From contig JAPLFY010000030.1 in the NCBI GenBank assembly GCA_026390435.1, positions 62,001-126,000 of the forward strand: 64,000 nt of DNA, read 5' to 3'. The position numbers and the translations under genes are program-made. The DNA is from Pseudomonadota bacterium (GTDB taxonomy: Bacteria; Bdellovibrionota_B; Oligoflexia; Oligoflexales; CAIYRB01). This document shows positions 1-64,000 of this stretch, one piece after another (within the stretch, counting starts at the first letter, position 1; the number at the start of each line of letters is the position of its first letter). The notes beneath the pieces were generated by a model. It saw nothing but the letters and a program-made list of their open reading frames with translations. It did no database searches and had not been told where the DNA came from.

Positions 1-264
1 AGGAATCACCGTCGTCGTATTCGAGGACCGATTGTCTTTAGTATGCGGGGCCGGACCTTTTAACGGCTTCCCCTCATCTTTTTTCCCTGCCGCCTGCTCT
101 CGCTCCGTGGACGCGGCTTCTGCCTCGGTTGACTGAGCGGTTTTAGACGGCGCCGCTGTATTTTCCTCATCAACAATATCGGCGTATGTCGGCGATGACA
201 AAGTGCCCGCTAAAGTGACGAGAATTTCGAGAAAAAATGCTCTAGTTTTCGGACTTATCAACAC
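1..264 (-). CDS. Probable LptA-like periplasmic protein, N-terminal part only
   Basis: This reading frame opens inside the end of lptC and runs off the left edge of the window. A GTG at 262-264, preceded by an AGGTG-type ribosome binding site, starts a peptide with a hydrophobic signal-like segment (FFLEILVTLAGTLSSPTYA), followed by a polar, low-complexity stretch rich in E, A, K and T. No conserved LptA/OstA fold is visible in the part present. The assignment rests on position: directly after lptC and translationally overlapping it by 23 bases, as lptA follows lptC in many Gram-negatives. LptA would bridge LPS across the periplasm. A TTG at 259-261 is an alternative start. Confidence 0.5.
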   Translation of the reverse strand, partial: MLISPKTRAFFLEILVTLAGTLSSPTYADIVDEENTAAPSKTAQSTEAEAASTEREQAAGKKDEGKPLKGPAPHTKDNRSSNTTTVIP

Positions 265-844
265 TCACCTCACCTTTCACCTTCCCGGCCATATTGAGAA
301 TTTGAGTTGCGAGGTTATAAACAAAACCAGAGTCTCCCACGAATACGCGCCCGGGACCCTCTACTCTCACCGGGTGGCTCGAGTGGACTATCTTATCCTC
401 GTTTATGTACTCGGCATAATCCGTGGTTAACAAATGGTCCTTTATCTTGACCTCCACAAAGCCGGTAAGCTCGGCTCTTTCGAGCTCGTTTGCCTGTGTG
501 GGATCGAGCATTTTGGTGAGGCTGCTGGGCTTAAAATAAGCACTGGCTGATTCCGCGCCAATCTCTTCGCGCTCGCCACCTTCGGTGCGACGCTCCCCAC
601 TCACTTCACCCTCGAGGACTACGACATTGGGCTCAAAAAACTCGGCCAAATGGGCATTAAGCCGGGCCTTGAGTGTGTCGCCCTCGTAACGATAGGCGAC
701 AAAATCCTCTAGAACCGCTCGCGGCTCCCTCACGGAGGCCTTATTAATACTTTCCTTCAGCGATCTGGTCTCGTGGGTGGCAAAAATATAGATCGCTAGC
801 ACCAAGCTAAGGACGAATCCAATGATGACCAACTTTTTGCCCAA
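242..844 (-). CDS. lptC: LPS export protein LptC-like
   Basis: Small bitopic membrane protein of about 200 residues: a short basic N-terminus, one membrane helix (VIIGFVLSLVLAIYIFA) and a periplasmic beta-rich domain. This is the architecture of LptC, which docks to the LptBFG transporter and passes LPS to LptA. The open frame extends to a TTG at 872-874. The TTG at 842-844 is preferred because AGGGG lies seven bases upstream and the product then begins MGKKLVIIG, much like known LptC proteins. It lies 80 bases after kdsD and overlaps the lptA-like gene. The sequence is divergent, so the call rests on topology, size and the kdsD-lptC-lptA order. Confidence 0.7.
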   Translation of the reverse strand: MGKKLVIIGFVLSLVLAIYIFATHETRSLKESINKASVREPRAVLEDFVAYRYEGDTLKARLNAHLAEFFEPNVVVLEGEVSGERRTEGGEREEIGAESASAYFKPSSLTKMLDPTQANELERAELTGFVEVKIKDHLLTTDYAEYINEDKIVHSSHPVRVEGPGRVFVGDSGFVYNLATQILNMAGKVKGEVSVDKSEN

Positions 845-924
845 GAACCGACCCCTCGCAGCAGCGGCAGTCAACTCGTGCCACGTTAGCTGTAAAATCT
901 CAATTCTTTCAGCTTACTGGATAG

Positions 925-1932
925 TCAAAGTATTTTCGCTGTCAAAAGATCCTGAAGCCGAACCAACCCGACCAGGGCTCCGTCAGGCTGCTGACTTAAC
1001 ACAAAAAGTCGGCTGATTTTGTAGGTGTTCATCATTGCTACTGCGTCAATAGCCAAAGCTCTGTCGCTTATAGTCTTGGGTGCTGGTGACATCAGCTCGC
1101 GCGCGTTGCATTGCAATGCCGCCGCATCCAGCTTGATGAGAGCTCGTCGAAGATCTCCGTCGGAAATAGCTCCAACCAGGCGGTTCGCCCCGTCGACTAC
1201 TGCAACAATCCCGACATTGTCCTGGGTCACACACTCTAATACGCGGTGGAAATCCGCCGCCTCGTCAACTCTGGGCAGCGTCGAGACTGCATAGAGGTGA
1301 TCGCGCACCATGGACAGGCGTCGCCCGAGACTTCCGCCCGGATGCAGACTTGCGAAGTCTTGGGGCGTAAACCCCCGGGCCTTCATCACAGTCACCGCTA
1401 ACGCATCTCCGATCGCCATAGCTACCGTAGACGAAGACGTGGGCGCTAGGTTAAGTGGATCAGCTTCTCGTGCCACCGATGCGTCGATCAAATAATTTGC
1501 TAATTGGCCGAGACTCGACTCGGGGCGACCCGTCAGCGCGATGATAGGAACGCCGATGCGTCGTGCAAACCGAGCAACCTCAAGGACCTCGTGAGTTTCG
1601 CCCCCGTAAGCTATGGCGAGTAAACAGTCTCCAGCTTGGAATACGCCAAAGTCACCATGCAGTGCTTCTGATGGGTGCAGAAACATCGCGGACGTCCCCG
1701 TCGAGGACAGGGTCGCTGCTACCTTCCGAGCAACATGACCGGACTTGCCGAGTCCGGTGACGATCACCTTTCCCTTGCTTGCTAGAATCACCTGCGACGC
1801 CGCGACGAAACTTTCGCCAATGCGCTGCGCCGCAGCCTTGAGGGCATCCGCCTCGGCCAATAAAACCGCTTCGGCCCAGGTCTTCATGTCATTGATTTGA
1901 GTTTTGATTTGCAAATCAGCGCAATTACTCAT
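925..1932 (-). CDS. kdsD: D-arabinose 5-phosphate isomerase
   Basis: Converts D-ribulose 5-phosphate to D-arabinose 5-phosphate, the first step towards Kdo of LPS inner core. The 335-residue protein has the KdsD layout: an N-terminal SIS domain (roughly 40-180) with the GLGKSG sugar-phosphate loop near residue 60 and the conserved [10 protein letters not shown] segment near 200, then two CBS domains (about 215-335). Its ATG overlaps the pyrG stop as ATGA, so the two are probably translationally coupled. lptC follows on the same strand. kdsC, often found between kdsD and lptC in Proteobacteria, is absent here. Confidence 0.95.
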
Positions 1933-3551
1933 GTGAAGCGTTTCTGATGAAAGTTCAGAGCAGCTCGCACCAATTCCCGAAATAGTGGGTGCGGGCTCAT
2001 GGGCTTACTTTTCAATTCGGGATGAAACTGACACGACACAAACCAGGGGTGGTCGGTAAGCTCCATTAATTCTACTAGGCTGCCATCTGGAGACAAACCG
2101 CTGAAAACAACGCCATGCTCGGCAAAAGCTGCGCGGTAGTCGTTGTTAAACTCAAAGCGATGACGGTGGCGTTCCGAAACTACCTCGTCATTATATGCCT
2201 GCCTAGCCTTCGAATTAGCCTTAAGCACACACGGGTAGCCACCAAGGCGCATGGTTCCACCCTTTTTGGTGACTGCCTTTTGATCTTCCATAATGTGGAT
2301 GATCAAATCTTTCGACTTCGGGTCGAACTCCTGACTATTAGCGTTTGTTAGGCCGAGCTTATTTCTAGCAAACTCAATTGCCGCTAATTGCATCCCCAGA
2401 CAGATGCCGAAGAACGGCTTATTACTTCTTCTCAGATAATGAATCGCGGCCATTTTACCTTCTACGCCACGTTCGCCAAAACCACCTGGTACAACAACTC
2501 CGTCACAGCTATCGAGTAGATCTGCGACATTGCTTTCATTCACCTCGGAGGCGTCAAATAAAGCTATTTCGACCCTCGCGTGATTGAAAATACCTGCATG
2601 AATTAAAGATTCCGTAATCGACTTATAAGAATCCCAAACATTGACGTATTTACCAACAATGCCGATCTTTACCGAATGGCGGGGATGATCAAGAGAATCG
2701 ACAATCGCATGCCACTGGGACAGGTTGGGGGCGCCAGTCCAAATATTCAGGCGGTCGACAACCACTTGGTCGAATCCCTGATCGTGCAAAATAACTGGTA
2801 ACTTATAAATACTATCAACGTCCTGCGCTTCAAATACACATTCTGGTTTGACGTTGCAAAATAGGGCGATTTTTCGTTTAAGGTCCTTCGAAATCGGCTG
2901 GTCTGACCTGCACACCAGAAGATTTGGCTGAATGCCTATTTGCCGGAGTTCCTTGACCGAGTGCTGGGTCGGCTTAGTCTTCAACTCCCGAGCAGCTTTA
3001 ATGTAAGGAACCAACGTCAAATGTATATAGAGCACATTCTCGTCGCCTAAATCGTAGCGAATCTGACGAATGGCCTCTAGGAAGGGCAGCCCCTCGATAT
3101 CGCCCACGGTGCCACCGATCTCGACTATTGCGATGTCAGCATCGGCCGCGACCTTATAGATATTCTCTTTAATCTGGTCGGTGATATGGGGGATGACTTG
3201 TACCGTTCCCCCCAAATAATCGCCGCGGCGCTCCTTACCAAGGACCGCATCGTACACCTGCCCAGCCGAGAAACTGTTCTGCCTCGTCAAAATCGCCGAG
3301 GTAAAACGCTCGTAATGGCCGATGTCCAAGTCTGTCTCGGCGCCGTCCTCGGTGACAAACACCTCCCCATGCTGGAAGGGGTTCATCGTGCCTGGGTCGA
3401 CGTTGATGTAGGGGTCGGCCTTCATCAGGGTGACCTTAAGTCCACGGGTCTCTAATAAAGCGCCGCAACTTGCCGCAACAATACCCTTGCCTAGCGAAGA
3501 CACCACGCCACCCGTAACAAAAATAAACTTGGTCCGATTTCGGCTTTTCAT
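1929..3551 (-). CDS. pyrG: CTP synthase (glutamine-hydrolysing)
   Basis: Makes CTP from UTP, ATP and glutamine. The protein begins [19 protein letters not shown], the standard N-terminus of the synthetase domain. The class I glutamine amidotransferase domain follows with the nucleophile-elbow motif FGICLGMQ (Cys) and FHPE (His, Glu) near the C-terminus. At 540 residues it has normal family length. The frame is open for a further 55 codons upstream, but that stretch does not resemble the family, and the ATG at 3549-3551 has a GAGG about seven bases ahead. It is the first gene of the minus-strand group pyrG-kdsD-lptC-lptA and diverges from the lipoprotein gene at 3792. Confidence 0.97.
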
Positions 3552-3791
3552 CAACGCCTCAAAACTGGTTTTGTTAAGGATATCAGGTGGTTGCGAGCGT
3601 AGTTTTGCTACTGCTGGACGGATCTTGATCCTAGTGCCGGGTGGGCCGTTGGTCAAGAACGAAAGCGCGGTAATCTGGCGATATAACCCCCGGGATACGC
3701 TGCTTGATCCGCGCACGTCTTTGCCCCGATTCTACCTTGCCAGCCCATAGTCTGTTAAAATCAATATCAATCCACCAATCACAGGCCTTAG

Positions 3792-4988
3792 ATGAATCAT
3801 CGCAGCCATTCGAGCTTAGTTTCTCGGCGCCAGCGCAGCTTAGCCTTGGCAGCACTGCCGTTATTCACAGCTTGCCATTTAGTTAAGACACGAATCTCCG
3901 ATCAACGACCCGCCGTCCAAAATAGCACCTTAGTCAGCAATAGTGTCTTCATCGACAGAGTGGGCAACGGTGACACCGCCAAGGTGCAGTTCAAAACCAA
4001 CGCAAATGCGGTCTGCCGAATTTCGATTTACTCGCAGGACCCTAACAAAACGCCAAACGAAGCCAACCCAATCGTCACGCCATGCTCCAACCCTGAGCAA
4101 CCCCGCCAAATATTTCTCGAGAGAATCGCTGGACTCCGTCAAGACACCCTTTACTATCTAAATATTTATACCTGGATTCCGCCACAAACCGAAAAAGAAG
4201 CGATACCGGTAAAGGTCCGCGAGACGGCGGACATCCCTAGCATGATAAACGGAGACGCCAACGCGACGTTCCGCGACCTTTTAGTCGCTCGCTTAGATAT
4301 CCCCCTAATGACCGCCGAGGTGTTTCACCACAAATCATCTGAGCCTATTGCTGCTGCCACGGTAAAGACGCAGCTGATGCAGCCCCTAGGCTGTCATCAA
4401 GGTCTTCCAAACCTACCGACCAATTTCCGCTCCGCCGATCCCGACATTGGGGTTCAGAACCTATCAACGCGCGATTTTGCGGCCAGTAATGCCAGACCAC
4501 ATCCCGAGAATCCAGGGCGACTGCAGCTAATTTACCCGACCATGAACAACGGCATGAATCAGTGGACTCTGATTTATCAGTCTGGCGGCAAAGACGTCTC
4601 TGTCCCGATCCAACCCGTAAACCAACTAGTAAGTTTGGAGATGGAGTCTACCACCATCACCAGCTTTGAGACTCCGCAACTAATCAGAAACCCCGACACG
4701 ACTCCACTGGATCCAGCAAAACCGCTGAAGTTTTCCTGGACCGTGGCCAACACTCTACTAGATCCTTCTTATATGGTAGTTCAAATCGGAAATCTCCAGA
4801 GTCCTAACGCCGTTTACTGCGTTTTTAACGCAAATAGCGGTAACGGCACCATTGACGCAAATTTCATTCAAGGACTAGAAGACGGTCCTCAGACCCTCCA
4901 GGCTCGGCTAATCACCAACCAACTGTGGGTCAAAGACGGCTGGCTTATCACTATCACTGACTGGCGCTCCGGGCGGGTATCTAAATGA
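3792..4988 (+). CDS. Unidentified secreted lipoprotein, fibronectin-III-like N-terminal region
   Basis: I do not recognise this 398-residue protein. The N-terminus is basic, then hydrophobic, and ends LPLFTAC, an acceptable though imperfect lipobox, so it is probably a lipoprotein. Residues about 45-140 show alternating strands and a DTLYYLNIYTW segment like the late strands of a fibronectin type III domain. The rest is beta-rich, proline- and asparagine-rich, with no catalytic motif. Its TGA overlaps the ATG of the next gene (ATGA), so it is very probably made together with the outer-membrane protein that follows. AGG lies seven bases before the ATG. Confidence 0.75.
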   Translation: MNHRSHSSLVSRRQRSLALAALPLFTACHLVKTRISDQRPAVQNSTLVSNSVFIDRVGNGDTAKVQFKTNANAVCRISIYSQDPNKTPNEANPIVTPCSNPEQPRQIFLERIAGLRQDTLYYLNIYTWIPPQTEKEAIPVKVRETADIPSMINGDANATFRDLLVARLDIPLMTAEVFHHKSSEPIAAATVKTQLMQPLGCHQGLPNLPTNFRSADPDIGVQNLSTRDFAASNARPHPENPGRLQLIYPTMNNGMNQWTLIYQSGGKDVSVPIQPVNQLVSLEMESTTITSFETPQLIRNPDTTPLDPAKPLKFSWTVANTLLDPSYMVVQIGNLQSPNAVYCVFNANSGNGTIDANFIQGLEDGPQTLQARLITNQLWVKDGWLITITDWRSGRVSK

Positions 4989-6076
4989 AGTTTTTTTGCC
5001 GTTTTTTTATTACTACGTTTACACTTTCACTGCTGATTATTGAGCCTAGTGCTAATGCGGCGACGATCAATGCTATTAGCAGCAAAAAGGGCATGGTCTC
5101 GCTCAAGACCTCAGCCGACGAGACCTTCAAGGCTAAAGACAAGGTGTGTATTTTCGCAAAAAATCAAGAAAAGCTCGCTTGTGGCGGCGTCTTAAAAGTT
5201 AAAGATGAATCCAAACTGATTATGAGGGTCGCTGATCCACAAGAGTTGGCTAAGCTAAAAAAGGGATCTAGCGTTACGCTAAAAGCAGACTCGTCCACTG
5301 AGGGCGATGACTCGCCCAGCGACAGTTCCGCCAAGATGACCAACACCAAGTCTAAACGCTCACCATTTCGACTAGCTATTGGCTGGGATTCATCCCTTTT
5401 ACCCTTCTCGTATAATCAAATTTCCTATTTACCACCGGAAACAACTCCTCCGACCACCTTGTGGCAGTCCACCAAAGCGGTGTCAGCTGGATTGATTCCA
5501 CCTCCGTACCTAGGGATCACCGCCGACATCGGCATCCCCATTGGCGCGCGAGGCGTTTCGCTAGGGCTTCGTTACCAGGTTTTTCAACCTAGCCTGGTCT
5601 CATCTAATTACGACCCGACAACCTTCGAGCCCTATGTCAGCACCGAGGTTAAGGCGAAGGCCATCGGTTTCTGGGCCGATTTTCTCGCCATTCGCAAGCA
5701 GCTATCAAAAAGGTTCGCACTCAACATTCTAAGCGGCCTAGACTTTGATTCGGTAGCCGTTAGCGTTGCCGCGACCAAGCTTACCGATGGCCCTCCGGCA
5801 ACGTCTGCGCCCCTTGTCACAGCTGAAGGTAAACTAAGCATTATTTCTCTGCGAGCCGGCGCGCGAGCGGACATCAAATTGTTTTCTGTCGTCGGGGTTT
5901 CACTTGGCGCGACCGCATTAATTCCGTTAGTCGCCCAAAACACTCTGACAGCCAATTTCGCCGACGGAGAGGGAAGGGACTTGGAAGATCCCATCATTGA
6001 TCTCAAAACATCTTTAGGTTTAAAAAAGAAGTCCTTCGGCATCGAAGCCCTGATAACCACATATATCAGCTTCTAA
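4985..6076 (+). CDS. Unidentified outer-membrane protein with N-terminal small beta domain
   Basis: This 363-residue protein has a clear signal peptide (hydrophobic run ending SANA-A near residue 26). Residues about 27-100 look like a small all-beta domain with repeated KG/KD turns (KGMVSL, AKDKVCIF, KKGSSVTLK). A charged, serine-rich linker follows, then about 240 residues of alternating amphipathic strands ending in phenylalanine (TTYISF), the usual last residue of an outer-membrane beta barrel. No family was recognised. It is translationally coupled to the preceding lipoprotein; a lipoprotein/barrel pair suggests a surface or envelope complex, but that is inference. Confidence 0.75.
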   Translation: MKFFCRFFITTFTLSLLIIEPSANAATINAISSKKGMVSLKTSADETFKAKDKVCIFAKNQEKLACGGVLKVKDESKLIMRVADPQELAKLKKGSSVTLKADSSTEGDDSPSDSSAKMTNTKSKRSPFRLAIGWDSSLLPFSYNQISYLPPETTPPTTLWQSTKAVSAGLIPPPYLGITADIGIPIGARGVSLGLRYQVFQPSLVSSNYDPTTFEPYVSTEVKAKAIGFWADFLAIRKQLSKRFALNILSGLDFDSVAVSVAATKLTDGPPATSAPLVTAEGKLSIISLRAGARADIKLFSVVGVSLGATALIPLVAQNTLTANFADGEGRDLEDPIIDLKTSLGLKKKSFGIEALITTYISF

Positions 6077-6572
6077 AAACCCAGAGACCGAAATACCTAC
6101 CGGTACATTCGCACGTAGCCTGTGCGACTACTCGGCAACTCAAAAACACTGAAAGCTAGCACTGTCTCAAGCGTCGGCAAGACGTTTATTGCGCGAGTAC
6201 GCCCGGGCCAATTTTGGCATGTGTGCAGCTCCGAAAATTACGCAGTGACCAGTACAATTCAAACCGATTTCGGTTTAAACTTTAGAACATCGGCATCATT
6301 TTTGGGGAATTACCAAGGAGACCGGGCTGGCTTTTCGCCTGAGGCGAGGTCCGCGTTGATTTGCAGTAGGCCCAGATAATGATTCTGGAATTTAAGGATT
6401 TGCCAATAAATGCCTGGGTGCGGGCATTGGTGATTTGGTATTTTGCAAAATACGCTAATTATCGAAACTTGGACCATACGGTACAAACTAAGCGGTACAA
6501 ACGGAATGCCTGACTTCATTCAATTGAGCAAAGAATGCACAAAAAAGCGTAGGAAGGAATTGCCCACACAAA
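6077..6572 (+). other. Intergenic region between convergent genes
   Basis: About 500 bases between the stop of the outer-membrane protein and the stop of the FAD oxidoreductase. Only short frames without ribosome binding sites or coding character are present. It holds a perfect 16-base palindrome GTATTTTGCAAAATAC (6438-6453), an AAACCG/CGGTTT hairpin near 6262, and a direct repeat of CGGTACAAAC (6479-6488 and 6493-6502, period 14). No terminator with a T-run and no RNA gene was recognised. Confidence 0.6.
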
Positions 6573-7700
6573 TCAGGAACCGCGCAAATGATCCACAGGG
6601 TATGGAAAAGCTGTGGATAGAGCTGTGGAGTTGTCCATTAACCTGGCTAAATTGTTAGCAAAAAGATGACCAAGCTGTAATCCATTCTTATAGAACCCGA
6701 GCGCCAGCCAAAGACGATGAGAGGGAAAACCAGGGAAAAAAACCGAGCCAATCCCTGGCATTCGATTCTTAAAACGCCCCCGAACACCCCAAACAGTCCG
6801 GTAGCTGTCGAATTTGATGAATCTTTGAGCATCTTGACGTAGGAAGGTGGCCGTTTCAGGGCAGGGGCTGCATTTCAAAAGATCAGATTGACGTCGAGAG
6901 CTAGAACCGGCGCGCAGAATACCGTCATGAACGACGTAATTCATTTTTCCGACTTTCAGATTCAACGAATCAACGCCGAAAAGCTGAGCAATCAAAGTTT
7001 CACCCTCGACTGGCTCTTGAGATATGCCAGGAATGCCAGAATTAACTAGGACCTGATTGCTAAAAATTCCGGCCGCTAAAACCGCCTCAGAAACTCGAAG
7101 ACCATGCCCAGCAAGCCTTAGCTCGAGACCACCGTCCACCTGCGGGACCACTGCATCAACTACATCATCCAAAAAAAGCGTACCTTGCCGCCGAAGCAAG
7201 GCCTCTAGCGCCTCCAAACATTGCTCGGGGTCGAACCAAAGATCGCGGTAATAGTGATAGGCCCCAAGCGACTGGGACGTAAATTGCTCGTGCCGAGGAA
7301 AGCGGGCCTTTAACCACTGCTGCTCAACGACTTTAGCGTCGCGACAGCCTGTGAATTGCCTGTGGAAAACTCGCTCCCGAACGTAGCGATACTCATCGAC
7401 ATCAGTAAACGGCTCGAAAGCACCCGTAAAACTTCGCGCTATTGGTCGCTCAGACTCCCGCTCTAGCTTATCTAACCAGGCCTCCAGGCCTCTGTGAGCG
7501 GCAATCTTTAGAGCAAAAAAGGGGTTTTGCGCTGAAATATTCCCCTTTAGGTTAGAGGTCCCCACCGCAGCTCGGCTTGCTGTGCCGTGCAGGGCTTGAG
7601 GCCCAATCACTGTAACCTGCCAACCTTGCTCAACAAGGGCCTGTGCCACGCACAGACCAATGATGCCGCGACCGATGACAGCTACCTCGCGCCTATTCAT
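6573..7700 (-). CDS. FAD-dependent oxidoreductase of the D-amino-acid oxidase (DAO) family
   Basis: The 375-residue protein starts with an FAD-binding Rossmann motif (VAVIGRGIIGLCVAQALVEQG) and continues as a DAO-type flavoprotein, with a GTSNLKG segment near residue 50 and a C-terminal GFYKNGLQLG segment in the place of the second flavin contact. These enzymes oxidise amines or secondary amino acids; the substrate cannot be read from the sequence. The gene is the last of the long minus-strand run that begins at dnaA, 40 bases after the serine hydrolase. It is followed by a 500-base non-coding gap. No signal peptide is seen. Confidence 0.8.
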   Translation of the reverse strand: MNRREVAVIGRGIIGLCVAQALVEQGWQVTVIGPQALHGTASRAAVGTSNLKGNISAQNPFFALKIAAHRGLEAWLDKLERESERPIARSFTGAFEPFTDVDEYRYVRERVFHRQFTGCRDAKVVEQQWLKARFPRHEQFTSQSLGAYHYYRDLWFDPEQCLEALEALLRRQGTLFLDDVVDAVVPQVDGGLELRLAGHGLRVSEAVLAAGIFSNQVLVNSGIPGISQEPVEGETLIAQLFGVDSLNLKVGKMNYVVHDGILRAGSSSRRQSDLLKCSPCPETATFLRQDAQRFIKFDSYRTVWGVRGRFKNRMPGIGSVFFPGFPSHRLWLALGFYKNGLQLGHLFANNLARLMDNSTALSTAFPYPVDHLRGS

Positions 7701-7740
7701 AGCGTGTTCACGATATTAAAAGTCCTGAGAATACAGGGTT

Positions 7741-8799
7741 CTACGTGTTGCGGGCGAGTTCCGACAAGACCTCTCGCCGCATCTGAGCAATCCCAGGCTG
7801 GTTGCGCCCGCTGATTACCCGATTGGTGAGCAACATGGCATACTCCTGGGTCTCAGGCCAGAGCCAAAAACCCACGCCGGTAAAGCCCCAATGCCCGATC
7901 GCAGCACCTGCACCGAACGGACTGGAACTTGGGTCGGCGCCCTGTCTCCAGCCCTGCAAACTAGCATTTGGCGGTTCAGATACCGGCAACAACCTCGCGG
8001 CGGCGTTCGCGCTCAAGAGCGTTTTCCCTACTTGAGACGCTGCTAGCGCGCCCAAAAATCTAGCGATCGCTGGGCCCGTGCCGAAAACCCCAGCATGACC
8101 AGCGACTCCGCCTAGACTCGCACAGTTTTCATCGTGAACTTCACCGCAAAGCGCGCGCTGCCTAATAGAACAAAACCCCGTTGGCACTATTCGCAACGTA
8201 CTAAATTTATTGCCGACAAACTCTAGGTCAAGATCTGATAGCGCCAACTCCCGACGCAAAAAATCTGCAAACAATTTATCTAGGTCTTGTTCATAAATCT
8301 TCTCTAAAACATAGCCCAGAAGAATAAAGCCAACGTCGCTATAAACATCGCCTTGTTTTTCATTGATTACAGAAGCCGTTCGATTAAGAACATCGAAAAT
8401 TCGCTGTGAGCGAAAAAACTGGTCGGCAAGTTCTGCAGATTTTCTCTTACCTAAATTGCAAATCCAAAAATTACGCCATGCGGGTAATCCTGATTTGTGT
8501 GCGAGTAAATCCGAAATTTTTAGATTATTCAAACGATCATCTAAACCTGACACCCGCCCATCCAACCAATCGCCGACCGTTCCCTCGGCAGGCAAACCAC
8601 GACGAATAATCGCAGCGAAAACAAGAGCGGTGGTAACTAGGGCTTTGGTCAAACTCGCCAAATCAAACACATCTCTGCCCTCTGGCAGATGAGCGTACTC
8701 AACTAATGGAGTCTGATTGCTGATAGATCCGCGCGCACAATAGGCGTGAGTGAAGAGTTTATTTTGCAAATGGTGCTGGAAAATAGACGCTAAACTCAT
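7741..8799 (-). CDS. Serine hydrolase of the beta-lactamase / penicillin-binding protein-like family
   Basis: The three active-site motifs of the class C beta-lactamase/esterase superfamily are visible in 352 residues: SLTK (Ser49, Lys52), YSD in place of YxN (YSDVGFILLGYVLEK), and HWGFTG (HxG) near residue 300. There is no signal peptide, so a cytoplasmic esterase or peptidase is more likely than a periplasmic antibiotic-degrading enzyme. It starts seven bases after the gatB stop and lies in the dnaA-to-oxidoreductase run, so it is probably co-transcribed with gatCAB. The substrate is unknown. Confidence 0.85.
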   Translation of the reverse strand: MSLASIFQHHLQNKLFTHAYCARGSISNQTPLVEYAHLPEGRDVFDLASLTKALVTTALVFAAIIRRGLPAEGTVGDWLDGRVSGLDDRLNNLKISDLLAHKSGLPAWRNFWICNLGKRKSAELADQFFRSQRIFDVLNRTASVINEKQGDVYSDVGFILLGYVLEKIYEQDLDKLFADFLRRELALSDLDLEFVGNKFSTLRIVPTGFCSIRQRALCGEVHDENCASLGGVAGHAGVFGTGPAIARFLGALAASQVGKTLLSANAAARLLPVSEPPNASLQGWRQGADPSSSPFGAGAAIGHWGFTGVGFWLWPETQEYAMLLTNRVISGRNQPGIAQMRREVLSELARNT

Positions 8800-8806
8800 G
8801 CCTCTG

Positions 8807-10255
8807 TTACTCCCGCCGCTGCGCTAATTTCTCGGTAAGTATGCTATTAACTAAAGCTGGATTCATTTTTCCATGACTTAGCTTCATCACTTGTCCTACG
8901 AAGAAACCAAATATCTTTTCTTTACCTGACAGAAACTGGCGCAGCTGATCCGGATTTGCCTCAATCACTTGATCTATTAGCGCTGTGATCGAAGACTGAT
9001 CGGTAACTTGAGTGAGGCCCAATCGCTCCACAATATCTGGTGCTGATTCGCCATTTTTTACCATTTCCTCGAAGACATTTTTGGCGATCTTACTAGAAAT
9101 GACATCGTCGCCAAGAAGTATAAGAAGGCCCGCTAAGTGAGCCGCATCTATATTTGGCTTTGCAAGGTCCCAGTTTAGTTCGGTCGCTACTGGCAAGAAT
9201 TCGCCGATTACCCAATTGGCTACAATTTTTGTCGCCACTTTGCCGTCGACCTTGGAATTTACAGATTCAAAGTATGCTGCCAAATCCCTGTCAGAGGTCA
9301 GCAATGTCGCTGAAGAGTCGGGGAGTGAATAAGTCTCGATAAAGCGCGCCGCCATTGCCTGCGGCAATTCGGGCAAATCCTTCCTGATTTTCTCAATACG
9401 ATCTGCCGAAAGACATAACGGAGGTAGATCTGGATCTGGTATATAACGATAATCGTGGCTTTCTTCCTTAGCGCGCATAGGCGCCGTACGCCCTGAGTCT
9501 GCATCGAAGAGAAGAGTGTGCTGCACTATTTTCCCACCTTGCTCGAGAATATCTCCCTGCCTCTGAATTTCGTAGTTGATCGCTCGCTCAACGTTTCTAA
9601 ATGAATTTAAGTTTTTAATTTCGCAACGGGTACCAAGCTTACTTGTTCCCTTTAAACGCAAAGAAACATTCGCATCACAACGAAATGAACCCTCTTCAAG
9701 ATTACCATCGCTGATACCGAGGTGGCGCACGAGAGATCTCAAGCTACGTAGATAATCTGCGGCTGCTACTGCTGAGCCGATCTCTGGCTGACTAACAATT
9801 TCTACAAGTGGCATACCTGCTCGATTATAGTCGCAGTAACTCGCATCAGGCCCATGCAGATTTTTCCCCGCGTCCTCTTCTAAATGAATACGGGTCAATC
9901 GCACTCGCGTATTTTGATCGACCGTTATCTCACCGCCTTCACAATACGGTTGATCGTACTGAGTGATCTGATATCCCTTAGGTAAATCTGGATAAAAATA
10001 CTGCTTTCTCGAGAAAATACTGCGCGTATTTAATTTAGCTCCGACGGCTAAAGCCAGCCGTACGGCGTAATCGACAGCAAGAGTATTGATGACCGGAAGT
10101 GTGCCAGGCATGCCCAGACACACCGGACATACCTGATGATTAGCCGCAACGCCAAATGTAGTGGCGCACGAGCAAAATAGCTTAGACCTAGTGGCCAACT
10201 GGCAGTGCACTTCAAGGCCAATGATCGGTTCAAATTGCACTGGATCCCCTCTCAA
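8807..10255 (-). CDS. gatB: Asp/Glu-tRNA amidotransferase subunit B
   Basis: GatB binds mischarged Glu-tRNA(Gln) or Asp-tRNA(Asn), activates the acyl group with ATP and receives ammonia from GatA. The 482-residue protein carries the family N-terminus (FEPIIGLEVHCQL), the CSC and CPVCLGMPG metal/ATP-domain segments, the KQYFYPDLPKGYQITQYD block, and a C-terminal YqeY-like tail with the GKEKIFGFFVGQVMK motif. Its ATG overlaps the gatA stop (ATGA). A full gatCAB set implies that at least one of glutaminyl- or asparaginyl-tRNA is made by transamidation. Confidence 0.98.
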   Translation of the reverse strand: MRGDPVQFEPIIGLEVHCQLATRSKLFCSCATTFGVAANHQVCPVCLGMPGTLPVINTLAVDYAVRLALAVGAKLNTRSIFSRKQYFYPDLPKGYQITQYDQPYCEGGEITVDQNTRVRLTRIHLEEDAGKNLHGPDASYCDYNRAGMPLVEIVSQPEIGSAVAAADYLRSLRSLVRHLGISDGNLEEGSFRCDANVSLRLKGTSKLGTRCEIKNLNSFRNVERAINYEIQRQGDILEQGGKIVQHTLLFDADSGRTAPMRAKEESHDYRYIPDPDLPPLCLSADRIEKIRKDLPELPQAMAARFIETYSLPDSSATLLTSDRDLAAYFESVNSKVDGKVATKIVANWVIGEFLPVATELNWDLAKPNIDAAHLAGLLILLGDDVISSKIAKNVFEEMVKNGESAPDIVERLGLTQVTDQSSITALIDQVIEANPDQLRQFLSGKEKIFGFFVGQVMKLSHGKMNPALVNSILTEKLAQRRE

Positions 10256-11733
10256 AACTGCGGAATGCGGCTGCCGATATGCTTTGCTGTCTGCTCATAA
10301 GCTAGAGCGCCCTTGAGCAGAGCCTCTTCACTGAGCGGTGGCCCAATCAACTGCATGCCGATCGGTAAGCCCTTTTCATCCCAACCGCATGGCACTGATA
10401 ATGCCGGTAAACCAGCAAGATTTACTGCCAGTGTACAAATGTCGCTTAAATACATAGCCAAGGGATCCTCGATCTTTTCGCCAAGCCGAAAGGCTGTCGT
10501 CGGCGAAGTCGGCGAGATTAGCCAATCTACGTTAGCGAAGGCAGAAGTAAACTCAGTTGAGATTAGACGTCTGGCGGCTGTTGCTTTCGCATAGTAGGCA
10601 TCGTAGTAGCCTGCAGACAATACAAATGTTCCAAGCATGATGCGCTGCTTAACTTCCGTTCCGAACCCGTGACTCCTGGTTTGCTGATAGACGTCACGCA
10701 AGGTGGCCCCGGCCTCCTCTTGCCTTTGGCCGTAGCGAATACCGTCAAAGCGGGCAAGATTTGCCGACGCCTCCGCGGTGGCGATGAGATAGTAGGCCGA
10801 AATACTGTATTTAAGGGAAGGAAGACTTACTTCTTTGATTTCTGCGCCGAGATCTTTGTAAACGTCGACAGCTTTACTCAGGGCCTGACGCGTAGGTTCA
10901 TCAAGACCTGCGCTGAAAAACTCCTTAACGATACCTATGCGCTTACCCTCTAGACTGATATCCGCGGTACCCAAGCCGTTACGTGTCTGAAATGGAGGTA
11001 TCGCGCGACTGGTGCTGTCCCGTCGGTCGTGTCCAGAAATCACGTCAAAGAGTAAAGCAGTATCGGCTACCGTACGCGCGAATGGGCCGATCTGATCCAA
11101 TGATGATCCATAGGCGATTAAACCATAACGACTAACGGTGCCATAAGTAGGCTTGAGGCCGTAAATACCGCAAAATGCTGCCGGTTGACGAATCGACCCC
11201 CCTGTGTCGGTCCCAAGAGCAACCGGCGCTAAATCAGCAGCCACTGCTGCCGCTGAGCCTCCTGAAGAACCGCCCGGTACATAGTCGATGTTCCAGGGGT
11301 TACGCACCGGTCCATATGCCGAGTTTTCACTCGTACTGCCCATGGCAAACTCATCACAATTGGTTTTTCCAAATATGAGAGCTCCAGCAGCGACAAGCCG
11401 CTCAACCACATGGGCATCATAGGGGGGGCGGAAGTTTTCGAGCATCTTTGACGCGCAGGTTGTTGGCACACCGCGCGTGCAGATGTTGTCCTTAATCAAG
11501 ACCGGCACGCCCGCTAGCGGCAGCTTCAGACCCGATTTTAACTTGGAATCCTGATCTTTAACTTGGGCTGCAATGTTAGATGCATTCCAATAAAGATGAG
11601 TGTTTAGCTTGCTGGCATAAGCCTCGGTCCGCTGCACATAGAAATCAGCTACTTCACGGATGCTGATATCCCCAGCATGGACACGCTGGCTGATCTCCGC
11701 AGCCGACAGCGAAAACGGCCGTAAGTCGGACAC
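10252..11733 (-). CDS. gatA: Asp/Glu-tRNA amidotransferase subunit A
   Basis: This amidase-signature enzyme releases ammonia from glutamine for GatB. In 493 residues the catalytic Lys-cisSer-Ser triad is visible as Lys81 (VLIKDN), Ser156 (GGSSGGS) and Ser180 (GTDTGGSIRQP), and the C-terminal GLPIGMQLIGPP block is typical. It lies 12 bases after gatC and overlaps gatB by four bases. The start at 11733 gives MSDLRPFSLSAAEI, close to family starts. Confidence 0.98.
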   Translation of the reverse strand: MSDLRPFSLSAAEISQRVHAGDISIREVADFYVQRTEAYASKLNTHLYWNASNIAAQVKDQDSKLKSGLKLPLAGVPVLIKDNICTRGVPTTCASKMLENFRPPYDAHVVERLVAAGALIFGKTNCDEFAMGSTSENSAYGPVRNPWNIDYVPGGSSGGSAAAVAADLAPVALGTDTGGSIRQPAAFCGIYGLKPTYGTVSRYGLIAYGSSLDQIGPFARTVADTALLFDVISGHDRRDSTSRAIPPFQTRNGLGTADISLEGKRIGIVKEFFSAGLDEPTRQALSKAVDVYKDLGAEIKEVSLPSLKYSISAYYLIATAEASANLARFDGIRYGQRQEEAGATLRDVYQQTRSHGFGTEVKQRIMLGTFVLSAGYYDAYYAKATAARRLISTEFTSAFANVDWLISPTSPTTAFRLGEKIEDPLAMYLSDICTLAVNLAGLPALSVPCGWDEKGLPIGMQLIGPPLSEEALLKGALAYEQTAKHIGSRIPQF

Positions 11734-11745
11734 TTTTGTAGCCCC

Positions 11746-12069
11746 CTAGTCAATGATCCGCGGTACTTGAAAGGTAGTACCAGAGGTCTTAGCAGCATTG
11801 ACTAGGGCAACTTCAGGGTCAAGCGAAGGCTGCGTCTGATCCAGCCTTTCTTGCGGCTTTAGCGCAAAGGCTAGGGTAGTGGAGTCGAATTCCCCCACAT
11901 CTTGGCGAGGAATACTTGCCAATTCCCCGACGTAGTCCAAAATCCGCGACAGGTGACGCTGGTAGTAACTAACTTCTTCGTCGGTAAGGACCAGATTTGC
12001 CAATCCAGCAACCCTCCTCACCGTGGACGAATCAATCGAAGCAGCTCTACCAGCAGCATCACCCGACAC
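11746..12069 (-). CDS. gatC: Asp/Glu-tRNA amidotransferase subunit C
   Basis: The 107-residue protein matches GatC, the strap-like subunit that stabilises the GatAB complex. The VRRVAGLANLVLTDEEV helix is the family signature, and RILDYVGEL and the C-terminal FQVPRIID tail are also typical. The start is a GTG at 12067-12069, only three bases after the gyrA stop, with AGAGG inside the end of gyrA as ribosome binding site. This places gatCAB directly in line behind gyrA, so translation is probably coupled. Confidence 0.95.
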   Translation of the reverse strand: MSGDAAGRAASIDSSTVRRVAGLANLVLTDEEVSYYQRHLSRILDYVGELASIPRQDVGEFDSTTLAFALKPQERLDQTQPSLDPEVALVNAAKTSGTTFQVPRIID

Positions 12070-12072
12070 GTA

Positions 12073-14583
12073 TTAAACCTCTTCGCCTTCTAATTTTTGT
12101 ACCTTACAGAGGCTAATGACCTTCTCACCGGTTTCCACCACCATCAGGCGGACACCTTGGGTCAACCGGCCGATAACACCAACCTCGTTGACATTGAACC
12201 GGGTAATCTTCCCAGACGACGTCATCACCATGAGGTCGTCATTTTCATCGACCTGAAGGATGCCAACGACCGGACCATTACGCTCAGTCACCTTGATGGT
12301 GAAGATCCCCTTACCGCCTCGAGACTGTGTGCGATATTCCTCAAGCGGTGTACGCTTACCGTACCCACCTTCGCATACCGATAAAATCGTGAAATTGCCG
12401 CGAATCACTTCCATGCCGATAACACGATCAGACTCGTTAGCCAGGCTGGTGGACGGAGTTTCCTCGACGGCGCCCTCAACCCCAGCTTCAGGCACTTCAC
12501 CCTCGCCAAAGCGAATACCGGTAACACCCCGGGAAGCCCGGCCTGTAGGACGAATCTCTTCCTCATTGAAGCGGATCGCCTTACCCCAACGAGTAGCGAT
12601 CAAAATCTCGTTATCTCCGTTGGTGATGGCACAGCTCACCAGCGAATCACCTTCGTCTAGCTTCAGTGCAATAATCCCTGAAGACCGAACATTGGAATAG
12701 GCCATGAGGTCGGTCTTCTTGACAAAGCCACCCGCTGTCACCGAAACGATGTAGTGACCCTCTTTGAACTCTTTAACCGGCAGTACCGAGACGATTTTTT
12801 CGCCCTCGGTCAATTTGCAAAGACTTGCAAAATGTTTACCTCTAGAGCGTAGCGGTAACTCCGGCAACTGGTAGACCTTGATTTCAAAAACCCGGCCGAT
12901 GTTTGAGAAGCAAAGTAGAGTTTGGTGATTACTCGTCATGAAGACGCTGCTAACGACGTCTTCTTCGCGAGTCAGCATTCCGGCTTTGCCTTTGCCACCA
13001 CGACGCTGCGCACGAATGTCTTCTAGCGGAGTGCGCTTAACGTAACCCGTGTGAGAAATCGTCACTGCGACTTCTTCATCAGCAACTAGACTTTCCATAG
13101 TGAACTCATCGGCAGCAGATGCGATGATTTCCGTGCGGCGACCGTCACCGTGGGTCTCGCGGAGGAACTTAAGTTCGTCCCGGATCAGTCCGGTAACCCG
13201 CTCTGGATTTTCCAAAATATGCCTAAGATCCGCAATCACTCCGAGTACTTCTTTGTACTCGGCAATGATCTTGTCACGTTCCAAACCAGTCAGGCGCGCC
13301 AAACGCATCTCGAGAATGGCCTTCGTCTGGATGTCCGAAAGGCCGAATTTTTTAGTCAGTTCTGCGGCAGCCAACCCTGGGTCGCGCGATTTTCTGATTA
13401 TCGCTACAACTTCGTCAATACTCTCAACTGCGATCTTCATACCAGCGAGGATATGTCCACGCTCTTCGGATTTACGCAGCTCGTAAGCCGTTCGCCTGAG
13501 GATGACCTCGCGACGATGCTGATAGAACACCTCTAACATCTGCTTCAGATTGAGAATCCGTGGTGCACCGTTAACCAGTGCCACGACATTCACCCCGAAG
13601 GATGTCTGCATCGGTGTTAATTTGTAGAGATTATTAAGGATGATATCGGCGTTTTCGCCTTTTTTCAGATCAATGACGACCCGAATACCGTCCTTATTCG
13701 ACTCATCCCTAATGTCTGAGAGGCCTTCGATCTTCTTGGCATGCACGAGTTCGGCAATCTTCTCAATCAAGCGCGATTTGTTAACTTGATACGGAATTTC
13801 CGAAATAACGATGCGTTCGCGGCCTTGTTTACCGGTGTCTTCAACAGAGGTCCGAGCCCGCATGATGACCGAGCCGTGACCGGTGAGATAAGCTGAGCGA
13901 ATTCCCGCAACGCCATAAATAAGACCAGCGGTTGGGAAATCTGGACCTTTAACGTAATCCATTAAGCGATCAATCGAAATCTTTGGATCTTCGATGAGGG
14001 CTTCTAGAGCTTGTACGACTTCGAGAACATTGTGGGGCGGAATATTGGTAGCCATACCGACAGCAATGCCGCTTGCACCATTGATCAAGAGCTGAGGCAA
14101 GCGTGACGGCATGACAACTGGCTCTAATTCCTTGCCGTCATAGTTCGGCACGAAATTGACCGTTTCCTTGTCAATGTCAGCGATCAATAGGTCTGCAATC
14201 TTTTCAAGTCTGGCTTCGGTATAACGCATCGCGGCAGCACTGTCGCCGTCGATGGATCCGAAGTTACCCTGACCATCGACCAGCGGGTAGCGCAGACTAA
14301 AGTCTTGAGCCAGGCGCACCATAGCTTCGTAAACCGAAGAGTCACCATGAGGGTGAAAGCGGCCTAAGACGTCCCCGACAATACGGGCACACTTAAGATG
14401 TGGGCGGTTATGAAAATTGCGCAGCTGGTACATCGCGTACAAGATCCGGCGCTGCACCGGCTTCAGGCCATCTCTCGCGTCCGGCAGAGCACGCGAGACA
14501 ATGACACTCATCGAGTAATCGAGGAATGACGAGCGCATTTCCTCTTCGATTTTGATCGGGATTACATGCTTAATCTGGTCCAT
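12073..14583 (-). CDS. gyrA: DNA gyrase subunit A
   Basis: The breaking-and-joining subunit of gyrase. In 836 residues the catalytic tyrosine is Tyr121 ([11 protein letters not shown]). The quinolone-determining segment reads [10 protein letters not shown], with serine at the usual Ser83 position and glutamate where Escherichia coli has Asp87. The GyrA-box [10 protein letters not shown] opens the C-terminal beta-pinwheel, which identifies GyrA rather than ParC. A degenerate copy (QSRGGKGI) recurs near the end. It lies 10 bases behind gyrB and three bases before gatC. Confidence 0.99.
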
Positions 14584-14593
14584 GCGTGCTTCC

Positions 14594-18284
<3,691 letters not shown>

Positions 18285-18305
18285 GGCGCTTTCCATGTCT
18301 CCCAA

Positions 18306-18592
18306 GCCAGGGGGTATTATTATCTTTTAATTAAATTCTATTTTTACTTAAACAGTAGTCGTAGTAGTTCCGATATTTAATCTGGGGATAAACATGTAAC
18401 CACATGTACTTATTGAATAATTCGTGTATTTCGCCTGTTCATTGACGGTGGATAAATCAGTGGGCAAAATGGGGAGCAAATTGGGGATAAGTCCGACCCC
18501 TCCAATTATCCACTTTTTACCCACAAGCTATCCCCGCATGTTTTCAATCTGTTCTGAACAACTTACCCCCAGGGTTACCCCCAGGGAGCAAT
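18306..18592. other. oriC: Probable chromosomal replication origin (oriC) between dnaA and dnaN
   Basis: This gap holds a cluster of DnaA-box-like 9-mers related to TTATCCACA: TGGGGATAA (18383-18391 and 18482-18490), GGTGGATAA (18447-18455), TTATCCACT (18506-18514), CTATCCCCG (18528-18536) and two TTACCCCCA units. An A/T-rich stretch without boxes at about 18315-18380 could be the unwinding element. Genes on either side of the dnaA/par region point away from it, as expected near an origin. dnaA-dnaN is a known origin position in many bacteria; function here is inferred. Confidence 0.75.
18563..18586. repeat. Perfect tandem duplication of a 12-mer in oriC
   Basis: The 12-mer TTACCCCCAGGG occurs twice without a spacer, just after the 3' end of dnaA. 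Each copy begins with TTACCCCCA, two mismatches from the DnaA box TTATCCACA, so the repeat could present two weak DnaA sites about one helical turn apart. Confidence 0.8.
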
Positions 18593-20104
18593 CTATTGAA
18601 GCTGTTCTAACTGTCGTTCTAATGTTTCGACGTGGGCCTTAAGATCTAGATCTCGGCCTAAGGTTTCTTCGATTTTTTTAACATTATGCATCACCGTAGT
18701 GTGGTCTTTGCCGCCGAATTTGTCGCCAATATCTGGGTATGATGCATTGGTTAACTTGCGCGACAGGTACATAGCTACCTGCCTTGGTAAAGCGAATGCA
18801 CGCTGACGCCGCTTAGATTTCAAATCGGCTATTTTGACCTTGAAATGCTCCGCAACGATCTTCTGTACGGCCTCAATCGTTAGCCTTTTTGGGGCTTCGC
18901 CCAGCACGTCTCGAAACGTTCTGATGGCCAGATCCATCGTGATTTCTTCGCCTTGAAGAGCGGCGAAGGCGTTGATTCTGTGCAGAGCACCTTCTAATTC
19001 TCTTACGTTTCGTTTTGCATGCTTAGCAATATACTCAGCAACATCAGGGCGAAGTCGAATCTTAAGCTTATCGGCCTTACTGTAAAGAATCGCAATCCTG
19101 TGCTCAACGCTTGGGGATTGGATGTCGGCTATCAGCCCCCACTGAAAGCGATTACGCAGACGATCCTCGATATCCGGAATATCTTTCGGGAACATGTCCG
19201 AAGTGATGACAATCTGTTTTTTCGCAGCATAAAGCGTATTGAAGGTATGAAAGAACTCTTCTTGGGTGGCTTTCTTACCAGAAATGAACTGGATATCATC
19301 GACCAGGAATACATCGCAATTTCGGTATTTTTTTCGAAAGTCCCACATTTTTGCGAAACGCAAGCAGTAGATCATTTCGTTCATGAAACGTTCACTTGCA
19401 ATATAAGTGACAACTGCATTGGGATTGTTTTTCAGGACTAAATTACCGACGGCATGTAGAAGGTGTGTCTTACCTAAGCCGGTGCAGCCATAAATGAAAA
19501 GAGGGTTATAGGCCTTACCCGGATTTTCCGCTGCACTTAAGCAGGTGGCCACCGCGAATTGGTTGGAATCGCCTTTAATAAAGGTATCGAAAGTATAATT
19601 AGGGTTTAAGTGTCCCTCTGTCGATAACGAGCGAGAGAATGCCTGCTTGGCTTCACCAGGCTCACCGATGGAGTCGTAGGCCCCGATCTCCGGACCGAAA
19701 TCACCACTAGTGTCGCCAGACAAACTGACGCTACTACTTTGAACACCACTAGTACTTGACCGAGTAAATTCGGAGGGTAATCCGCCTTGGACTTCTACAT
19801 GAATTTGCACGTGATCGAGCCCAAGAGCATCTTTGCAATGTTCTAGTTGGTACAGATACTCGTTCTGGAACCCTTGATAAAACACCATGTTTGGTAGGGT
19901 AATAGCGATATCGCCCGAACTGAGTAATCGGCCTTGTATTGGCTCGATCCAGCTCATAAAAGCATCTTCGTCGAGGATGTCCCGTAGTTTTTGTTTTATA
20001 GCTAACCATGGGTTGTCGGTCGACCCACTAGTCTTTCCGCCACTCGAGGATGGTGCGGCGAAATCTTCAGCGGGAAACAGCGTTTGCATACCTGACTTAT
20101 CCAT
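18593..20104 (-). CDS. dnaA: Chromosomal replication initiator DnaA
   Basis: Binds DnaA boxes and opens the origin. The 503-residue protein has domain I (about 31-105), a serine/glycine-rich domain II linker (to about 165), the AAA+ domain III with Walker A GCTGLGKTHL (206-213; the more usual form has GG at the start) and Walker B FLVDDIQFI, and the domain IV signature GGKDHTTVMHNV. A roughly 30-residue polar extension precedes domain I. The gene diverges from the ATP-synthase operon across 205 bases; rpmH and rnpA, frequent neighbours, are not here. Confidence 0.99.
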   Translation of the reverse strand: MDKSGMQTLFPAEDFAAPSSSGGKTSGSTDNPWLAIKQKLRDILDEDAFMSWIEPIQGRLLSSGDIAITLPNMVFYQGFQNEYLYQLEHCKDALGLDHVQIHVEVQGGLPSEFTRSSTSGVQSSSVSLSGDTSGDFGPEIGAYDSIGEPGEAKQAFSRSLSTEGHLNPNYTFDTFIKGDSNQFAVATCLSAAENPGKAYNPLFIYGCTGLGKTHLLHAVGNLVLKNNPNAVVTYIASERFMNEMIYCLRFAKMWDFRKKYRNCDVFLVDDIQFISGKKATQEEFFHTFNTLYAAKKQIVITSDMFPKDIPDIEDRLRNRFQWGLIADIQSPSVEHRIAILYSKADKLKIRLRPDVAEYIAKHAKRNVRELEGALHRINAFAALQGEEITMDLAIRTFRDVLGEAPKRLTIEAVQKIVAEHFKVKIADLKSKRRQRAFALPRQVAMYLSRKLTNASYPDIGDKFGGKDHTTVMHNVKKIEETLGRDLDLKAHVETLERQLEQLQ

Positions 20105-20309
20105 TGGCTTCGAAAATCACGTTTGAGAGATGGCAGCTTTCCCAATTTTCAATGGTGCAAAACAGCACCGGAAGCTACCATAGGGACACCTTTGCAGCAA
20201 GTTTTTTATTTTGTTATTTTCTTCGTAAAGTTAGCGGGTTACGTGAAATCCGAGGCCGACATTTTCATAGTTACCCACAAGGAGCCGCAGGGCAGAAAAG
20301 AGATCTTCG
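20105..20309. promoter_or_regulatory. Divergent dnaA / atpI control region
   Basis: This 205-base spacer must carry the promoters of dnaA (left) and of the first ATP-synthase operon (right). It contains an A/T-rich core near 20200-20225 and a hairpin GGTGC-aaaaca-GCACC (20154-20169) in the dnaA leader. No clean -35/-10 pair and no good DnaA box were recognised. Confidence 0.5.
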
Positions 20310-20567
20310 ATGCCAAATCTTGGTAGAGCATTCAGCTACTTAATCGCGGCCCAGGTTCAGGCCGTCAGCCTGATATTTCTCGCCTATTGGGCCGGCGATT
20401 GGCTCAACAAAAACCACCCAAGCGGTTTCAATTGGTATGTGGTCACCTTCACCGTCGGCGTCTTGGGGGTTGCGCAAACCTTTTACGTAGTGATACGTGC
20501 AGCGATGATCCAGGGCAAGCAGCAGCCCGAAAAGACCGACGACACGGAATCCGGCTCTGACTCATGA
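20310..20567 (+). CDS. AtpI/AtpZ-like small membrane protein
   Basis: An 85-residue protein with two predicted membrane helices (about 10-28 and 40-62) and a charged C-terminal tail. Size, two-helix hairpin topology and first position in an atp operon fit the AtpZ/AtpI (subunit I-related) family, which aids ATP-synthase rotor assembly or Mg2+ uptake in other bacteria. Its TGA overlaps the next ATG (ATGA). The sequence is too short to separate AtpZ from AtpI. Confidence 0.75.
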   Translation: MPNLGRAFSYLIAAQVQAVSLIFLAYWAGDWLNKNHPSGFNWYVVTFTVGVLGVAQTFYVVIRAAMIQGKQQPEKTDDTESGSDS

Positions 20568-20962
20568 ACTCACGTATTTTTATATCGATAGTCTTAGCCA
20601 TGATTTCGCTGGCGACGATCGCTATGTTGCCGCTGCCCAAAAACGCATCATCAGCACTTGTTGCCGGTGTGTGTTTGTTCGCAGGAAACTCGGCGCTTTT
20701 GTTTCTTATAGCGCGTAAGATTTTTAGCACTAATGTCAGTCTTGTAGGTAATCGGCGCAGTGGAATCTTTTTTCTCCTAGCGATTGTGCTGAAAGTATTT
20801 GGTCTCGGTATCGGCATCTATATAGGTCTGGTGGTATGGCGTTTGCCGGTTATATATTTTGTCAGCGGTGCTGTCGTTGGTCTAGTTGGCCTAGTGGTGG
20901 CTGTTTTGATTGGCTCCGCCCAAAGTGAGAAAAAGGTGACAGTAGTGTCGCACGCAGAGTAA
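20564..20962 (+). CDS. ATP synthase subunit I-like membrane protein
   Basis: A 132-residue protein with four hydrophobic segments (about 5-23, 31-49, 67-86, 89-115), matching the four-helix AtpI (UncI) type that precedes atpB in many operons. AtpI helps c-ring assembly but is not part of the mature enzyme. It is translationally coupled to the upstream small protein, and a 133-base gap separates it from atpB. The assignment relies on topology and position, since AtpI sequences are poorly conserved. Confidence 0.7.
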   Translation: MNSRIFISIVLAMISLATIAMLPLPKNASSALVAGVCLFAGNSALLFLIARKIFSTNVSLVGNRRSGIFFLLAIVLKVFGLGIGIYIGLVVWRLPVIYFVSGAVVGLVGLVVAVLIGSAQSEKKVTVVSHAE

Positions 20963-21095
20963 CCCGCGCAGCGGATTGTACCCGCGTGAGAGATGAAACT
21001 TTTTACTACCAAAGGTTCTGGATCTAGGTTAGTAGATCTGTCCGTTTGACGTTAGTGCGACTCTCATCCTGTTCCTCGTGGAGCGCTGAGTAACC

Positions 21096-21887
21096 TTGAA
21101 GAATATAACTTTAAAACGATTGTGTGCTTTCGGTTGGCTCGGAGTAGCGGGGCCCGCTTTGGGCGCTGAAGGTAGTGGTGCAGGCGTTGCGAACTTCATC
21201 AACTACTACGAAATTCTCTTGCACAGCCTGCATATTAATCATGCGTGGGAGCCTACCCTAGGCGGCCTGCTGTGCCTTCTTGTAATCGTGCTCTGCGGAT
21301 TATACTACCGAGCCTCGGTGAGTAAGTCTGGTGACGACGTGGCTCCTTCGGAGAAGTTTTCTCTTCGGTTTTTAATCGAAGAGATGCTCGAGTTCGTAGT
21401 TGGCATAGCGAAAGACAGCACCCACGAACAGTACCGGAACTTTTTCCCGTTTCTTGCGGCCCTGTTTATCTATATCGTCGTGTGCAACCTGTCAGGCTTG
21501 ATTCCAGGTTTTCCGCCGCCTACAGAAACTATGGATAACAATGTTGCGGTTGGTATCTGCACCTTTTTAGTTTACAACTATGCGGGCATTAAAGAACACG
21601 GCGCCGCTTATATTAAACAATTTTTCGGTCCTGTGGTTTTTATTGCTCCATTATTCTTTTGTATCGAATTAGTAAGTCACTTCTCGCGACCGTTGTCACT
21701 TGGTCTTCGTTTGACTGGGAACATCTATGGCGATCATACTTTGCTTGGGGTGTTTACTAGTTTAAGTTACTTGGTGTTCCCAGCTTTATTAATGTTCTTT
21801 GGTTTGATAGTAGCGATTGTTCAAAGCGTCGTGTTTACATTGTTATCTGGAATTTATATTTCAATGGCGATTTCTCACGACCATTGA
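21096..21887 (+). CDS. atpB: ATP synthase Fo subunit a
   Basis: The stator channel subunit that faces the c-ring. The 263-residue protein has several membrane helices and the conserved helix with the essential arginine (SLGLRLTGNIYGDH). The most upstream usable start is a TTG at 21096-21098; no ATG lies near. The N-terminus (KRLCAFGWLGVAGPALGAEG) reads like a cleavable signal peptide, which is uncommon for this subunit outside some deltaproteobacterial-type lineages. A GGAG lies about 12 bases ahead of the TTG. atpE follows after 55 bases. Confidence 0.95.
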   Translation: MKNITLKRLCAFGWLGVAGPALGAEGSGAGVANFINYYEILLHSLHINHAWEPTLGGLLCLLVIVLCGLYYRASVSKSGDDVAPSEKFSLRFLIEEMLEFVVGIAKDSTHEQYRNFFPFLAALFIYIVVCNLSGLIPGFPPPTETMDNNVAVGICTFLVYNYAGIKEHGAAYIKQFFGPVVFIAPLFFCIELVSHFSRPLSLGLRLTGNIYGDHTLLGVFTSLSYLVFPALLMFFGLIVAIVQSVVFTLLSGIYISMAISHDH

Positions 21888-21942
21888 TTGTTCATAAATT
21901 GGTGTGCAGTTCTAGGCACTTTTGAGAGTGGGGTAAGGGTTC

Positions 21943-22260
21943 ATGAAATGTTTCTTCAGTAGAGTAGCGATGGCTTTCGGTGGTTTGTTCTTAAGCTCTT
22001 TGGCGTTTGCCCAGGAAGCGGCGGCCTCGGCATCAGCCGGAAACAGCTGGGTTCCAATTGGTGCGGGTCTGACAATGGCTATCGCATCCTTTGGTGCTGC
22101 AACTGCACAAGGGCGCACCGCAGCTGCCGCTCTTGAAGGCATTGCCCGCAACCCAAATGCGAAAGACGCTTTGTTCCAACCGTTCATTCTCGGTCTGGTG
22201 TTCATGGAATTCCAAGCTTTGCTCGGTTTCGTGATCGCGATCATCTGGACGTTCAAGTGA
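21943..22260 (+). CDS. atpE: ATP synthase Fo subunit c
   Basis: The rotor ring subunit, 105 residues instead of the usual 75-85 because of a signal-peptide-like N-terminus ending AFAQ near residue 23. The two-helix hairpin follows, with the polar loop ARNPNAK (68-74) and the ion-carrying Glu89 in helix 2 (GLVFMEFQALLGF). The helix 1 packing motif, usually GxGxGxG, is here S49-x-G51-x-A53-x-A55-Q-G57. It is the last gene before a strong terminator. Confidence 0.96.
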   Translation: MKCFFSRVAMAFGGLFLSSLAFAQEAAASASAGNSWVPIGAGLTMAIASFGAATAQGRTAAAALEGIARNPNAKDALFQPFILGLVFMEFQALLGFVIAIIWTFK

Positions 22261-22293
22261 GATTTTCTCACTAGTACGCCAGCGACAGACAGA

Positions 22294-22333
22294 AGCGGCA
22301 TCAACTTAAGTGTTTGATGCCGCTGTTTTTTTT
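22294..22333 (+). terminator. Rho-independent terminator of the atpIBE operon
   Basis: A perfect 11-base stem (AGCGGCATCAA pairing with TTGATGCCGCT, 22294-22304 and 22314-22324) with a nine-base loop is followed by G and eight T. It lies 34 bases after atpE and closes the first ATP-synthase operon. Confidence 0.93.
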
Positions 22334-22339
22334 GGATTG

Positions 22340-22355
22340 TGTTCCACGTGGAACA
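22340..22355. promoter_or_regulatory. parS: parS site 1
   Basis: The perfect palindrome TGTTCCACGTGGAACA matches the bacterial parS consensus bound by ParB. It lies seven bases past the T-run of the atpE terminator. Confidence 0.93.
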
Positions 22356-22923
22356 ATCTTTGATTGCGGGTCATTTTTAGAAATTTCTATGATGAGTTAG
22401 CCCAGTAAAATTTTCAAAGTTGCCGTTTTCGCCGCCCCTCTTTTCTCCGGCGGGCCCAACTTCTCCGACTGTGGTGACGTCGAACAAGGCGCCTAGGCCT
22501 TGCCGAGTCTGTGAGCGGGGATATTGAGTTTGAAATGGCCCTGAGCAGGAACGGGGTCCCGTGGGTACCCATTAGCGGGTCGGGTGGCTTCGGGCCGGAC
22601 CAAATTAATGATGCGGCTAGGTGAGCTGTGCGTGCGCATCAGGAAGACGCCAATGGTCCTGATTGGCCGAGGCTCGGGCCCACCGTCTTAGCCCCACAAA
22701 CACGCGCCCGCGTTGATTTGGTGATCCTCAACATGTACCTGTCCGCATGCTTCGGGCTTAGATGGCGGTCCTTTAGGGCAGCCGCGCTGCGGACGTGCCG
22801 AGGCGGCCTAAAGTCTGGCGCGCGAGTTTGCGGGTATCAGGGTTATTTTCGCCGCGTCGACGGCACCGTATTGGGCAAATGGGTCCCACGTGGTGTTGTA
22901 GTTGTAGTTGCGGGAAGCCTCGA

Positions 22924-22939
22924 TGTTCCACGTGGAACA
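22924..22939. promoter_or_regulatory. parS: parS site 2
   Basis: TGTTCCACGTGGAACA, identical to site 1, in the GC-rich part of the spacer 584 bases further on. Confidence 0.93.
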
Positions 22940-23429
22940 ATTCCCAGGCGGCCTTGTTTTCATCAGAGAAACGGGAGGTTAAGAGCGAATCGCTCGAGAC
23001 CGCTACCCCGGTAGCGTGCGGGGAAATGTGTCGTCTGGCCAGTATCCATTCATGCCCGAAAGGGCAGATCTCGGATCTCGGGGGCGGAGCGGGACTTGGG
23101 AGTGTTACAGATAGGCTAGCTTTCATAGCAACGACCCTTGGTAGCTTTTGTCAGTGACCTATTTCGGGTCATGTCGCTTCGCCGCCTCTTTTAGAGCATC
23201 GGCACTACGTACCGTCGTCTTTGACTTATGAAGCACCCGATTTTGGTGTGGCATGGTTGTCTGCCGTCGGCGCGGGGCGGGGCGGCGACCGTGGTGCCTG
23301 AGCCCACTACGAAAAGCGTCGTGACTCAGCGGAAAACCCGGCGAATTTACCTTAAGTCCACGTCGCCCGCACCCCACGCAAAGACGGCAACTCACCGTAA
23401 TTATGGCACTAAGCGGCAATTATTCGGTG

Positions 23430-23445
23430 TGTTCCACGTGGAACA
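23430..23445. promoter_or_regulatory. parS: parS site 3, inside a 24-base perfect palindrome
   Basis: TGTTCCACGTGGAACA again, but here the symmetry extends four bases on each side (GGTG/CACC), giving a perfect 24-base palindrome at 23426-23449. Confidence 0.94.
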
Positions 23446-23575
23446 CACCACCTATTTGGCTAGCCAAAACAGTCTATCCTCGAAAATATCCTAATCACAT
23501 CTGTAAAGTTCGGTAAATCCGCCGTGAATTATGCTGAAAAAGCGTTGGATTTACCTATTCACTTCGAAAAGCGGA

Positions 23576-23699
23576 TTTTTTGCCAAAAAAAGCATTTTTG
23601 GTGTCAAAAAAAGTTTTTTACTGAGAAAAAACGATTTTTTTCAGAAAAAAGAACTTTTTCGGTGACAAAAGAGCCTTTGCTCCAAAAAAATTAAGTTTT
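23576..23699. other. Helically phased A/T-tract element (probable intrinsically curved DNA)
   Basis: Thirteen homopolymer tracts of three to seven A or T occur in 124 bases, alternating T and A. Their centres lie at about 23578, 23588, 23597, 23609, 23616, 23628, 23638, 23647, 23657, 23668, 23677, 23687 and 23697, a mean spacing of about 9.9 bases. Tracts repeated near the helical period are known to bend DNA. The element lies between parS sites 3 and 4, upstream of parA. Confidence 0.75.
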
Positions 23700-23739
23700 C
23701 GTATAAATCCCCGTACTAAATGGATTTTTCATAGCAAAT

Positions 23740-23755
23740 TGTTCCACGTGAAACA
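23740..23755. promoter_or_regulatory. parS: parS site 4
   Basis: TGTTCCACGTGAAACA, one mismatch from perfect symmetry and matching the classical TGTTNCACGTGAAACA consensus. It lies 52 bases, about five helical turns, before site 5. Confidence 0.94.
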
Positions 23756-23762
23756 AAAATAA

Positions 23763-23781
23763 AAACAAAAGAATTTTGTTT
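23763..23781. repeat. Inverted repeat between parS sites 4 and 5
   Basis: AAACAAAA-gaa-TTTTGTTT, a perfect eight-base inverted repeat with a three-base centre, lies midway between the two parA-proximal parS sites. It could be part of the parA promoter region. Confidence 0.6.
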
Positions 23782-23791
23782 ATAGCCGAAA

Positions 23792-23807
23792 TGTTCCACG
23801 TGAAACA
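23792..23807. promoter_or_regulatory. parS: parS site 5, in the parA leader
   Basis: TGTTCCACGTGAAACA, identical to site 4, 103 bases before the parA ATG. ParB spreading from here could repress parAB, as known in other par loci. Confidence 0.94.
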
Positions 23808-23910
23808 ATTTGAGGTGGGGCAAGGCGCGTTAAGCTCTTCTCAAAGGGCAAGCCCATTGCTATAGTCGGCCCCTTGTCCCTCCAATTGTGTTCGCAGCGG
23901 AGACAGTCCA

Positions 23911-24744
23911 ATGGCCCGTGTAATAGCGGTTTCCAACCAAAAGGGAGGCGTGGGAAAAACCACTTCTGCCATAAATATAGCAGCTTGTCTGGCGGCGGCC
24001 GAAAAGCGGGTCCTTGTAATTGACTTGGATCCTCAGGCGAACGCGGGGAGTGGGCTTGGTATATATCGAGGCGACTTCGACACTAGTATGTATGACGTTC
24101 TGGTTGACGAAGTCCCTATCACGACGGCAATACTGCACACGGAACTCAAGTGCCTTGACCTTGCCCCATCCGTTCAGGATTTAGTCGGTGCCGAGGTCGA
24201 GTTGGTGTCGGCTATAGGGCGCGAGGCTCGGCTCAAAGAGGCTCTCGAGCCGGTCCAAAAGCTTTACGACTTTATTATTATCGACTGTCCGCCGGCCCTC
24301 GGAATATTGACAGTAAATGCTCTGACGGCAGCTGACGCGGTGCTGATACCCCTGCAGTGTGAGTACTACGCGATGGAGGGACTGTCTCAGCTCATTAAAA
24401 CCATCTCGTTGATCAAAAAGAAGCTGAATCCAGGGTTAGAGCGGGAAGGTATTTTGCTGACCATGTACGATCGTCGTAACAACTTGTCGCACCAAGTCGA
24501 GCAGGATATCAGAGCTCATTTTGGCGATGAAGTATTTCCGGTCGTGATTCCGCGCAATGTTAAGCTGTCCGAAGCCCCATCCCACGGCAAGCCAGTGATT
24601 CTATACGACATCAACAGCACCGGCGCAGTGGCCTATATGGAGACCGCGCGGCTGCTGATTAGACGCAACCAGGCTAGGATTACGGGGCGTCAGCGGGCAG
24701 AAAAAGGATCGCCGACTAAGCAGAGACCGTCCGACCATCAGTGA
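23911..24744 (+). CDS. parA: Chromosome partition ATPase ParA (Soj)
   Basis: A ParA/MinD-type ATPase that moves ParB-parS complexes over the nucleoid. The 277-residue protein has the deviant Walker A motif KGGVGKTT at residues 11-18, DLDPQANAGSGLG (A'), and IIIDCPPALG (Walker B). The C-terminal tail is basic and polar. It precedes parB by seven bases and follows five parS sites, so this is the chromosomal partition locus. Confidence 0.98.
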   Translation: MARVIAVSNQKGGVGKTTSAINIAACLAAAEKRVLVIDLDPQANAGSGLGIYRGDFDTSMYDVLVDEVPITTAILHTELKCLDLAPSVQDLVGAEVELVSAIGREARLKEALEPVQKLYDFIIIDCPPALGILTVNALTAADAVLIPLQCEYYAMEGLSQLIKTISLIKKKLNPGLEREGILLTMYDRRNNLSHQVEQDIRAHFGDEVFPVVIPRNVKLSEAPSHGKPVILYDINSTGAVAYMETARLLIRRNQARITGRQRAEKGSPTKQRPSDHQ

Positions 24745-24751
24745 GGAAGTG

Positions 24752-25696
24752 ATGACTATACGTGATAAAGCAGCGCCGCCTAGGCGGGGTGCCCTGGGCA
24801 AGGGTATCTCATCACTACTTGGTGATATAGACGGAGAAGGCCAAGAGGGTGAATCTGCGGCCGCTAAGGCGGCTGCCGAGGCCCACGCAAAGCGACGACT
24901 AGAAGCGGAAGTCATCAAGCTTGACGTGAACGACATCGACCCTAATCCGCGTCAACCACGCAAGCTGTTCGATGATAAGGCGCTGAGAGAACTGTCCGAG
25001 AGCCTAAAGATAGACGGCGTCCTTCAGCCTATCGTAGTGACTCAGTCGGATCGATCCGGGCGTTATTACGTGGTCGCGGGTGAGCGGCGCCTCCGCGCCT
25101 CGAAGCTCGCCGGTCTTCCTACGGTCCCGGCGATCGTGCGCGAGGGCGCAGCGAATGACCTTTTACGCCTAGCACTGATCGAAAATATTCAGCGCGCCGA
25201 TCTCAACGTACTAGAAGAGGCCGAAGCCTACGCCGCTCTGATCAAGGATTACGGACTGACGCAAGAACAGTGCGCAGATCGAGTTGGAAAAGAGCGATCC
25301 ACGGTAGCGAACTCACTACGGATGCTTACCTTACCCAAGGAGCTCCAGGACGATATTGTGACCGCCCGGTTAACAATGGGCCATGGGCGCGCGATTCTGT
25401 CGCTGGACGACAAGAAGTTGATGCTCCGTTGTCGCGACATAGTCATAAAAAAGTCGCTCAGCGTGAGGCAAACCGAACAACTTTGCAAAAATATAAAGGC
25501 CCCGGTCAAGAGTGACGGCAAGTCCTCCGCGATCAAGGATGAGGCCGACCTTCAGTACATCACCGAAAGTCTACGCACTTATCTTCACACCAAAGTCAGA
25601 GTCGCCGGCAGCACTAGTAGAGGCAAAATAGAAGTCTCGTATTTCTCGGCGGCAGAGCTCGAGCGACTTTTAAAAGTTATGGGACATCGCTTTTAA
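24752..25696 (+). CDS. parB: Chromosome partition protein ParB (Spo0J)
   Basis: A CTP-dependent DNA clamp that loads at parS and spreads. In 314 residues: the N-terminal ParA-contact motif (RRGALGKGISSLLGD), the ParB/Srx CTP-binding domain with GERRLRASKLAGL and ENIQRADLNVLEEA, a helix-turn-helix (LTQEQCADRVGKERSTVANSLRML) and a C-terminal dimerisation domain. A GTG lies at 24749, but the ATG at 24752 has the better distance to the AGGA that overlaps the parA stop. Confidence 0.98.
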   Translation: MTIRDKAAPPRRGALGKGISSLLGDIDGEGQEGESAAAKAAAEAHAKRRLEAEVIKLDVNDIDPNPRQPRKLFDDKALRELSESLKIDGVLQPIVVTQSDRSGRYYVVAGERRLRASKLAGLPTVPAIVREGAANDLLRLALIENIQRADLNVLEEAEAYAALIKDYGLTQEQCADRVGKERSTVANSLRMLTLPKELQDDIVTARLTMGHGRAILSLDDKKLMLRCRDIVIKKSLSVRQTEQLCKNIKAPVKSDGKSSAIKDEADLQYITESLRTYLHTKVRVAGSTSRGKIEVSYFSAAELERLLKVMGHRF

Positions 25697-25837
25697 ACTC
25701 AGTCGCAACTCAAGCGCCCAAAAATTTAATTATCGAAACAGCGCAAATCGGCTTGTTCGTTTGGCAAAAGTGCGTTAATCAGGGTCGCCCATGCTGTTCG
25801 CCTTATTTTTAGTTTGCATTGCTCGCAGGTAACATCG

Positions 25838-26269
25838 ATGGCTACGCTAAATCTTATACCTAACCCCATGGTCCTCGGCGCTCAGATCGGCGTGTTCTAT
25901 TTAAACTTCATCGCCGTCAAGAAATTATTCGTCCAACCATATCTTTCCGTGCGCGATCGCCGCCAGGCACTCACCTTCGGCAGCCAGGACGAGGCGACGA
26001 AGGCCTTGGCCCGCTGTGATCGCATCAGTAAGGACATCGAGTCCAGATATATTGCTTCGGCTACGGAGGCTAAGGCTGATCGCGAACAATTGCGCGAACA
26101 AGCTAAAATTACCCGGCAAACACTGCTTAGCGCCGCGGAAAAGGTCGCTAAGGCCGAGATAGCAAATGTGGAAAAGCAGATTCGCGAAGATCTGGCTACG
26201 GAGAAAGAAAAAATACCAGGCGTAATCAAGTCTTTGTCGGACGAAGTTTACAAGCTCGCCCTGATCTGA
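25838..26269 (+). CDS. ATP synthase Fo subunit b' (first of two b-type subunits)
   Basis: A 143-residue peripheral-stalk subunit: one N-terminal hydrophobic helix (VLGAQIGVFYLNFIAV) followed by a long charged coiled coil. Two different b-type genes in tandem mean that the stalk is probably a b/b' heterodimer, as in many deltaproteobacterial-type operons. The ATG at 25838 has AGGTAA ahead of it and is preferred to the TTG at 25814. A 141-base gap separates it from parB. Confidence 0.88.
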   Translation: MATLNLIPNPMVLGAQIGVFYLNFIAVKKLFVQPYLSVRDRRQALTFGSQDEATKALARCDRISKDIESRYIASATEAKADREQLREQAKITRQTLLSAAEKVAKAEIANVEKQIREDLATEKEKIPGVIKSLSDEVYKLALI

Positions 26270-26285
26270 TCGGAGATGTCGGGAT

Positions 26286-26789
26286 ATGGAAGATCATTTT
26301 GATGTGTTGATGGGAGTTATTCTTCCATACGCGAACTTCGCAATCTTTTTGGGATTGGCGATTTATTTTTTCCGCAAGCCAGCCGCAGCTGCAGCGAAAA
26401 AGCGCCGCGAGCAATACAGTAAGCTTGTCGCCGAAGCTACGGCTGCTCGAGATGCCGCTGTCTCTAAGCTTAACGAATTAAAAAATCGGGAAGAGTCGCT
26501 TGCCGATGAATTAGCGAGTATAAAGGCAGACTCGCGCGAGAGCGCAGAGCAAGAGGCTTCCAAAATCGTTGCGGATGCAGAGCGGCTCGCCACCCACCTG
26601 CGGGCCGAGGCGGGGCGGATAGCAGCGGCGGAAGTGGCAAAGGCCCGCGCCGAACTGCGCAAGGAGATTGTCGACACGGTCACCGCCAGTGTGAAAGAAA
26701 AATTAGTGCGCGAATTAAGCGTAGATACGCAGTTGGTTTTGGCTCGCAAAAAGATAGATGAATTGAAGCACGTCGGCGCGGATAGCTGA
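26286..26789 (+). CDS. atpF: ATP synthase Fo subunit b
   Basis: A 167-residue b subunit with an N-terminal membrane helix (YANFAIFLGLAIYFFRKPAAAA) and a long alanine- and glutamate-rich coiled coil that reaches F1. The FFRKP junction after the helix is typical. It lies 16 bases after the b' gene and seven bases before atpH. Confidence 0.95.
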   Translation: MEDHFDVLMGVILPYANFAIFLGLAIYFFRKPAAAAAKKRREQYSKLVAEATAARDAAVSKLNELKNREESLADELASIKADSRESAEQEASKIVADAERLATHLRAEAGRIAAAEVAKARAELRKEIVDTVTASVKEKLVRELSVDTQLVLARKKIDELKHVGADS

Positions 26790-26796
26790 GGTTTAC

Positions 26797-27342
26797 ATGT
26801 CACGGATTGCTAAACGTTATGCACAGGCCCTGTTGAAGTTAACAGCAGGGGACCTTGGTAAAGCAAAAAACTACCGCGATAGTTTGAATGAATTGAAGGC
26901 CCTTTTTAGCCTTAACGAGGCGGCCAAGGTTCTTTGCAGCCCCGTTATGCCGAACGACCTAAAAAAGAGCCTGCTTTCATACGGGCTGAAGGTGGCTAAT
27001 GCTGGTGACGAGCTTAGTCGGATGGTCAACACCGTGGTCGATGCTGGGCGTGTCAGTTTTTTGCCGCAGGTTATCGACGTATTCGCCAAGCTGATCGATG
27101 AGGCGGAGGGAAAAGTGCATGCGGAAGTTACCTCCGCTGTTTCATTACCGCCTGAAGATACTAAACAGATTGCAACCGCGCTAAGTCACTTACTCGGCAA
27201 AAAAGCAGAGATTACGCAGCTAGTTGATAGCTCGCTAGTCGGGGGATTTGTCGTCAAAGTCGGTGATTATGTGGTCGACCTAAGCTTGAAAACCAAGCTC
27301 GAAGGTCTGGCCAACGCCGCGGTCCAAGATACTTTTCGTTAA
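26797..27342 (+). CDS. atpH: ATP synthase F1 subunit delta
   Basis: A 181-residue delta subunit, connecting the b/b' stalk to the top of F1. It has the family N-terminus (IAKRYAQALLKL) and the C-terminal signature VDSSLVGGFVVKVGDYVVDLSLKTKLEGL. It lies 12 bases before atpA. Confidence 0.97.
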   Translation: MSRIAKRYAQALLKLTAGDLGKAKNYRDSLNELKALFSLNEAAKVLCSPVMPNDLKKSLLSYGLKVANAGDELSRMVNTVVDAGRVSFLPQVIDVFAKLIDEAEGKVHAEVTSAVSLPPEDTKQIATALSHLLGKKAEITQLVDSSLVGGFVVKVGDYVVDLSLKTKLEGLANAAVQDTFR

Positions 27343-27354
27343 GGGAAGGCCGTC

Positions 27355-28866
27355 ATGAGCACAGAGAAGATCCGAGTAGAAGAAGTCAGCCGAATCATCA
27401 GTGAGCGAATCAAGAACTACGGGCAAACCGCAGAGCTTCAGGAAACAGGCACCGTCCTCGCTGTCGGTGACGGCATTGCGCGCGCCTATGGTCTTGGGGG
27501 CGTTATGGCAGGCGAGCTGGTTCAGTTTGAAAACGGAGCCCGCGGCGTAGTTTTGAACCTCGAAGAAGACAATGTCGGCATCGCCATTTTTGGAAACGTA
27601 AAAGGGATCGCAGAGGGCCAAGTCGTTAAGCGGCTCAAAGAGATCAATTCGGTTCCAATTGGCGACGCGCTTTTGGGTCGCGTGGTAAATGCACTGGGCG
27701 AGCCCATCGACGGCCAAGGCCCAGTTAACACAACCGAGACAGGTCTTGTTGAGGTCAAGGCCCCCGGAATCATCGACCGCAAGTCGGTGCACGAGCCTCT
27801 GCAAACCGGTATTAAAGCTATTGATGCCATGACCCCAATCGGTCGTGGTCAACGTGAATTGATCATCGGCGACCGCCAAACCGGCAAAACTACGATCTGT
27901 GTTGATACGATCATTAATCAAAAGGGCAAAGACGTAATCTGTATTTACGTTGCGATCGGCCAAAAGGCCTCGACCGTCGCCCAGGTCGTCGAGAAGCTGA
28001 AGCGTTTTGGCGCCATGGATTACACAATCGTGGTAGCTGCTACTGCGATTGACCCGGCGCCGATGCAGTTCGTCGCGCCATATTCGGGCTGCCGAATGGC
28101 CGAGTACTTCCTGCATAAAGGCAAGCATGCCGTCATTTTCTACGATGACCTTTCGAAGCAGGCAGTGGCCTATCGTGAATTGTCGTTGTTGCTCCGTCGT
28201 CCCCCCGGTCGGGAAGCGTACCCAGGCGATGTGTTTTACGTGCATAGTCGCTTGCTCGAGCGTGCTTGCAAGTTAAATGACAAGCTAGGCGCAGGTTCCA
28301 TCACGGCATTCCCGGTGGTAGAAACACAAGCGGGCGATATCTCCGCCTATATTCCGACGAACGTGATTTCCATCACCGACGGCCAGATCTTTCTGGAAAG
28401 TGATCTCTTCTTCTCGGGTATTCGTCCAGCGATCAACGCCGGCCTTTCCGTGTCGCGGGTAGGCGGAGCGGCGCAGGTCCCCGGCATGAAGAAGGTCGCC
28501 GGATCGTTGCGCCTCGAGTTGGCTCAATTTCGTGAATTAGCCGCGTTTTCTCAATTTGGTTCCGACCTTGACCAGTCCACCCAAAAGACTCTGAGGCGCG
28601 GTGAGCGTCTCGTGGAGATCCTCAAGCAGGGTCAATACGTGCCAATGCAAATTGGTCTTCAGATTGCCTCAATCTTTGCGGTGACCAAGGGCTACTTGGA
28701 TAAGCGTGATGTTTCGCGGGTAGGGGAGTGGGAAAAAGGCATGCACGAATATCTGCTTGCACGCTACCCGCAAGTAGCTGAGAAGCTCGAGAAGCGCAGC
28801 AAACTGGAAGATGTCCAAGGCGACTTGGTTAAGGCCATTGAAGAGTTCGACAAGGGATTCAAGTAA
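27355..28866 (+). CDS. atpA: ATP synthase F1 subunit alpha
   Basis: The non-catalytic nucleotide-binding subunit, 503 residues as usual. The P-loop GDRQTGKTT, the N-terminal ISERIKNY and the arginine-finger region [10 protein letters not shown] are present. The last base of its TAA is the first base of the atpG ATG (TAATG), so the two are probably coupled. Confidence 0.99.
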
Positions 28867-29747
28867 TGCCAAGTTTAAAGGATATTCGCCGCCGCATAGG
28901 CAGTGTGAAAAACACGCAGAAAATTACGCGCGCAATGAAGTTAGTTGCCGCGGCGAAATTCGCGCGTGCTAACGCAGCTGTCGTGGCCGCCAGGCCCTAT
29001 GGCACAGCCTTTCAGTCAATGGTTGAGCGCCTGGTTGAGGCAGCGGGTGGTAGTGTACAGTCACCACTTCTAAACGAACGCGAAGAGCATAAGATTTTGC
29101 TAGTGCTTCTTTCGACGGATCGGGGCTTTTGCGGTGGCTTGAATTCGAATTTGTTCAGGCAGTCCTTGCAGTTTATCAATGCAAAAAGGCGTGACGGTGT
29201 TCAAGTAGACCTGATGCCTTGGGGACGCAGAGCTCGTCAATTTAGCGCAAAGTTGAGCTACGAAGTCCAAGACCCGCGGGAAAAAGTGCTAGATAAACCG
29301 AGCTATGGTCTCGCCAAGGAATTAGCAGCGGACTTGGTTCATCGCTTTGAACACGAGGGTTACGACCGGATTTATCTGGGTTTTGTCGAGTTTAAGTCGG
29401 CAATGTCGCAGGTTCCAAAATTTGCCCAGGTGTTGCCGGTAGGAAAGAGCCACTCCGGCAGGTCTCACAAAGAGCCGGAAGCTGGGTTTGGGCCGGATAT
29501 TTTGGTAGAGCCGTCGATTCAGGAAGTACTCGAACAGGTGTTAAAGAGAGAGGTGGCTGGATTGATCTTCCGCGCCATGTTGGAGGGCGCAGCGTCCGAA
29601 CACGGGGCTAGAATGACCGCCATGGATTCGGCAACAAACAATGCCAACGAAGTGCTGCGTCGGATGAAGATTCAATACAACCGCGCCCGGCAAGCAGCGA
29701 TTACTAAAGAACTTATTGAAATCACCAGCGGCGCCCAGGCCCTGTGA
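28866..29747 (+). CDS. atpG: ATP synthase F1 subunit gamma
   Basis: The central rotor shaft, 293 residues. The N-terminal helix (IRRRIGSVKNTQKITRAMKLVAAAK) and the C-terminal helix (MDSATNNANEVLRRMKIQYNRARQAAITKELIEI) that form the coiled coil are both clear, as is the STDRGFCGGLN segment. It overlaps atpA by one base and lies 22 bases before atpD. Confidence 0.99.
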   Translation: MPSLKDIRRRIGSVKNTQKITRAMKLVAAAKFARANAAVVAARPYGTAFQSMVERLVEAAGGSVQSPLLNEREEHKILLVLLSTDRGFCGGLNSNLFRQSLQFINAKRRDGVQVDLMPWGRRARQFSAKLSYEVQDPREKVLDKPSYGLAKELAADLVHRFEHEGYDRIYLGFVEFKSAMSQVPKFAQVLPVGKSHSGRSHKEPEAGFGPDILVEPSIQEVLEQVLKREVAGLIFRAMLEGAASEHGARMTAMDSATNNANEVLRRMKIQYNRARQAAITKELIEITSGAQAL

Positions 29748-29751
29748 GTGA

Positions 29752-31182
<1,431 letters not shown>

Positions 31183-31200
31183 TGCGAGAGGCTTCGGCCC

Positions 31201-31608
31201 ATGGCTGAACTACATGTGAGTATCTTGACCCCCGCTAAAGTGGTGGGGGTGTTTTCGGCTGAGCAGGCCCAAGTACCAGGGATCGATGGTTATTTGGGGG
31301 TGCTACCAGGGCACACCCAGTTAATTTCGGAACTTGGCGATGGTGAACTCTTGGTTCATACCCGGCAGGGTATCGAGAGTTACTTCGTGTCGGGTGGTTA
31401 CCTCGACGTAGGCGAGGGCAACCATGTCACGATTCTTGTAGATGTTGCCGAAAAACCAGTGGATATCAAAGTCGACAGAGCCAAGGACGCTCGTCAGCGG
31501 GCGTTGTCTAGACTTGCTGATGAGAGCGGCGTTGATGTGGTGCGAGCTCAGGCTGCACTGCGCCGGGCTGAACAGCGGCTTGTGGTCGCTGCACGGCTCA
31601 CTAAGTGA
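31201..31608 (+). CDS. atpC: ATP synthase F1 subunit epsilon
   Basis: A 135-residue epsilon subunit with the N-terminal beta-sandwich (VPGIDGYLGVLPGHTQLIS) and the C-terminal two-helix domain that can inhibit ATP hydrolysis. Its stop codon overlaps the GTG start of the glycosyltransferase (GTGA), so the ATP-synthase transcript runs on into sugar-modifying genes. Confidence 0.97.
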   Translation: MAELHVSILTPAKVVGVFSAEQAQVPGIDGYLGVLPGHTQLISELGDGELLVHTRQGIESYFVSGGYLDVGEGNHVTILVDVAEKPVDIKVDRAKDARQRALSRLADESGVDVVRAQAALRRAEQRLVVAARLTK

Positions 31609-32726
31609 AAGCTGAGTGGGGCCTTTATTGGGACGGCTACGGTTTAGACGCTCCCAATTCTGGTGTTTTTGTTCACGCTGCAAACTTATCCGCGGAATTA
31701 ATTGGGTTAGGAGTCCTGCCGGTGTTGGTTGGTAAACCAGCGGCATTGGCCAACTTCCCTGGCTTAGAGGGTGTGGCTCCGGCCCCAGGAGCGCTAAGTA
31801 GATTCTTGCCGGATAATAAAATTTCGTGGTGTGCGGATGTTGCGCGCGCGATCTCTAAAAGAACCAGTCGCGACGGCGCTCCTTTTATTATCCATGGTTT
31901 AAGTAATTTTAATGTCCCGGCTGGAACACTGGCAAGGTGCCGGCGGGTGTTGACGATACACGATTTGATACCTTTGTTGGCTCCCGACCAAGTTTCAAAG
32001 GCTTTAGTATGGCAGCTTAAATACTTACTGCCGCGAGCCGTGGCTGCAGCCGATCGAGTTGTTTGTGTGTCCAACTGGACTTATCAAACCTTAGTGAGTT
32101 TTATTCCCGGGGCGGCAGCAAAGGCTAGGGTGATTTCGAATGGTGTTTTCCGTCAAGCCTCGTTTCCGAGGCGGACGACAAAACGCCAGCGGAACCAGTC
32201 GATCGAATTATTATTCGTGGCCCGTTTCGAGCCATATAAAGGCCATAGTTGGTTGTTAAAATGGTTGAATGAATCCACCCTTCCACTGAAGTTAACTTTG
32301 ATCACTGACGCTGGGGGGGAAGAGTTCTGGAATCGGCATGGCTCTCAGTTGATCGCCAAAGGGTCTGTCGTTTTAAAGCGGAGTGTTTTTGGCGACGCAC
32401 TTAGAGCGGCTTACGAGGCGGCAGATATTTATGTAAGCCCCTCTCGTTTTGAAGGGTTCTGCTTACCCGCAGTAGAGGCACTAAGTGCTGGAATACCTGT
32501 TGTTTATCATCCGGGTAGCGGCATTGACGAGGTGGCTGGTCGGAGCGTTAGCGTGCCCGTTGATGATACTAAGTCGGTTCTAAGTTGGGACAAAGCTGTC
32601 GAGGAGGCACTTGGTCGCTCGCAGCGGGAGGGTTTCCCCAAAATGCTAGCCGATCACCTCTCTTCACTCCCCACCTGGAAAGATGCGGCCATTCAGCTTT
32701 TGTCTCTGTATAATGAGTTAGTCTAA
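31605..32726 (+). CDS. Glycosyltransferase, GT4-like family 1
   Basis: A 373-residue GT-B type glycosyltransferase. The C-terminal half holds the GT4 signature: FVARFEPYKGHSWLL at the start of the donor domain and the nucleotide-sugar motif VSPSRFEGFCLPAVEALSAG with the E-x7-E glutamates. The acceptor is unknown, but an envelope polysaccharide is likely. The start is a GTG overlapping the atpC stop, so expression appears coupled to the ATP synthase. No signal peptide or membrane helix is seen. Confidence 0.85.
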   Translation: MKAEWGLYWDGYGLDAPNSGVFVHAANLSAELIGLGVLPVLVGKPAALANFPGLEGVAPAPGALSRFLPDNKISWCADVARAISKRTSRDGAPFIIHGLSNFNVPAGTLARCRRVLTIHDLIPLLAPDQVSKALVWQLKYLLPRAVAAADRVVCVSNWTYQTLVSFIPGAAAKARVISNGVFRQASFPRRTTKRQRNQSIELLFVARFEPYKGHSWLLKWLNESTLPLKLTLITDAGGEEFWNRHGSQLIAKGSVVLKRSVFGDALRAAYEAADIYVSPSRFEGFCLPAVEALSAGIPVVYHPGSGIDEVAGRSVSVPVDDTKSVLSWDKAVEEALGRSQREGFPKMLADHLSSLPTWKDAAIQLLSLYNELV

Positions 32727-32756
32727 TCGACTAACTTATTACCTAGGAGCAGCGCT

Positions 32757-33689
32757 GTGGAACAAGCCGCCGTCATGGTTACAGGGGGCTCTGGTTTTAT
32801 CGGGTCGCAACTCGTTCGTCGTTTGACCGAGCTCCACCGAACGGTAGTGGCGATTTATCGGCGCAAATTGCCAGAATCGCTAGATCGGGTTTATCCAGTA
32901 TGCACCGATTTGAGCTCACCAGAATTGATGGCCGCGCCACTGCGTGGGGTGGGAACGGTTGTGCACTTGGCGTGGGAGGGAGGGTTTGCCGGGTCGTTAC
33001 CAAATGGTACGGACGACAAAGTGCTCTCCGCTCCAAGCGGCAGCTCGAATCTGAGGATGTTGGGGAATCTGATTGCTGCGATGGAACGAGCCGGCACTAA
33101 AAGAATTTTGTTACTTAGTGCAATTGGTGCGAGTAAAGAGGCCGCAAGCCCTTTTTTGCGCGAAAAATATGCGGCAGAATCGCTTGTAATCAACTCTAAA
33201 ATCTCCGAGCGCATTATCATTCGAACAGCGGTTGCTTGGGGGGGACAGCAGTCTAACGACCGTTTCTTGCGATCAATTCTCAGGGTGCTGCGCTATCCGA
33301 TTTATCCAGTGCCGCAAAGGCACGGCAATATTTCCCCGATTCATGTTAATGATCTGGCAACAATTTTGGCATCTTCCTGCAAGATCAAATTAAACGAGCC
33401 TGTTGCCGTTCTCGAAGTGCATGGTCGCGAAAGTTACCAGGTTCCCGAGATTCTGCGAATAGTCGCAGATCGCCTGACGAAGGGCACTCGCATACCCCTG
33501 GGTGGCTTTCTGGGGCGGTCACTACTGCCGCTGTTAGAAAGAGATCGGCGCACCAACACAGACACGCCCAAGTTGCAGCATGTTCTGGGCCTGGGGGGCT
33601 ATGCCGATACGGGTTTGGCTTTATCTAACCCGCTGAATGCTGTCATTCCCAGGGAGCTAGTGGCCTTTCGCGAAGGGATATTTAAGTAG
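32757..33689 (+). CDS. NAD-dependent epimerase/dehydratase (extended SDR family)
   Basis: A 310-residue sugar-nucleotide modifying enzyme with the N-terminal Rossmann motif VTGGSGFIGSQLVRRL. The SDR catalytic tyrosine and lysine are probably in REKYAAE, a YxxxE variant in place of YxxxK, so activity cannot be assumed. It starts at a GTG with AGGAG ahead, 30 bases after the glycosyltransferase, and the two probably act in one polysaccharide or lipid-linked sugar pathway. It is the last gene before a strong hairpin and the convergent ftsZ. Confidence 0.8.
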   Translation: MEQAAVMVTGGSGFIGSQLVRRLTELHRTVVAIYRRKLPESLDRVYPVCTDLSSPELMAAPLRGVGTVVHLAWEGGFAGSLPNGTDDKVLSAPSGSSNLRMLGNLIAAMERAGTKRILLLSAIGASKEAASPFLREKYAAESLVINSKISERIIIRTAVAWGGQQSNDRFLRSILRVLRYPIYPVPQRHGNISPIHVNDLATILASSCKIKLNEPVAVLEVHGRESYQVPEILRIVADRLTKGTRIPLGGFLGRSLLPLLERDRRTNTDTPKLQHVLGLGGYADTGLALSNPLNAVIPRELVAFREGIFK

Positions 33690-33726
33690 ATCCAGGCGGG
33701 GGACGTGCTGCATAGAAGGTCGCCCT

Positions 33727-33756
33727 GCCCAGGCTATGCTACAGCATAGCCTGGGC
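33727..33756. other. Strong hairpin between convergent epimerase gene and ftsZ
   Basis: A perfect inverted repeat with 14-base arms (GCCCAGGCTATGCT and its complement) and only two bases between them. There is no T-run on either side, so it is not a standard intrinsic terminator, but its position between two convergent stops suggests transcript 3'-end formation or stabilisation for both strands. Confidence 0.7.
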
Positions 33757-33765
33757 TGCGATTGG

Positions 33766-35583
33766 TCAGTCGAGCGGTAAGTCGCGCATGCCTTGGCGTA
33801 GAAATGCCGGAACTTCTAGGTTGTCGGTTTCGCCCATTCTTTGTGGGGTACGCATGCGTTCGGCAAGTTCAAGCGACGCGTCAATTTTTTTGTCGATCTC
33901 GGCGACAACATCGAGGCCCTCAGATCCGAACGAACTAACTTCGGCAACAGCGCCTTTAACCGCGCCGGGGCGATAATCGTTTGCGTCTATCGATTGAACT
34001 ACGGTCCGATCTAGGACCTCGCTGAGGTAGTTTGGCGCGTTGCTAAGAGAGACCCCTGACTCCAACGATTCAAGAGAGTCGATGTTTAAGACATCATGAG
34101 TTGTCACGACGATCTCGGGAGTAAAGTGCGTCGAATAGCCATTGCTCTCCAGAAAGAATTCCTCTTCCATCTGGCCAGCGAAGCCTGGCCCCACAATCTC
34201 AGCCGAGTGCTCGTGGGAGATTTCCGTTTCTGCGGCCGCACTTTGTAGGCTCGGGACCTCAGCCAAATCAAATGTCCATGCAGCTAGTTGGCGAGCTTCG
34301 TCAGTAGCCGTCAGGCCGAGAGACAGACTGGGGGTTTTTTGATCCGAGGCTTCCGACGGATACGCGTCGACCTGATGAATTGGAGCATGTGCTGAAAATT
34401 TTGGTTCTATCTCGACGTTTATGTCAGATTTCAGCAAGACACTTGGCGGCACAACCACAGGGGCCGTGGTGTGATTCTCACTTGTTGCTATCACGGGGTC
34501 ATTCGTCGGCGATTTAGTGTCTATTCCAAATGTCGATGTCGATGTCGTGAGTCGCGATCCGAATGGAGACTGAACTGGCTGAGACTTTGGAATATTGACA
34601 TTGCTAATGTCTGTCTCTTCTTTGTCGACAGGGAAACCAGTGGCTATTACGGTGACGCGCATCTGACCGCCTAAGGTCTCATCAATGACGGCCCCAAAGA
34701 TAATGTTGGCGTCTTCGTGTGCAGCCTCTTGAACTATAGAGCAAGCCTCGTTGACCTCCATCAGGGTGACTTCAGAGCCAGCAGTGATGTTGATTAAGAT
34801 GCCAGTCGCGCCTTCGATATCGATGTCTTCCAGAAGTGGCGACGAGATGGCCATCCTTGCTGCCTCCGCTGCCCTTTGATCGCCACTCGCCGCACCGATC
34901 CCCATAAGAGCTTGTCCCATGCAAGACATAACCGTCTTTACATCGGCAAAGTCAACGTTCACCCGGCCAGGTATGTTTATGATATCGCTGATGCCTCGCA
35001 CCGCATTTACCAGTACGTCATCAGCCATCTTAAAGGCATCGATCATGCTCAGTGAGGGCGAGGCTACTTGCAAAAGGCGCTGGTTAGGAATTGTAATCAG
35101 GGTGTCTACGCACTCGCGCAGGCGAGAAATGCCAATTTCAGCGTGCTTGCGCCTACGCTTACCTTCAAATCCAAACGGCTTCGTGACGACAGCTACAGTT
35201 AAGGCCCCAAGCTCGCGGGCAATTTGCGCGACGACAGCCGCACCCCCAGTGCCCGTGCCTCCGCCCATGCCTGCGGTGATAAAGACCATGTCCGCACCAG
35301 CGAGAGCCTGCTGGATTTCGTAGCGATCTTCAAGGGCAGCATCGCGGCCGACATCGGGATCGGCACCAGCCCCTAATCCGCGCGTCAGCTCACGGCCGAC
35401 CTGTAGCTTTTGCTCAGCTAAAGAGAAGCGTAAAGCCTGCACGTCGGTATTGGCGGTGATGAAGTCGACCCCTTCGAGGCCACTTCGAATCATGGTGTTG
35501 ACGGCGTTGCCTCCACCGCCACCTACACCGATGACTTTGATTTTCGCACCGGGCGGAGTGATGAAATTAGGATCGAAGCTCAT
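33766..35583 (-). CDS. ftsZ: Cell division GTPase FtsZ with unusually long C-terminal linker
   Basis: The tubulin-like protein that forms the division ring. Residues about 1-315 are a normal FtsZ core with [13 protein letters not shown] and the tubulin signature [12 protein letters not shown]. The conserved C-terminal peptide that binds FtsA is intact ([10 protein letters not shown], about 589-598). Between them lie some 270 residues of acidic, serine/threonine-rich, probably disordered linker, so the protein is about 605 residues where 350-400 is usual. The ATG at 35581-35583 is preferred to the GTG two codons earlier because of its spacing to GGGAG. It has its own promoter and a palindromic site upstream. 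Confidence 0.98.
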
Positions 35584-35660
35584 AGGCACTTCTCCCTCAC
35601 AGCAAAGCCTGTGTCGTTCACAGGAACACAGATGAGATTATCGATGATGGCGTAATATGA

Positions 35661-35690
35661 ATTATAGGAACCACGCCTGAAACCTGTCAA
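35661..35690 (-). promoter_or_regulatory. Near-ideal sigma-70-type promoter of ftsZ
   Basis: On the minus strand, TTGACA (35690-35685) and TATAAT (35666-35661) are separated by 18 bases, about 80 bases before the ftsZ start. Both hexamers match consensus exactly. ftsZ can therefore be transcribed strongly on its own, apart from the rest of the dcw cluster. Confidence 0.85.
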
Positions 35691-35701
35691 ATATTTGACA
35701 G
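35684..35701. promoter_or_regulatory. Perfect 18-base palindrome overlapping the ftsZ -35 box
   Basis: CTGTCAAATATTTGACAG is fully symmetric and contains the whole -35 hexamer of the ftsZ promoter. A dimeric protein bound here would block the promoter, so it looks like an operator. It resembles the CTG-N-CAG form of some LexA boxes but with a longer spacer; the regulator is unknown. Confidence 0.75.
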
Positions 35702-35750
35702 AATTTTCCCAGTCCTCAAGTTCCTGAGGAGTCTGGCGCATGAGGCTGAG

Positions 35751-36995
35751 TCAGCTGAGTTCGCGTAGCCAATTGACAAATTGGCCCAAATAGCGATTCG
35801 TCCAAGTATTCTTCTTCGTTTTAGTTAACTCTTCGACGCGCCCCAATTCGAGATTGAGCAGGCCGATGGCCGTGGCAAATTTAGTGGAATGAATGACGGT
35901 ATTGTTTGACGAGGAGTTCTGTAACCCAGCTTCCTGTCCGCCCCCAAGTACGGGCCGTGCCCGCGCCACCGGAATGCTCAGTCGTGACGAGAAATACTCG
36001 GTAATGCCTTTTACGTCAGCACCGCCACCTGTTAACAGAATCCCGGCACCTAAGCAGCCTTTATACGGCTGAAGCTCACCAGCTAAAAGGGCGCAGAGCT
36101 CATGAACTCGTGGACCTAGAACAGGCGTAGTTTGCTCCGCGCTAATTGTCCGTTTTTCACCTTTAATGTTAAAAACTTCCATCGAATCACCCGGTCTGGG
36201 TCTGATGCCAAAGCGCAGTTTAACCGCCTCGGCAGTTTCTGCCGGCAGACTAAGTCCGATGGCGATATCGTTTGTCATTAACTTGCCAGCAACGTTTACC
36301 GTGAAAGCTGCAGCTGGCCTACCGCCTTTAAATACGATCCCGTCCGTCGTGCCCCCACCAATGTCAGCAAGCGCAACTCCAAGTTGCTTGTAGGAATCAG
36401 GTACCGTTACAGAAGCGGAAGCGAAGGGCTCCGAATATAACCTAACAACCTGCAAGCCACATTCATTGCAAACATCGACGACATCTTTCATGTAGAGTTT
36501 GTCAGCATCAATCAGGAAGTATTCTGCTGTCAAAATCTTGCCGCGAAATCCCACGGGGTCGTCAATAGACTCGCGAGTATCGATGCGATAACTGGTCGGT
36601 ATCGTGTGTAGTAATTCACGGCCCTCGGTCGGAGTCTGGAGCTCTGCTTGCTCCATAAGAGCGCGCATATCCTGCACGGCAACAACTTCGCCAGCTATCG
36701 GGCGACTTACCGAGACGATTCGACTAGCCAAATGACTTCCGGCAATCCCGACTACTACGCGAGTGATGTCGGTGTCGAAATGGCTTTCTCCTAGTTCGAG
36801 AAGCTGACGCAGAGCCGACTTTGCTTGCTCCACGTTAGCTAGCATGCCGCGACGCATTCCTTCGGCAGGAACACATAGTGTCTCGACCATGTGACCATCA
36901 AGGCTCGGCGTTTCTCGCAACATCGCCAGGCAAAATTTGGTCGTCCCAAAGTCAAGGCTGAATAAACCCTTAAGATACTTCGCCTTGGGCTGCAT
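35751..36995 (-). CDS. ftsA: Cell division protein FtsA
   Basis: An actin-like ATPase that tethers FtsZ to the membrane and recruits later division proteins. The 414-residue protein has the phosphate-1 motif SLDFGTTKFCLAML, the adenosine motif region GILLTGGGADVKG, the DIGGGTTD phosphate-2 motif and a C-terminal amphipathic membrane-targeting helix (NRYLGQFVNWLREL). It lies 50 bases after ftsQ; a 168-base gap with the ftsZ promoter follows. Confidence 0.98.
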   Translation of the reverse strand: MQPKAKYLKGLFSLDFGTTKFCLAMLRETPSLDGHMVETLCVPAEGMRRGMLANVEQAKSALRQLLELGESHFDTDITRVVVGIAGSHLASRIVSVSRPIAGEVVAVQDMRALMEQAELQTPTEGRELLHTIPTSYRIDTRESIDDPVGFRGKILTAEYFLIDADKLYMKDVVDVCNECGLQVVRLYSEPFASASVTVPDSYKQLGVALADIGGGTTDGIVFKGGRPAAAFTVNVAGKLMTNDIAIGLSLPAETAEAVKLRFGIRPRPGDSMEVFNIKGEKRTISAEQTTPVLGPRVHELCALLAGELQPYKGCLGAGILLTGGGADVKGITEYFSSRLSIPVARARPVLGGGQEAGLQNSSSNNTVIHSTKFATAIGLLNLELGRVEELTKTKKNTWTNRYLGQFVNWLRELS

Positions 36996-37045
36996 GATGA
37001 ACCTGCGTGAAAAGAGGACTGCAAAAGTAGCTAGTTCTCTAATCG

Positions 37046-37921
37046 TTACATTTTCTTCAGTTTTACGAAAGCCTTGCCTTGATAGTCGAGCTCGATTCGC
37101 TGTGCCTGTTCCTGGCGAAGTGCTAATTTATCAAGAATTCCCTTAAGTTTATCAAGCTTTTCGACAAAAGGGGCTCGGCCTAATGCAACTTCTGTTTTGG
37201 TTGCGGCGAGCTCGCAGACAAAGCCGCGGAACTTTTGCAATTGCAAATGCTCAAGAACGAGATCCTTTTTTCGTGCGTCCTGCAATAGCGTTATTGCCTC
37301 GCGCAGCAGCAGTTTAGTAGTGGAATCAACCGTCACAGTTAAATCCTCACCGAGTTCCACGGGTAATCTGTCTTCGAACACACCACTTAGCACAGGACCG
37401 GGACAAGCCTCTCCTGCGCTTTGATCGACTTGACCGTAGATTTCTCCCAAGGTCGAGACAAGCCTCAACTTGTCAGACTCGACACAGAAGACCGGCTCCC
37501 TCTTAGTTAAGCTGATAATCACGTTAAATGGCGCGATTTTTGTCACCCTAACATCGGCATAGGAACCCAATTTTTGAATCGCTTTGGCCGCCATTTCGAG
37601 GTCTTCGTGCGAGCCCTGACCAAGCAAGTGTCGTGTCGTGTTTAATAGATCCGACCTTGCCTGATCTGAAATTGAAGTATGTTCGCCAAGTTTAAGTACT
37701 AGGTCCCAGGAGTTGGGATCAATGACTCGGGCGCTCTTTACAGATAAATTTGAGCGCTGAAACCGATTTTTACTGTATATAAAAGCGCCCCCGGCCACGA
37801 CTCCGCAGAACAAAGCTATGCCGATCACACGAGCTTTTAAAGAGCGCCAGCGGCTCTTCTGATTTCGGGGTTTCTGCCGCGTTAACACCGATTCCCGACG
37901 ACTTTTGCGACCTTTACTCAT
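37046..37921 (-). CDS. ftsQ: Cell division protein FtsQ/DivIB
   Basis: A bitopic division protein that links FtsB/L to the divisome. The 291-residue product has a very basic cytoplasmic N-terminus, one membrane helix (VIGIALFCGVVAGGAFIYS), a POTRA-like domain and the C-terminal FtsQ domain. The frame is open for 41 codons further upstream, but the ATG at 37919-37921 overlaps the murC stop as ATGA and gives the expected N-terminus. Sequence identity is low, as usual for FtsQ; order murC-ftsQ-ftsA supports the call. Confidence 0.9.
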   Translation of the reverse strand: MSKGRKSRRESVLTRQKPRNQKSRWRSLKARVIGIALFCGVVAGGAFIYSKNRFQRSNLSVKSARVIDPNSWDLVLKLGEHTSISDQARSDLLNTTRHLLGQGSHEDLEMAAKAIQKLGSYADVRVTKIAPFNVIISLTKREPVFCVESDKLRLVSTLGEIYGQVDQSAGEACPGPVLSGVFEDRLPVELGEDLTVTVDSTTKLLLREAITLLQDARKKDLVLEHLQLQKFRGFVCELAATKTEVALGRAPFVEKLDKLKGILDKLALRQEQAQRIELDYQGKAFVKLKKM

Positions 37922-39291
37922 GCTAAAGTTTCCTTGAGTAGCTGTGCGACGCGCCACACGTCTCCGGCACCAACTGTCAGTACAACAGAAGGTTCGTCGA
38001 GCCTTTGCAATATTGAGTCTACTGCATCTTCGAGCCGCTCGCATGGAACAGCTTCAAGGTCCATGTGGATTTTGAGGTCATCGGCCAATTTGGTGGGAGA
38101 AAAGTCGAGGGTAGTTGATTCCCCGGCGCTGTAAACGGGAACGACGTACACATAGTCGGCACCGTCGAGAGCTCCTAACATCTCATGGTACATCGTTTCC
38201 AGGCGGGAGAATCGATGGGCCTGATAAACAACATGCAGTTTGTGATTGGGCCAGGTTTCCCTAAGGGTCCTCACGCCAGCAGCAATCTTGCCAGGGTTAT
38301 GCGCGTAATCATCAAAAATTGTGATTTTCTTGTTGCTGAAGATTCGGTCCATGCGGCGCTTAACCCCGCGAAACTCGGCAAGGCTCTCGGCAGCTGTTTT
38401 GACATTGAGTTCCAAAGCCCGAGCAACGGCTAATGCACAGAGTGCATTTTGCACATTGTGTCGGCCCATTGTTGGGATGGTGCACTTAAGCATGTCTCTC
38501 TCGACTATCGCAGTGAAATGAGTCCTGCCGTCGTGACAACTGTAATCACGCGCCCGCACTTCGCTACCTAGAAAGAAACCATACGTTAATCGGTGTCCAA
38601 CGTATTTTTGGCCAACCTCGCGACTAAGGGGGTGATCCCAGCCAATGACCGCGGTGCCATCAGGATCGGTACTACTGACATAAGTGTGGAAGGCTTGCGT
38701 CATGGACTGTTCGGTCTTAAAAAAGTCCATGTGGTCACATTCCACATTAGTTAATACGCCAATATATGGTCGGTAGTTTAAGAATGAACCGTCAGATTCA
38801 TCAGCTTCGGCAACGAACAACTCACTGTTGCCCACCTTAACAGAGCTTTGATAGCGCAGCATCTCGCCGCCCGTTGCAGACCACGGCGCACACCCAAGAT
38901 CATCGAGCATATGTGTAATCATGGCCGACGTGGTCGATTTGCCGTGCGTCCCAGCGACGGTTATTGCCCTTTTATTGCGCATCAAATGCGCGAGAAACTC
39001 GCTGCGATGCAGTGTTAATCTGCCAAGATTCCTTGCGCCCATTAATTCGACATTGTCCGCGGCGATTGCCGAGGAATAAACAATGGTATTGGCGTTGTGG
39101 GCACCGTCAAAGGTGTGCTGAGTGGAAATTTTAATGCCCAAATTTGCTAGGCGAGTTAGTACCGGCGACGATTTAACATCGCTGCCCTGAACCTTGTGGC
39201 CGGAAATCACGGCTAATTCCGCAAGGCCGGCCATTCCCGAGCCACCAATACCGATGAAATGAATCGGGTCTTCAATCGTGTGCCCCAGCAT
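37918..39291 (-). CDS. murC: UDP-N-acetylmuramate--L-alanine ligase
   Basis: Adds L-Ala to UDP-MurNAc, the first amino acid of the stem peptide. The 457-residue protein starts with HFIGIGGSGMAGLA (UDP-binding loop), followed by the Mur-ligase P-loop VAGTHGKSTT and the YAHNP motif (DDYAHNPGKI). Its start overlaps the end of ftsW by 20 bases, and its stop overlaps ftsQ. Confidence 0.98.
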   Translation of the reverse strand: MLGHTIEDPIHFIGIGGSGMAGLAELAVISGHKVQGSDVKSSPVLTRLANLGIKISTQHTFDGAHNANTIVYSSAIAADNVELMGARNLGRLTLHRSEFLAHLMRNKRAITVAGTHGKSTTSAMITHMLDDLGCAPWSATGGEMLRYQSSVKVGNSELFVAEADESDGSFLNYRPYIGVLTNVECDHMDFFKTEQSMTQAFHTYVSSTDPDGTAVIGWDHPLSREVGQKYVGHRLTYGFFLGSEVRARDYSCHDGRTHFTAIVERDMLKCTIPTMGRHNVQNALCALAVARALELNVKTAAESLAEFRGVKRRMDRIFSNKKITIFDDYAHNPGKIAAGVRTLRETWPNHKLHVVYQAHRFSRLETMYHEMLGALDGADYVYVVPVYSAGESTTLDFSPTKLADDLKIHMDLEAVPCERLEDAVDSILQRLDEPSVVLTVGAGDVWRVAQLLKETLA

Positions 39292-40426
39292 GCGCTACAT
39301 CAACCTCCGCTGTGCTTGATAAACCACCAGCTAGCTTCGTCAAGATAGCGGAAATCAATAAGAAAACCAGCAAGGAACTGCTGCCGCTGGAGACAAAGGG
39401 CAAGGTCATTCCCTTGGTTGGCAGCAGTCCCATACAGACGCCGATATTTATGCATGATTGGATAGCAATGGTAAGCGTTAGGCCAAAGGCGAGGAATCGA
39501 CGGTGCGAGGTTGGTTGTCCTTGGGCTATCTGAAATCCTAAAAAACTCAAATAAACAAAGGCAGTACACACCAATAAAACGCCCAAAAGCCCACTTTCCT
39601 CGCCAATGACAGCCAAGATGAAGTCTGTGTGAGCCTCGGGTAGGAAAAATAGTTTTTGTTTCGACTCCCCTAGACCAACCCCCCAAAGCCCGCCATTTTG
39701 AAAGGCGACAAAGCTCTGAATGATTTGAAACCCACTTCCCTTGACCTGCGACCATGGATCTAGAAAGCTCATCACGCGCGCCATGCGATAGGGCTCGAGA
39801 ATGACCGCTGTCCCTATACCGCCGACGAAGCCAGCGAGTGCCGTTAAGACAAACTTTCTGGTGACGCCCGCGGCGAACAGCATGGAGAATGTGACGGCAA
39901 ATAGGAGCACGGGTGTTCCTAGGTCGCGTTGTAATAGTAAGAGTCCAGCAATAACTGCGAAGATTAAAACATTTGGTAATACGCCACTAAAAAAATTGTG
40001 AATATCGTTATTTGGGCGACTTAAATTGCGAGCTAAAAACATAACTAGTGCAAGCTTTGTGAGCTCGGAAGGCTGGCCGCCGACAAAGGGAATGTTTAGC
40101 CAGCGCGAAGCTCCACCGATTTTTACATACATGCCAGGTATGAAAATCAATGAGAGCACGAATAGCGTGAAGCCTAGTAGAGGAAGGGTGGAACCCTCAA
40201 TCCATCGCCAAGGAAGCCACTGAATTAGGGCGAATGCTATTAAACCTACGACTGTGGCACCCACCTGCTTACGCAGGAATAAGAACTCATCGCCGAACTG
40301 TTGCTGACCCTTAAGCGAGGAGGCTGCATATATCGCGATTAAACCCATGACCGTCAGGAGCATCACGACTAACATGACCCGTTGCTGCTGCCAATTAAAT
40401 CTAGGACTGGCGCCGATCGTAGACAT
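39272..40426 (-). CDS. ftsW: Septal peptidoglycan glycosyltransferase FtsW (SEDS family)
   Basis: A SEDS polymerase that works with FtsI at the septum. About 384 residues with ten hydrophobic segments. The family motif FVGGQPSELTKLALVMFLA, the GxGLGESKQKLFFLPEAHTDFI loop with the catalytic aspartate, and the C-terminal LPFVSSGSSSLLV are all present. The ATG at 40424-40426 has AGGA seven bases ahead; the longer frame upstream is not family-like. murG, usually next to ftsW, is absent. Confidence 0.97.
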   Translation of the reverse strand: MSTIGASPRFNWQQQRVMLVVMLLTVMGLIAIYAASSLKGQQQFGDEFLFLRKQVGATVVGLIAFALIQWLPWRWIEGSTLPLLGFTLFVLSLIFIPGMYVKIGGASRWLNIPFVGGQPSELTKLALVMFLARNLSRPNNDIHNFFSGVLPNVLIFAVIAGLLLLQRDLGTPVLLFAVTFSMLFAAGVTRKFVLTALAGFVGGIGTAVILEPYRMARVMSFLDPWSQVKGSGFQIIQSFVAFQNGGLWGVGLGESKQKLFFLPEAHTDFILAVIGEESGLLGVLLVCTAFVYLSFLGFQIAQGQPTSHRRFLAFGLTLTIAIQSCINIGVCMGLLPTKGMTLPFVSSGSSSLLVFLLISAILTKLAGGLSSTAEVDVAHAGAHD

Positions 40427-40448
40427 GTCTTTATCCTTTGGCTGAAGC

Positions 40449-41726
40449 TTAGGGATCAAGTAGGGGACGCATAGAAGTCTGGAAAACTTCGCCTCGATGC
40501 TCATAGTTTGAAAATTCATCAAAGCTAGCGCAGCCGGGAGAGAACAGGATGGGTGCGACCTCTTGTTTAATTATGCCAGCGATCTGATCAAGTGCGAGCT
40601 TTAGATTCGGAAATTCGTGCACCTGCACACTTCCTTTGAGATCACGCGCGATCTCTGGTCCAGAGGCCCCAAAGGTGACAAGGGCGGCGATTTTCTCTTT
40701 TAGTTTTAAAATAGGCAAATAGGACTCACCCTTGCCCTGGCCGCCCATCATCAATATGACCGGCCGATCTTGACCCTGTAATGCAACTAGTGTGGATTCG
40801 ACATTTGTAGACTTGCTGTCATTAATCACCGGCAAATTTTTAATCCGACCGATCGTTTCACATCGGTGCCGGAGCCCCACGAAACCGTTGAGTAAAAGCG
40901 CGACGTCTCGAGCGTCAGATCTGAAAGTGTGAGCAACGGCGCTGACCGCAAATCCAGCATTAAGCCTGTTATGTGGCTCCGCGATTGATTTGGGCGCAAG
41001 AGAATGCAAATAATCCGTATCGGAAATTATGCGGGTATTCTTTTCGTCTATACGTAGCCCATAGGACTTAGCCTCTAACAGGATGCGATGAGGAATCATA
41101 GCGAGGCTGTCCTTGGGCATATCCTCAAACACTCGCCATTTTGCCTTTAAGTAGCCTTCCAGGGAGCCATGCCGGGCCAGGTGATCGTGTGAGAAACTTG
41201 TGAAAATTGCGACCTTAGGTTTAACCGATGCGGACTGTTCCAGCTGGTATGAGGAAAGCTCAAGAATTAGGTGCGGAGAAAGTTTGCCCTCAGCCAACAT
41301 CTGGGTGGGCGGCTCACCGAAGTTACCGCCTAAAGCGGTGTCAGCACCAAGTTTGCGCAATAGATGATAAATCATCGCGCATGTAGTGCTTTTGCCATTT
41401 GTGCCGGTGATTGCGAATAAAAACCCCGTATATTCGCGAATCGCTAAGTCGATTTCGGTCATGACCGGAATGTTTCTGCGCTTCGCTTCGACCAGGAGCG
41501 GGTGCGACACGGGAATGCCGGGAGAAACGACAATTTGACTGATTCCGTCCAAGTGCTCTGATTTGTGTCCACCGTCGAATAAGTTGGCACCGATCATTTT
41601 AAATTTATCGCGCTTATCCTTGGGGAGAGCTGACCCCTCACTTATTCGAACGTCTAGCTTTCTTGATCGCAATAGTTTTGCGGCACCAAGCCCAGAAACA
41701 CCAGCACCAATAATCAGCCATGTCAT
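40449..41726 (-). CDS. murD: UDP-N-acetylmuramoyl-L-alanine--D-glutamate ligase
   Basis: Adds D-Glu to UDP-MurNAc-L-Ala. The 425-residue protein begins with a dinucleotide-like loop (LIIGAGVSGLGAAKLL), has the Mur P-loop AITGTNGKSTT, and shows the conserved LELSSYQLE and NDSKSTN segments. It overlaps murF by four bases (ATGA). mraY, which normally separates murF from murD, is not present. Confidence 0.97.
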   Translation of the reverse strand: MTWLIIGAGVSGLGAAKLLRSRKLDVRISEGSALPKDKRDKFKMIGANLFDGGHKSEHLDGISQIVVSPGIPVSHPLLVEAKRRNIPVMTEIDLAIREYTGFLFAITGTNGKSTTCAMIYHLLRKLGADTALGGNFGEPPTQMLAEGKLSPHLILELSSYQLEQSASVKPKVAIFTSFSHDHLARHGSLEGYLKAKWRVFEDMPKDSLAMIPHRILLEAKSYGLRIDEKNTRIISDTDYLHSLAPKSIAEPHNRLNAGFAVSAVAHTFRSDARDVALLLNGFVGLRHRCETIGRIKNLPVINDSKSTNVESTLVALQGQDRPVILMMGGQGKGESYLPILKLKEKIAALVTFGASGPEIARDLKGSVQVHEFPNLKLALDQIAGIIKQEVAPILFSPGCASFDEFSNYEHRGEVFQTSMRPLLDP

Positions 41727-43132
41727 GATGACACCGCTGTCAAAGTGTCGAGTAGTTTGCTTAGTTTCACGCTGTTCGAACCCTTTGCATAAAGGACTTG
41801 TCCGATTGACTTGTAGTCAATAGCAGCTTCGATTAACTCATTTACAGAGTCAAAGCATCTGGTTTTGGTTTTCGGAAAACCAGCGGAACATGCTGCTTCA
41901 GCGATTTGCTTCGCTTCAGCGCCGACCGTAATAAGTTGCGCAGGATTTATTGTCGGCACCGTATGTCGGCCGATGTCTTTGTGGGCATTTAAGCTAGCCT
42001 CACCCAACTCAAGCATGTCGCCAAGAATTAGAATTAAACGACTGCCGGGATATGCACGAGCGACCGTCTTCAGCCCGACGGCCATACTCTCAGGGTTGGC
42101 GTTGTAAGTGTCGTCAATGATCGTCAGACCCTCGGACCTTAGAAGGTAATAGCGCCCCTTAACGCCGCGAAAACCACTCAGTCCAGTTGTGATTGACTCG
42201 GGTTTTGCGCCCGCTGCTAAGGCTAGCGCAGCAGCGGCGGCTACGTTGATCGGAAATACTTCGTGAGCGATGCCGAGGTTAATTGTTAACTCTTCTCCGC
42301 CTGGGATCCGCAGACGAACATTCATCCCACCAGCGTCACCCCATTCGCTGCCGATGAGGCGTACGTCAGACTCCGCAGCCGCGCCGAAGCTTATGGTTTT
42401 TTTACCGGTTTTAATGGCATTTTCAAAGATTCTAGAATCGTCCCGGAAGGCAACTTGAACGGCATGAGGCGGACTATTTCTGAAGATTTCTAATTTAGTG
42501 GCAAGCAAGTTTTCGACTGAGCCAAAAATACCGAGGTGGGCAGTGCCAACGTTAATAAGGCCGACAATATCAGGCGACGCCATTTCGCACAGAAACTTTA
42601 TATTTCCGGGGTTGCGTGCACCAAACTCAAGTGCCGCATACCTTAGCTCTGGACTAAGTTGTTGAAGACTCTTTGGTACACCGACTTCATTATTGAAGCT
42701 GGCAGGAGTAGCAAACGTGGGCCCATCGGCACGTAAGATGGCACCGAGCATTTCCTTTGTCGTGGTCTTGCCGGCAGATCCTGTCAAGGCAATGAGACGC
42801 AATGATTTCAGTTCTTTTCGCCAACCTGCTGCGGCTAGCTGAAATGCGAGCAGTGTATTTGTGACAGAAAAACCCTTGTCGAGTATGTACTCTGGAATAA
42901 TGCTGGTGCGAGAGGTGTCATAAAAGAAACCACCGGCGCCTTTTTTCATGGCCTCCGCAATAAATTGATGGCCGTCAAAGTTGGTGCCATCAATAGGGAT
43001 AAACCATTGACCGGGCTGAATAGATCTTGAGTCGGTCGAGAGCTCTAAAAGTTCTGGGGCGCGCGCGATTGGTGTCGACGCTGCGCGGGCAGCGGGTCCG
43101 AGCCAGTCTTTGTAATCCAGCCATGTCAGCAT
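41723..43132 (-). CDS. murF: UDP-N-acetylmuramoyl-tripeptide--D-alanyl-D-alanine ligase
   Basis: Adds D-Ala-D-Ala to the UDP-MurNAc tripeptide. In 469 residues: the N-terminal substrate domain with STDSRSIQPGQWFIPI, the P-loop ALTGSAGKTTTKEM, the EFGARNPGNI segment, DDTYNANPESM, and the C-terminal LYAKGSNSVKL motif. It overlaps murE by seven bases and murD by four. Confidence 0.97.
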   Translation of the reverse strand: MLTWLDYKDWLGPAARAASTPIARAPELLELSTDSRSIQPGQWFIPIDGTNFDGHQFIAEAMKKGAGGFFYDTSRTSIIPEYILDKGFSVTNTLLAFQLAAAGWRKELKSLRLIALTGSAGKTTTKEMLGAILRADGPTFATPASFNNEVGVPKSLQQLSPELRYAALEFGARNPGNIKFLCEMASPDIVGLINVGTAHLGIFGSVENLLATKLEIFRNSPPHAVQVAFRDDSRIFENAIKTGKKTISFGAAAESDVRLIGSEWGDAGGMNVRLRIPGGEELTINLGIAHEVFPINVAAAAALALAAGAKPESITTGLSGFRGVKGRYYLLRSEGLTIIDDTYNANPESMAVGLKTVARAYPGSRLILILGDMLELGEASLNAHKDIGRHTVPTINPAQLITVGAEAKQIAEAACSAGFPKTKTRCFDSVNELIEAAIDYKSIGQVLYAKGSNSVKLSKLLDTLTAVSS

Positions 43133-44682
43133 TTTATGTTGCCTTCATTAGTTACATACTGTTTCAAAGCAGCTTTAGCCTCGAGGCGGTCGTCGAAGGG
43201 AACGGTTTTATCGGCAAAAATTTGCGAGTTTTCGTGTCCCTTACCAGCAATGAGAATTAAGTCCTCGGTCTTAGCGCGTCTTATAGCCTCAGCGATAGCT
43301 TTGCCTCGGTCAACTTCCAGTGTAACTTTGTCGCGCTGCCGACAACCGCCGGCAATCTCCTTGAGTATAGCTTGTGGGTCTTCACCGCGAGGATTGTCCG
43401 AGGTGATAATAACCTTATCAGCCAGTCGTTCTGCTATCTCGCCCATCAGTGGCCGCTTGCCCCGGTCCCGATCTCCGCCACAGCCAAAAATGACGATTAA
43501 CTGAGCGCGACAGAGTGGTCTGAGGACTTTCAGCGTTTTTTCAAGAGCGTCCGGCGTGTGCGCGTAATCGACTATGACGGCGGGTGCGTTGGATTCGAGG
43601 ACTTGTTCTAGTCGGCCCGGAACCGGTGCCAAGTTAGTCCAGTAATTCTTATCTAACAAGCGTCCAGTCGCAGCCGAGGCAAGTAAGGCCGCTGCAGCAA
43701 AGTTTTCGATAGCATGTGTGGAAAAGTAGGGGACTTCGCCGGTAGTCGCCTGATTTTCGTAGGTCAAGGTGAGGTTGGTGCCATTGAAACTAGAGCCGAG
43801 GCTCTCAACTACGAGCTCTTTATTTTGAGCACCCTCTGCACGCTTGCTGCTTGCGTTTAAACGGTAAATTACCTTGGTGCCAGGTAGGTTTTTTAGCTCC
43901 AAGCTGCGAGGCAGAGATCCGGCGAATCCTAGTACGGCGTCAGGTTTGACGTGCTGGGTAAACAAGGTCCACTTGGTATCCCAGTAAGCGTCGAGCGTAG
44001 GATGAAAATCCAAGTGATCACGCGAAAAACTGGTAAATACAGCCCCGCTAAAACGAATGGGAGCCAGCTTGCCTTGAGCCAGTGCATGCGACGAGGCTTC
44101 CAGCGCCACGGCCTTAAACCCGCTTTCGACAGCCAAAGCCAGCATCCCGTAAAGCACATCGGGATCGGGAGTTGTGTGATTAGTTGGTAATTTGATGTCT
44201 CCAAAAAAAGCACCCAAGGTCCCAATAGTCACGGTTTTTATGCCCGCCGCGCGTAGTAGCTCACCAGTCATCCAGATAGTACTGGTCTTGCCGTTGGTTC
44301 CAGTAGCAGCCAATAAAGTGAGGCGCTCCTCGGGGTTTCCGAAGGCGGCAGCAGCAAGGTGAGCCCACGCTATCCGCGTATCGTTTACCAGGAGCCACGG
44401 CACCGCCTCGGCGTTGACGACGGCATCGTTTGGAGGCTCCTCGAGTATTAAAAGACCCGCGCCCTTGATGATGGCTTCGGCCAGATGCTCATGCCCGTCT
44501 GATTTTTGGCCTCTAATAGCCAGGAAGATATCGCCTTTCGCGACTGACCGCGAGTCAGTCCGTAGGCCCACGCGCTCGTTGGACAGACGTTGTTTTTTGT
44601 AATCTGAAACCAAATTCTTGCCGAGCAGCACGGAAAGCGTGGCGTCGGGAGAGATTTCACATTTTTTTAGGGTTAGATCCAT
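43126..44682 (-). CDS. murE: UDP-MurNAc-L-Ala-D-Glu ligase adding meso-diaminopimelate
   Basis: Adds the third stem residue. In 518 residues: LRTDSRSVAKGDIFLAI, the P-loop AATGTNGKTSTIW, and the DNPRGED motif, which marks meso-diaminopimelate-adding enzymes rather than lysine types. It overlaps the end of ftsI by 26 bases, and murF by seven. Confidence 0.97.
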   Translation of the reverse strand: MDLTLKKCEISPDATLSVLLGKNLVSDYKKQRLSNERVGLRTDSRSVAKGDIFLAIRGQKSDGHEHLAEAIIKGAGLLILEEPPNDAVVNAEAVPWLLVNDTRIAWAHLAAAAFGNPEERLTLLAATGTNGKTSTIWMTGELLRAAGIKTVTIGTLGAFFGDIKLPTNHTTPDPDVLYGMLALAVESGFKAVALEASSHALAQGKLAPIRFSGAVFTSFSRDHLDFHPTLDAYWDTKWTLFTQHVKPDAVLGFAGSLPRSLELKNLPGTKVIYRLNASSKRAEGAQNKELVVESLGSSFNGTNLTLTYENQATTGEVPYFSTHAIENFAAAALLASAATGRLLDKNYWTNLAPVPGRLEQVLESNAPAVIVDYAHTPDALEKTLKVLRPLCRAQLIVIFGCGGDRDRGKRPLMGEIAERLADKVIITSDNPRGEDPQAILKEIAGGCRQRDKVTLEVDRGKAIAEAIRRAKTEDLILIAGKGHENSQIFADKTVPFDDRLEAKAALKQYVTNEGNIKC

Positions 44683-46492
44683 GGTGTTCAGTTTTGGCCA
44701 GCGGTGGTGTTGGCGTCTTTACAGCCGGGTCAGGTAAGTCAGGGGCTACGTTTAAGTAGCGCAAACTTCGCTCTACAATATGTGCGAAGATAGGACCAGC
44801 CACCTCGCCTCCATAATAGAGTTTCCCACCCGGTTCGTCGATCATGACATAAACCACTAAATGTGGGTCCTCCACGGGTGAGAATCCGAGAAAACTAGAG
44901 ATGTACTTACCTTTCGCGTAGCCTTTTATGCCTGGTTCGACTTTCTGGGCAGTGCCGGTTTTACCGGCAGTGCTGTAACTCACAGCTTTAGCTTTTTTGC
45001 CCGTACCATGGGCATCGGTGACAACTCGCTGTAAAAGTCCGCGCATCGTCCTTGCCGTTGCCGGTGATACTACGTCCCGTACAACTTTTGTCGTCGCACT
45101 GTTTACCAGCAGTCCGTCAGACGAAATGATGCGTTCGACTAGGGCGGGCTTCATAAGGTGTCCGCCATTGGCCAGAGCTCCCATGCCCTGCACGAGCTCC
45201 AGCCCTGTTACAGCAAACCCGTGGCCAAAAGAGACGTTGGCGAAGCGCACTTGAGCCCACTTATGGAAGTCCGTGATGTACCCCGAAGATTCACCAGGAA
45301 AGCCAAGGAGACTGTTTTTTCCGGCAAAGCCGAAACCGGCAAGCGCATTGTATGTCGACTCGCGACCCATTTCATTTGCGATCTTGTAGGTGCAAATATT
45401 GCTGGAGCGGATCAGGGTTTCGGCCGTTGTCAGTTTATCCGCTCCGTGGGTGTCGTGAATGGTGTGGTTGCCGATTTTGAGGGACCCGGACTCGCAGTTG
45501 TGCTCCTCGTCGGGATGCGTGCTCTTGTTTTCAATTGCTTGTGCGATAATGAACGGTTTTATGACGGATCCGGGTTCAAAGGTGTCGAGAAAAGCGTTGT
45601 TTCGCGCCTGAATCATTTTTACGTGACGACTATTGTTCGGGTCAAACGAAGGATAGTTAGCGACGGCTAGAATGCGTCCAGTGTGCGGATCCGAGACAAT
45701 CGCAAAGCCACGAAGAGCAGCGGAATTCTTCACACCGACGGCGAGCTCCTCCTCCGCAATTTCCTGAATTACGCTGTCTATTGTCAGCAGAATGCTATTG
45801 CCCGTCCGTTCAGGGGCGGCTCCAACGGCTTCGTTTACGATAAAATTACCTCGGGCATCTTTGCTCGCCATGACCTTGGCGCCTTTGCCGCGCAGGTCAC
45901 GATCAAATTGGCGCTCGAGCCCAGATAGCCCACTGTTGTCTAGTCCAGTGAATCCGAGTATTTGGGCCGCAGCGCTGCCCGAAGGATAGTATCGAGCGGG
46001 TTCGTTGATTTCGACCAAACCAACTAGTCCAAGATTCATCGCGGCATCAGCAATTCGCTGGTCTAATTGACGAGCCACCCAGCCGAAGTAACTTTTTTTG
46101 GTCGTCAAGCTACGAAGCTTTTGCGGCGATATTTTTAATATTCGAGCGAGCTGGCTAAGTTCCCCCGCACTCGGATGGAATACTCGCGGATTAACCGCCA
46201 AGGAAGGCCTTTTAACACTAATTGCGAGCGGCTCTCCGCGATGGTCGAAGATGTTTCCGCGACTTGGTGCCAGGGTAACTTCTTGTTGATATTGATTGTC
46301 AGCAAGATGCTGGAGCGAGTCGCCCTGAGACGGAAAAACATGCAAGACAACAGCCCGGGCAGCAATCAGTCCGAATAAAAAAAGTAGAGCCCACTGGATT
46401 AAATGTGCTCGATCGCTTCGAAACTCCCCAGCTTGAGTTCGAGCCGAGCGACCAAAAATGAGTAGATGGATTTTTTTCAGCAAGCGACTCAC
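44657..46492 (-). CDS. ftsI: Septal transpeptidase FtsI (PBP3)
   Basis: A class B penicillin-binding protein that cross-links septal peptidoglycan with FtsW. The 611-residue protein has one N-terminal membrane helix (about 33-52), the pedestal motif RGNIFDHRGEPLA, and the transpeptidase motifs SVIK (Ser309, Lys312), SSN (363-365) and KTGT. A proline-rich cytosol-distal tail (PDPAVKTPTPPLAK) ends the protein. The start is a GTG overlapping the ftsL stop (GTGA). Confidence 0.97.
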   Translation of the reverse strand: MSRLLKKIHLLIFGRSARTQAGEFRSDRAHLIQWALLFLFGLIAARAVVLHVFPSQGDSLQHLADNQYQQEVTLAPSRGNIFDHRGEPLAISVKRPSLAVNPRVFHPSAGELSQLARILKISPQKLRSLTTKKSYFGWVARQLDQRIADAAMNLGLVGLVEINEPARYYPSGSAAAQILGFTGLDNSGLSGLERQFDRDLRGKGAKVMASKDARGNFIVNEAVGAAPERTGNSILLTIDSVIQEIAEEELAVGVKNSAALRGFAIVSDPHTGRILAVANYPSFDPNNSRHVKMIQARNNAFLDTFEPGSVIKPFIIAQAIENKSTHPDEEHNCESGSLKIGNHTIHDTHGADKLTTAETLIRSSNICTYKIANEMGRESTYNALAGFGFAGKNSLLGFPGESSGYITDFHKWAQVRFANVSFGHGFAVTGLELVQGMGALANGGHLMKPALVERIISSDGLLVNSATTKVVRDVVSPATARTMRGLLQRVVTDAHGTGKKAKAVSYSTAGKTGTAQKVEPGIKGYAKGKYISSFLGFSPVEDPHLVVYVMIDEPGGKLYYGGEVAGPIFAHIVERSLRYLNVAPDLPDPAVKTPTPPLAKTEHHGSNPKKM

Positions 46493-46770
46493 TTAAGAGC
46501 AAAAGTCCCTTCGGCGGAGCCTTTGGGGGAGTTGACCTGAATAATTCGCTGCAAATGCTTCTGAGTTGTTATCTTGGCGAGTTGCATTTTTAGCACATTT
46601 CTCGATTCTATTAATCTCGCTTCGGCCGCTTTAAGGTGGCCAATTTCGTATCCGATCATGGTGGTCTGCACCCGGAGATGAATCCGAAGCATCACCAGAG
46701 TCATTAAGATCAGGCTGAATACGGCCAAGACAGTAGTGGCCGTCAGCGGTATTAAGTTCCTCTGATTCAT
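46489..46770 (-). CDS. ftsL: Cell division protein FtsL-like
   Basis: A 93-residue bitopic protein: a short N-terminus, one membrane helix (about 9-29) and a leucine-containing coiled coil in the periplasm. Size, topology and place between rsmH and ftsI identify it as FtsL, although sequence conservation is low as usual. It overlaps ftsI by four bases and lies 37 bases after rsmH. Confidence 0.85.
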   Translation of the reverse strand: MNQRNLIPLTATTVLAVFSLILMTLVMLRIHLRVQTTMIGYEIGHLKAAEARLIESRNVLKMQLAKITTQKHLQRIIQVNSPKGSAEGTFALK

Positions 46771-46807
46771 TAGCTGTCCTTAAGTTTAATCATAGCTAGA
46801 AAATAAA

Positions 46808-47779
46808 TCAAAGCTTGGCGAGAACTCGCATCTTAGCGCTACGTGCACGGGGATTAAGGTCGATCTCGGCTTGGCTGGGAACAGCGGGGAATGGCTTGAT
46901 TATATCAGCTTTCGCGTCAATTAACCGGTCGATAGAGGACGCAAGGATGGGGAGGTCCCGAGGAATACTCTCTCTTTTGTTCTTTCCTGTGTAATCGACA
47001 AACTTTTGTTTCACAATCCTGTCCTCGAGAGAGTGAAAACTTATAATCACTAAGCGGCCACCAGGTTTTAGGGCTGCGAAAGCGCAGTCCAAAAGAGCCT
47101 TGAGTTCTCCCAGTTCGTCGTTAACGGCGATGCGCAAAGCTTGAAAAACTCTGGTGGCAGGATGCTTGCGACTAACGGTGTGATACGCAGCCGCCGCCTT
47201 AACAAGATCGGCAAGTTGCCGCGTTGTCACGATTGGGGTGGTTTCCCTAACCTGCAAGATGCGCCGAGCAATCTGTTTTGCCTTTGGCTCCTCGCCGTAT
47301 TCTCTGAATATTCGTATCAGAGTCTCCTCGTCTTCCTCGGCAATGAGATCCGCTGCAGTACGTTCTCCACTCTGATCCATTCTCATATCAAGCGGCCCAT
47401 CATCCTGAAAAGAAAAGCCGCGCTCAGAGTCGTCTAAGTGCATACTCGAGACACCAATATCTGCGCAAATCGCTTGAACTTTTCCCTCGATATTGTGTCG
47501 TTTGACAATCTCACCTAGGGCAGAAAAAGGAGCCATCTCTAACTTTAGGGTACCAGTGGCTAAGTGCTGTTCGAGGCGGCTACTAGCGATCTTCAGCGCA
47601 GCTTTGTCTCGGTCAACACCGATGACTTGGCCACCCTCCTTGACCTTTCCAAGAATTCTTTCCGTGTGCCCGCCAGCACCGACGGTGCAGTCGATAGCGA
47701 TGTCGCCAGGCCCCAGATTCATCGCCTCAACGAGCTCTGTTAGAAGTACAGTCTGATGCAATTGCGAAGGATTTTTCAC
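46808..47779 (-). CDS. rsmH: 16S rRNA (cytosine-1402-N4) methyltransferase
   Basis: RsmH (MraW) methylates C1402 in the ribosomal P site. The 323-residue protein has the substrate loop QTVLLTELVEAM, the SAM-binding motif AIDCTVGAGGHTERIL, GVSSMHLDDSERGFSF and the IISFHSLEDRIVK motif. It starts at a GTG that overlaps the mraZ stop (GTGA), as part of the standard mraZ-rsmH start of a dcw cluster. Confidence 0.98.
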   Translation of the reverse strand: MKNPSQLHQTVLLTELVEAMNLGPGDIAIDCTVGAGGHTERILGKVKEGGQVIGVDRDKAALKIASSRLEQHLATGTLKLEMAPFSALGEIVKRHNIEGKVQAICADIGVSSMHLDDSERGFSFQDDGPLDMRMDQSGERTAADLIAEEDEETLIRIFREYGEEPKAKQIARRILQVRETTPIVTTRQLADLVKAAAAYHTVSRKHPATRVFQALRIAVNDELGELKALLDCAFAALKPGGRLVIISFHSLEDRIVKQKFVDYTGKNKRESIPRDLPILASSIDRLIDAKADIIKPFPAVPSQAEIDLNPRARSAKMRVLAKL

Positions 47780-48228
47780 AGCGGAATTCCAAATTCTGAG
47801 AGTGCGGCACTGATTGACCCGACTTGGTCGGCCATCTCGTTAAAACAGGAGCGCCAGCGTTCGGCGGCCCACATTTCAATTTTATCTAGTTGACCGATTA
47901 CGACACAGTCTTTTTGCAGCTTAGCGTCGCGCCTTAGGTCCATAGGTACCAGGATGCGACCAGCTTTGTCGATTGGACAATCCTGGGCACAACCTAGGAA
48001 AAGTCTTTTAAAAGCGGCCACACGTGCATCAAATTGGGCCGGCTTGGCCGAGGTTTCGGCTTTTTTTTGCCATTCCTGGCGCGAGTAAGCCGCTAAACAG
48101 CCGTCCGCAATGGTTAAAATGACCGACACACCGCCTAGGTCGTCGCCACTTAAAAGGCGCCGCAAGGCGGCCGGCAGAGCCAAGCGACCTTTCTCATCAA
48201 TAGTGTGTTCGAATTTGCCTTGGAACAA
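47776..48228 (-). CDS. mraZ: Transcriptional regulator MraZ
   Basis: A double AbrB-fold regulator of the dcw cluster. The two DXXXR-type units are seen as EHTIDEKGRLALP and CPIDKAGRILVP. The frame is open to a TTG at 48285 and has an ATG at 48265-48267, but the TTG at 48226-48228 is preferred: GGGAG lies seven bases ahead, and the product then begins (M)FQGKFEHTIDEKGRL and has about 150 residues, both standard for MraZ. The upstream 100 bases hold an inverted repeat that may be the control site. Confidence 0.95.
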   Translation of the reverse strand: MFQGKFEHTIDEKGRLALPAALRRLLSGDDLGGVSVILTIADGCLAAYSRQEWQKKAETSAKPAQFDARVAAFKRLFLGCAQDCPIDKAGRILVPMDLRRDAKLQKDCVVIGQLDKIEMWAAERWRSCFNEMADQVGSISAALSEFGIPL

Positions 48229-48282
48229 GGCGAGCTCCCAGTCGGGAAAAGCACAAGATTGAGACATCCTTGGCGGGTTAGG

Positions 48283-48321
48283 CAAGTAAGAGTGGTGGGT
48301 GAACCCGCATTTTCTTACTTG
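48283..48321. promoter_or_regulatory. Inverted repeat and G-rich repeats upstream of mraZ
   Basis: Nine-base arms (CAAGTAAGA at 48283-48291, TCTTACTTG at 48313-48321) flank a G/C-rich centre. On the plus strand two GGYGGGT units (48272-48278 and 48294-48300) lie 22 bases, about two helical turns, apart; known MraZ boxes are TGGG repeats. This is a candidate operator for the dcw cluster, by inference. Confidence 0.5.
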
Positions 48322-48332
48322 TTGCCACTTAT

Positions 48333-49163
48333 TTAGAATAACTTGCGCGAAAACTGCCCGTCAATCACCGCTCCATAGGAGCGTCTGTCAGAAGTAGCCA
48401 GAGATAAAATTAAAGTTACTAAAAGGATGACGGCACTAATTGAGCTAGAGCAGCCCGTTAAATAAGTAAAAAGCATTAGAGTCGGCAAAATTAGAAGTGG
48501 CATCATGAATGGGCGCAACATTCGAATCCAGACGGCGCCCCAACCGATTAGCATGCAAGTAAGCATTGCCGTAATTAAGATTCGCGAAGTGTGCATGCCG
48601 GCAACAGACTGTAGCCATGTCCGAAAGTCATTGATTTTTGCTAACCCACAAATAGTAACAGCGATTGCGCTGATGGTGAGTACCCCCAAGCCGATTTGGC
48701 GGAGCTTTTGACAGGCAACAGGAGACGGTTTAGGTCCAGCCCAAGGGGCTTTGTCGGCGAGGAAAATGATAATTAATTGCGAGGTAACAAATATAAAAAC
48801 CGAGCGTTCGTAAAGACTGTATCCGTGCAGCATACTATGCAGAATGGTGAACGAAAGCGCTCCTAGAGCCGATATGTTTGCGACCCGGGTGATAAATAAA
48901 GTTCCCAGGAAAAACAGGAAGTAGAGTTCTACGGATTTAAAGGGAAGTCGCACAGATTTTAATAAAGTTACGTCCAGCGGAAGATTGGCTAAATTGAGCA
49001 GAATTGCTGCAAAGTATCCCAGTATTGCAACGACCGGCAACCACCTCCCCCAGTTATTCACGGCGCGTGCGTGATGGGCCCTGGCGGGGGGGGGTGTCGT
49101 GCAGAATACAGCAATTAAAAGGATTAGCAGCATTGCTAATAAGAGAACCAGCAGACTATTCAT
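48333..49163 (-). CDS. Unidentified polytopic membrane protein
   Basis: A 276-residue protein with about eight hydrophobic segments and a short basic loop; no family was recognised. It begins at ATG 49161-49163 with GGAAG six bases ahead, a few codons downstream of a TTG. A run of nine C on the coding strand (49086-49094) encodes Pro-Pro-Pro after the first membrane helix, and slippage there would shift the frame. It lies directly upstream of mraZ on the same strand, so it may be the first gene of the dcw transcript, or be separated from it by the mraZ control region. Confidence 0.7.
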   Translation of the reverse strand: MNSLLVLLLAMLLILLIAVFCTTPPPARAHHARAVNNWGRWLPVVAILGYFAAILLNLANLPLDVTLLKSVRLPFKSVELYFLFFLGTLFITRVANISALGALSFTILHSMLHGYSLYERSVFIFVTSQLIIIFLADKAPWAGPKPSPVACQKLRQIGLGVLTISAIAVTICGLAKINDFRTWLQSVAGMHTSRILITAMLTCMLIGWGAVWIRMLRPFMMPLLILPTLMLFTYLTGCSSSISAVILLVTLILSLATSDRRSYGAVIDGQFSRKLF

Positions 49164-49169
49164 GGGCAA

Positions 49170-49522
49170 CTTCCGTCGAAATCAGCGTCCTAAACCACAA
49201 GAACAGTGAGCAAGATCCATGCCGCGGCGACTATTCACAAAAACCTAATAATGTTTATGTGTTGGGGTCCTGAATAGGCAATGATTCTGTCGATGGTATA
49301 AACAGATTGAGCACTACTAATGAGCCGCCTCACATTCAATTGTGTAAGCGTACGAGCGGCAAGATTTGCTTTTGAACAGGCATTAAAGCGCACAGCTCCA
49401 TCGGAAAACATTGCCCCTTGCGGGCATGCGGCATTCAGTCTGTAATAAACTAAGGCCATTACGATTTTCTGCCGAGGCAGGATTCGTAAGGTAGTGTGCA
49501 AACTTTTTTTGGAGGATCGGGA
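49170..49522. other. Divergent intergenic region before the LysM lipoprotein gene
   Basis: About 350 bases between two divergent genes. It should hold both promoters, but no clean consensus pair was found. Small hairpins occur near 49411-49425 (TGCCC/GGGCA) and 49470 (CTGCC/GGCAG). An 88-codon minus-strand frame (49235-49501) has no ribosome binding site or family features. Confidence 0.5.
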
Positions 49523-50626
49523 ATGAAAGTGTTCAGGAGGCGCTGGCTTGGCGCTTCTGTCCTAGCACTAGCATTCAGTTTCGGAAGCGTCGGGTGTTCC
49601 GGCGACCAGGAGACCGAAGAGCCAGTGAACGGGGCAGAGAACCAGGCGGCAGATGAAAACGCGGGCGGTGAAAACACAGCCAGCGAAGACGGAACCGAGG
49701 GTGGCGGCGGTAATACCGCCGTCGAGGATGGCGCAGCCGCAGCAGATGCTGGAGTCACAGATCCAGCAGCTGGCACAACAGCTGACGCAGCCGGCGCAGG
49801 CGCCGGAGAAAACGATTTACAGGACATCATCACGGAGATGAATGGCCAACAACCAGCGGGTGAAAACACCGCAGCAGATTCCGGCACAGCATCGGCTCCA
49901 GCAGAAGCACCAGCGGCAGCAATGGCCTCGGCTCCTGCAGCCGCGTCTGCTAATGCCGCAGCACCAGCACCAGCAGCAGCACCAGCAGGGAGAGCCGAAG
50001 GCTCTACTGCATCTGCACTTCCTCAACAACCGGGTGGCACCCCAGCTTCGGCAGGTTTGCCAGAGATTGGGTCTAAGATGGCCTACATCGTTGAGAAAGG
50101 CGACACTCTTGCCAAGATTTCCCAGAAAATCTTCGGCTCAATGAAACACTGGCAGGAAATGGCGACTCTGAGTGGACTTACCAACCCTAAACGTATCTAC
50201 CCAGGCGACGTTGTCTATTACACCCTCGACGATAGCGCAGTTGCGTTTGCGAAAGCTTATGACGCAGTACAGCGCGGCGAAGAACAAGTTAAACCAGGCG
50301 ACACGCTCGCTTCCATTTCTAAACGTGTTTACGGCGAAAGCTCCGGCTGGCGCTCCATTTGGCGCCACAACGACAATATCGAAAACCCTGACGTAGTCCA
50401 ATCCGGTTCAACCGTCTTCTATGTTCCTAAGGGAGCAGTTCAAGCAGCAATGCTAAAAGTTAAAGTTGAAAACGTAAAAATCGCTAAACTCAACCACCCA
50501 ACCGCCAAGAAGTTAGTAGTTAAATCCCATGTTAAGACTTACGGCGGCGCGAGAGCTGCATCCGTGGGTAAAAACCTCGTAACAAAAACGAATTTCGTCG
50601 GAAAAATCAGCGCACAACGCGTATAG
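49523..50626 (+). CDS. LysM-domain lipoprotein with long low-complexity linker
   Basis: A 367-residue envelope protein. The N-terminus (RRRW, hydrophobic core, GSVGC with Cys25) is a signal peptide with a probable, slightly non-standard lipobox. Residues about 26-180 are a low-complexity linker very rich in Ala, Glu, Gly, Pro and Asn. Two LysM peptidoglycan-binding domains follow at about 186-236 (YIVEKGDTLAKISQKIFG) and 256-305 (VKPGDTLASISKRVYG), then a basic tail. The ATG at 49523 has GGAGG ahead. It probably ties an outer-membrane anchor to peptidoglycan; no catalytic domain is seen. Confidence 0.88.
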   Translation: MKVFRRRWLGASVLALAFSFGSVGCSGDQETEEPVNGAENQAADENAGGENTASEDGTEGGGGNTAVEDGAAAADAGVTDPAAGTTADAAGAGAGENDLQDIITEMNGQQPAGENTAADSGTASAPAEAPAAAMASAPAAASANAAAPAPAAAPAGRAEGSTASALPQQPGGTPASAGLPEIGSKMAYIVEKGDTLAKISQKIFGSMKHWQEMATLSGLTNPKRIYPGDVVYYTLDDSAVAFAKAYDAVQRGEEQVKPGDTLASISKRVYGESSGWRSIWRHNDNIENPDVVQSGSTVFYVPKGAVQAAMLKVKVENVKIAKLNHPTAKKLVVKSHVKTYGGARAASVGKNLVTKTNFVGKISAQRV

Positions 50627-50950
50627 AATGCAATTAACTATAATCGGAAGTCGTAAGACTTCGTGGTGTGATAAATCATCAGTGCGCGAATTGAAGCAAG
50701 GCGTTTTCAGCGTGCAGGTCTGATGAAGGTTTCAGTTAAGAACCCGAATCTCGTATCAAGAAAGACGAGTCAACGGTTTAGAAACCAAACTAAGCGGTAG
50801 TGAAGCTGAAAGATTAGCTATCTCTGTCAAACTAAAGAACTCAGCGATGATCAAGGCCAGCATCATCAAGAGATCGAATGATTTGCAACCAGACTAGGCA
50901 AATTTTACAGCCCCGTCCGCTTACTCCCCAACCGTGATGAGTAGACCCTC
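50627..50950. other. Intergenic region between convergent genes
   Basis: About 320 bases between the LysM lipoprotein stop and the nucleotidyltransferase stop. It contains a short hairpin GAAGTC-gtaa-GACTTC (50647-50662) without a T-run and no open frame of note. No RNA gene was recognised. Confidence 0.5.
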
Positions 50951-51937
50951 TTATACTGAGACAGATAGTTGGTGTCTAAGCTTCGGCCCAACGATCATCT
51001 GATGTATAACCTCACCCGGCCCTATGCGTGCGCCCGGCAACAAGACGGATTCGCTGACCACAGCGTTTGCGGAGATGCTGCAGTTGGATTCAACGACCAC
51101 TGCCGGACCGATCCTAGCGGTCGCATCGACGGTGCTCCGAGAGTCTATAAAAACACCATCTAGCGTCATGGTTGTAGCCCGGCCATTGAGCGCGCGGCAG
51201 GCCTTGATTCCCAGAGCTTCGACGAGCGCTGGGCGCTTAAGTAATTGGTGGATTGCAGCCCAATAGGTCTCGGGCGTCCCTAGGTCAAACCAGTAGCCAT
51301 CGTGAATGGACGCACAAATCGTCATTCGGCGCTGTAGAGCCGGAAGGTAGCCTTTCGAAATAATGTCAAAAGCGCCATTTTCTGGCAATAATTTGAGAAA
51401 TTCTGGAGATAGAATTTGAACACAAGCAAAATTCCCAGCCTGCGAACCATTGCTTACTGGGCTTTTGCTGATACTGTTGACGGCACCGTTTTGGTGAAAA
51501 ACGGAGCTTTCCCCCGGAATTACCGAGGGTAAAAGAGCCATTGTAGCAACCGCATTGCCGTGGAGATGGGTCTCGATTAGATCCTGAATATTAACGGTCG
51601 AAACTACGTCTCCATTGATTACAATCAGACTGTCGTCGCCAACCCAGGGGAGCAGCGGGTTGAGGGCGCCACCCGTCCCTAGTATTTCTGGCTCGTATGA
51701 CAATTTAATATTGAGATCATGGCGATTTTCATCGACAAAACTGGCGACTTGTTCAGGAAAATAGTGCGAGTTGATCGCAATATCTTTCACCCCGGACGCT
51801 TCAAGTCGCCATAATGCTAGCTCCAGAGGTGTGGCACCAAAAAAAGGCACCAACGGCTTAGCATAGTGGTTGGTAAGCGGCCTAAGGCGAGTGCCGAAGC
51901 CTGCTGCTAGTACTAGACCCTTAAAATTACCGTGCAT
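50951..51937 (-). CDS. Sugar-1-phosphate nucleotidyltransferase (MurU-like, with extra C-terminal beta-helix)
   Basis: A 328-residue nucleotidyltransferase. The N-terminal domain has the signature LAAGFGTRLRPLTNHYAKPLVP and the metal aspartate Asp110 (VINGDV). The C-terminal 90 residues show hexapeptide left-handed beta-helix repeats (ARIGPAVVVESNCSISANAVV). It directly follows the AmgK-like kinase, one base apart; in Pseudomonas the corresponding AmgK-MurU pair turns MurNAc into UDP-MurNAc during wall recycling. MurU itself lacks the beta-helix, so a mannose- or glucose-1-phosphate transferase is also possible. Confidence 0.75.
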   Translation of the reverse strand: MHGNFKGLVLAAGFGTRLRPLTNHYAKPLVPFFGATPLELALWRLEASGVKDIAINSHYFPEQVASFVDENRHDLNIKLSYEPEILGTGGALNPLLPWVGDDSLIVINGDVVSTVNIQDLIETHLHGNAVATMALLPSVIPGESSVFHQNGAVNSISKSPVSNGSQAGNFACVQILSPEFLKLLPENGAFDIISKGYLPALQRRMTICASIHDGYWFDLGTPETYWAAIHQLLKRPALVEALGIKACRALNGRATTMTLDGVFIDSRSTVDATARIGPAVVVESNCSISANAVVSESVLLPGARIGPGEVIHQMIVGPKLRHQLSVSV

Positions 51938-51938
51938 A

Positions 51939-53018
51939 TTACCGCTGATCCAGTTGACGGCGCAGCCGCCTTATTAAGGTATCTGATATGAGAGGCCAGC
52001 GCTCATCCTGTAGGTTTTGCGCTTCCAGAGTGGCTAGGGCAGGTTCGACGTACTTGAGATAGTTGTTCCGTTTTTTATCTAAAGTCAGATACCCGAAGCT
52101 GCCTATCGCTTTTAATTGCCGCTGTAGCAACATAGGGCGCCATAGAGCATCGACTTCGGCATGAATTTTCTCGCCCAGCTGTTCCCTAATTATGGTTAGA
52201 CCACTTTTCATAAGTTGGGTGCGAAATGCGGCATCAAAAGGCACATAGGAATCGAAACACAGAGACACTAGGTCATAGGATGCTGGCCCAAGGCGAGCAT
52301 CTTGGAAGTCAATTACGGCGAGGGTAGCGTCTTTGACCATAACATTGCGGGAATGGAAATCACGATGAACAAAATAATACGAATTAGCCGCGAGTGTTTC
52401 GCTGATAAGTTTGACCTCTAGATCAAACTGAGCGCGCTCACTGGTTGAAAAATCAATTCCAGAAATTGGAATTGCATATTTCTGGATGAAGAAATTTAGT
52501 TCCCAGGCAAATCGATCAGCATCGAACGCGCGATGACACCAAACCGCGTTTTGTGTCGCAGGGATCGCGAGGAATTTGGCGATGATTTCCATACATTTTT
52601 TGTAGATTGAGTGCAGCTCCTGTGTGCCTTGATTCTCAATCATGGCGAACACACGTCCCTCAAGCATCTGGTTACCGTAGTCTTCTATGATAAGTGCCGC
52701 ATGATCCGGCATCGTCGCGATCACTCTGGGCACGAAAATGCCCCTGTCAGCGAGCAAAGAAGCTATTTTAATCCAGTCATATCCACCTGAACGCAATGCC
52801 ACGGCATCGCTTCCAGAGAGCTGCATCAGCACAAGCGGATTCTCGAGTTTAGGAGAGTGAATTCGGTAATAGCATCTGTCGGAGCCGTCTCCTGCTAACC
52901 AGGCGATGTTGACTTCCGGAACATTTAATATCTTCGCCACCAGTTCAGCAGCGGGCGGGGTAAGAATATTTGCGTGAGGTTTAGATGGTGACGAAGTCAA
53001 GTTCTGGCCCAATCCCAA
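51939..53018 (-). CDS. AmgK-like N-acetylmuramate/N-acetylglucosamine kinase (APH fold)
   Basis: A kinase of the aminoglycoside-phosphotransferase fold, about 355 residues. Motifs include the GDGSDRCYYRI N-lobe loop, the catalytic VHRDFHSRN (Asp220, Asn225) and metal-binding VIDFQDARLGPASYDLVSL (Asp238), plus QRQLKAIGSFGYL near the C-terminus. These match the AmgK family that phosphorylates MurNAc at the anomeric position. The start is uncertain: TTG codons at 53018, 53012 and 53000 all lie inside the end of the lipid kinase gene, and no ATG is near. It pairs with a nucleotidyltransferase. Confidence 0.8.
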   Translation of the reverse strand: MGLGQNLTSSPSKPHANILTPPAAELVAKILNVPEVNIAWLAGDGSDRCYYRIHSPKLENPLVLMQLSGSDAVALRSGGYDWIKIASLLADRGIFVPRVIATMPDHAALIIEDYGNQMLEGRVFAMIENQGTQELHSIYKKCMEIIAKFLAIPATQNAVWCHRAFDADRFAWELNFFIQKYAIPISGIDFSTSERAQFDLEVKLISETLAANSYYFVHRDFHSRNVMVKDATLAVIDFQDARLGPASYDLVSLCFDSYVPFDAAFRTQLMKSGLTIIREQLGEKIHAEVDALWRPMLLQRQLKAIGSFGYLTLDKKRNNYLKYVEPALATLEAQNLQDERWPLISDTLIRRLRRQLDQR

Positions 53019-53910
53019 TATTTACGCTGTTATTTGTTGAGGTAAAAAGCTCACCGTCCAGTGTGTAGTCGAATGGATGCGGCATCTCGATCTGTAACTC
53101 TTCGCAACAAAAACTGATTTTATCCTTTCCTGGGTCGTCTTGTCGCCTTAGTAGAACTAAAGGTAGACGCCAAGATTCACGGGACGGTGTAGTGAAGCTT
53201 ACGCATTGGAACTCTCTAGGGTGGCTATCAAGCATATGAAAGAGTGGAACTCCTAGAGGCAACTTGAGCACGGTCGAGCAGAACACCGAGCAGGAGGTGT
53301 GGTCGATCGGGCGCCGCCCACCGGGACGTAAATTTTGGCGCAGGTCTTGCACAATTTTATCGTGTAAGCGTCCTTTATAAAGGCTTGAAAGCCACACAGC
53401 ACAAACTAATAAAAATGCTCCAAAGGCTCCGGATTTGCGTTTGTAGTATTCTTTGAGAAAGGCGGGAGCCATGCCGTTGGCGAAGAGAAAGCCGTGGTTT
53501 CCTTCGACGCATAATGTCGGTACCCGCCGGACCGGCATTGACCGTCCGCTTGAGTGCCATTCAACCAGGCGGTACAGAATTTCCTCGGGGCTTCCCCGGA
53601 TCCCTAAATTGTTGGCCAGAACGTTGATAGTTCCACCGCGAAGTAGCGCTATCTGGGGCAGCGACGTTTCACCGTAAGCCGCTAAAAAAGCAGTCAATGT
53701 CCGAGATACTGTACCGTCTCCTCCATTGATTGCTAGGGTTGTAATGCCCTTGCCCTTAAAGTCTAGGGCGACTCGTTCTAAATCAGCAAGCGAGTTGGTA
53801 ACCTCCAGCTGCCCCTGGGCGCCAAGTATAAAGCCCAAAAGCGCCGGTCGATCAGGATTTCGCCTGTTCAACTTAGAGTGCGGATTTGTTATGATGCCGA
53901 TCCCTGACAT
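52981..53910 (-). CDS. Lipid kinase of the diacylglycerol kinase (YegS-like) family
   Basis: A 309-residue DAGK-catalytic-domain protein with IGIITNPHSK at the start, the nucleotide motif NGGDGTVSR and the RGGTINVLANNL segment (usually PGGTxND in the family). The C-terminal half has the expected beta-sandwich with DYTLDGE. Bacterial members phosphorylate diacylglycerol, ceramide or related lipids; the substrate is not evident. It is the first gene of the kinase-AmgK-nucleotidyltransferase set and diverges from rpoH across 37 bases. Confidence 0.85.
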   Translation of the reverse strand: MSGIGIITNPHSKLNRRNPDRPALLGFILGAQGQLEVTNSLADLERVALDFKGKGITTLAINGGDGTVSRTLTAFLAAYGETSLPQIALLRGGTINVLANNLGIRGSPEEILYRLVEWHSSGRSMPVRRVPTLCVEGNHGFLFANGMAPAFLKEYYKRKSGAFGAFLLVCAVWLSSLYKGRLHDKIVQDLRQNLRPGGRRPIDHTSCSVFCSTVLKLPLGVPLFHMLDSHPREFQCVSFTTPSRESWRLPLVLLRRQDDPGKDKISFCCEELQIEMPHPFDYTLDGELFTSTNNSVNIGIGPELDFVTI

Positions 53911-53947
53911 CTTTTGTCGCCTTTCGTTTGGAGGGGGGTCTAGGCCA

Positions 53948-54841
53948 GTGACGAAGCTCCCAGCGGTCCGATCGGGTGAACGAGCGTTAGCAACCCTTTC
54001 ACCAATTCAGCTGTATCTACAGCAGATCGCTAAATATCCATTACTCGAACCAGAAGAAGAGTACGAACTCGCTCGTCAGCAATTTGATGAAGGCGACGTC
54101 CGATCAGCACATAGATTAGTCACGGCGAACTTGCGATTGGTCGTTAAGATAGCCAATGATTTCCGCCAAGCCCAGTTGAATCTCTTGGATTTGATTCAAG
54201 AAGGTAACTACGGCCTGATGCAAGCGGTCAAGCGGTTTAACCCTTATAAGGGGGTTAAACTTTCAAGTTATGCTGCCTGGTGGATAAGAGCATACATTCT
54301 GAAATATATTATGGACAATAGAAGCCAGGTTAAAATTGGCACGACAGCCGATCAACGCAAGCTGTACTACAACTTAGAGCGCACCGCGCGTAAGTTGCTA
54401 CAGGAGTACGATCATGTAGACGCCAAAATGTTGGCGGAGCATTTAAACGTTCGCGAAAAAGACGTCGAAGAAATGCAGGCCAGATTGGCAGCACCTGATC
54501 TTTCTCTAGACGCCCCCTTATCCAATGAGTCCGACTCAGTCACGCGCGGGCAACTGCTGGCATCAAGCGCAGAGAGCACTGAGGATGCGCTAGCGGATGA
54601 CGAAGTTCGGCGCATTTTTGCTGATCATTTGGCAGACTTTAGAGAGACCCTGAAGGGCCGAGATCTAGAGGTGTTCGATGCCAGGATGATGGCGGAAGAC
54701 CCCCTAACTCTTCAGGAAATCGGCGATCGTTACGGAGTCACACGTGAGCGCGCTCGCCAGATTGAGTCAAGGATCATTCAAAAATTGCGCGAATTCGTCA
54801 GCAAAAAAGGCCTTTTAGACGCCGAAGTGGTGCGCGGTTAA
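53948..54841 (+). CDS. rpoH: Heat-shock sigma factor RpoH
   Basis: A sigma-70 family factor of about 297 residues, lacking region 1.1. Region 2 reads NLRLVVKIANDF...LLDLIQEGNYGLMQAVKRF and SSYAAWWIRAYI, and it is followed at 136-144 by the RpoH box QRKLYYNLE, which distinguishes sigma-32 from other group members. Region 4.2 helix-turn-helix is LTLQEIGDRYGVTRERARQIE. The start is taken as the GTG at 53948 near GGAGG; an ATG at 53893 is possible but would extend past the usual N-terminus. Confidence 0.93.
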   Translation: MTKLPAVRSGERALATLSPIQLYLQQIAKYPLLEPEEEYELARQQFDEGDVRSAHRLVTANLRLVVKIANDFRQAQLNLLDLIQEGNYGLMQAVKRFNPYKGVKLSSYAAWWIRAYILKYIMDNRSQVKIGTTADQRKLYYNLERTARKLLQEYDHVDAKMLAEHLNVREKDVEEMQARLAAPDLSLDAPLSNESDSVTRGQLLASSAESTEDALADDEVRRIFADHLADFRETLKGRDLEVFDARMMAEDPLTLQEIGDRYGVTRERARQIESRIIQKLREFVSKKGLLDAEVVRG

Positions 54842-54848
54842 GGCTGAC

Positions 54849-56906
54849 CTAGCGGCGTGGTGCTCCAAGGCTCCCCCGCAGTGAGCTCAGCCGCTGGATG
54901 GTCTGTGCTTTTCTGTTACTTTCGGCGTTAACGCGCGCTTCGGCGCTGGCGGCTTGGTCTGATTTTACGAAACATTCGGGGGGAACTTCGTCGAGAAATC
55001 GTGATGGAGTTCGCGACTGTTTGCCCTGATATCCGGCATTTCGGTCCAAGCAATAAGAAAGGAATAGTTTGCTCTTAGCTCGCGTTAAGGCCACATAAAA
55101 AAGCCGCCTCTCCTCGCATAAAGCCTGGGGATCGAGCAAGCTGTTTTTGTGGGGGAGTTGTTGTTCTTCTAGCCCAACAACGAAGACCGCTGGAAACTCT
55201 AGGCCCTTCGCCGCGTGAACCGTCATGAGTGAGATTTGGCTTTGATTTTGATTTTTATCTTCACGCCGATCGTTGTCGAGCGACAGAGAATCTAAGAGAT
55301 CCTGAATATTCACCGGACTGTCCTCGTCGGTACAGTCTCCAGCGAGTGTGCCAAACCATTTTGGCAGGCTTCTTAGGTTCGCCAGCTTGCGCTCACGCGA
55401 ACCACCGTCTTCGGTTTTCAGTCTAATGTCTTGTTCCAGGCCCGCGGCTTTGATGATCGCTAGACCCAGTGCTTCAAAGTCATTTGGGGTTCTTTGTGGT
55501 AGGTGGCTGAGACTGTCGATGAGCTCGATGAAGCCACGAACAGCAGTCTCTGACTTGCCGCCGTGACCAGCCATGTCGCGCATGACAGTAAATGGCGAGA
55601 GCTTTTGTTGCTTCGCCGCATCTTCTATGCGCTCTAATGTTTTCAGACCTATGCCTCGATGCGGTGTATTGATTACGCGCCACAGCGCCAATCGATCATC
55701 GTTATTTAGTACCAGGCGTAGGTAGCTAACGAGATCTTTGACCTCCTTTTTTTCAAAAAAGCTCTGACCGCCAAAGGTACGGTAGGGTAGGCGCGCCTCA
55801 CGCAGTGCCAGCTCAATGGGTTTCGCCTGATTATTAGCGCGATAAAGCACGCCGATATCGCTCGCCTCCATACCGGCGCCCAAAAGACTCAGGCATTTTT
55901 CGGCCAATAAATTCGCTTCGGCGGTCTCATCTTCGCAGGGACTAAGGACAATGGGCGCAGTCTCTTGCGAAGCACTCCACAGCGTTTTATCTTTTCGCTT
56001 GGTGTTGTTGCGGATCACCGTGTTCGCCGCCCCAAGGATGACGTTGGAACACCGATAATTCTGCTCTAATTTGATGACTTTAGTGCCGGGAAAAAGGCTT
56101 TCGAATTGCTCAAGGACCTCATACATGGCCCCACGCCAGCTATAAATGGACTGATCGTCGTCACCGACTACGCAGACTTCGTGTTTATCGCTCGCTAAGA
56201 GTTCTAGGACGGCCAATTGGGCGCTATTTGTGTCCTGGTACTCATCAACCATGAAATAGCGAAATTCACGGCGGATCCGCTCTCTCACCCCGGGGTGTGA
56301 GCGAAGTAAGAGTACGGTTCGGTAAATACAGTCATCGAAATCAATGACGCGATTTAGTCGCAACTGCCGCTCGTATAGCTCAAAAACCTCGGCCAATACG
56401 GCGGTGTCTGTATTAACTAAGGTATGACCTTGTCCTTGTCGCAGCTCTTCCGGCCCCAAAAGGTGGTTTTTCGCCACGCCGATCTGATAATGAAGGCGAT
56501 CGGCTTGGTAGAGGCCGCCCCAATTTTTCTCTTCTAGCCCTTTGCGCACGAGGTCGATCTGGTCTGATGTGCCGGCTAGGCTGAAACCCGCAGTCAATCC
56601 AGCCTCGGCGGGAAAGCGCCGGAGGAGGCTTAGGCAAAAACTATGAAAGGTCCCGAGCCAAGCTTTGCGACCGCGGCTGCCGATCAGTTTACGCACTCTC
56701 TCGGACATTTCCTTGGCCGCTTTATTGGTGAAGGATAACGCCACGATAGAGCTTGCTGGTATGCCGCAGTCGAGCATATAAGCCAGTCGGTAGGTGATCA
56801 CTCGCGTCTTGCCCGTGCCTGCCCCAGCCAGAATCATGATCGGACCGTCTACCGAGGTGACGGCGTCCCGTTGTTCAGCGTTTAATTCATCGAGGTTGAG
56901 GCGCAT
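54849..56906 (-). CDS. UvrD/PcrA/Rep-type DNA helicase
   Basis: A superfamily 1A 3'-5' helicase of 685 residues. It has the Q motif (LNAEQRDAV), Walker A GAGTGKTRVITYR, motif Ia FTNKAAKEM, motif II VDEYQDTN, motif III GDDDQSIYSWRGA, motif V TVHAAKGLEFPAVF and motif VI RRLFYVALTRA. The relatively short C-terminus is closer to Rep/PcrA than to long UvrD. The ATG at 56904-56906 begins MRLNLDELNAEQ; a further 31 codons of open frame upstream are not family-like. It converges on rpoH with seven bases between stops. Confidence 0.95.
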   Translation of the reverse strand: MRLNLDELNAEQRDAVTSVDGPIMILAGAGTGKTRVITYRLAYMLDCGIPASSIVALSFTNKAAKEMSERVRKLIGSRGRKAWLGTFHSFCLSLLRRFPAEAGLTAGFSLAGTSDQIDLVRKGLEEKNWGGLYQADRLHYQIGVAKNHLLGPEELRQGQGHTLVNTDTAVLAEVFELYERQLRLNRVIDFDDCIYRTVLLLRSHPGVRERIRREFRYFMVDEYQDTNSAQLAVLELLASDKHEVCVVGDDDQSIYSWRGAMYEVLEQFESLFPGTKVIKLEQNYRCSNVILGAANTVIRNNTKRKDKTLWSASQETAPIVLSPCEDETAEANLLAEKCLSLLGAGMEASDIGVLYRANNQAKPIELALREARLPYRTFGGQSFFEKKEVKDLVSYLRLVLNNDDRLALWRVINTPHRGIGLKTLERIEDAAKQQKLSPFTVMRDMAGHGGKSETAVRGFIELIDSLSHLPQRTPNDFEALGLAIIKAAGLEQDIRLKTEDGGSRERKLANLRSLPKWFGTLAGDCTDEDSPVNIQDLLDSLSLDNDRREDKNQNQSQISLMTVHAAKGLEFPAVFVVGLEEQQLPHKNSLLDPQALCEERRLFYVALTRAKSKLFLSYCLDRNAGYQGKQSRTPSRFLDEVPPECFVKSDQAASAEARVNAESNRKAQTIQRLSSLRGSLGAPRR

Positions 56907-57013
56907 GGAAAATCTCAAAATAAAAGGGAATCGGCAAAAATCTGGCGGGCTTCTTGATCGTATGACCTTATTCGGATAAGGTCGGCCCTTCCGTTGCACT
57001 AGGAGGAGTTACC

Positions 57014-57376
57014 GTGATTCAAGTTTTACTTAGCGCGACCACAGCCATGGCGCAAGCTGCTGAAGGTGCCGCCGCAAAAAGTCCGTCTTTGGTTGAAATA
57101 CTACCCATGCCTCTTGGCTTCCTAGTGATCATGTATTTCATGATTATTCGCCCGCAACAAAAGAAGGCCAAAGAACAAGCCGACCTTCTTAATAATTTAA
57201 AAGCAGGCGACGAGGTGGTGACTTCGGGCGGAATCATAGGCAAAGTTCGTTCCGTTGCGGAATCGTTTGTAACATTGGAAGTGGCGAATAATACCGCCAT
57301 TAAAGTGATGAAAAATAATGTCTCCGCTTTGACTAAGGCGCCAGTGGCTGCCATCAAACAGACGGCCAAAGCTTAG
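57014..57376 (+). CDS. yajC: Sec translocon accessory protein YajC
   Basis: A 120-residue single-helix membrane protein that joins SecDF. The family segments LGFLVIMYFMIIRPQQKKAKEQ and LKAGDEVVTSGGIIGKV are clear. The N-terminal 25 residues are alanine-rich and may extend a periplasmic tail. It starts at a GTG with a perfect AGGAGG. secD and secF, the usual partners, do not follow; an outer-membrane protein gene does. Confidence 0.96.
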   Translation: MIQVLLSATTAMAQAAEGAAAKSPSLVEILPMPLGFLVIMYFMIIRPQQKKAKEQADLLNNLKAGDEVVTSGGIIGKVRSVAESFVTLEVANNTAIKVMKNNVSALTKAPVAAIKQTAKA

Positions 57377-57490
57377 CAGCGGCGATGTCACTGGTGTCTT
57401 CGGAGCCGTCGTGTCAGGGTGCGAGCGGTCTGCTATTATAAAGTAGGACCTCAGTACTCATCACTTTATTGCGCACGGGGGCCTAGCCTT

Positions 57491-58480
57491 ATGACCAGAG
57501 CGGTGGTCTACATTATTTTTAGTCTTATGACTCATTCTGTCGGGGCTTACGGTGCCGATAGCGTGCCGCATTTGCCTGACGAATATGAATCCACCAGTGG
57601 TTTGGGGTCGGCTATCAACAACGGTGGGGTTGGAGCTACAGACAGTTTCAGTGCGATTTCGGTTAATCCAGCTTTGATTACAGGCCAAAAGACCTACATC
57701 ACGAACGGGGTTTATCACTGGCCGACTGAGGGCAGGGATTATTACCAAGCTGGTGTTGTTGATTCAAAGACGTCATCCGTGGCCGCCGGCGTGAGCTACA
57801 CGGGTTTTCTTGAGGACTTTAAGTATCAGGCTGATGACAACGGAAAAATGACCGGGGCATCCGCCTATGACTCCCCACTTAATAGGCGAATTTCATTAGC
57901 CCTAGCTCAAGAGTTTGGCACGACCTCGGTCGGGATTGGTGGGACTTTTGTCGAGGGGCATCCAGTTCACGGCTCGCTTGAGCAAAAACGCGGTGAAAAG
58001 CGAATCACCGGGACCGGCTTGAACATTGGAGTCGCCACGTTGCTTACCCCAGGATGGTCGCTCGGTGTTTCGGCGCAGAACGTTTCAACTAAAAAAATCA
58101 AAGATTACGCACCTAGAACTTACCGCATGGGCACAACTTATCAATTTAGCCAGTTCTTTACCGGCTATGTTGATATTCGCCAACGTGATCGCGTGGCACA
58201 GTTCGAGTCGCCCCTAGATTTAGATGCCCCAAGTTCAGGCCGCTCCATGCAAACTCCGGAGCGGATGTTGATCGCTTCGGGGACGATTCAAGTACAAGAA
58301 TATTTGAAAATTTTAGCATCTTATGGTGAATCCCTTAGTGACGATCGACGAGCGTTAGCTGCGGGTGCGGCGCTTACGAACAAGAATTTCAGCCTTTCAT
58401 ACTCCGTAGCTCGTCCTTACATGAAGCTAAGCACGGCTCATCAAGCACTTATGATTAGCTTCGAAATGGCGATGCAATGA
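57491..58480 (+). CDS. Predicted outer-membrane beta-barrel protein (PorV/FadL-like)
   Basis: A 329-residue exported protein with a signal peptide ending near GAYGA. The mature N-terminus GGVGATDSFSAISVNPALI resembles the ASN-NPA segment of the FadL/PorV group of outer-membrane proteins, and the rest alternates short amphipathic strands and loops. The family is a guess from this motif and topology. The frame is open for 24 codons upstream, but the ATG at 57491 begins the signal peptide. Its stop overlaps the M16 peptidase start (ATGA). Confidence 0.7.
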   Translation: MTRAVVYIIFSLMTHSVGAYGADSVPHLPDEYESTSGLGSAINNGGVGATDSFSAISVNPALITGQKTYITNGVYHWPTEGRDYYQAGVVDSKTSSVAAGVSYTGFLEDFKYQADDNGKMTGASAYDSPLNRRISLALAQEFGTTSVGIGGTFVEGHPVHGSLEQKRGEKRITGTGLNIGVATLLTPGWSLGVSAQNVSTKKIKDYAPRTYRMGTTYQFSQFFTGYVDIRQRDRVAQFESPLDLDAPSSGRSMQTPERMLIASGTIQVQEYLKILASYGESLSDDRRALAAGAALTNKNFSLSYSVARPYMKLSTAHQALMISFEMAMQ

Positions 58481-61107
58481 TTCATGAATTTTTAGAGAAT
58501 GGCGTCGAAGTTGTTTTAAAAGAAAACCGCTTTACCCCCGCGGTAGCCATCCAGATTTGGGTGGGAGTCGGGTCCATGCACGAGCAGTCCGAGGAAAGAG
58601 GCATGGCTCACTTCCTCGAGCATATGCTGTTCAAGGGCACGGAAAAACGAGCCGTTGGTGAGATAGCTGCGACGGTTGAGGCGTGTGGTGGTGACATCAA
58701 CGCATATACGACTTTTGATCAGACAGTCTATCATTTGACCCTGGCCGCAGAGCATGCCCACCTCGGTGTCGATTTGCTGTGCGATGCCTTCTCTTCGAGC
58801 CGACTCGAGCTGGTTGAATTTCAGCGTGAGCGCGAAGTGATTTTAGAAGAAATCCGACGCTCTAATGATGGTCCTGGGTCGATACTCGGTCGGCGTGTAT
58901 TCGAACTCATGTTCGCGGGATCAGAGGCTGGACGTCCCATTATTGGGTCTGAGGCAAGTGTCAGCGGCTTTTTGCGCGATGACCTGGAGCAGTTTTACCA
59001 GAGGTGGTATACCCCGCAGAATGTCACCGTCGTTGCCGTCGGTGACTTTGATGAATTGGAAATGCTGTCGCAGATCAAAGCTACATTTGGTTGTATTGCG
59101 AAGAATTCGACGATGGCTCGGCAGAGCCTTCGTCTTCCGGAGCGGCCCGAAAGCTGCTTGGAGTGGCCAAGAGTCTCCATTAAGCGCGGGGATTATCAAC
59201 AGCCCCGACTTGCTGTAGTTTATCCGGCACCTTCACTCGAAAACGTTGACAGTACCGCCTTAGATGTTGCTGCTTTTGCCCTAGGTGCGGGTGAAATGAG
59301 TCGACTCAATCAGCGCTTGCGAGACGACGAGGCTGTAGTTACGAATGCTAGTGCTTCTGTTTATTCGCCGTTATTCGGTGGGTTGTTCGAAATAAGCGCG
59401 CTCATGCCGCTCGAGTCGATCTTAAGTGCCACGGCGGCGATAGGGCGTGAGGTCGCCCGCCTAAGCGGTGTGGAGCCAGTGACCGGCGACGAGCTTAGTC
59501 GTGCTCGCGCCAACCTGAAGGCGGACAGAATTTATCAAGAAGAAACGGTAGATGGCCAGGCCCGTGCCCTTGGATTTGGCCTGCGCACAGCGCAAAAGCT
59601 AGTGTACGACGAAGTGTATACGGCGATGATCAATCACATGCCAGAGACAGCTGTAATAGGTGCGGCAAGGCGTTGGCTGCGGCCTGAAGATGCGGCCGTT
59701 GTCGTCTTGGTGCCAAATGACTTTGAGTTGACTGAGGCTGAGCTGCGCACATGCTTTCGTCGCGGTGTCTTAGCGGGAGCCAGTGAAGGTTCGGTCGCGG
59801 TTTCGACGCCGGCGGCCAAATCTCTTGGAGCGCGTGCTAAGGATACCGAGGTGATCGATCTCAGTGACGGCGTGCGTTTGATTCATCGCCGAAATCCTAA
59901 TGTTGATTTATTTACTTTGACAGCTGCAACTGAGGGCGGCCTTCGCGCTGAAACTGCTGCGAATGCGGGGCTCTACAACGCCGTATTCTCGATGCTGGGG
60001 ATGGCCAGTGAGAGTCGCGATTATGTCTCGCTAGTTACGGAAGTCGAGGGGCTTGGAGCTAGTCTTGAGGGCTTTTCTGGCAAGGATTCGGCCGGCATTC
60101 ATATGCAGTGCCTTACCGAGCAGACCGAAAGGATGTTGGAGCTACTTCGAGAAGTATTTTTGACCCCGGCCTTTCCTGAGGCGCAGTGGGTCTCGACTAA
60201 GCGCGAGATCGAGCAGGGTTTGCTGGCGCAGAATGACTCGCCTAGCAGCATCTGCATTCGGCGGTTCCAGGAGCAGCTATATGGGGACCATCCTTACCGG
60301 CATCCCATTTCAGGTACGGTGGATTCGGTGCGGGGTTTTACCACAGAGTTGCTGAGCGAAGCATATCGTTCGTTAAGAGACAGTGGTCCTTGGGTTTTTT
60401 CTGTGGCAGCGAACTTGCCAACGGCCAAAGTCGAGGCTTTGGTCCGCAGCGCATTAAAAGGATTTTCACCCGCAGCCAAAGGGCGTGAATTTGCGTCTCA
60501 GCAAGCGATAGGTCAGGGTCGATTCGGCAACGTGAGCCTGGTAAAAGCGCGCGAACAAGTCCACATTGCGTTTGGTTTTAACGGCCTCACCTGGGGCGAT
60601 AGCGACAGGGCGGCCCTAGACGTGTTGACCACGGTGTTGGGTGGGCACGGTGGGCGTTTGTTTCGTGAACTTCGTGATAAGCAAAGCTTGGCCTACACGG
60701 TTAGTCCTCTTGTGAGCTACGGCCGCCATCCGGGGATCGTCGGTGCCTACATTGCTTGTGCCCCAGAAAAAGGTCAGCGAGCACTGGCTTCTTTGCAGTC
60801 AGAGATTTACGAATTAATGGAGCACGCTCCCTCCGATGCAGAAGTAGAGCGCGCACGTAATTACATCATCGGCTCGCATGAGATGGGCCTGCAGAAAAGT
60901 GATGCTCAAACCAGCACCATGGCTTTAATGGAGCTTTATGGCTACGGGTATAACGACTTTATGACTTACCCTAAAACTATCGCGAAAGTGACCGCAGCCG
61001 ATGTACTTCGCGTTGCGCGTCGGTTATTTGTACCCGAGCGAGCGGTATCTGTGAGCGTCGGGCCTGAGGGTCAAAGCGAAGCTGTACCAAATGCGGTATT
61101 ATGTTAA
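58477..61107 (+). CDS. M16 family zinc metallopeptidase (fused two-unit form)
   Basis: An 876-residue M16 (pitrilysin/insulinase-type) peptidase. The inverted zinc motif HFLEH is at residues 45-49 (His45, Glu48, His49), and the third ligand glutamate is probably in VILEEIRRS about 75 residues later. A second, non-catalytic M16 unit follows (RLFRELRDKQSLAYTV), giving the two-unit clamshell in one chain. No signal peptide is seen, so it is cytosolic unless exported otherwise. It is coupled to the preceding outer-membrane gene. Confidence 0.93.
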   Translation: MIHEFLENGVEVVLKENRFTPAVAIQIWVGVGSMHEQSEERGMAHFLEHMLFKGTEKRAVGEIAATVEACGGDINAYTTFDQTVYHLTLAAEHAHLGVDLLCDAFSSSRLELVEFQREREVILEEIRRSNDGPGSILGRRVFELMFAGSEAGRPIIGSEASVSGFLRDDLEQFYQRWYTPQNVTVVAVGDFDELEMLSQIKATFGCIAKNSTMARQSLRLPERPESCLEWPRVSIKRGDYQQPRLAVVYPAPSLENVDSTALDVAAFALGAGEMSRLNQRLRDDEAVVTNASASVYSPLFGGLFEISALMPLESILSATAAIGREVARLSGVEPVTGDELSRARANLKADRIYQEETVDGQARALGFGLRTAQKLVYDEVYTAMINHMPETAVIGAARRWLRPEDAAVVVLVPNDFELTEAELRTCFRRGVLAGASEGSVAVSTPAAKSLGARAKDTEVIDLSDGVRLIHRRNPNVDLFTLTAATEGGLRAETAANAGLYNAVFSMLGMASESRDYVSLVTEVEGLGASLEGFSGKDSAGIHMQCLTEQTERMLELLREVFLTPAFPEAQWVSTKREIEQGLLAQNDSPSSICIRRFQEQLYGDHPYRHPISGTVDSVRGFTTELLSEAYRSLRDSGPWVFSVAANLPTAKVEALVRSALKGFSPAAKGREFASQQAIGQGRFGNVSLVKAREQVHIAFGFNGLTWGDSDRAALDVLTTVLGGHGGRLFRELRDKQSLAYTVSPLVSYGRHPGIVGAYIACAPEKGQRALASLQSEIYELMEHAPSDAEVERARNYIIGSHEMGLQKSDAQTSTMALMELYGYGYNDFMTYPKTIAKVTAADVLRVARRLFVPERAVSVSVGPEGQSEAVPNAVLC

Positions 61108-61158
61108 TCTGTGCGCGTTTCAAACTGGGCGACCGGATCAGCGGCGAGGGTTACAAAG

Positions 61159-61824
61159 ATGTCCTGGCTTAAGCAAACTATAAATTCCTCCGTCGGAGCT
61201 AAGTCGATTGTGGCTTTAACAGGCCTTGCAATGGTGGGCTTTGTTGTCGGCCATTTGTCCGGCAATTTGTTGGTCTTTGGTGGGCCCGACGCTATCAACG
61301 GCTACGCCGCCTGGCTAAGGAGCAAGGGCGCGCTACTTTGGGGCGCTCGTGTTGGGCTTGTCGCGATTACAGGGCTGCATATTTACTTCACTATTCGCCT
61401 TAACTTGCTCAATAAGCGGGCGCGACCCATCGCTTATGCGAAGAAGAGCTATACAAGGGCATCGTTTGCTTCTCGGACCATGGTCCTTAGCGGACTGCTG
61501 TCTCTAAGCTATATTTTGTTTCACTTGGCGCATTTTACCTTTCGTGTGACCAGTCCTGAGATAGCGGCTCTAGGCCATACGGATGTGTATCAGATGTTGA
61601 TATTGTCATTCAGTAGCCCTCTTGTTGCAGTAACTTACATCGCCGCAATGGTCCTGCTCGGTCTCCATTTAAACCATGGTTTATCTAGCTTGTTTCAGAC
61701 TCTAGGACTCAATCACTCCAAATATAATCCGATAATTAGAAGTATCGGCCCGGTTCTGGGATCTCTGTTGGCGGCAGGGTTTATGTCCATTCCGGTTTCG
61801 ATCATGCTCGGCATCCTGAAGTAG
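61159..61824 (+). CDS. sdhC: Succinate dehydrogenase cytochrome b subunit (SdhC/FrdC, di-heme type)
   Basis: A membrane anchor of complex II, 221 residues with five hydrophobic segments. Histidines in [30 protein letters not shown] and LHLNHG are placed like the two-heme ligands of the single-subunit anchors of Bacillus and Wolinella. With no sdhD, this points to the di-heme type. The ATG at 61159 gives MSWLKQTI; the frame upstream is open for 16 more codons. sdhA follows after 22 bases. Confidence 0.92.
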
Positions 61825-61846
61825 CTTTTACAGCGAGGCGACGGCG

Positions 61847-63757
61847 ATGAATCTCGATCCAAAGATCCCTTCGGGGCCCTTGGCCGACAAGTGGACCAAG
61901 CACAAATTTGACATCAAGTTGGTGAATCCTGCCAACAAGCGTAAATACACCGTAATTGTCGTTGGCTCAGGCTTGGCTGGCGCCTCGGCGGCGGCGACGC
62001 TGGCCGAGCTTGGTTACGAGGTGCTCTGTTTTTGTTTTCAAGACAGCCCGCGTCGTGCTCACTCGATTGCCGCCCAGGGCGGCATTAACGCAGCGAAAAA
62101 CTATCAGGGCGATGGCGACAGTGTTCAGCGTCTTTTCTACGACACCATTAAAGGCGGCGACTTCCGTTCTCGCGAAGCGAATGTGTATCGTCTGGCCGAA
62201 GTTAGTACCGGTATTATCGATCAGTGTGTGGCTCAGGGTGTGCCCTTCGCCCGTGAGTACGGCGGCCTTTTAGCCAATAGATCTTTTGGCGGAGCCTTGG
62301 TTTCACGAACATTTTATGCCCGTGGTCAGACCGGACAGCAGCTGCTACTGGGCGCATATCAGGCACTCGAGCGCCAGATTGCTGCCGGTAAAGTGAAGAT
62401 GTTCCCGCGCACTGAGATGTTGGACTTGGTAGTCCAGGACGGCAAGGCTTCGGGCATAGTCGTGCGCAACTTGGTGACGGGCAAGATCGAGACGCATGCC
62501 GCTCATGCGGTGGTCCTCGGCTCGGGTGGCTACGGTAACGTATTTTATCTATCGACGAACGCCAAAGGCTCGAACGTAACAGCCACCTATAGGGCTCATA
62601 AACGCGGCGCTGGCTTCGCTAACCCATGCTTTACGCAGATCCACCCGACTTGTATTCCGGTAAGCGGCGATTACCAGTCAAAGCTGACCTTAATGTCCGA
62701 GTCACTGCGGAACGATGGCCGAGTATGGGCTCCGTCGAGCACGGGTGACAAGCGTAGGCCCGACGACATCCCAGAGGCTGAGCGCGATTACTATCTCGAG
62801 CGCAAGTATCCCAGTTACGGCAATCTGGCGCCGCGGGACATTGCTTCGCGTTCTGCAAAAGAGGCCTGCGACGAAGGCCGCGGCGTTGGTGAGCATGGAC
62901 TCGGCGTCTATTTAGATTTTCGTGACTCCATCAAGAGGCTCGGCGGCGACACGATCGCACAGAGATATGGCAACTTGTTTCAGATGTATGAGCGCATCAC
63001 GGGAGAGGATCCATACAAGTTTCCCATGCGCATCTTCCCAGCGGTTCATTACACGATGGGTGGTCTTTGGGTTGACTATAATCTTCAGAGCACAATCCCG
63101 GGCCTTTTTGTCATCGGCGAAGCTAACTTCTCTGACCATGGCGCCAACAGGCTTGGGGCCAGTGCATTGATGCAGGGCCTGGCGGATGGCTACTTTGTTT
63201 TGCCCTACACACTTAGCAATTATTTGGCCGGAATGAGCCGTGATCCAGTCACCACCCAGGGGAGTGAGTTCCGCGCCGTTCAGAATCAGGTGGAAGAAAA
63301 GCTAAAGCGCTTACTCTCTATCAATGGAAAGCGCACAGTTGACAGCTTCCACAAAGAACTCGGCAAAATCATGTGGGATAAGTGCGGTATGTCGAGAGAT
63401 CGCGCCGGGCTAACCGAAGCTCTTACTAAAATCCCCGCGTTGCGCGAAGAGTTTTGGCAAAATGTTCGGGTTCTCGGCGAGGGTGAAAACTTAAACCAGT
63501 CGCTCGAAAAAGCTGGGCGAGTTGCCGATTTCTTAGAGTTTGGCGAGCTTATGTGTGCCGACGCTCTGACGAGAGAAGAGTCCTGCGGCGGCCACTTCCG
63601 TGAGGAATATCAGATCGAGGGTGAAGCAAAGCGGGACGATGAAAATTTCGCGCACGCAGCTGTTTGGGAATACCAGGGCGAGGGCAAAGCGCCAACGCGG
63701 CACGTTGAGCCACTGGTCTATGAAAACATCAAGCTCGCGACGAGGAGCTACAAATAA
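61847..63757 (+). CDS. sdhA: Succinate dehydrogenase/fumarate reductase flavoprotein subunit
   Basis: A 636-residue flavoprotein that oxidises succinate or reduces fumarate. FAD motifs [20 protein letters not shown] and the [12 protein letters not shown] segment for covalent flavin attachment are clear, and [18 protein letters not shown] and [14 protein letters not shown] complete the family pattern. Its TAA shares its last base with the sdhB ATG. Sequence alone does not settle the physiological direction; the di-heme anchor fits quinone-linked electroneutral or electrogenic variants. Confidence 0.98.
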
Positions 63758-64000
63758 TGAAGCTAAAGTTGCATATTTGGCGCCAAAAAAACGCTAAATC
63801 TGAAGGCCGGATGGTGACTTATGATGCTCCAGATGTAAGCACGCATATGTCGTTCCTTGAAATGCTCGACGTCGTCAATGAAGGGCTGATCGCTAAGGGC
63901 GAAGAGCCGGTCGCGTTTGATCACGACTGTCGCGAGGGGGTCTGTGGATCCTGCGCCCTAATGATCAACGGCGTCGCGCACGGGCCGCAGCGCGGCACGA
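63757..64000 (+). CDS. sdhB: Succinate dehydrogenase iron-sulfur subunit, N-terminal part only
   Basis: Starts at the ATG overlapping the sdhA stop and runs off the right edge. The 81 codons present cover the plant-type ferredoxin fold, with three of the [2Fe-2S] cysteines in CREGVCGSC (Cys58, Cys63, Cys66). The [4Fe-4S] and [3Fe-4S] domains lie beyond the window. It transfers electrons from the FAD of SdhA to the quinone site of SdhC. Confidence 0.96.

Follow-up and report, generated by a model that had tools for sequence, protein, structure and literature searches.

In the usual description, a chromosomal parS locus consists of a few 16-bp sites and everything else is left to ParB. The centromere parC of plasmid R1 is a bent region built of repeats, the repeats being the binding sites of ParR. 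The locus described here resembles parC in having a curved centromere region made of repeats, but its parS sites are classical and the curved array is separate from them. The par promoter of plasmid F is rich in A-tracts and bent, and it serves as an operator to which a type Ia ParA attaches through its DNA-binding domain (PMC8465637). A-tracts and bending at a par locus are common to both cases; however, the present array is not a promoter operator by its position, and the neighboring ParA (a chromosomal ParA of 277 residues) starts at the Walker motif, so there is no room for a type Ia DNA-binding domain. Curvature that positions plectonemes is known upstream of prokaryotic promoters, where it is frequent ~100 nt upstream of start sites (PMC6301789). 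Here the likeness is in the intrinsic curvature over ~70 bp as the functional quantity, whereas the array is located at a parS cluster, its tracts are phased far more strongly and its distance from the promoter is not constant. By analogy, the nearest concept may be CDEII of the budding-yeast point centromere, which keeps its length and composition while its primary sequence evolves fast, and in which A/T runs are functionally important (PMC3155921). Like the array, CDEII is a segment rich in A/T runs flanked by two short conserved protein sites. In contrast to the array, which is near-perfectly phased and often a satellite, it is eukaryotic, wraps a CENP-A nucleosome, contains >90% A+T and does not have helical phasing as its stated constraint. 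A search of the open-access literature revealed no report of a phased A-tract array (curved DNA) at chromosomal parS, in line with the original prediction that no standard chromosomal par feature of this kind is known. Curved DNA as such is a known kind of element; the novel part is its reading as a bacterial centromeric satellite.

The window analysed is a stretch of 64,000 nucleotides, the features of which are collected in Table 1. The presence of parA and parB together with parS (TGTTNCACGTGNAACA) near oriC is characteristic of a chromosomal ParABS system, and SMC is also encoded by the genome. The gap between atpE and parA is 1.65 kb long and harbors all five parS-like sites. The array occupies the place that had been claimed for it, between sites 3 and 4 and upstream of parA. 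As the parS sites cover nearly the whole intergenic region, this placement is not independent of the intergenic position itself. A stretch similar to the probable parA promoter is visible by eye in three related genomes (G001, G003 and G004, see below). Pfam confirms the identity of the ATP synthase subunits a, c and b and gives no match for the short protein at 25814. The parAB genes and the parS cluster are inserted in the ATP synthase operon, between atpE and atpF-type genes, and the divergent dnaA-dnaN-gyrB-gyrA genes adjoin this region (20310-31182 of the window). The adjacency of atpE and parA is also observed in genomes of other families (G013, G018, G020 and G021). A function of the array as oriC or DUE was rejected, since the DnaA boxes are clustered 5 kb away, between dnaA and dnaN.

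Table 1. Features of the partition locus and its surroundings (positions in the window)
Feature	Position	Strand	Evidence or remark
DnaA-box cluster between dnaA and dnaN, probable oriC	18383..18525		cumulative GC skew minimum at 16-20 kb
atpE, left border of the parS-bearing intergenic region	21943..22260	+	Pfam ATP-synt_C
parS-like site 1 (TGTTCCACGTGGAACA)	22340..22355		
parS-like site 2	22924..22939		
parS-like site 3, left of the array	23430..23445		
Array of helically phased A/T tracts (14 including the first A4), predicted intrinsically curved DNA	23567..23699		phasing, curvature models, phasing conserved in relatives
parS-like site 4, right of the array	23740..23755		
parS-like site 5	23792..23807		
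Probable parA promoter, TTCTCA-17-TATAGT	23838..23866	+	
parA	23911..24744	+	Pfam AAA_31, 231 bits
parB	24749..25696	+	Pfam ParB_N and HTH_ParB

Thirteen A/T tracts phased at about 9.9 bases and alternating between T and A had been proposed, and both properties are confirmed. The region 23576-23699 contains 13 runs of A or T, each 3-7 long, in strict T,A,T,A order, with a mean spacing of tract centres of 9.93 bp and a residual sd of 0.70 bp. Thus runs of at least 4 (one of the 13 is just 3 long) recur at the helical period over several turns, and a 14th run (A4 at 23567-23570) prolongs the phased series. The phase score, a length-weighted measure of helical phasing, is 63.2 for the array and 19.6 at the second-best place of the window; when all 64 kb were resampled 200 times by a Markov model, 29.4 was never exceeded. 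The observed coherence was matched in 2 of 20,000 permutations of the order of the array's own tracts and linkers, as well as in 3 of 3000 base resamplings of the element alone. The helical repeat of B-DNA is 10.5 bp, and the phase sum of the array drops to about one third at exactly this value. Since the period of 9.9-10.0 bp is shorter than the average twist, the predicted path is bent and gently superhelical rather than a flat arc; the handedness of this path is not relied upon.

The shape was calculated by a dinucleotide wedge model (with parameters from general knowledge) and by a simple model in which bending occurs at A-tracts only. The predicted bend over 73 bp is 136 degrees by the wedge model (rank 2 in 64 kb) and 87 degrees by the A-tract model (rank 1). 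The end-to-end distance over 125 bp amounts to 0.51 and 0.76 of the contour, respectively, which is below all random-spacing controls for the array in both models. The proposed intrinsic curvature is therefore supported by two models that put the array first or second in 64 kb, both being approximate and the wedge model giving several other comparable bends in the window. The saving at a plectoneme tip from such a bend is estimated as ~10-14 kBT by the bending-energy formula described in PMC6301789.

The genus set consisted of the window genome (G000) and five other genomes (G001-G005). A phased A-tract array is found in the parS-bearing atpE-parA gap of all six, with a sequence that varies by lineage. 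In most relatives the array is a satellite with a unit of 10 or 20 bp, and its length ranges from ~125 to ~265 bp; the period and the tracts are kept, while the sequence is not. The irregular alternating T/A type is represented by G000 and G004, the ParA proteins of which are 98% identical. Their arrays can be aligned over 150 bp with zero indels and 118 identical bases, and the phase score of the G004 array is 66. The differences affect 7 of the 74 positions inside the G000 tracts versus 25 of the 76 other positions (Fisher p 0.0006). If equally many substitutions are placed at random, the score falls to 29 +/- 7; the G004 value was reached in none of 5000 simulations. The upstream intergenic flank of the same two genomes is merely 54-74% identical and gapped.

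The other lineages are built differently. The G001 array, which lies between two parS sites, is a satellite of 12.6 copies (99%) of a 20-bp unit, in which T5 and A6 alternate every 10 bp. The satellite unit of G002 and G005 is likewise 20 bp long and contains A8. In G002 its linker, GCTAATTAGC, forms a perfect palindrome of 10 bp (L140 7130-7257); in the sister genome G005 the same linker is degenerate, GCTAATCGGC. The parA contig of G003 stops 250 bp upstream of parA, and its atpE contig, on which parS is present, has two copies of a 20-bp T5/A4 unit at its end; judging from these ends, the G003 assembly probably breaks inside the array that was expected there. Between the three lineages parA is only 33-42% identical at third positions (42% for G001 versus G003), i.e. 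saturated, and the period of the array is nonetheless the same. That tract spacing is kept while sequence varies thus holds for every one of the six genus members, and also for G021, which belongs to another family. Arrays of the same spacing but differing sequence suggest that the bend itself is what matters.

An unbiased search for five A4 runs at exactly 20 bp was performed in 58 genomes of the class. All matches in G000, G001, G002, G004 and G005 (~22 Mb) are at par and none elsewhere. With the second pattern (A5, T5, A5 at half-period distance) runs of matches were obtained at par only, in G000, G001 and G004, the matches elsewhere being isolated and single. When the five A4 runs were set out of phase, at 15 bp, as a control, zero matches were obtained in the genus. 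In G021, which belongs to another family, the 20-bp pattern matches at the ends of two contigs, one of which runs to parS, parS and parA and the other to parS, atpE, atpB, atpI and dnaA. Most simply, a single 10-bp A4 satellite at the syntenic place (dnaA-atpI-atpB-atpE-parS-array-parS-parA) was left unassembled, and these ends are its left and right parts. The units of the G001 array (L139 2769-3019) and of the G021 array (L259 1-136, L262 1-100) have TTGCTG(G/A)AAA in common, which could be due to chance or to a common sequence-reading protein.

The phase score is above all 400 third-order Markov resamples in G000, G001, G002, G004, G005, G015 and G021, and has p 0.0025 to 0.005 against this null in G013, G020 and G023. 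The weaker peaks of G013, G015, G020 and G023 (p at most 0.005) are not tandem and are not built upon. The remaining tested genomes showed nothing significant against the same null once their number was allowed for, and the best phase scores of background samples (up to 40 kb per genome) were ~31 or lower. The genus and G021 therefore have the strong element with certainty, four more genomes may have it, and others do not (e.g. families f10, f11 and f13). Since a strong element is missing from the majority of the other families of the class, ParABS in general does not depend on it. Two further arrays (G019:C243 and G044:C403), together with matches in G051, G053, G054 and G057, are not at par, which means that outside the genus A-tract satellites occur at other places too. 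The first two are 10-bp A4 satellites, located beside a chemotaxis-receptor-like gene (G019:C243 3127-3245) and at the start of a PP2C-like phosphatase gene (G044:C403 1394-1547). The arrangement of parS-like sites also varies: two genomes of family f10 (G029, L159; G030, L160) have an unusually dense array of 8-12 near-tandem sites with ~49-bp or 39-bp spacing upstream of parA, and in G023 (L154) such sites are found at +818 and +1228 from the parA start, inside or just after parA and in parB.

Sequence, strand of the A-runs, unit and length of the arrays all vary while the helical period stays, so that their common feature is shape. The position of the array relative to parS varies from ~30 to >600 bp; it nevertheless tracks the parS region and has no fixed distance from the parA promoter, which makes the partition locus its more likely client. 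The link to the partition locus contained in the original prediction is therefore supported (all six genomes of the genus, and G021), while the choice it offered between the partition complex, SMC loading and parA transcription is not settled by sequence. The computations show the phasing, the predicted curvature, the exclusive occurrence at par within the genus and the lineage-specific sequences; an action by DNA shape is what we infer. Our best reading is that the array is a fast-evolving curvature satellite of the chromosomal partition locus. With about even confidence, we consider it to be an intrinsically curved element of the lineage's parS-cluster centromere, in which selection would act on helical phasing and not on sequence. 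A stiff bent segment would lower the cost of a tight DNA turn, and a plectoneme tip or a wrapped loop may settle at the array. A tight turn fixed beside parS could bring the parS sites flanking the array near each other, and ParB clamps might condense the region more easily when the parS clusters are juxtaposed. The array may also provide a bent DNA substrate for SMC loading near the origin.

The chief rival is a shape-reading nucleoid protein. The phased tracts would then be a docking array for an H-NS-, MucR- or HU-like reader of narrow minor grooves or curved DNA, and the bound filament would block, or insulate against, the spreading of ParB or transcription coming from the atp operon. Such proteins would equally select for phasing and not for sequence, the 10-bp period puts all tracts on one face of the helix, and some linkers look motif-like (the palindrome in G002, the decamer common to G001 and G021). 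However, there is no linker motif common to all lineages, and the palindrome is degenerate in the sister genome; we regard this explanation as unlikely. Promoter effects, neutral satellite turnover and an RNA function are all less likely than it.

Ordinary promoter curvature, with the array tuning the transcription of parAB as bent DNA ahead of the parA promoter, seems rather improbable. The curvature commonly seen ~100 nt upstream of prokaryotic start sites (PMC6301789) and the probable promoter downstream of the array are in accordance with it, as is the modest A-tract phasing directly upstream of parA in other bacteria. Our survey of 80 ParA loci across bacteria revealed nothing comparable at a parS cluster. 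Some Bacillaceae and Bacteroidales have tracts that are moderately phased upstream of parA, which is probably ordinary promoter curvature. In several of these (L072, L074, L104, L105 and others) the best phased A-tracts of the 12-kb locus are at approximately -250 to -50 of parA. But such promoter-linked curvature is far weaker than that of the array. Moreover, the array starts at -335 (G000), -676 (G001), -1034 (G002), approximately -945 to -980 (G005) and beyond -1600 (G021) relative to the parA start, and not at a fixed ~50-150 bp upstream of transcription start across relatives. This inconstant distance speaks against a simple parA promoter element.

A neutral minisatellite or homopolymer-rich patch arising by slippage was already disfavoured and is very improbable. 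It is true that the copies in relatives are tandem repeats and that tandem repeats turn over quickly, but G000 and G004, which differ by 32 substitutions in 150 bp, both keep the phasing and show neither tandem identity nor indels. Furthermore, the independent units all have helical periods (10 or 20 bp), and in the genus arrays occur at par only, 15-bp A4 arrays being absent. That the alternating T and A runs encode an RNA hairpin, a terminator or a small RNA is scarcely credible, for although the window array folds as RNA better than its shuffles (z -3.3), nothing of the kind is seen for the 10-bp array of G021, which is A-only (z 0.02), Rfam gives only sub-threshold A/U-rich matches far under gathering scores, no fold is common to the homologous loci and the predicted stem is a by-product of the T/A alternation.

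If the array is indeed a curvature element of the partition locus, some bacterial chromosomes may possess a centromeric satellite, that is, fast-evolving tandem DNA beside parS which is selected for helical phase alone and shapes the partition complex, comparable by analogy with the sequence-free A/T-rich parts of eukaryotic centromeres. This wider proposal is made tentatively, at slightly less than even confidence. The units found here, at least four of them unrelated or diverged, are a natural set of phase-preserving variants, and a guiding role of curvature in ParB condensation, in the placement of supercoils or in SMC loading would become open to testing. The chromosomal centromere would then have a second, sequence-free DNA component with conserved helical phasing, and DNA shape would be part of the bacterial centromere.

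Follow-up and report, generated by a model that had tools for sequence, protein, structure and literature searches.

What controls transcription of ftsZ where its promoter matches the consensus at every position and a palindrome lies across that promoter? Detailed knowledge of how ftsZ transcription is regulated exists for few lineages. In the window (the whole stretch of DNA analysed, 64,000 nucleotides, positions 62001–126000 of contig C31 in genome G000), ftsZ (605 residues, P0001; positions 33766–35583, minus strand, ATG at 35583; TIGR00065, 2.7e-129, 431 bits; PF00091 and PF12327) lies directly downstream of ftsA (35751–36995, minus strand, stop at 35751; TIGR01174, 2.2e-63), in the same direction and across an intergenic gap of 167 bases. 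On the minus strand this gap reads CTGTCAAATATTTGACAG-GTTTCAGGCGTGGTTCC-TATAAT, that is, TTGACA-N18-TATAAT, with the −35 hexamer TTGACA at 35685–35690 and the −10 hexamer TATAAT at 35661–35666 (both minus strand, located by direct reading and scan, and kept at ftsZ across the order Oligoflexales). Both hexamers of a sigma-70 type promoter are thus present within the usual spacing of 16–18 bases, with 12/12 consensus matches and an 18-base spacer; it is the sole such promoter in the 16 kb scanned. TTGACA-N16..18-TATAAT occurs twice in the 4.28-Mb source genome, the ftsZ site being one of the two, and not at all in a reversed control, which bears out the rarity that the preliminary description had ascribed to this exact form.

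From the promoter we predict a transcription start near 35654 and an ftsZ mRNA leader of ~71 nt (35584–35654, minus strand). The predicted leader did not fold better than shuffled sequences (z 0.39), and no Rfam match was obtained within 33000–38500. It contains a hairpin, CCTGTG-AACGA-CACAGG (35624–35608, minus strand), that is partly kept in the genus. The preliminary description had regarded ftsZ as controlled separately from the dcw cluster. This does not follow from the locus: a scan for terminator-like sequences gave no match between ftsA and the ftsZ promoter and the two genes run in the same direction, so transcripts from ftsA may read through into ftsZ. An imperfect inverted repeat, CCAGACTCCTCAGGAACTTGAGGACTGG, lies just 3' of ftsA (35736–35709, minus strand), and within the genus it was found in two genomes, G000 and G002.

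The palindrome proposed as an operator, CTGTCAAATATTTGACAG, is 18 bases long and perfect (35684–35701, centred at about −38.5), and its overlap with the exact-consensus promoter was confirmed by reading and by scans. The −35 hexamer doubles as its right half; the left half-site, TGTCAA (35695–35700, minus strand), is not accounted for by the −35. Other copies of the palindrome were sought in the 4.28-Mb genome, as had been suggested, and none was exact, the next best being two sites with 3 mismatches. Perfect palindromes of at least 18 bases are expected 0.15 times per 64 kb, and at least one arose in 9/60 simulations (Markov-1), so the palindrome by itself is weak evidence. It is more than chance because it sits on the −35 within a 167-base intergenic stretch and is conserved in relatives. 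With the right half doubling as the −35, independent evidence for a dyad comes from the left half alone.

Conservation was examined in the sequence upstream of ftsZ in each of the 43 genomes of an Oligoflexales set. A promoter with at least about 10 of 12 matches precedes ftsZ in 39/43 genomes and is exact in 31; the spacer is 18 bases in 37 of the 39 recognisable promoters. No such promoter was found upstream of ftsZ in the remaining four (G012, G017, G018 and G034). Across the 43 genomes the exact pattern TTGACA-N17/18-TATAAT occurs at 50 places, 31 of them directly upstream of ftsZ and all of these with N18, in agreement with the assignment of the promoter to ftsZ in the preliminary description. 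The 19 exact promoters away from ftsZ number about as many as the reversed-pattern control yields (18 across the same genomes). Beyond chance, therefore, hardly any gene of the order other than ftsZ has an exact-consensus promoter. One exception recurs in the source genus, where four genomes carry an exact promoter in front of an epimerase-like gene. The order-wide, ftsZ-specific promoter is real. The arrangement is spread over the order, and the earlier suggestion that it fits an organism that delays division is not supported. Positions 15–18 of the spacer are also conserved (T 30, T 25, C 29 and C 21 of the 37 N18 promoters), giving a TTCC that abuts the −10 (35667–35670, minus strand, in the window) and is kept across the order, a further conserved feature for which we have no explanation.

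At the level of class and phylum we compared 58 genomes, 15 of them outside the order. In the ftsZ upstream regions of 6 of these 15, the best promoter was weaker and the dyad absent; three of the six promoters had TTTACA-N17/18 with TATACT or TATGAT. Four loci (L057, L063, L076 and L107) carry AAAAAATTGACC upstream of ftsZ and near its start, an element common to several records titled Myxococcales, Myxococcota or Deltaproteobacteria. AAAAAATTGACC occurs once in the form TGCCAAAAAATTGACC, which resembles the Oligoflexales ftsZ site.

Poor conservation of the palindrome in relatives had been named as a result that would speak against this interpretation. Among the 39 ftsZ promoters, TGTCAA at spacing 4 from the −35 averaged 4.15 of 6 matches, as against 1.0–2.4 at every other distance between 0 and 15 bases, and at least 5 of 6 left-half bases were matched in 23/39 promoters from 10/21 genera. 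With one genome taken per genus, 9–10 of the 21 genera reached 5/6 in the left half, a level reached in 0/2000 shuffles. A two-fold symmetric site at fixed spacing, as for the operator of a dimeric helix-turn-helix (HTH) protein, is thus present, its right half being shared with the −35. By family, this level was reached in 6/7 genomes of f1, 5/7 of f6, 5/7 of f11, 4/10 of f8, 2/2 of f3 and 1/1 of f2, and in none of families f4, f5, f9 and f10 (5 genomes). The counts refer to at least 5 of 6 matches in the left half. The 16/39 promoters with fewer than 5 of 6 left-half matches belong to f8 genus g15, f10, f5, f4, f9, G006 and others. Where present, the dyad is retained although the flanking sequence has diverged. 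The composite GTCAA-N4-TTGAC-N16..19-TATAAT occurs at 17 places in 16/43 genomes, 15 of them at ftsZ, with none in the reversed control; no composite of dyad and −10 was found in the 15 genomes outside the order. A conserved dyad overlapping the ftsZ promoter in about half of the species is real.

We think it fairly probable that ftsZ has here a dedicated promoter for the housekeeping sigma factor, joined to an operator; the dimeric regulator of that operator would probably be a repressor hiding the −35. The sigma-70 type promoter, which most of the order keeps at exact consensus with a spacer of 18 bases, would supply the capacity for transcription, and the operator would be GTCAA-N4-TTGAC, its right half coinciding with the −35. 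A dimeric HTH regulator would be expected on the dyad and, because the dyad covers the −35, would be expected to exclude RNA polymerase when bound (repression by occlusion); on its departure the promoter would fire near full strength. For a repressor site, a position centred on the −35 region is classical.

The leading alternative, which we consider unlikely, is that the promoter is simply strong and constitutive, the conserved upstream bases being an RNA polymerase contact (a proximal UP-like element) and the palindrome incidental. FtsZ is usually abundant, and a consensus promoter alone would make sense for it; the left half is dispensed with in 16/39 promoters; and the four positions separating the halves are rich in A (30, 29, 22 and 17 of 39), as expected of a proximal UP subsite. 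In the left half, however, G, T and C are kept in 27, 29 and 30 of the 39 promoters, which a UP element, being A/T-rich, would not require. Exact promoters within the same genomes also differ: GTCAA at spacing 4 accompanies 13/31 of those at ftsZ but 0/19 of those elsewhere (p = 0.0007, uncorrected for relatedness).

If a regulator occupies the dyad, its other targets might carry the same site. The source genome contains only five further exact 10-base cores (6 in all), so no large regulon is visible there. Allowing one mismatch in TGTCAA-N4-TTGACA gave 12 places, and a regulon at this stringency was rejected because 8 of the 12 belong to a repeat family, TGTCAATGAGTTGCCA and a variant. This interspersed short repeat (with the one variant) lies on contigs C3, C54, C75, C111 and C144, with paired copies on several of them. 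Across the order, exact TGTCAA-N4-TTGACA occurs at 20 places in 19/43 genomes, 7 at ftsZ and the others mostly single cases; this search adds a topoisomerase-VI-B-like/EamA-like gene pair in G033 and G039 (named by eye). The shorter exact site GTCAA-N4-TTGAC occurs 93 times in 12 genomes, and among the 73/93 sites for which recurrence was judged, those beside related genes in more than one genome comprise ftsZ and a few others. One of these precedes a gene that encodes an HTH/coiled-coil protein of ~200 residues and immediately follows one for an SLT-type transglycosylase (G000, G004 and G001); another lies where a Nudix-type gene stands opposite one for a secreted barrel-like protein (G033 and G024; named by eye), the barrel-like protein having no Pfam or NCBIfam match. 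In genus g9, three genomes carry GTCAA-N4-TTGAC in front of a D-Ala-D-Ala-ligase-like gene (G024, G038 and G041; loci L242, L251 and L302; assigned by profile models). In G014 (L252, contig C339, 1190–1211) a 22-base near-palindrome, CTGTGTCAAAATCTTGACACAG, followed by TATAAT, lies upstream of an XRE/DUF4423 regulator gene, a sign that the half-site may also serve regulators of other families in the order.

The HTH/coiled-coil protein, a possible regulator with a related dyad at its own promoter, is encoded in 40/43 genomes of the order. With variants allowed, a dyad of the form G[TC]CA-like/TG[AG]C-like was found in 18/30 upstream regions of its gene, and in all 18 the right hexamer is followed, at a distance of 26 or 27 bases, by a TAnnnT −10, the dyad being centred at about −47, beside a weak −35. 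Other intergenic dyad sites (28 loci) showed no preferred spacing to a −10. The fixed geometry argues that the dyad at this gene is a promoter element; we treat it as a lead, no proof. Just upstream of the GTCAA dyad at this gene a second dyad, GGCAnnnnnTGCC (in some cases imperfect), was seen by eye at L257–L263, L266, L281 and L283, and also in some genomes whose HTH/coiled-coil gene lacks the GTCAA dyad.

A position of about −47 beside a weak −35 in 18/18 cases looks like that of an activator site, and the regulator might likewise aid RNA polymerase, or set the timing of transcription, at ftsZ without blocking it. An activator of ftsZ is known in FtsR of Corynebacterium (PMC6683498). At ftsZ, however, the dyad physically contains the −35, and a 12/12 consensus promoter should need no activator, so we hold an activator site there to be distinctly improbable. 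It is very improbable that the dyad works at the RNA level or through DNA structure, for instance as a processing hairpin or weak terminator when transcription reads through from ftsA. At the HTH/coiled-coil gene, GTCAA/TTGGC variants could give G-U pairs and are often followed by CTTTT. The ftsZ dyad, however, is followed by no T-run and has no terminator-like match; it is situated 5' of the predicted start; and at both genes the distance from dyad to −10 is constant.

Under the preferred reading, an operator for a dimeric repressor, we put forward the HTH/coiled-coil protein as a tentative candidate for the binder of the ftsZ dyad. The distribution of the two dyads does not link them: in 30 genomes both were present in 12, the ftsZ dyad only in 8, the HTH/coiled-coil gene dyad only in 6 and neither in 4, with no tendency to co-occur (Fisher p = 1.0), and genomes of families f11, f3 and f2 that carry the ftsZ dyad have none at the HTH/coiled-coil gene. 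In 10/10 members scanned (of 40), the best HTH model was HTH_17, below its cut-off; no MerR model was listed for these 10, and the HTH had no sequence match in the PDB. A third protein may instead govern both ftsZ and the HTH/coiled-coil gene. The most specific proposal, an order-specific division switch in which the HTH/coiled-coil protein would bind GTCAA-N4-TTGAC, drive or tune its own gene through the dyad at ~−47 and shut off the maximally strong ftsZ promoter by covering its −35, is speculative, and we would not expect it to hold in full. If it were true, a single protein resembling neither FtsR nor CtrA nor WhiA would act as the gate on FtsZ supply.

We found no published account of this ftsZ promoter in the open-access literature searched. 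Closest in kind is FtsR of Corynebacterium glutamicum (Rv1828 in Mycobacterium tuberculosis), a dimeric HTH regulator of MerR type with few targets, an activator, and, as here, with a conserved inverted repeat in the ftsZ promoter (PMC6683498). The motif and its position differ: the FtsR repeat is a 25-bp sequence, AACCCTAAAGTAAAGGTTGAGGGTA, centred at −73 or, in M. tuberculosis, lying between −10 and −35 (PMC6683498), whereas the site described here is an 18-bp TGTCAA-N4-TTGACA centred on the −35. The candidate HTH/coiled-coil protein, judged from the 10 members scanned, also lacks the MerR-type N-terminal domain, and the analysis connected no MerR protein with the ftsZ site. By eye, no FtsR-type 25-bp AACCC...GGGTA repeat is present in the ftsA-ftsZ intergenic sequence.

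In Caulobacter, CtrA represses ftsZ, and the CtrA box is TTAA-N7-TTAA. Transcription of ftsZ itself is timed there by CcrM and CtrA, with GANTC methylation, but the sites differ and the excerpted account has no such palindrome, making the system more distant (PMC3708114). Also more distant than FtsR is Streptomyces BldC, a small MerR-like HTH DNA-binding protein whose loss brings early Z-rings and which binds direct repeats head-to-tail, unlike the dyad here; the sections of that report consulted give no BldC palindrome at ftsZ (PMC6428758). The site itself can be likened to the CooA operator on half-site TGTCA and N6 spacing, a likeness of site alone. The CooA site, TGTCR-N6-YGACA, is an example of a CRP/FNR-type operator, and regulators of that type often have many sites, in contrast to the few seen here (6 exact cores in the source genome). 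The analysis connected no protein of CRP type with the ftsZ site.

The deep branch concerned includes filamentous and pleomorphic members; Oligoflexus tunisiensis is described as pleomorphic and filamentous and as dividing by binary fission (PMC4179278). In Bdellovibrio, depletion of ftsZ blocks division and yields filaments; the excerpt consulted does not touch on the ftsZ promoter there (PMC12448681). In the search for a division regulator of this branch the locus supplies both a DNA bait that can be used at once and a specific candidate protein. It also lends itself to asking, in a natural setting, why a cell would hold a promoter of maximal strength in check.

Two further features of the window were noted. 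The FtsZ protein has a linker of ~270 residues between its core, which ends near residue 329, and its C-terminal peptide, and similarly long, poorly conserved linkers occur in several relatives. Elsewhere, three perfect TGTTCCACGTGGAACA palindromes, which we take to be parS-like, lie at 22340–22355, 22924–22939 and 23426–23449, one of them within a 24-base palindrome.
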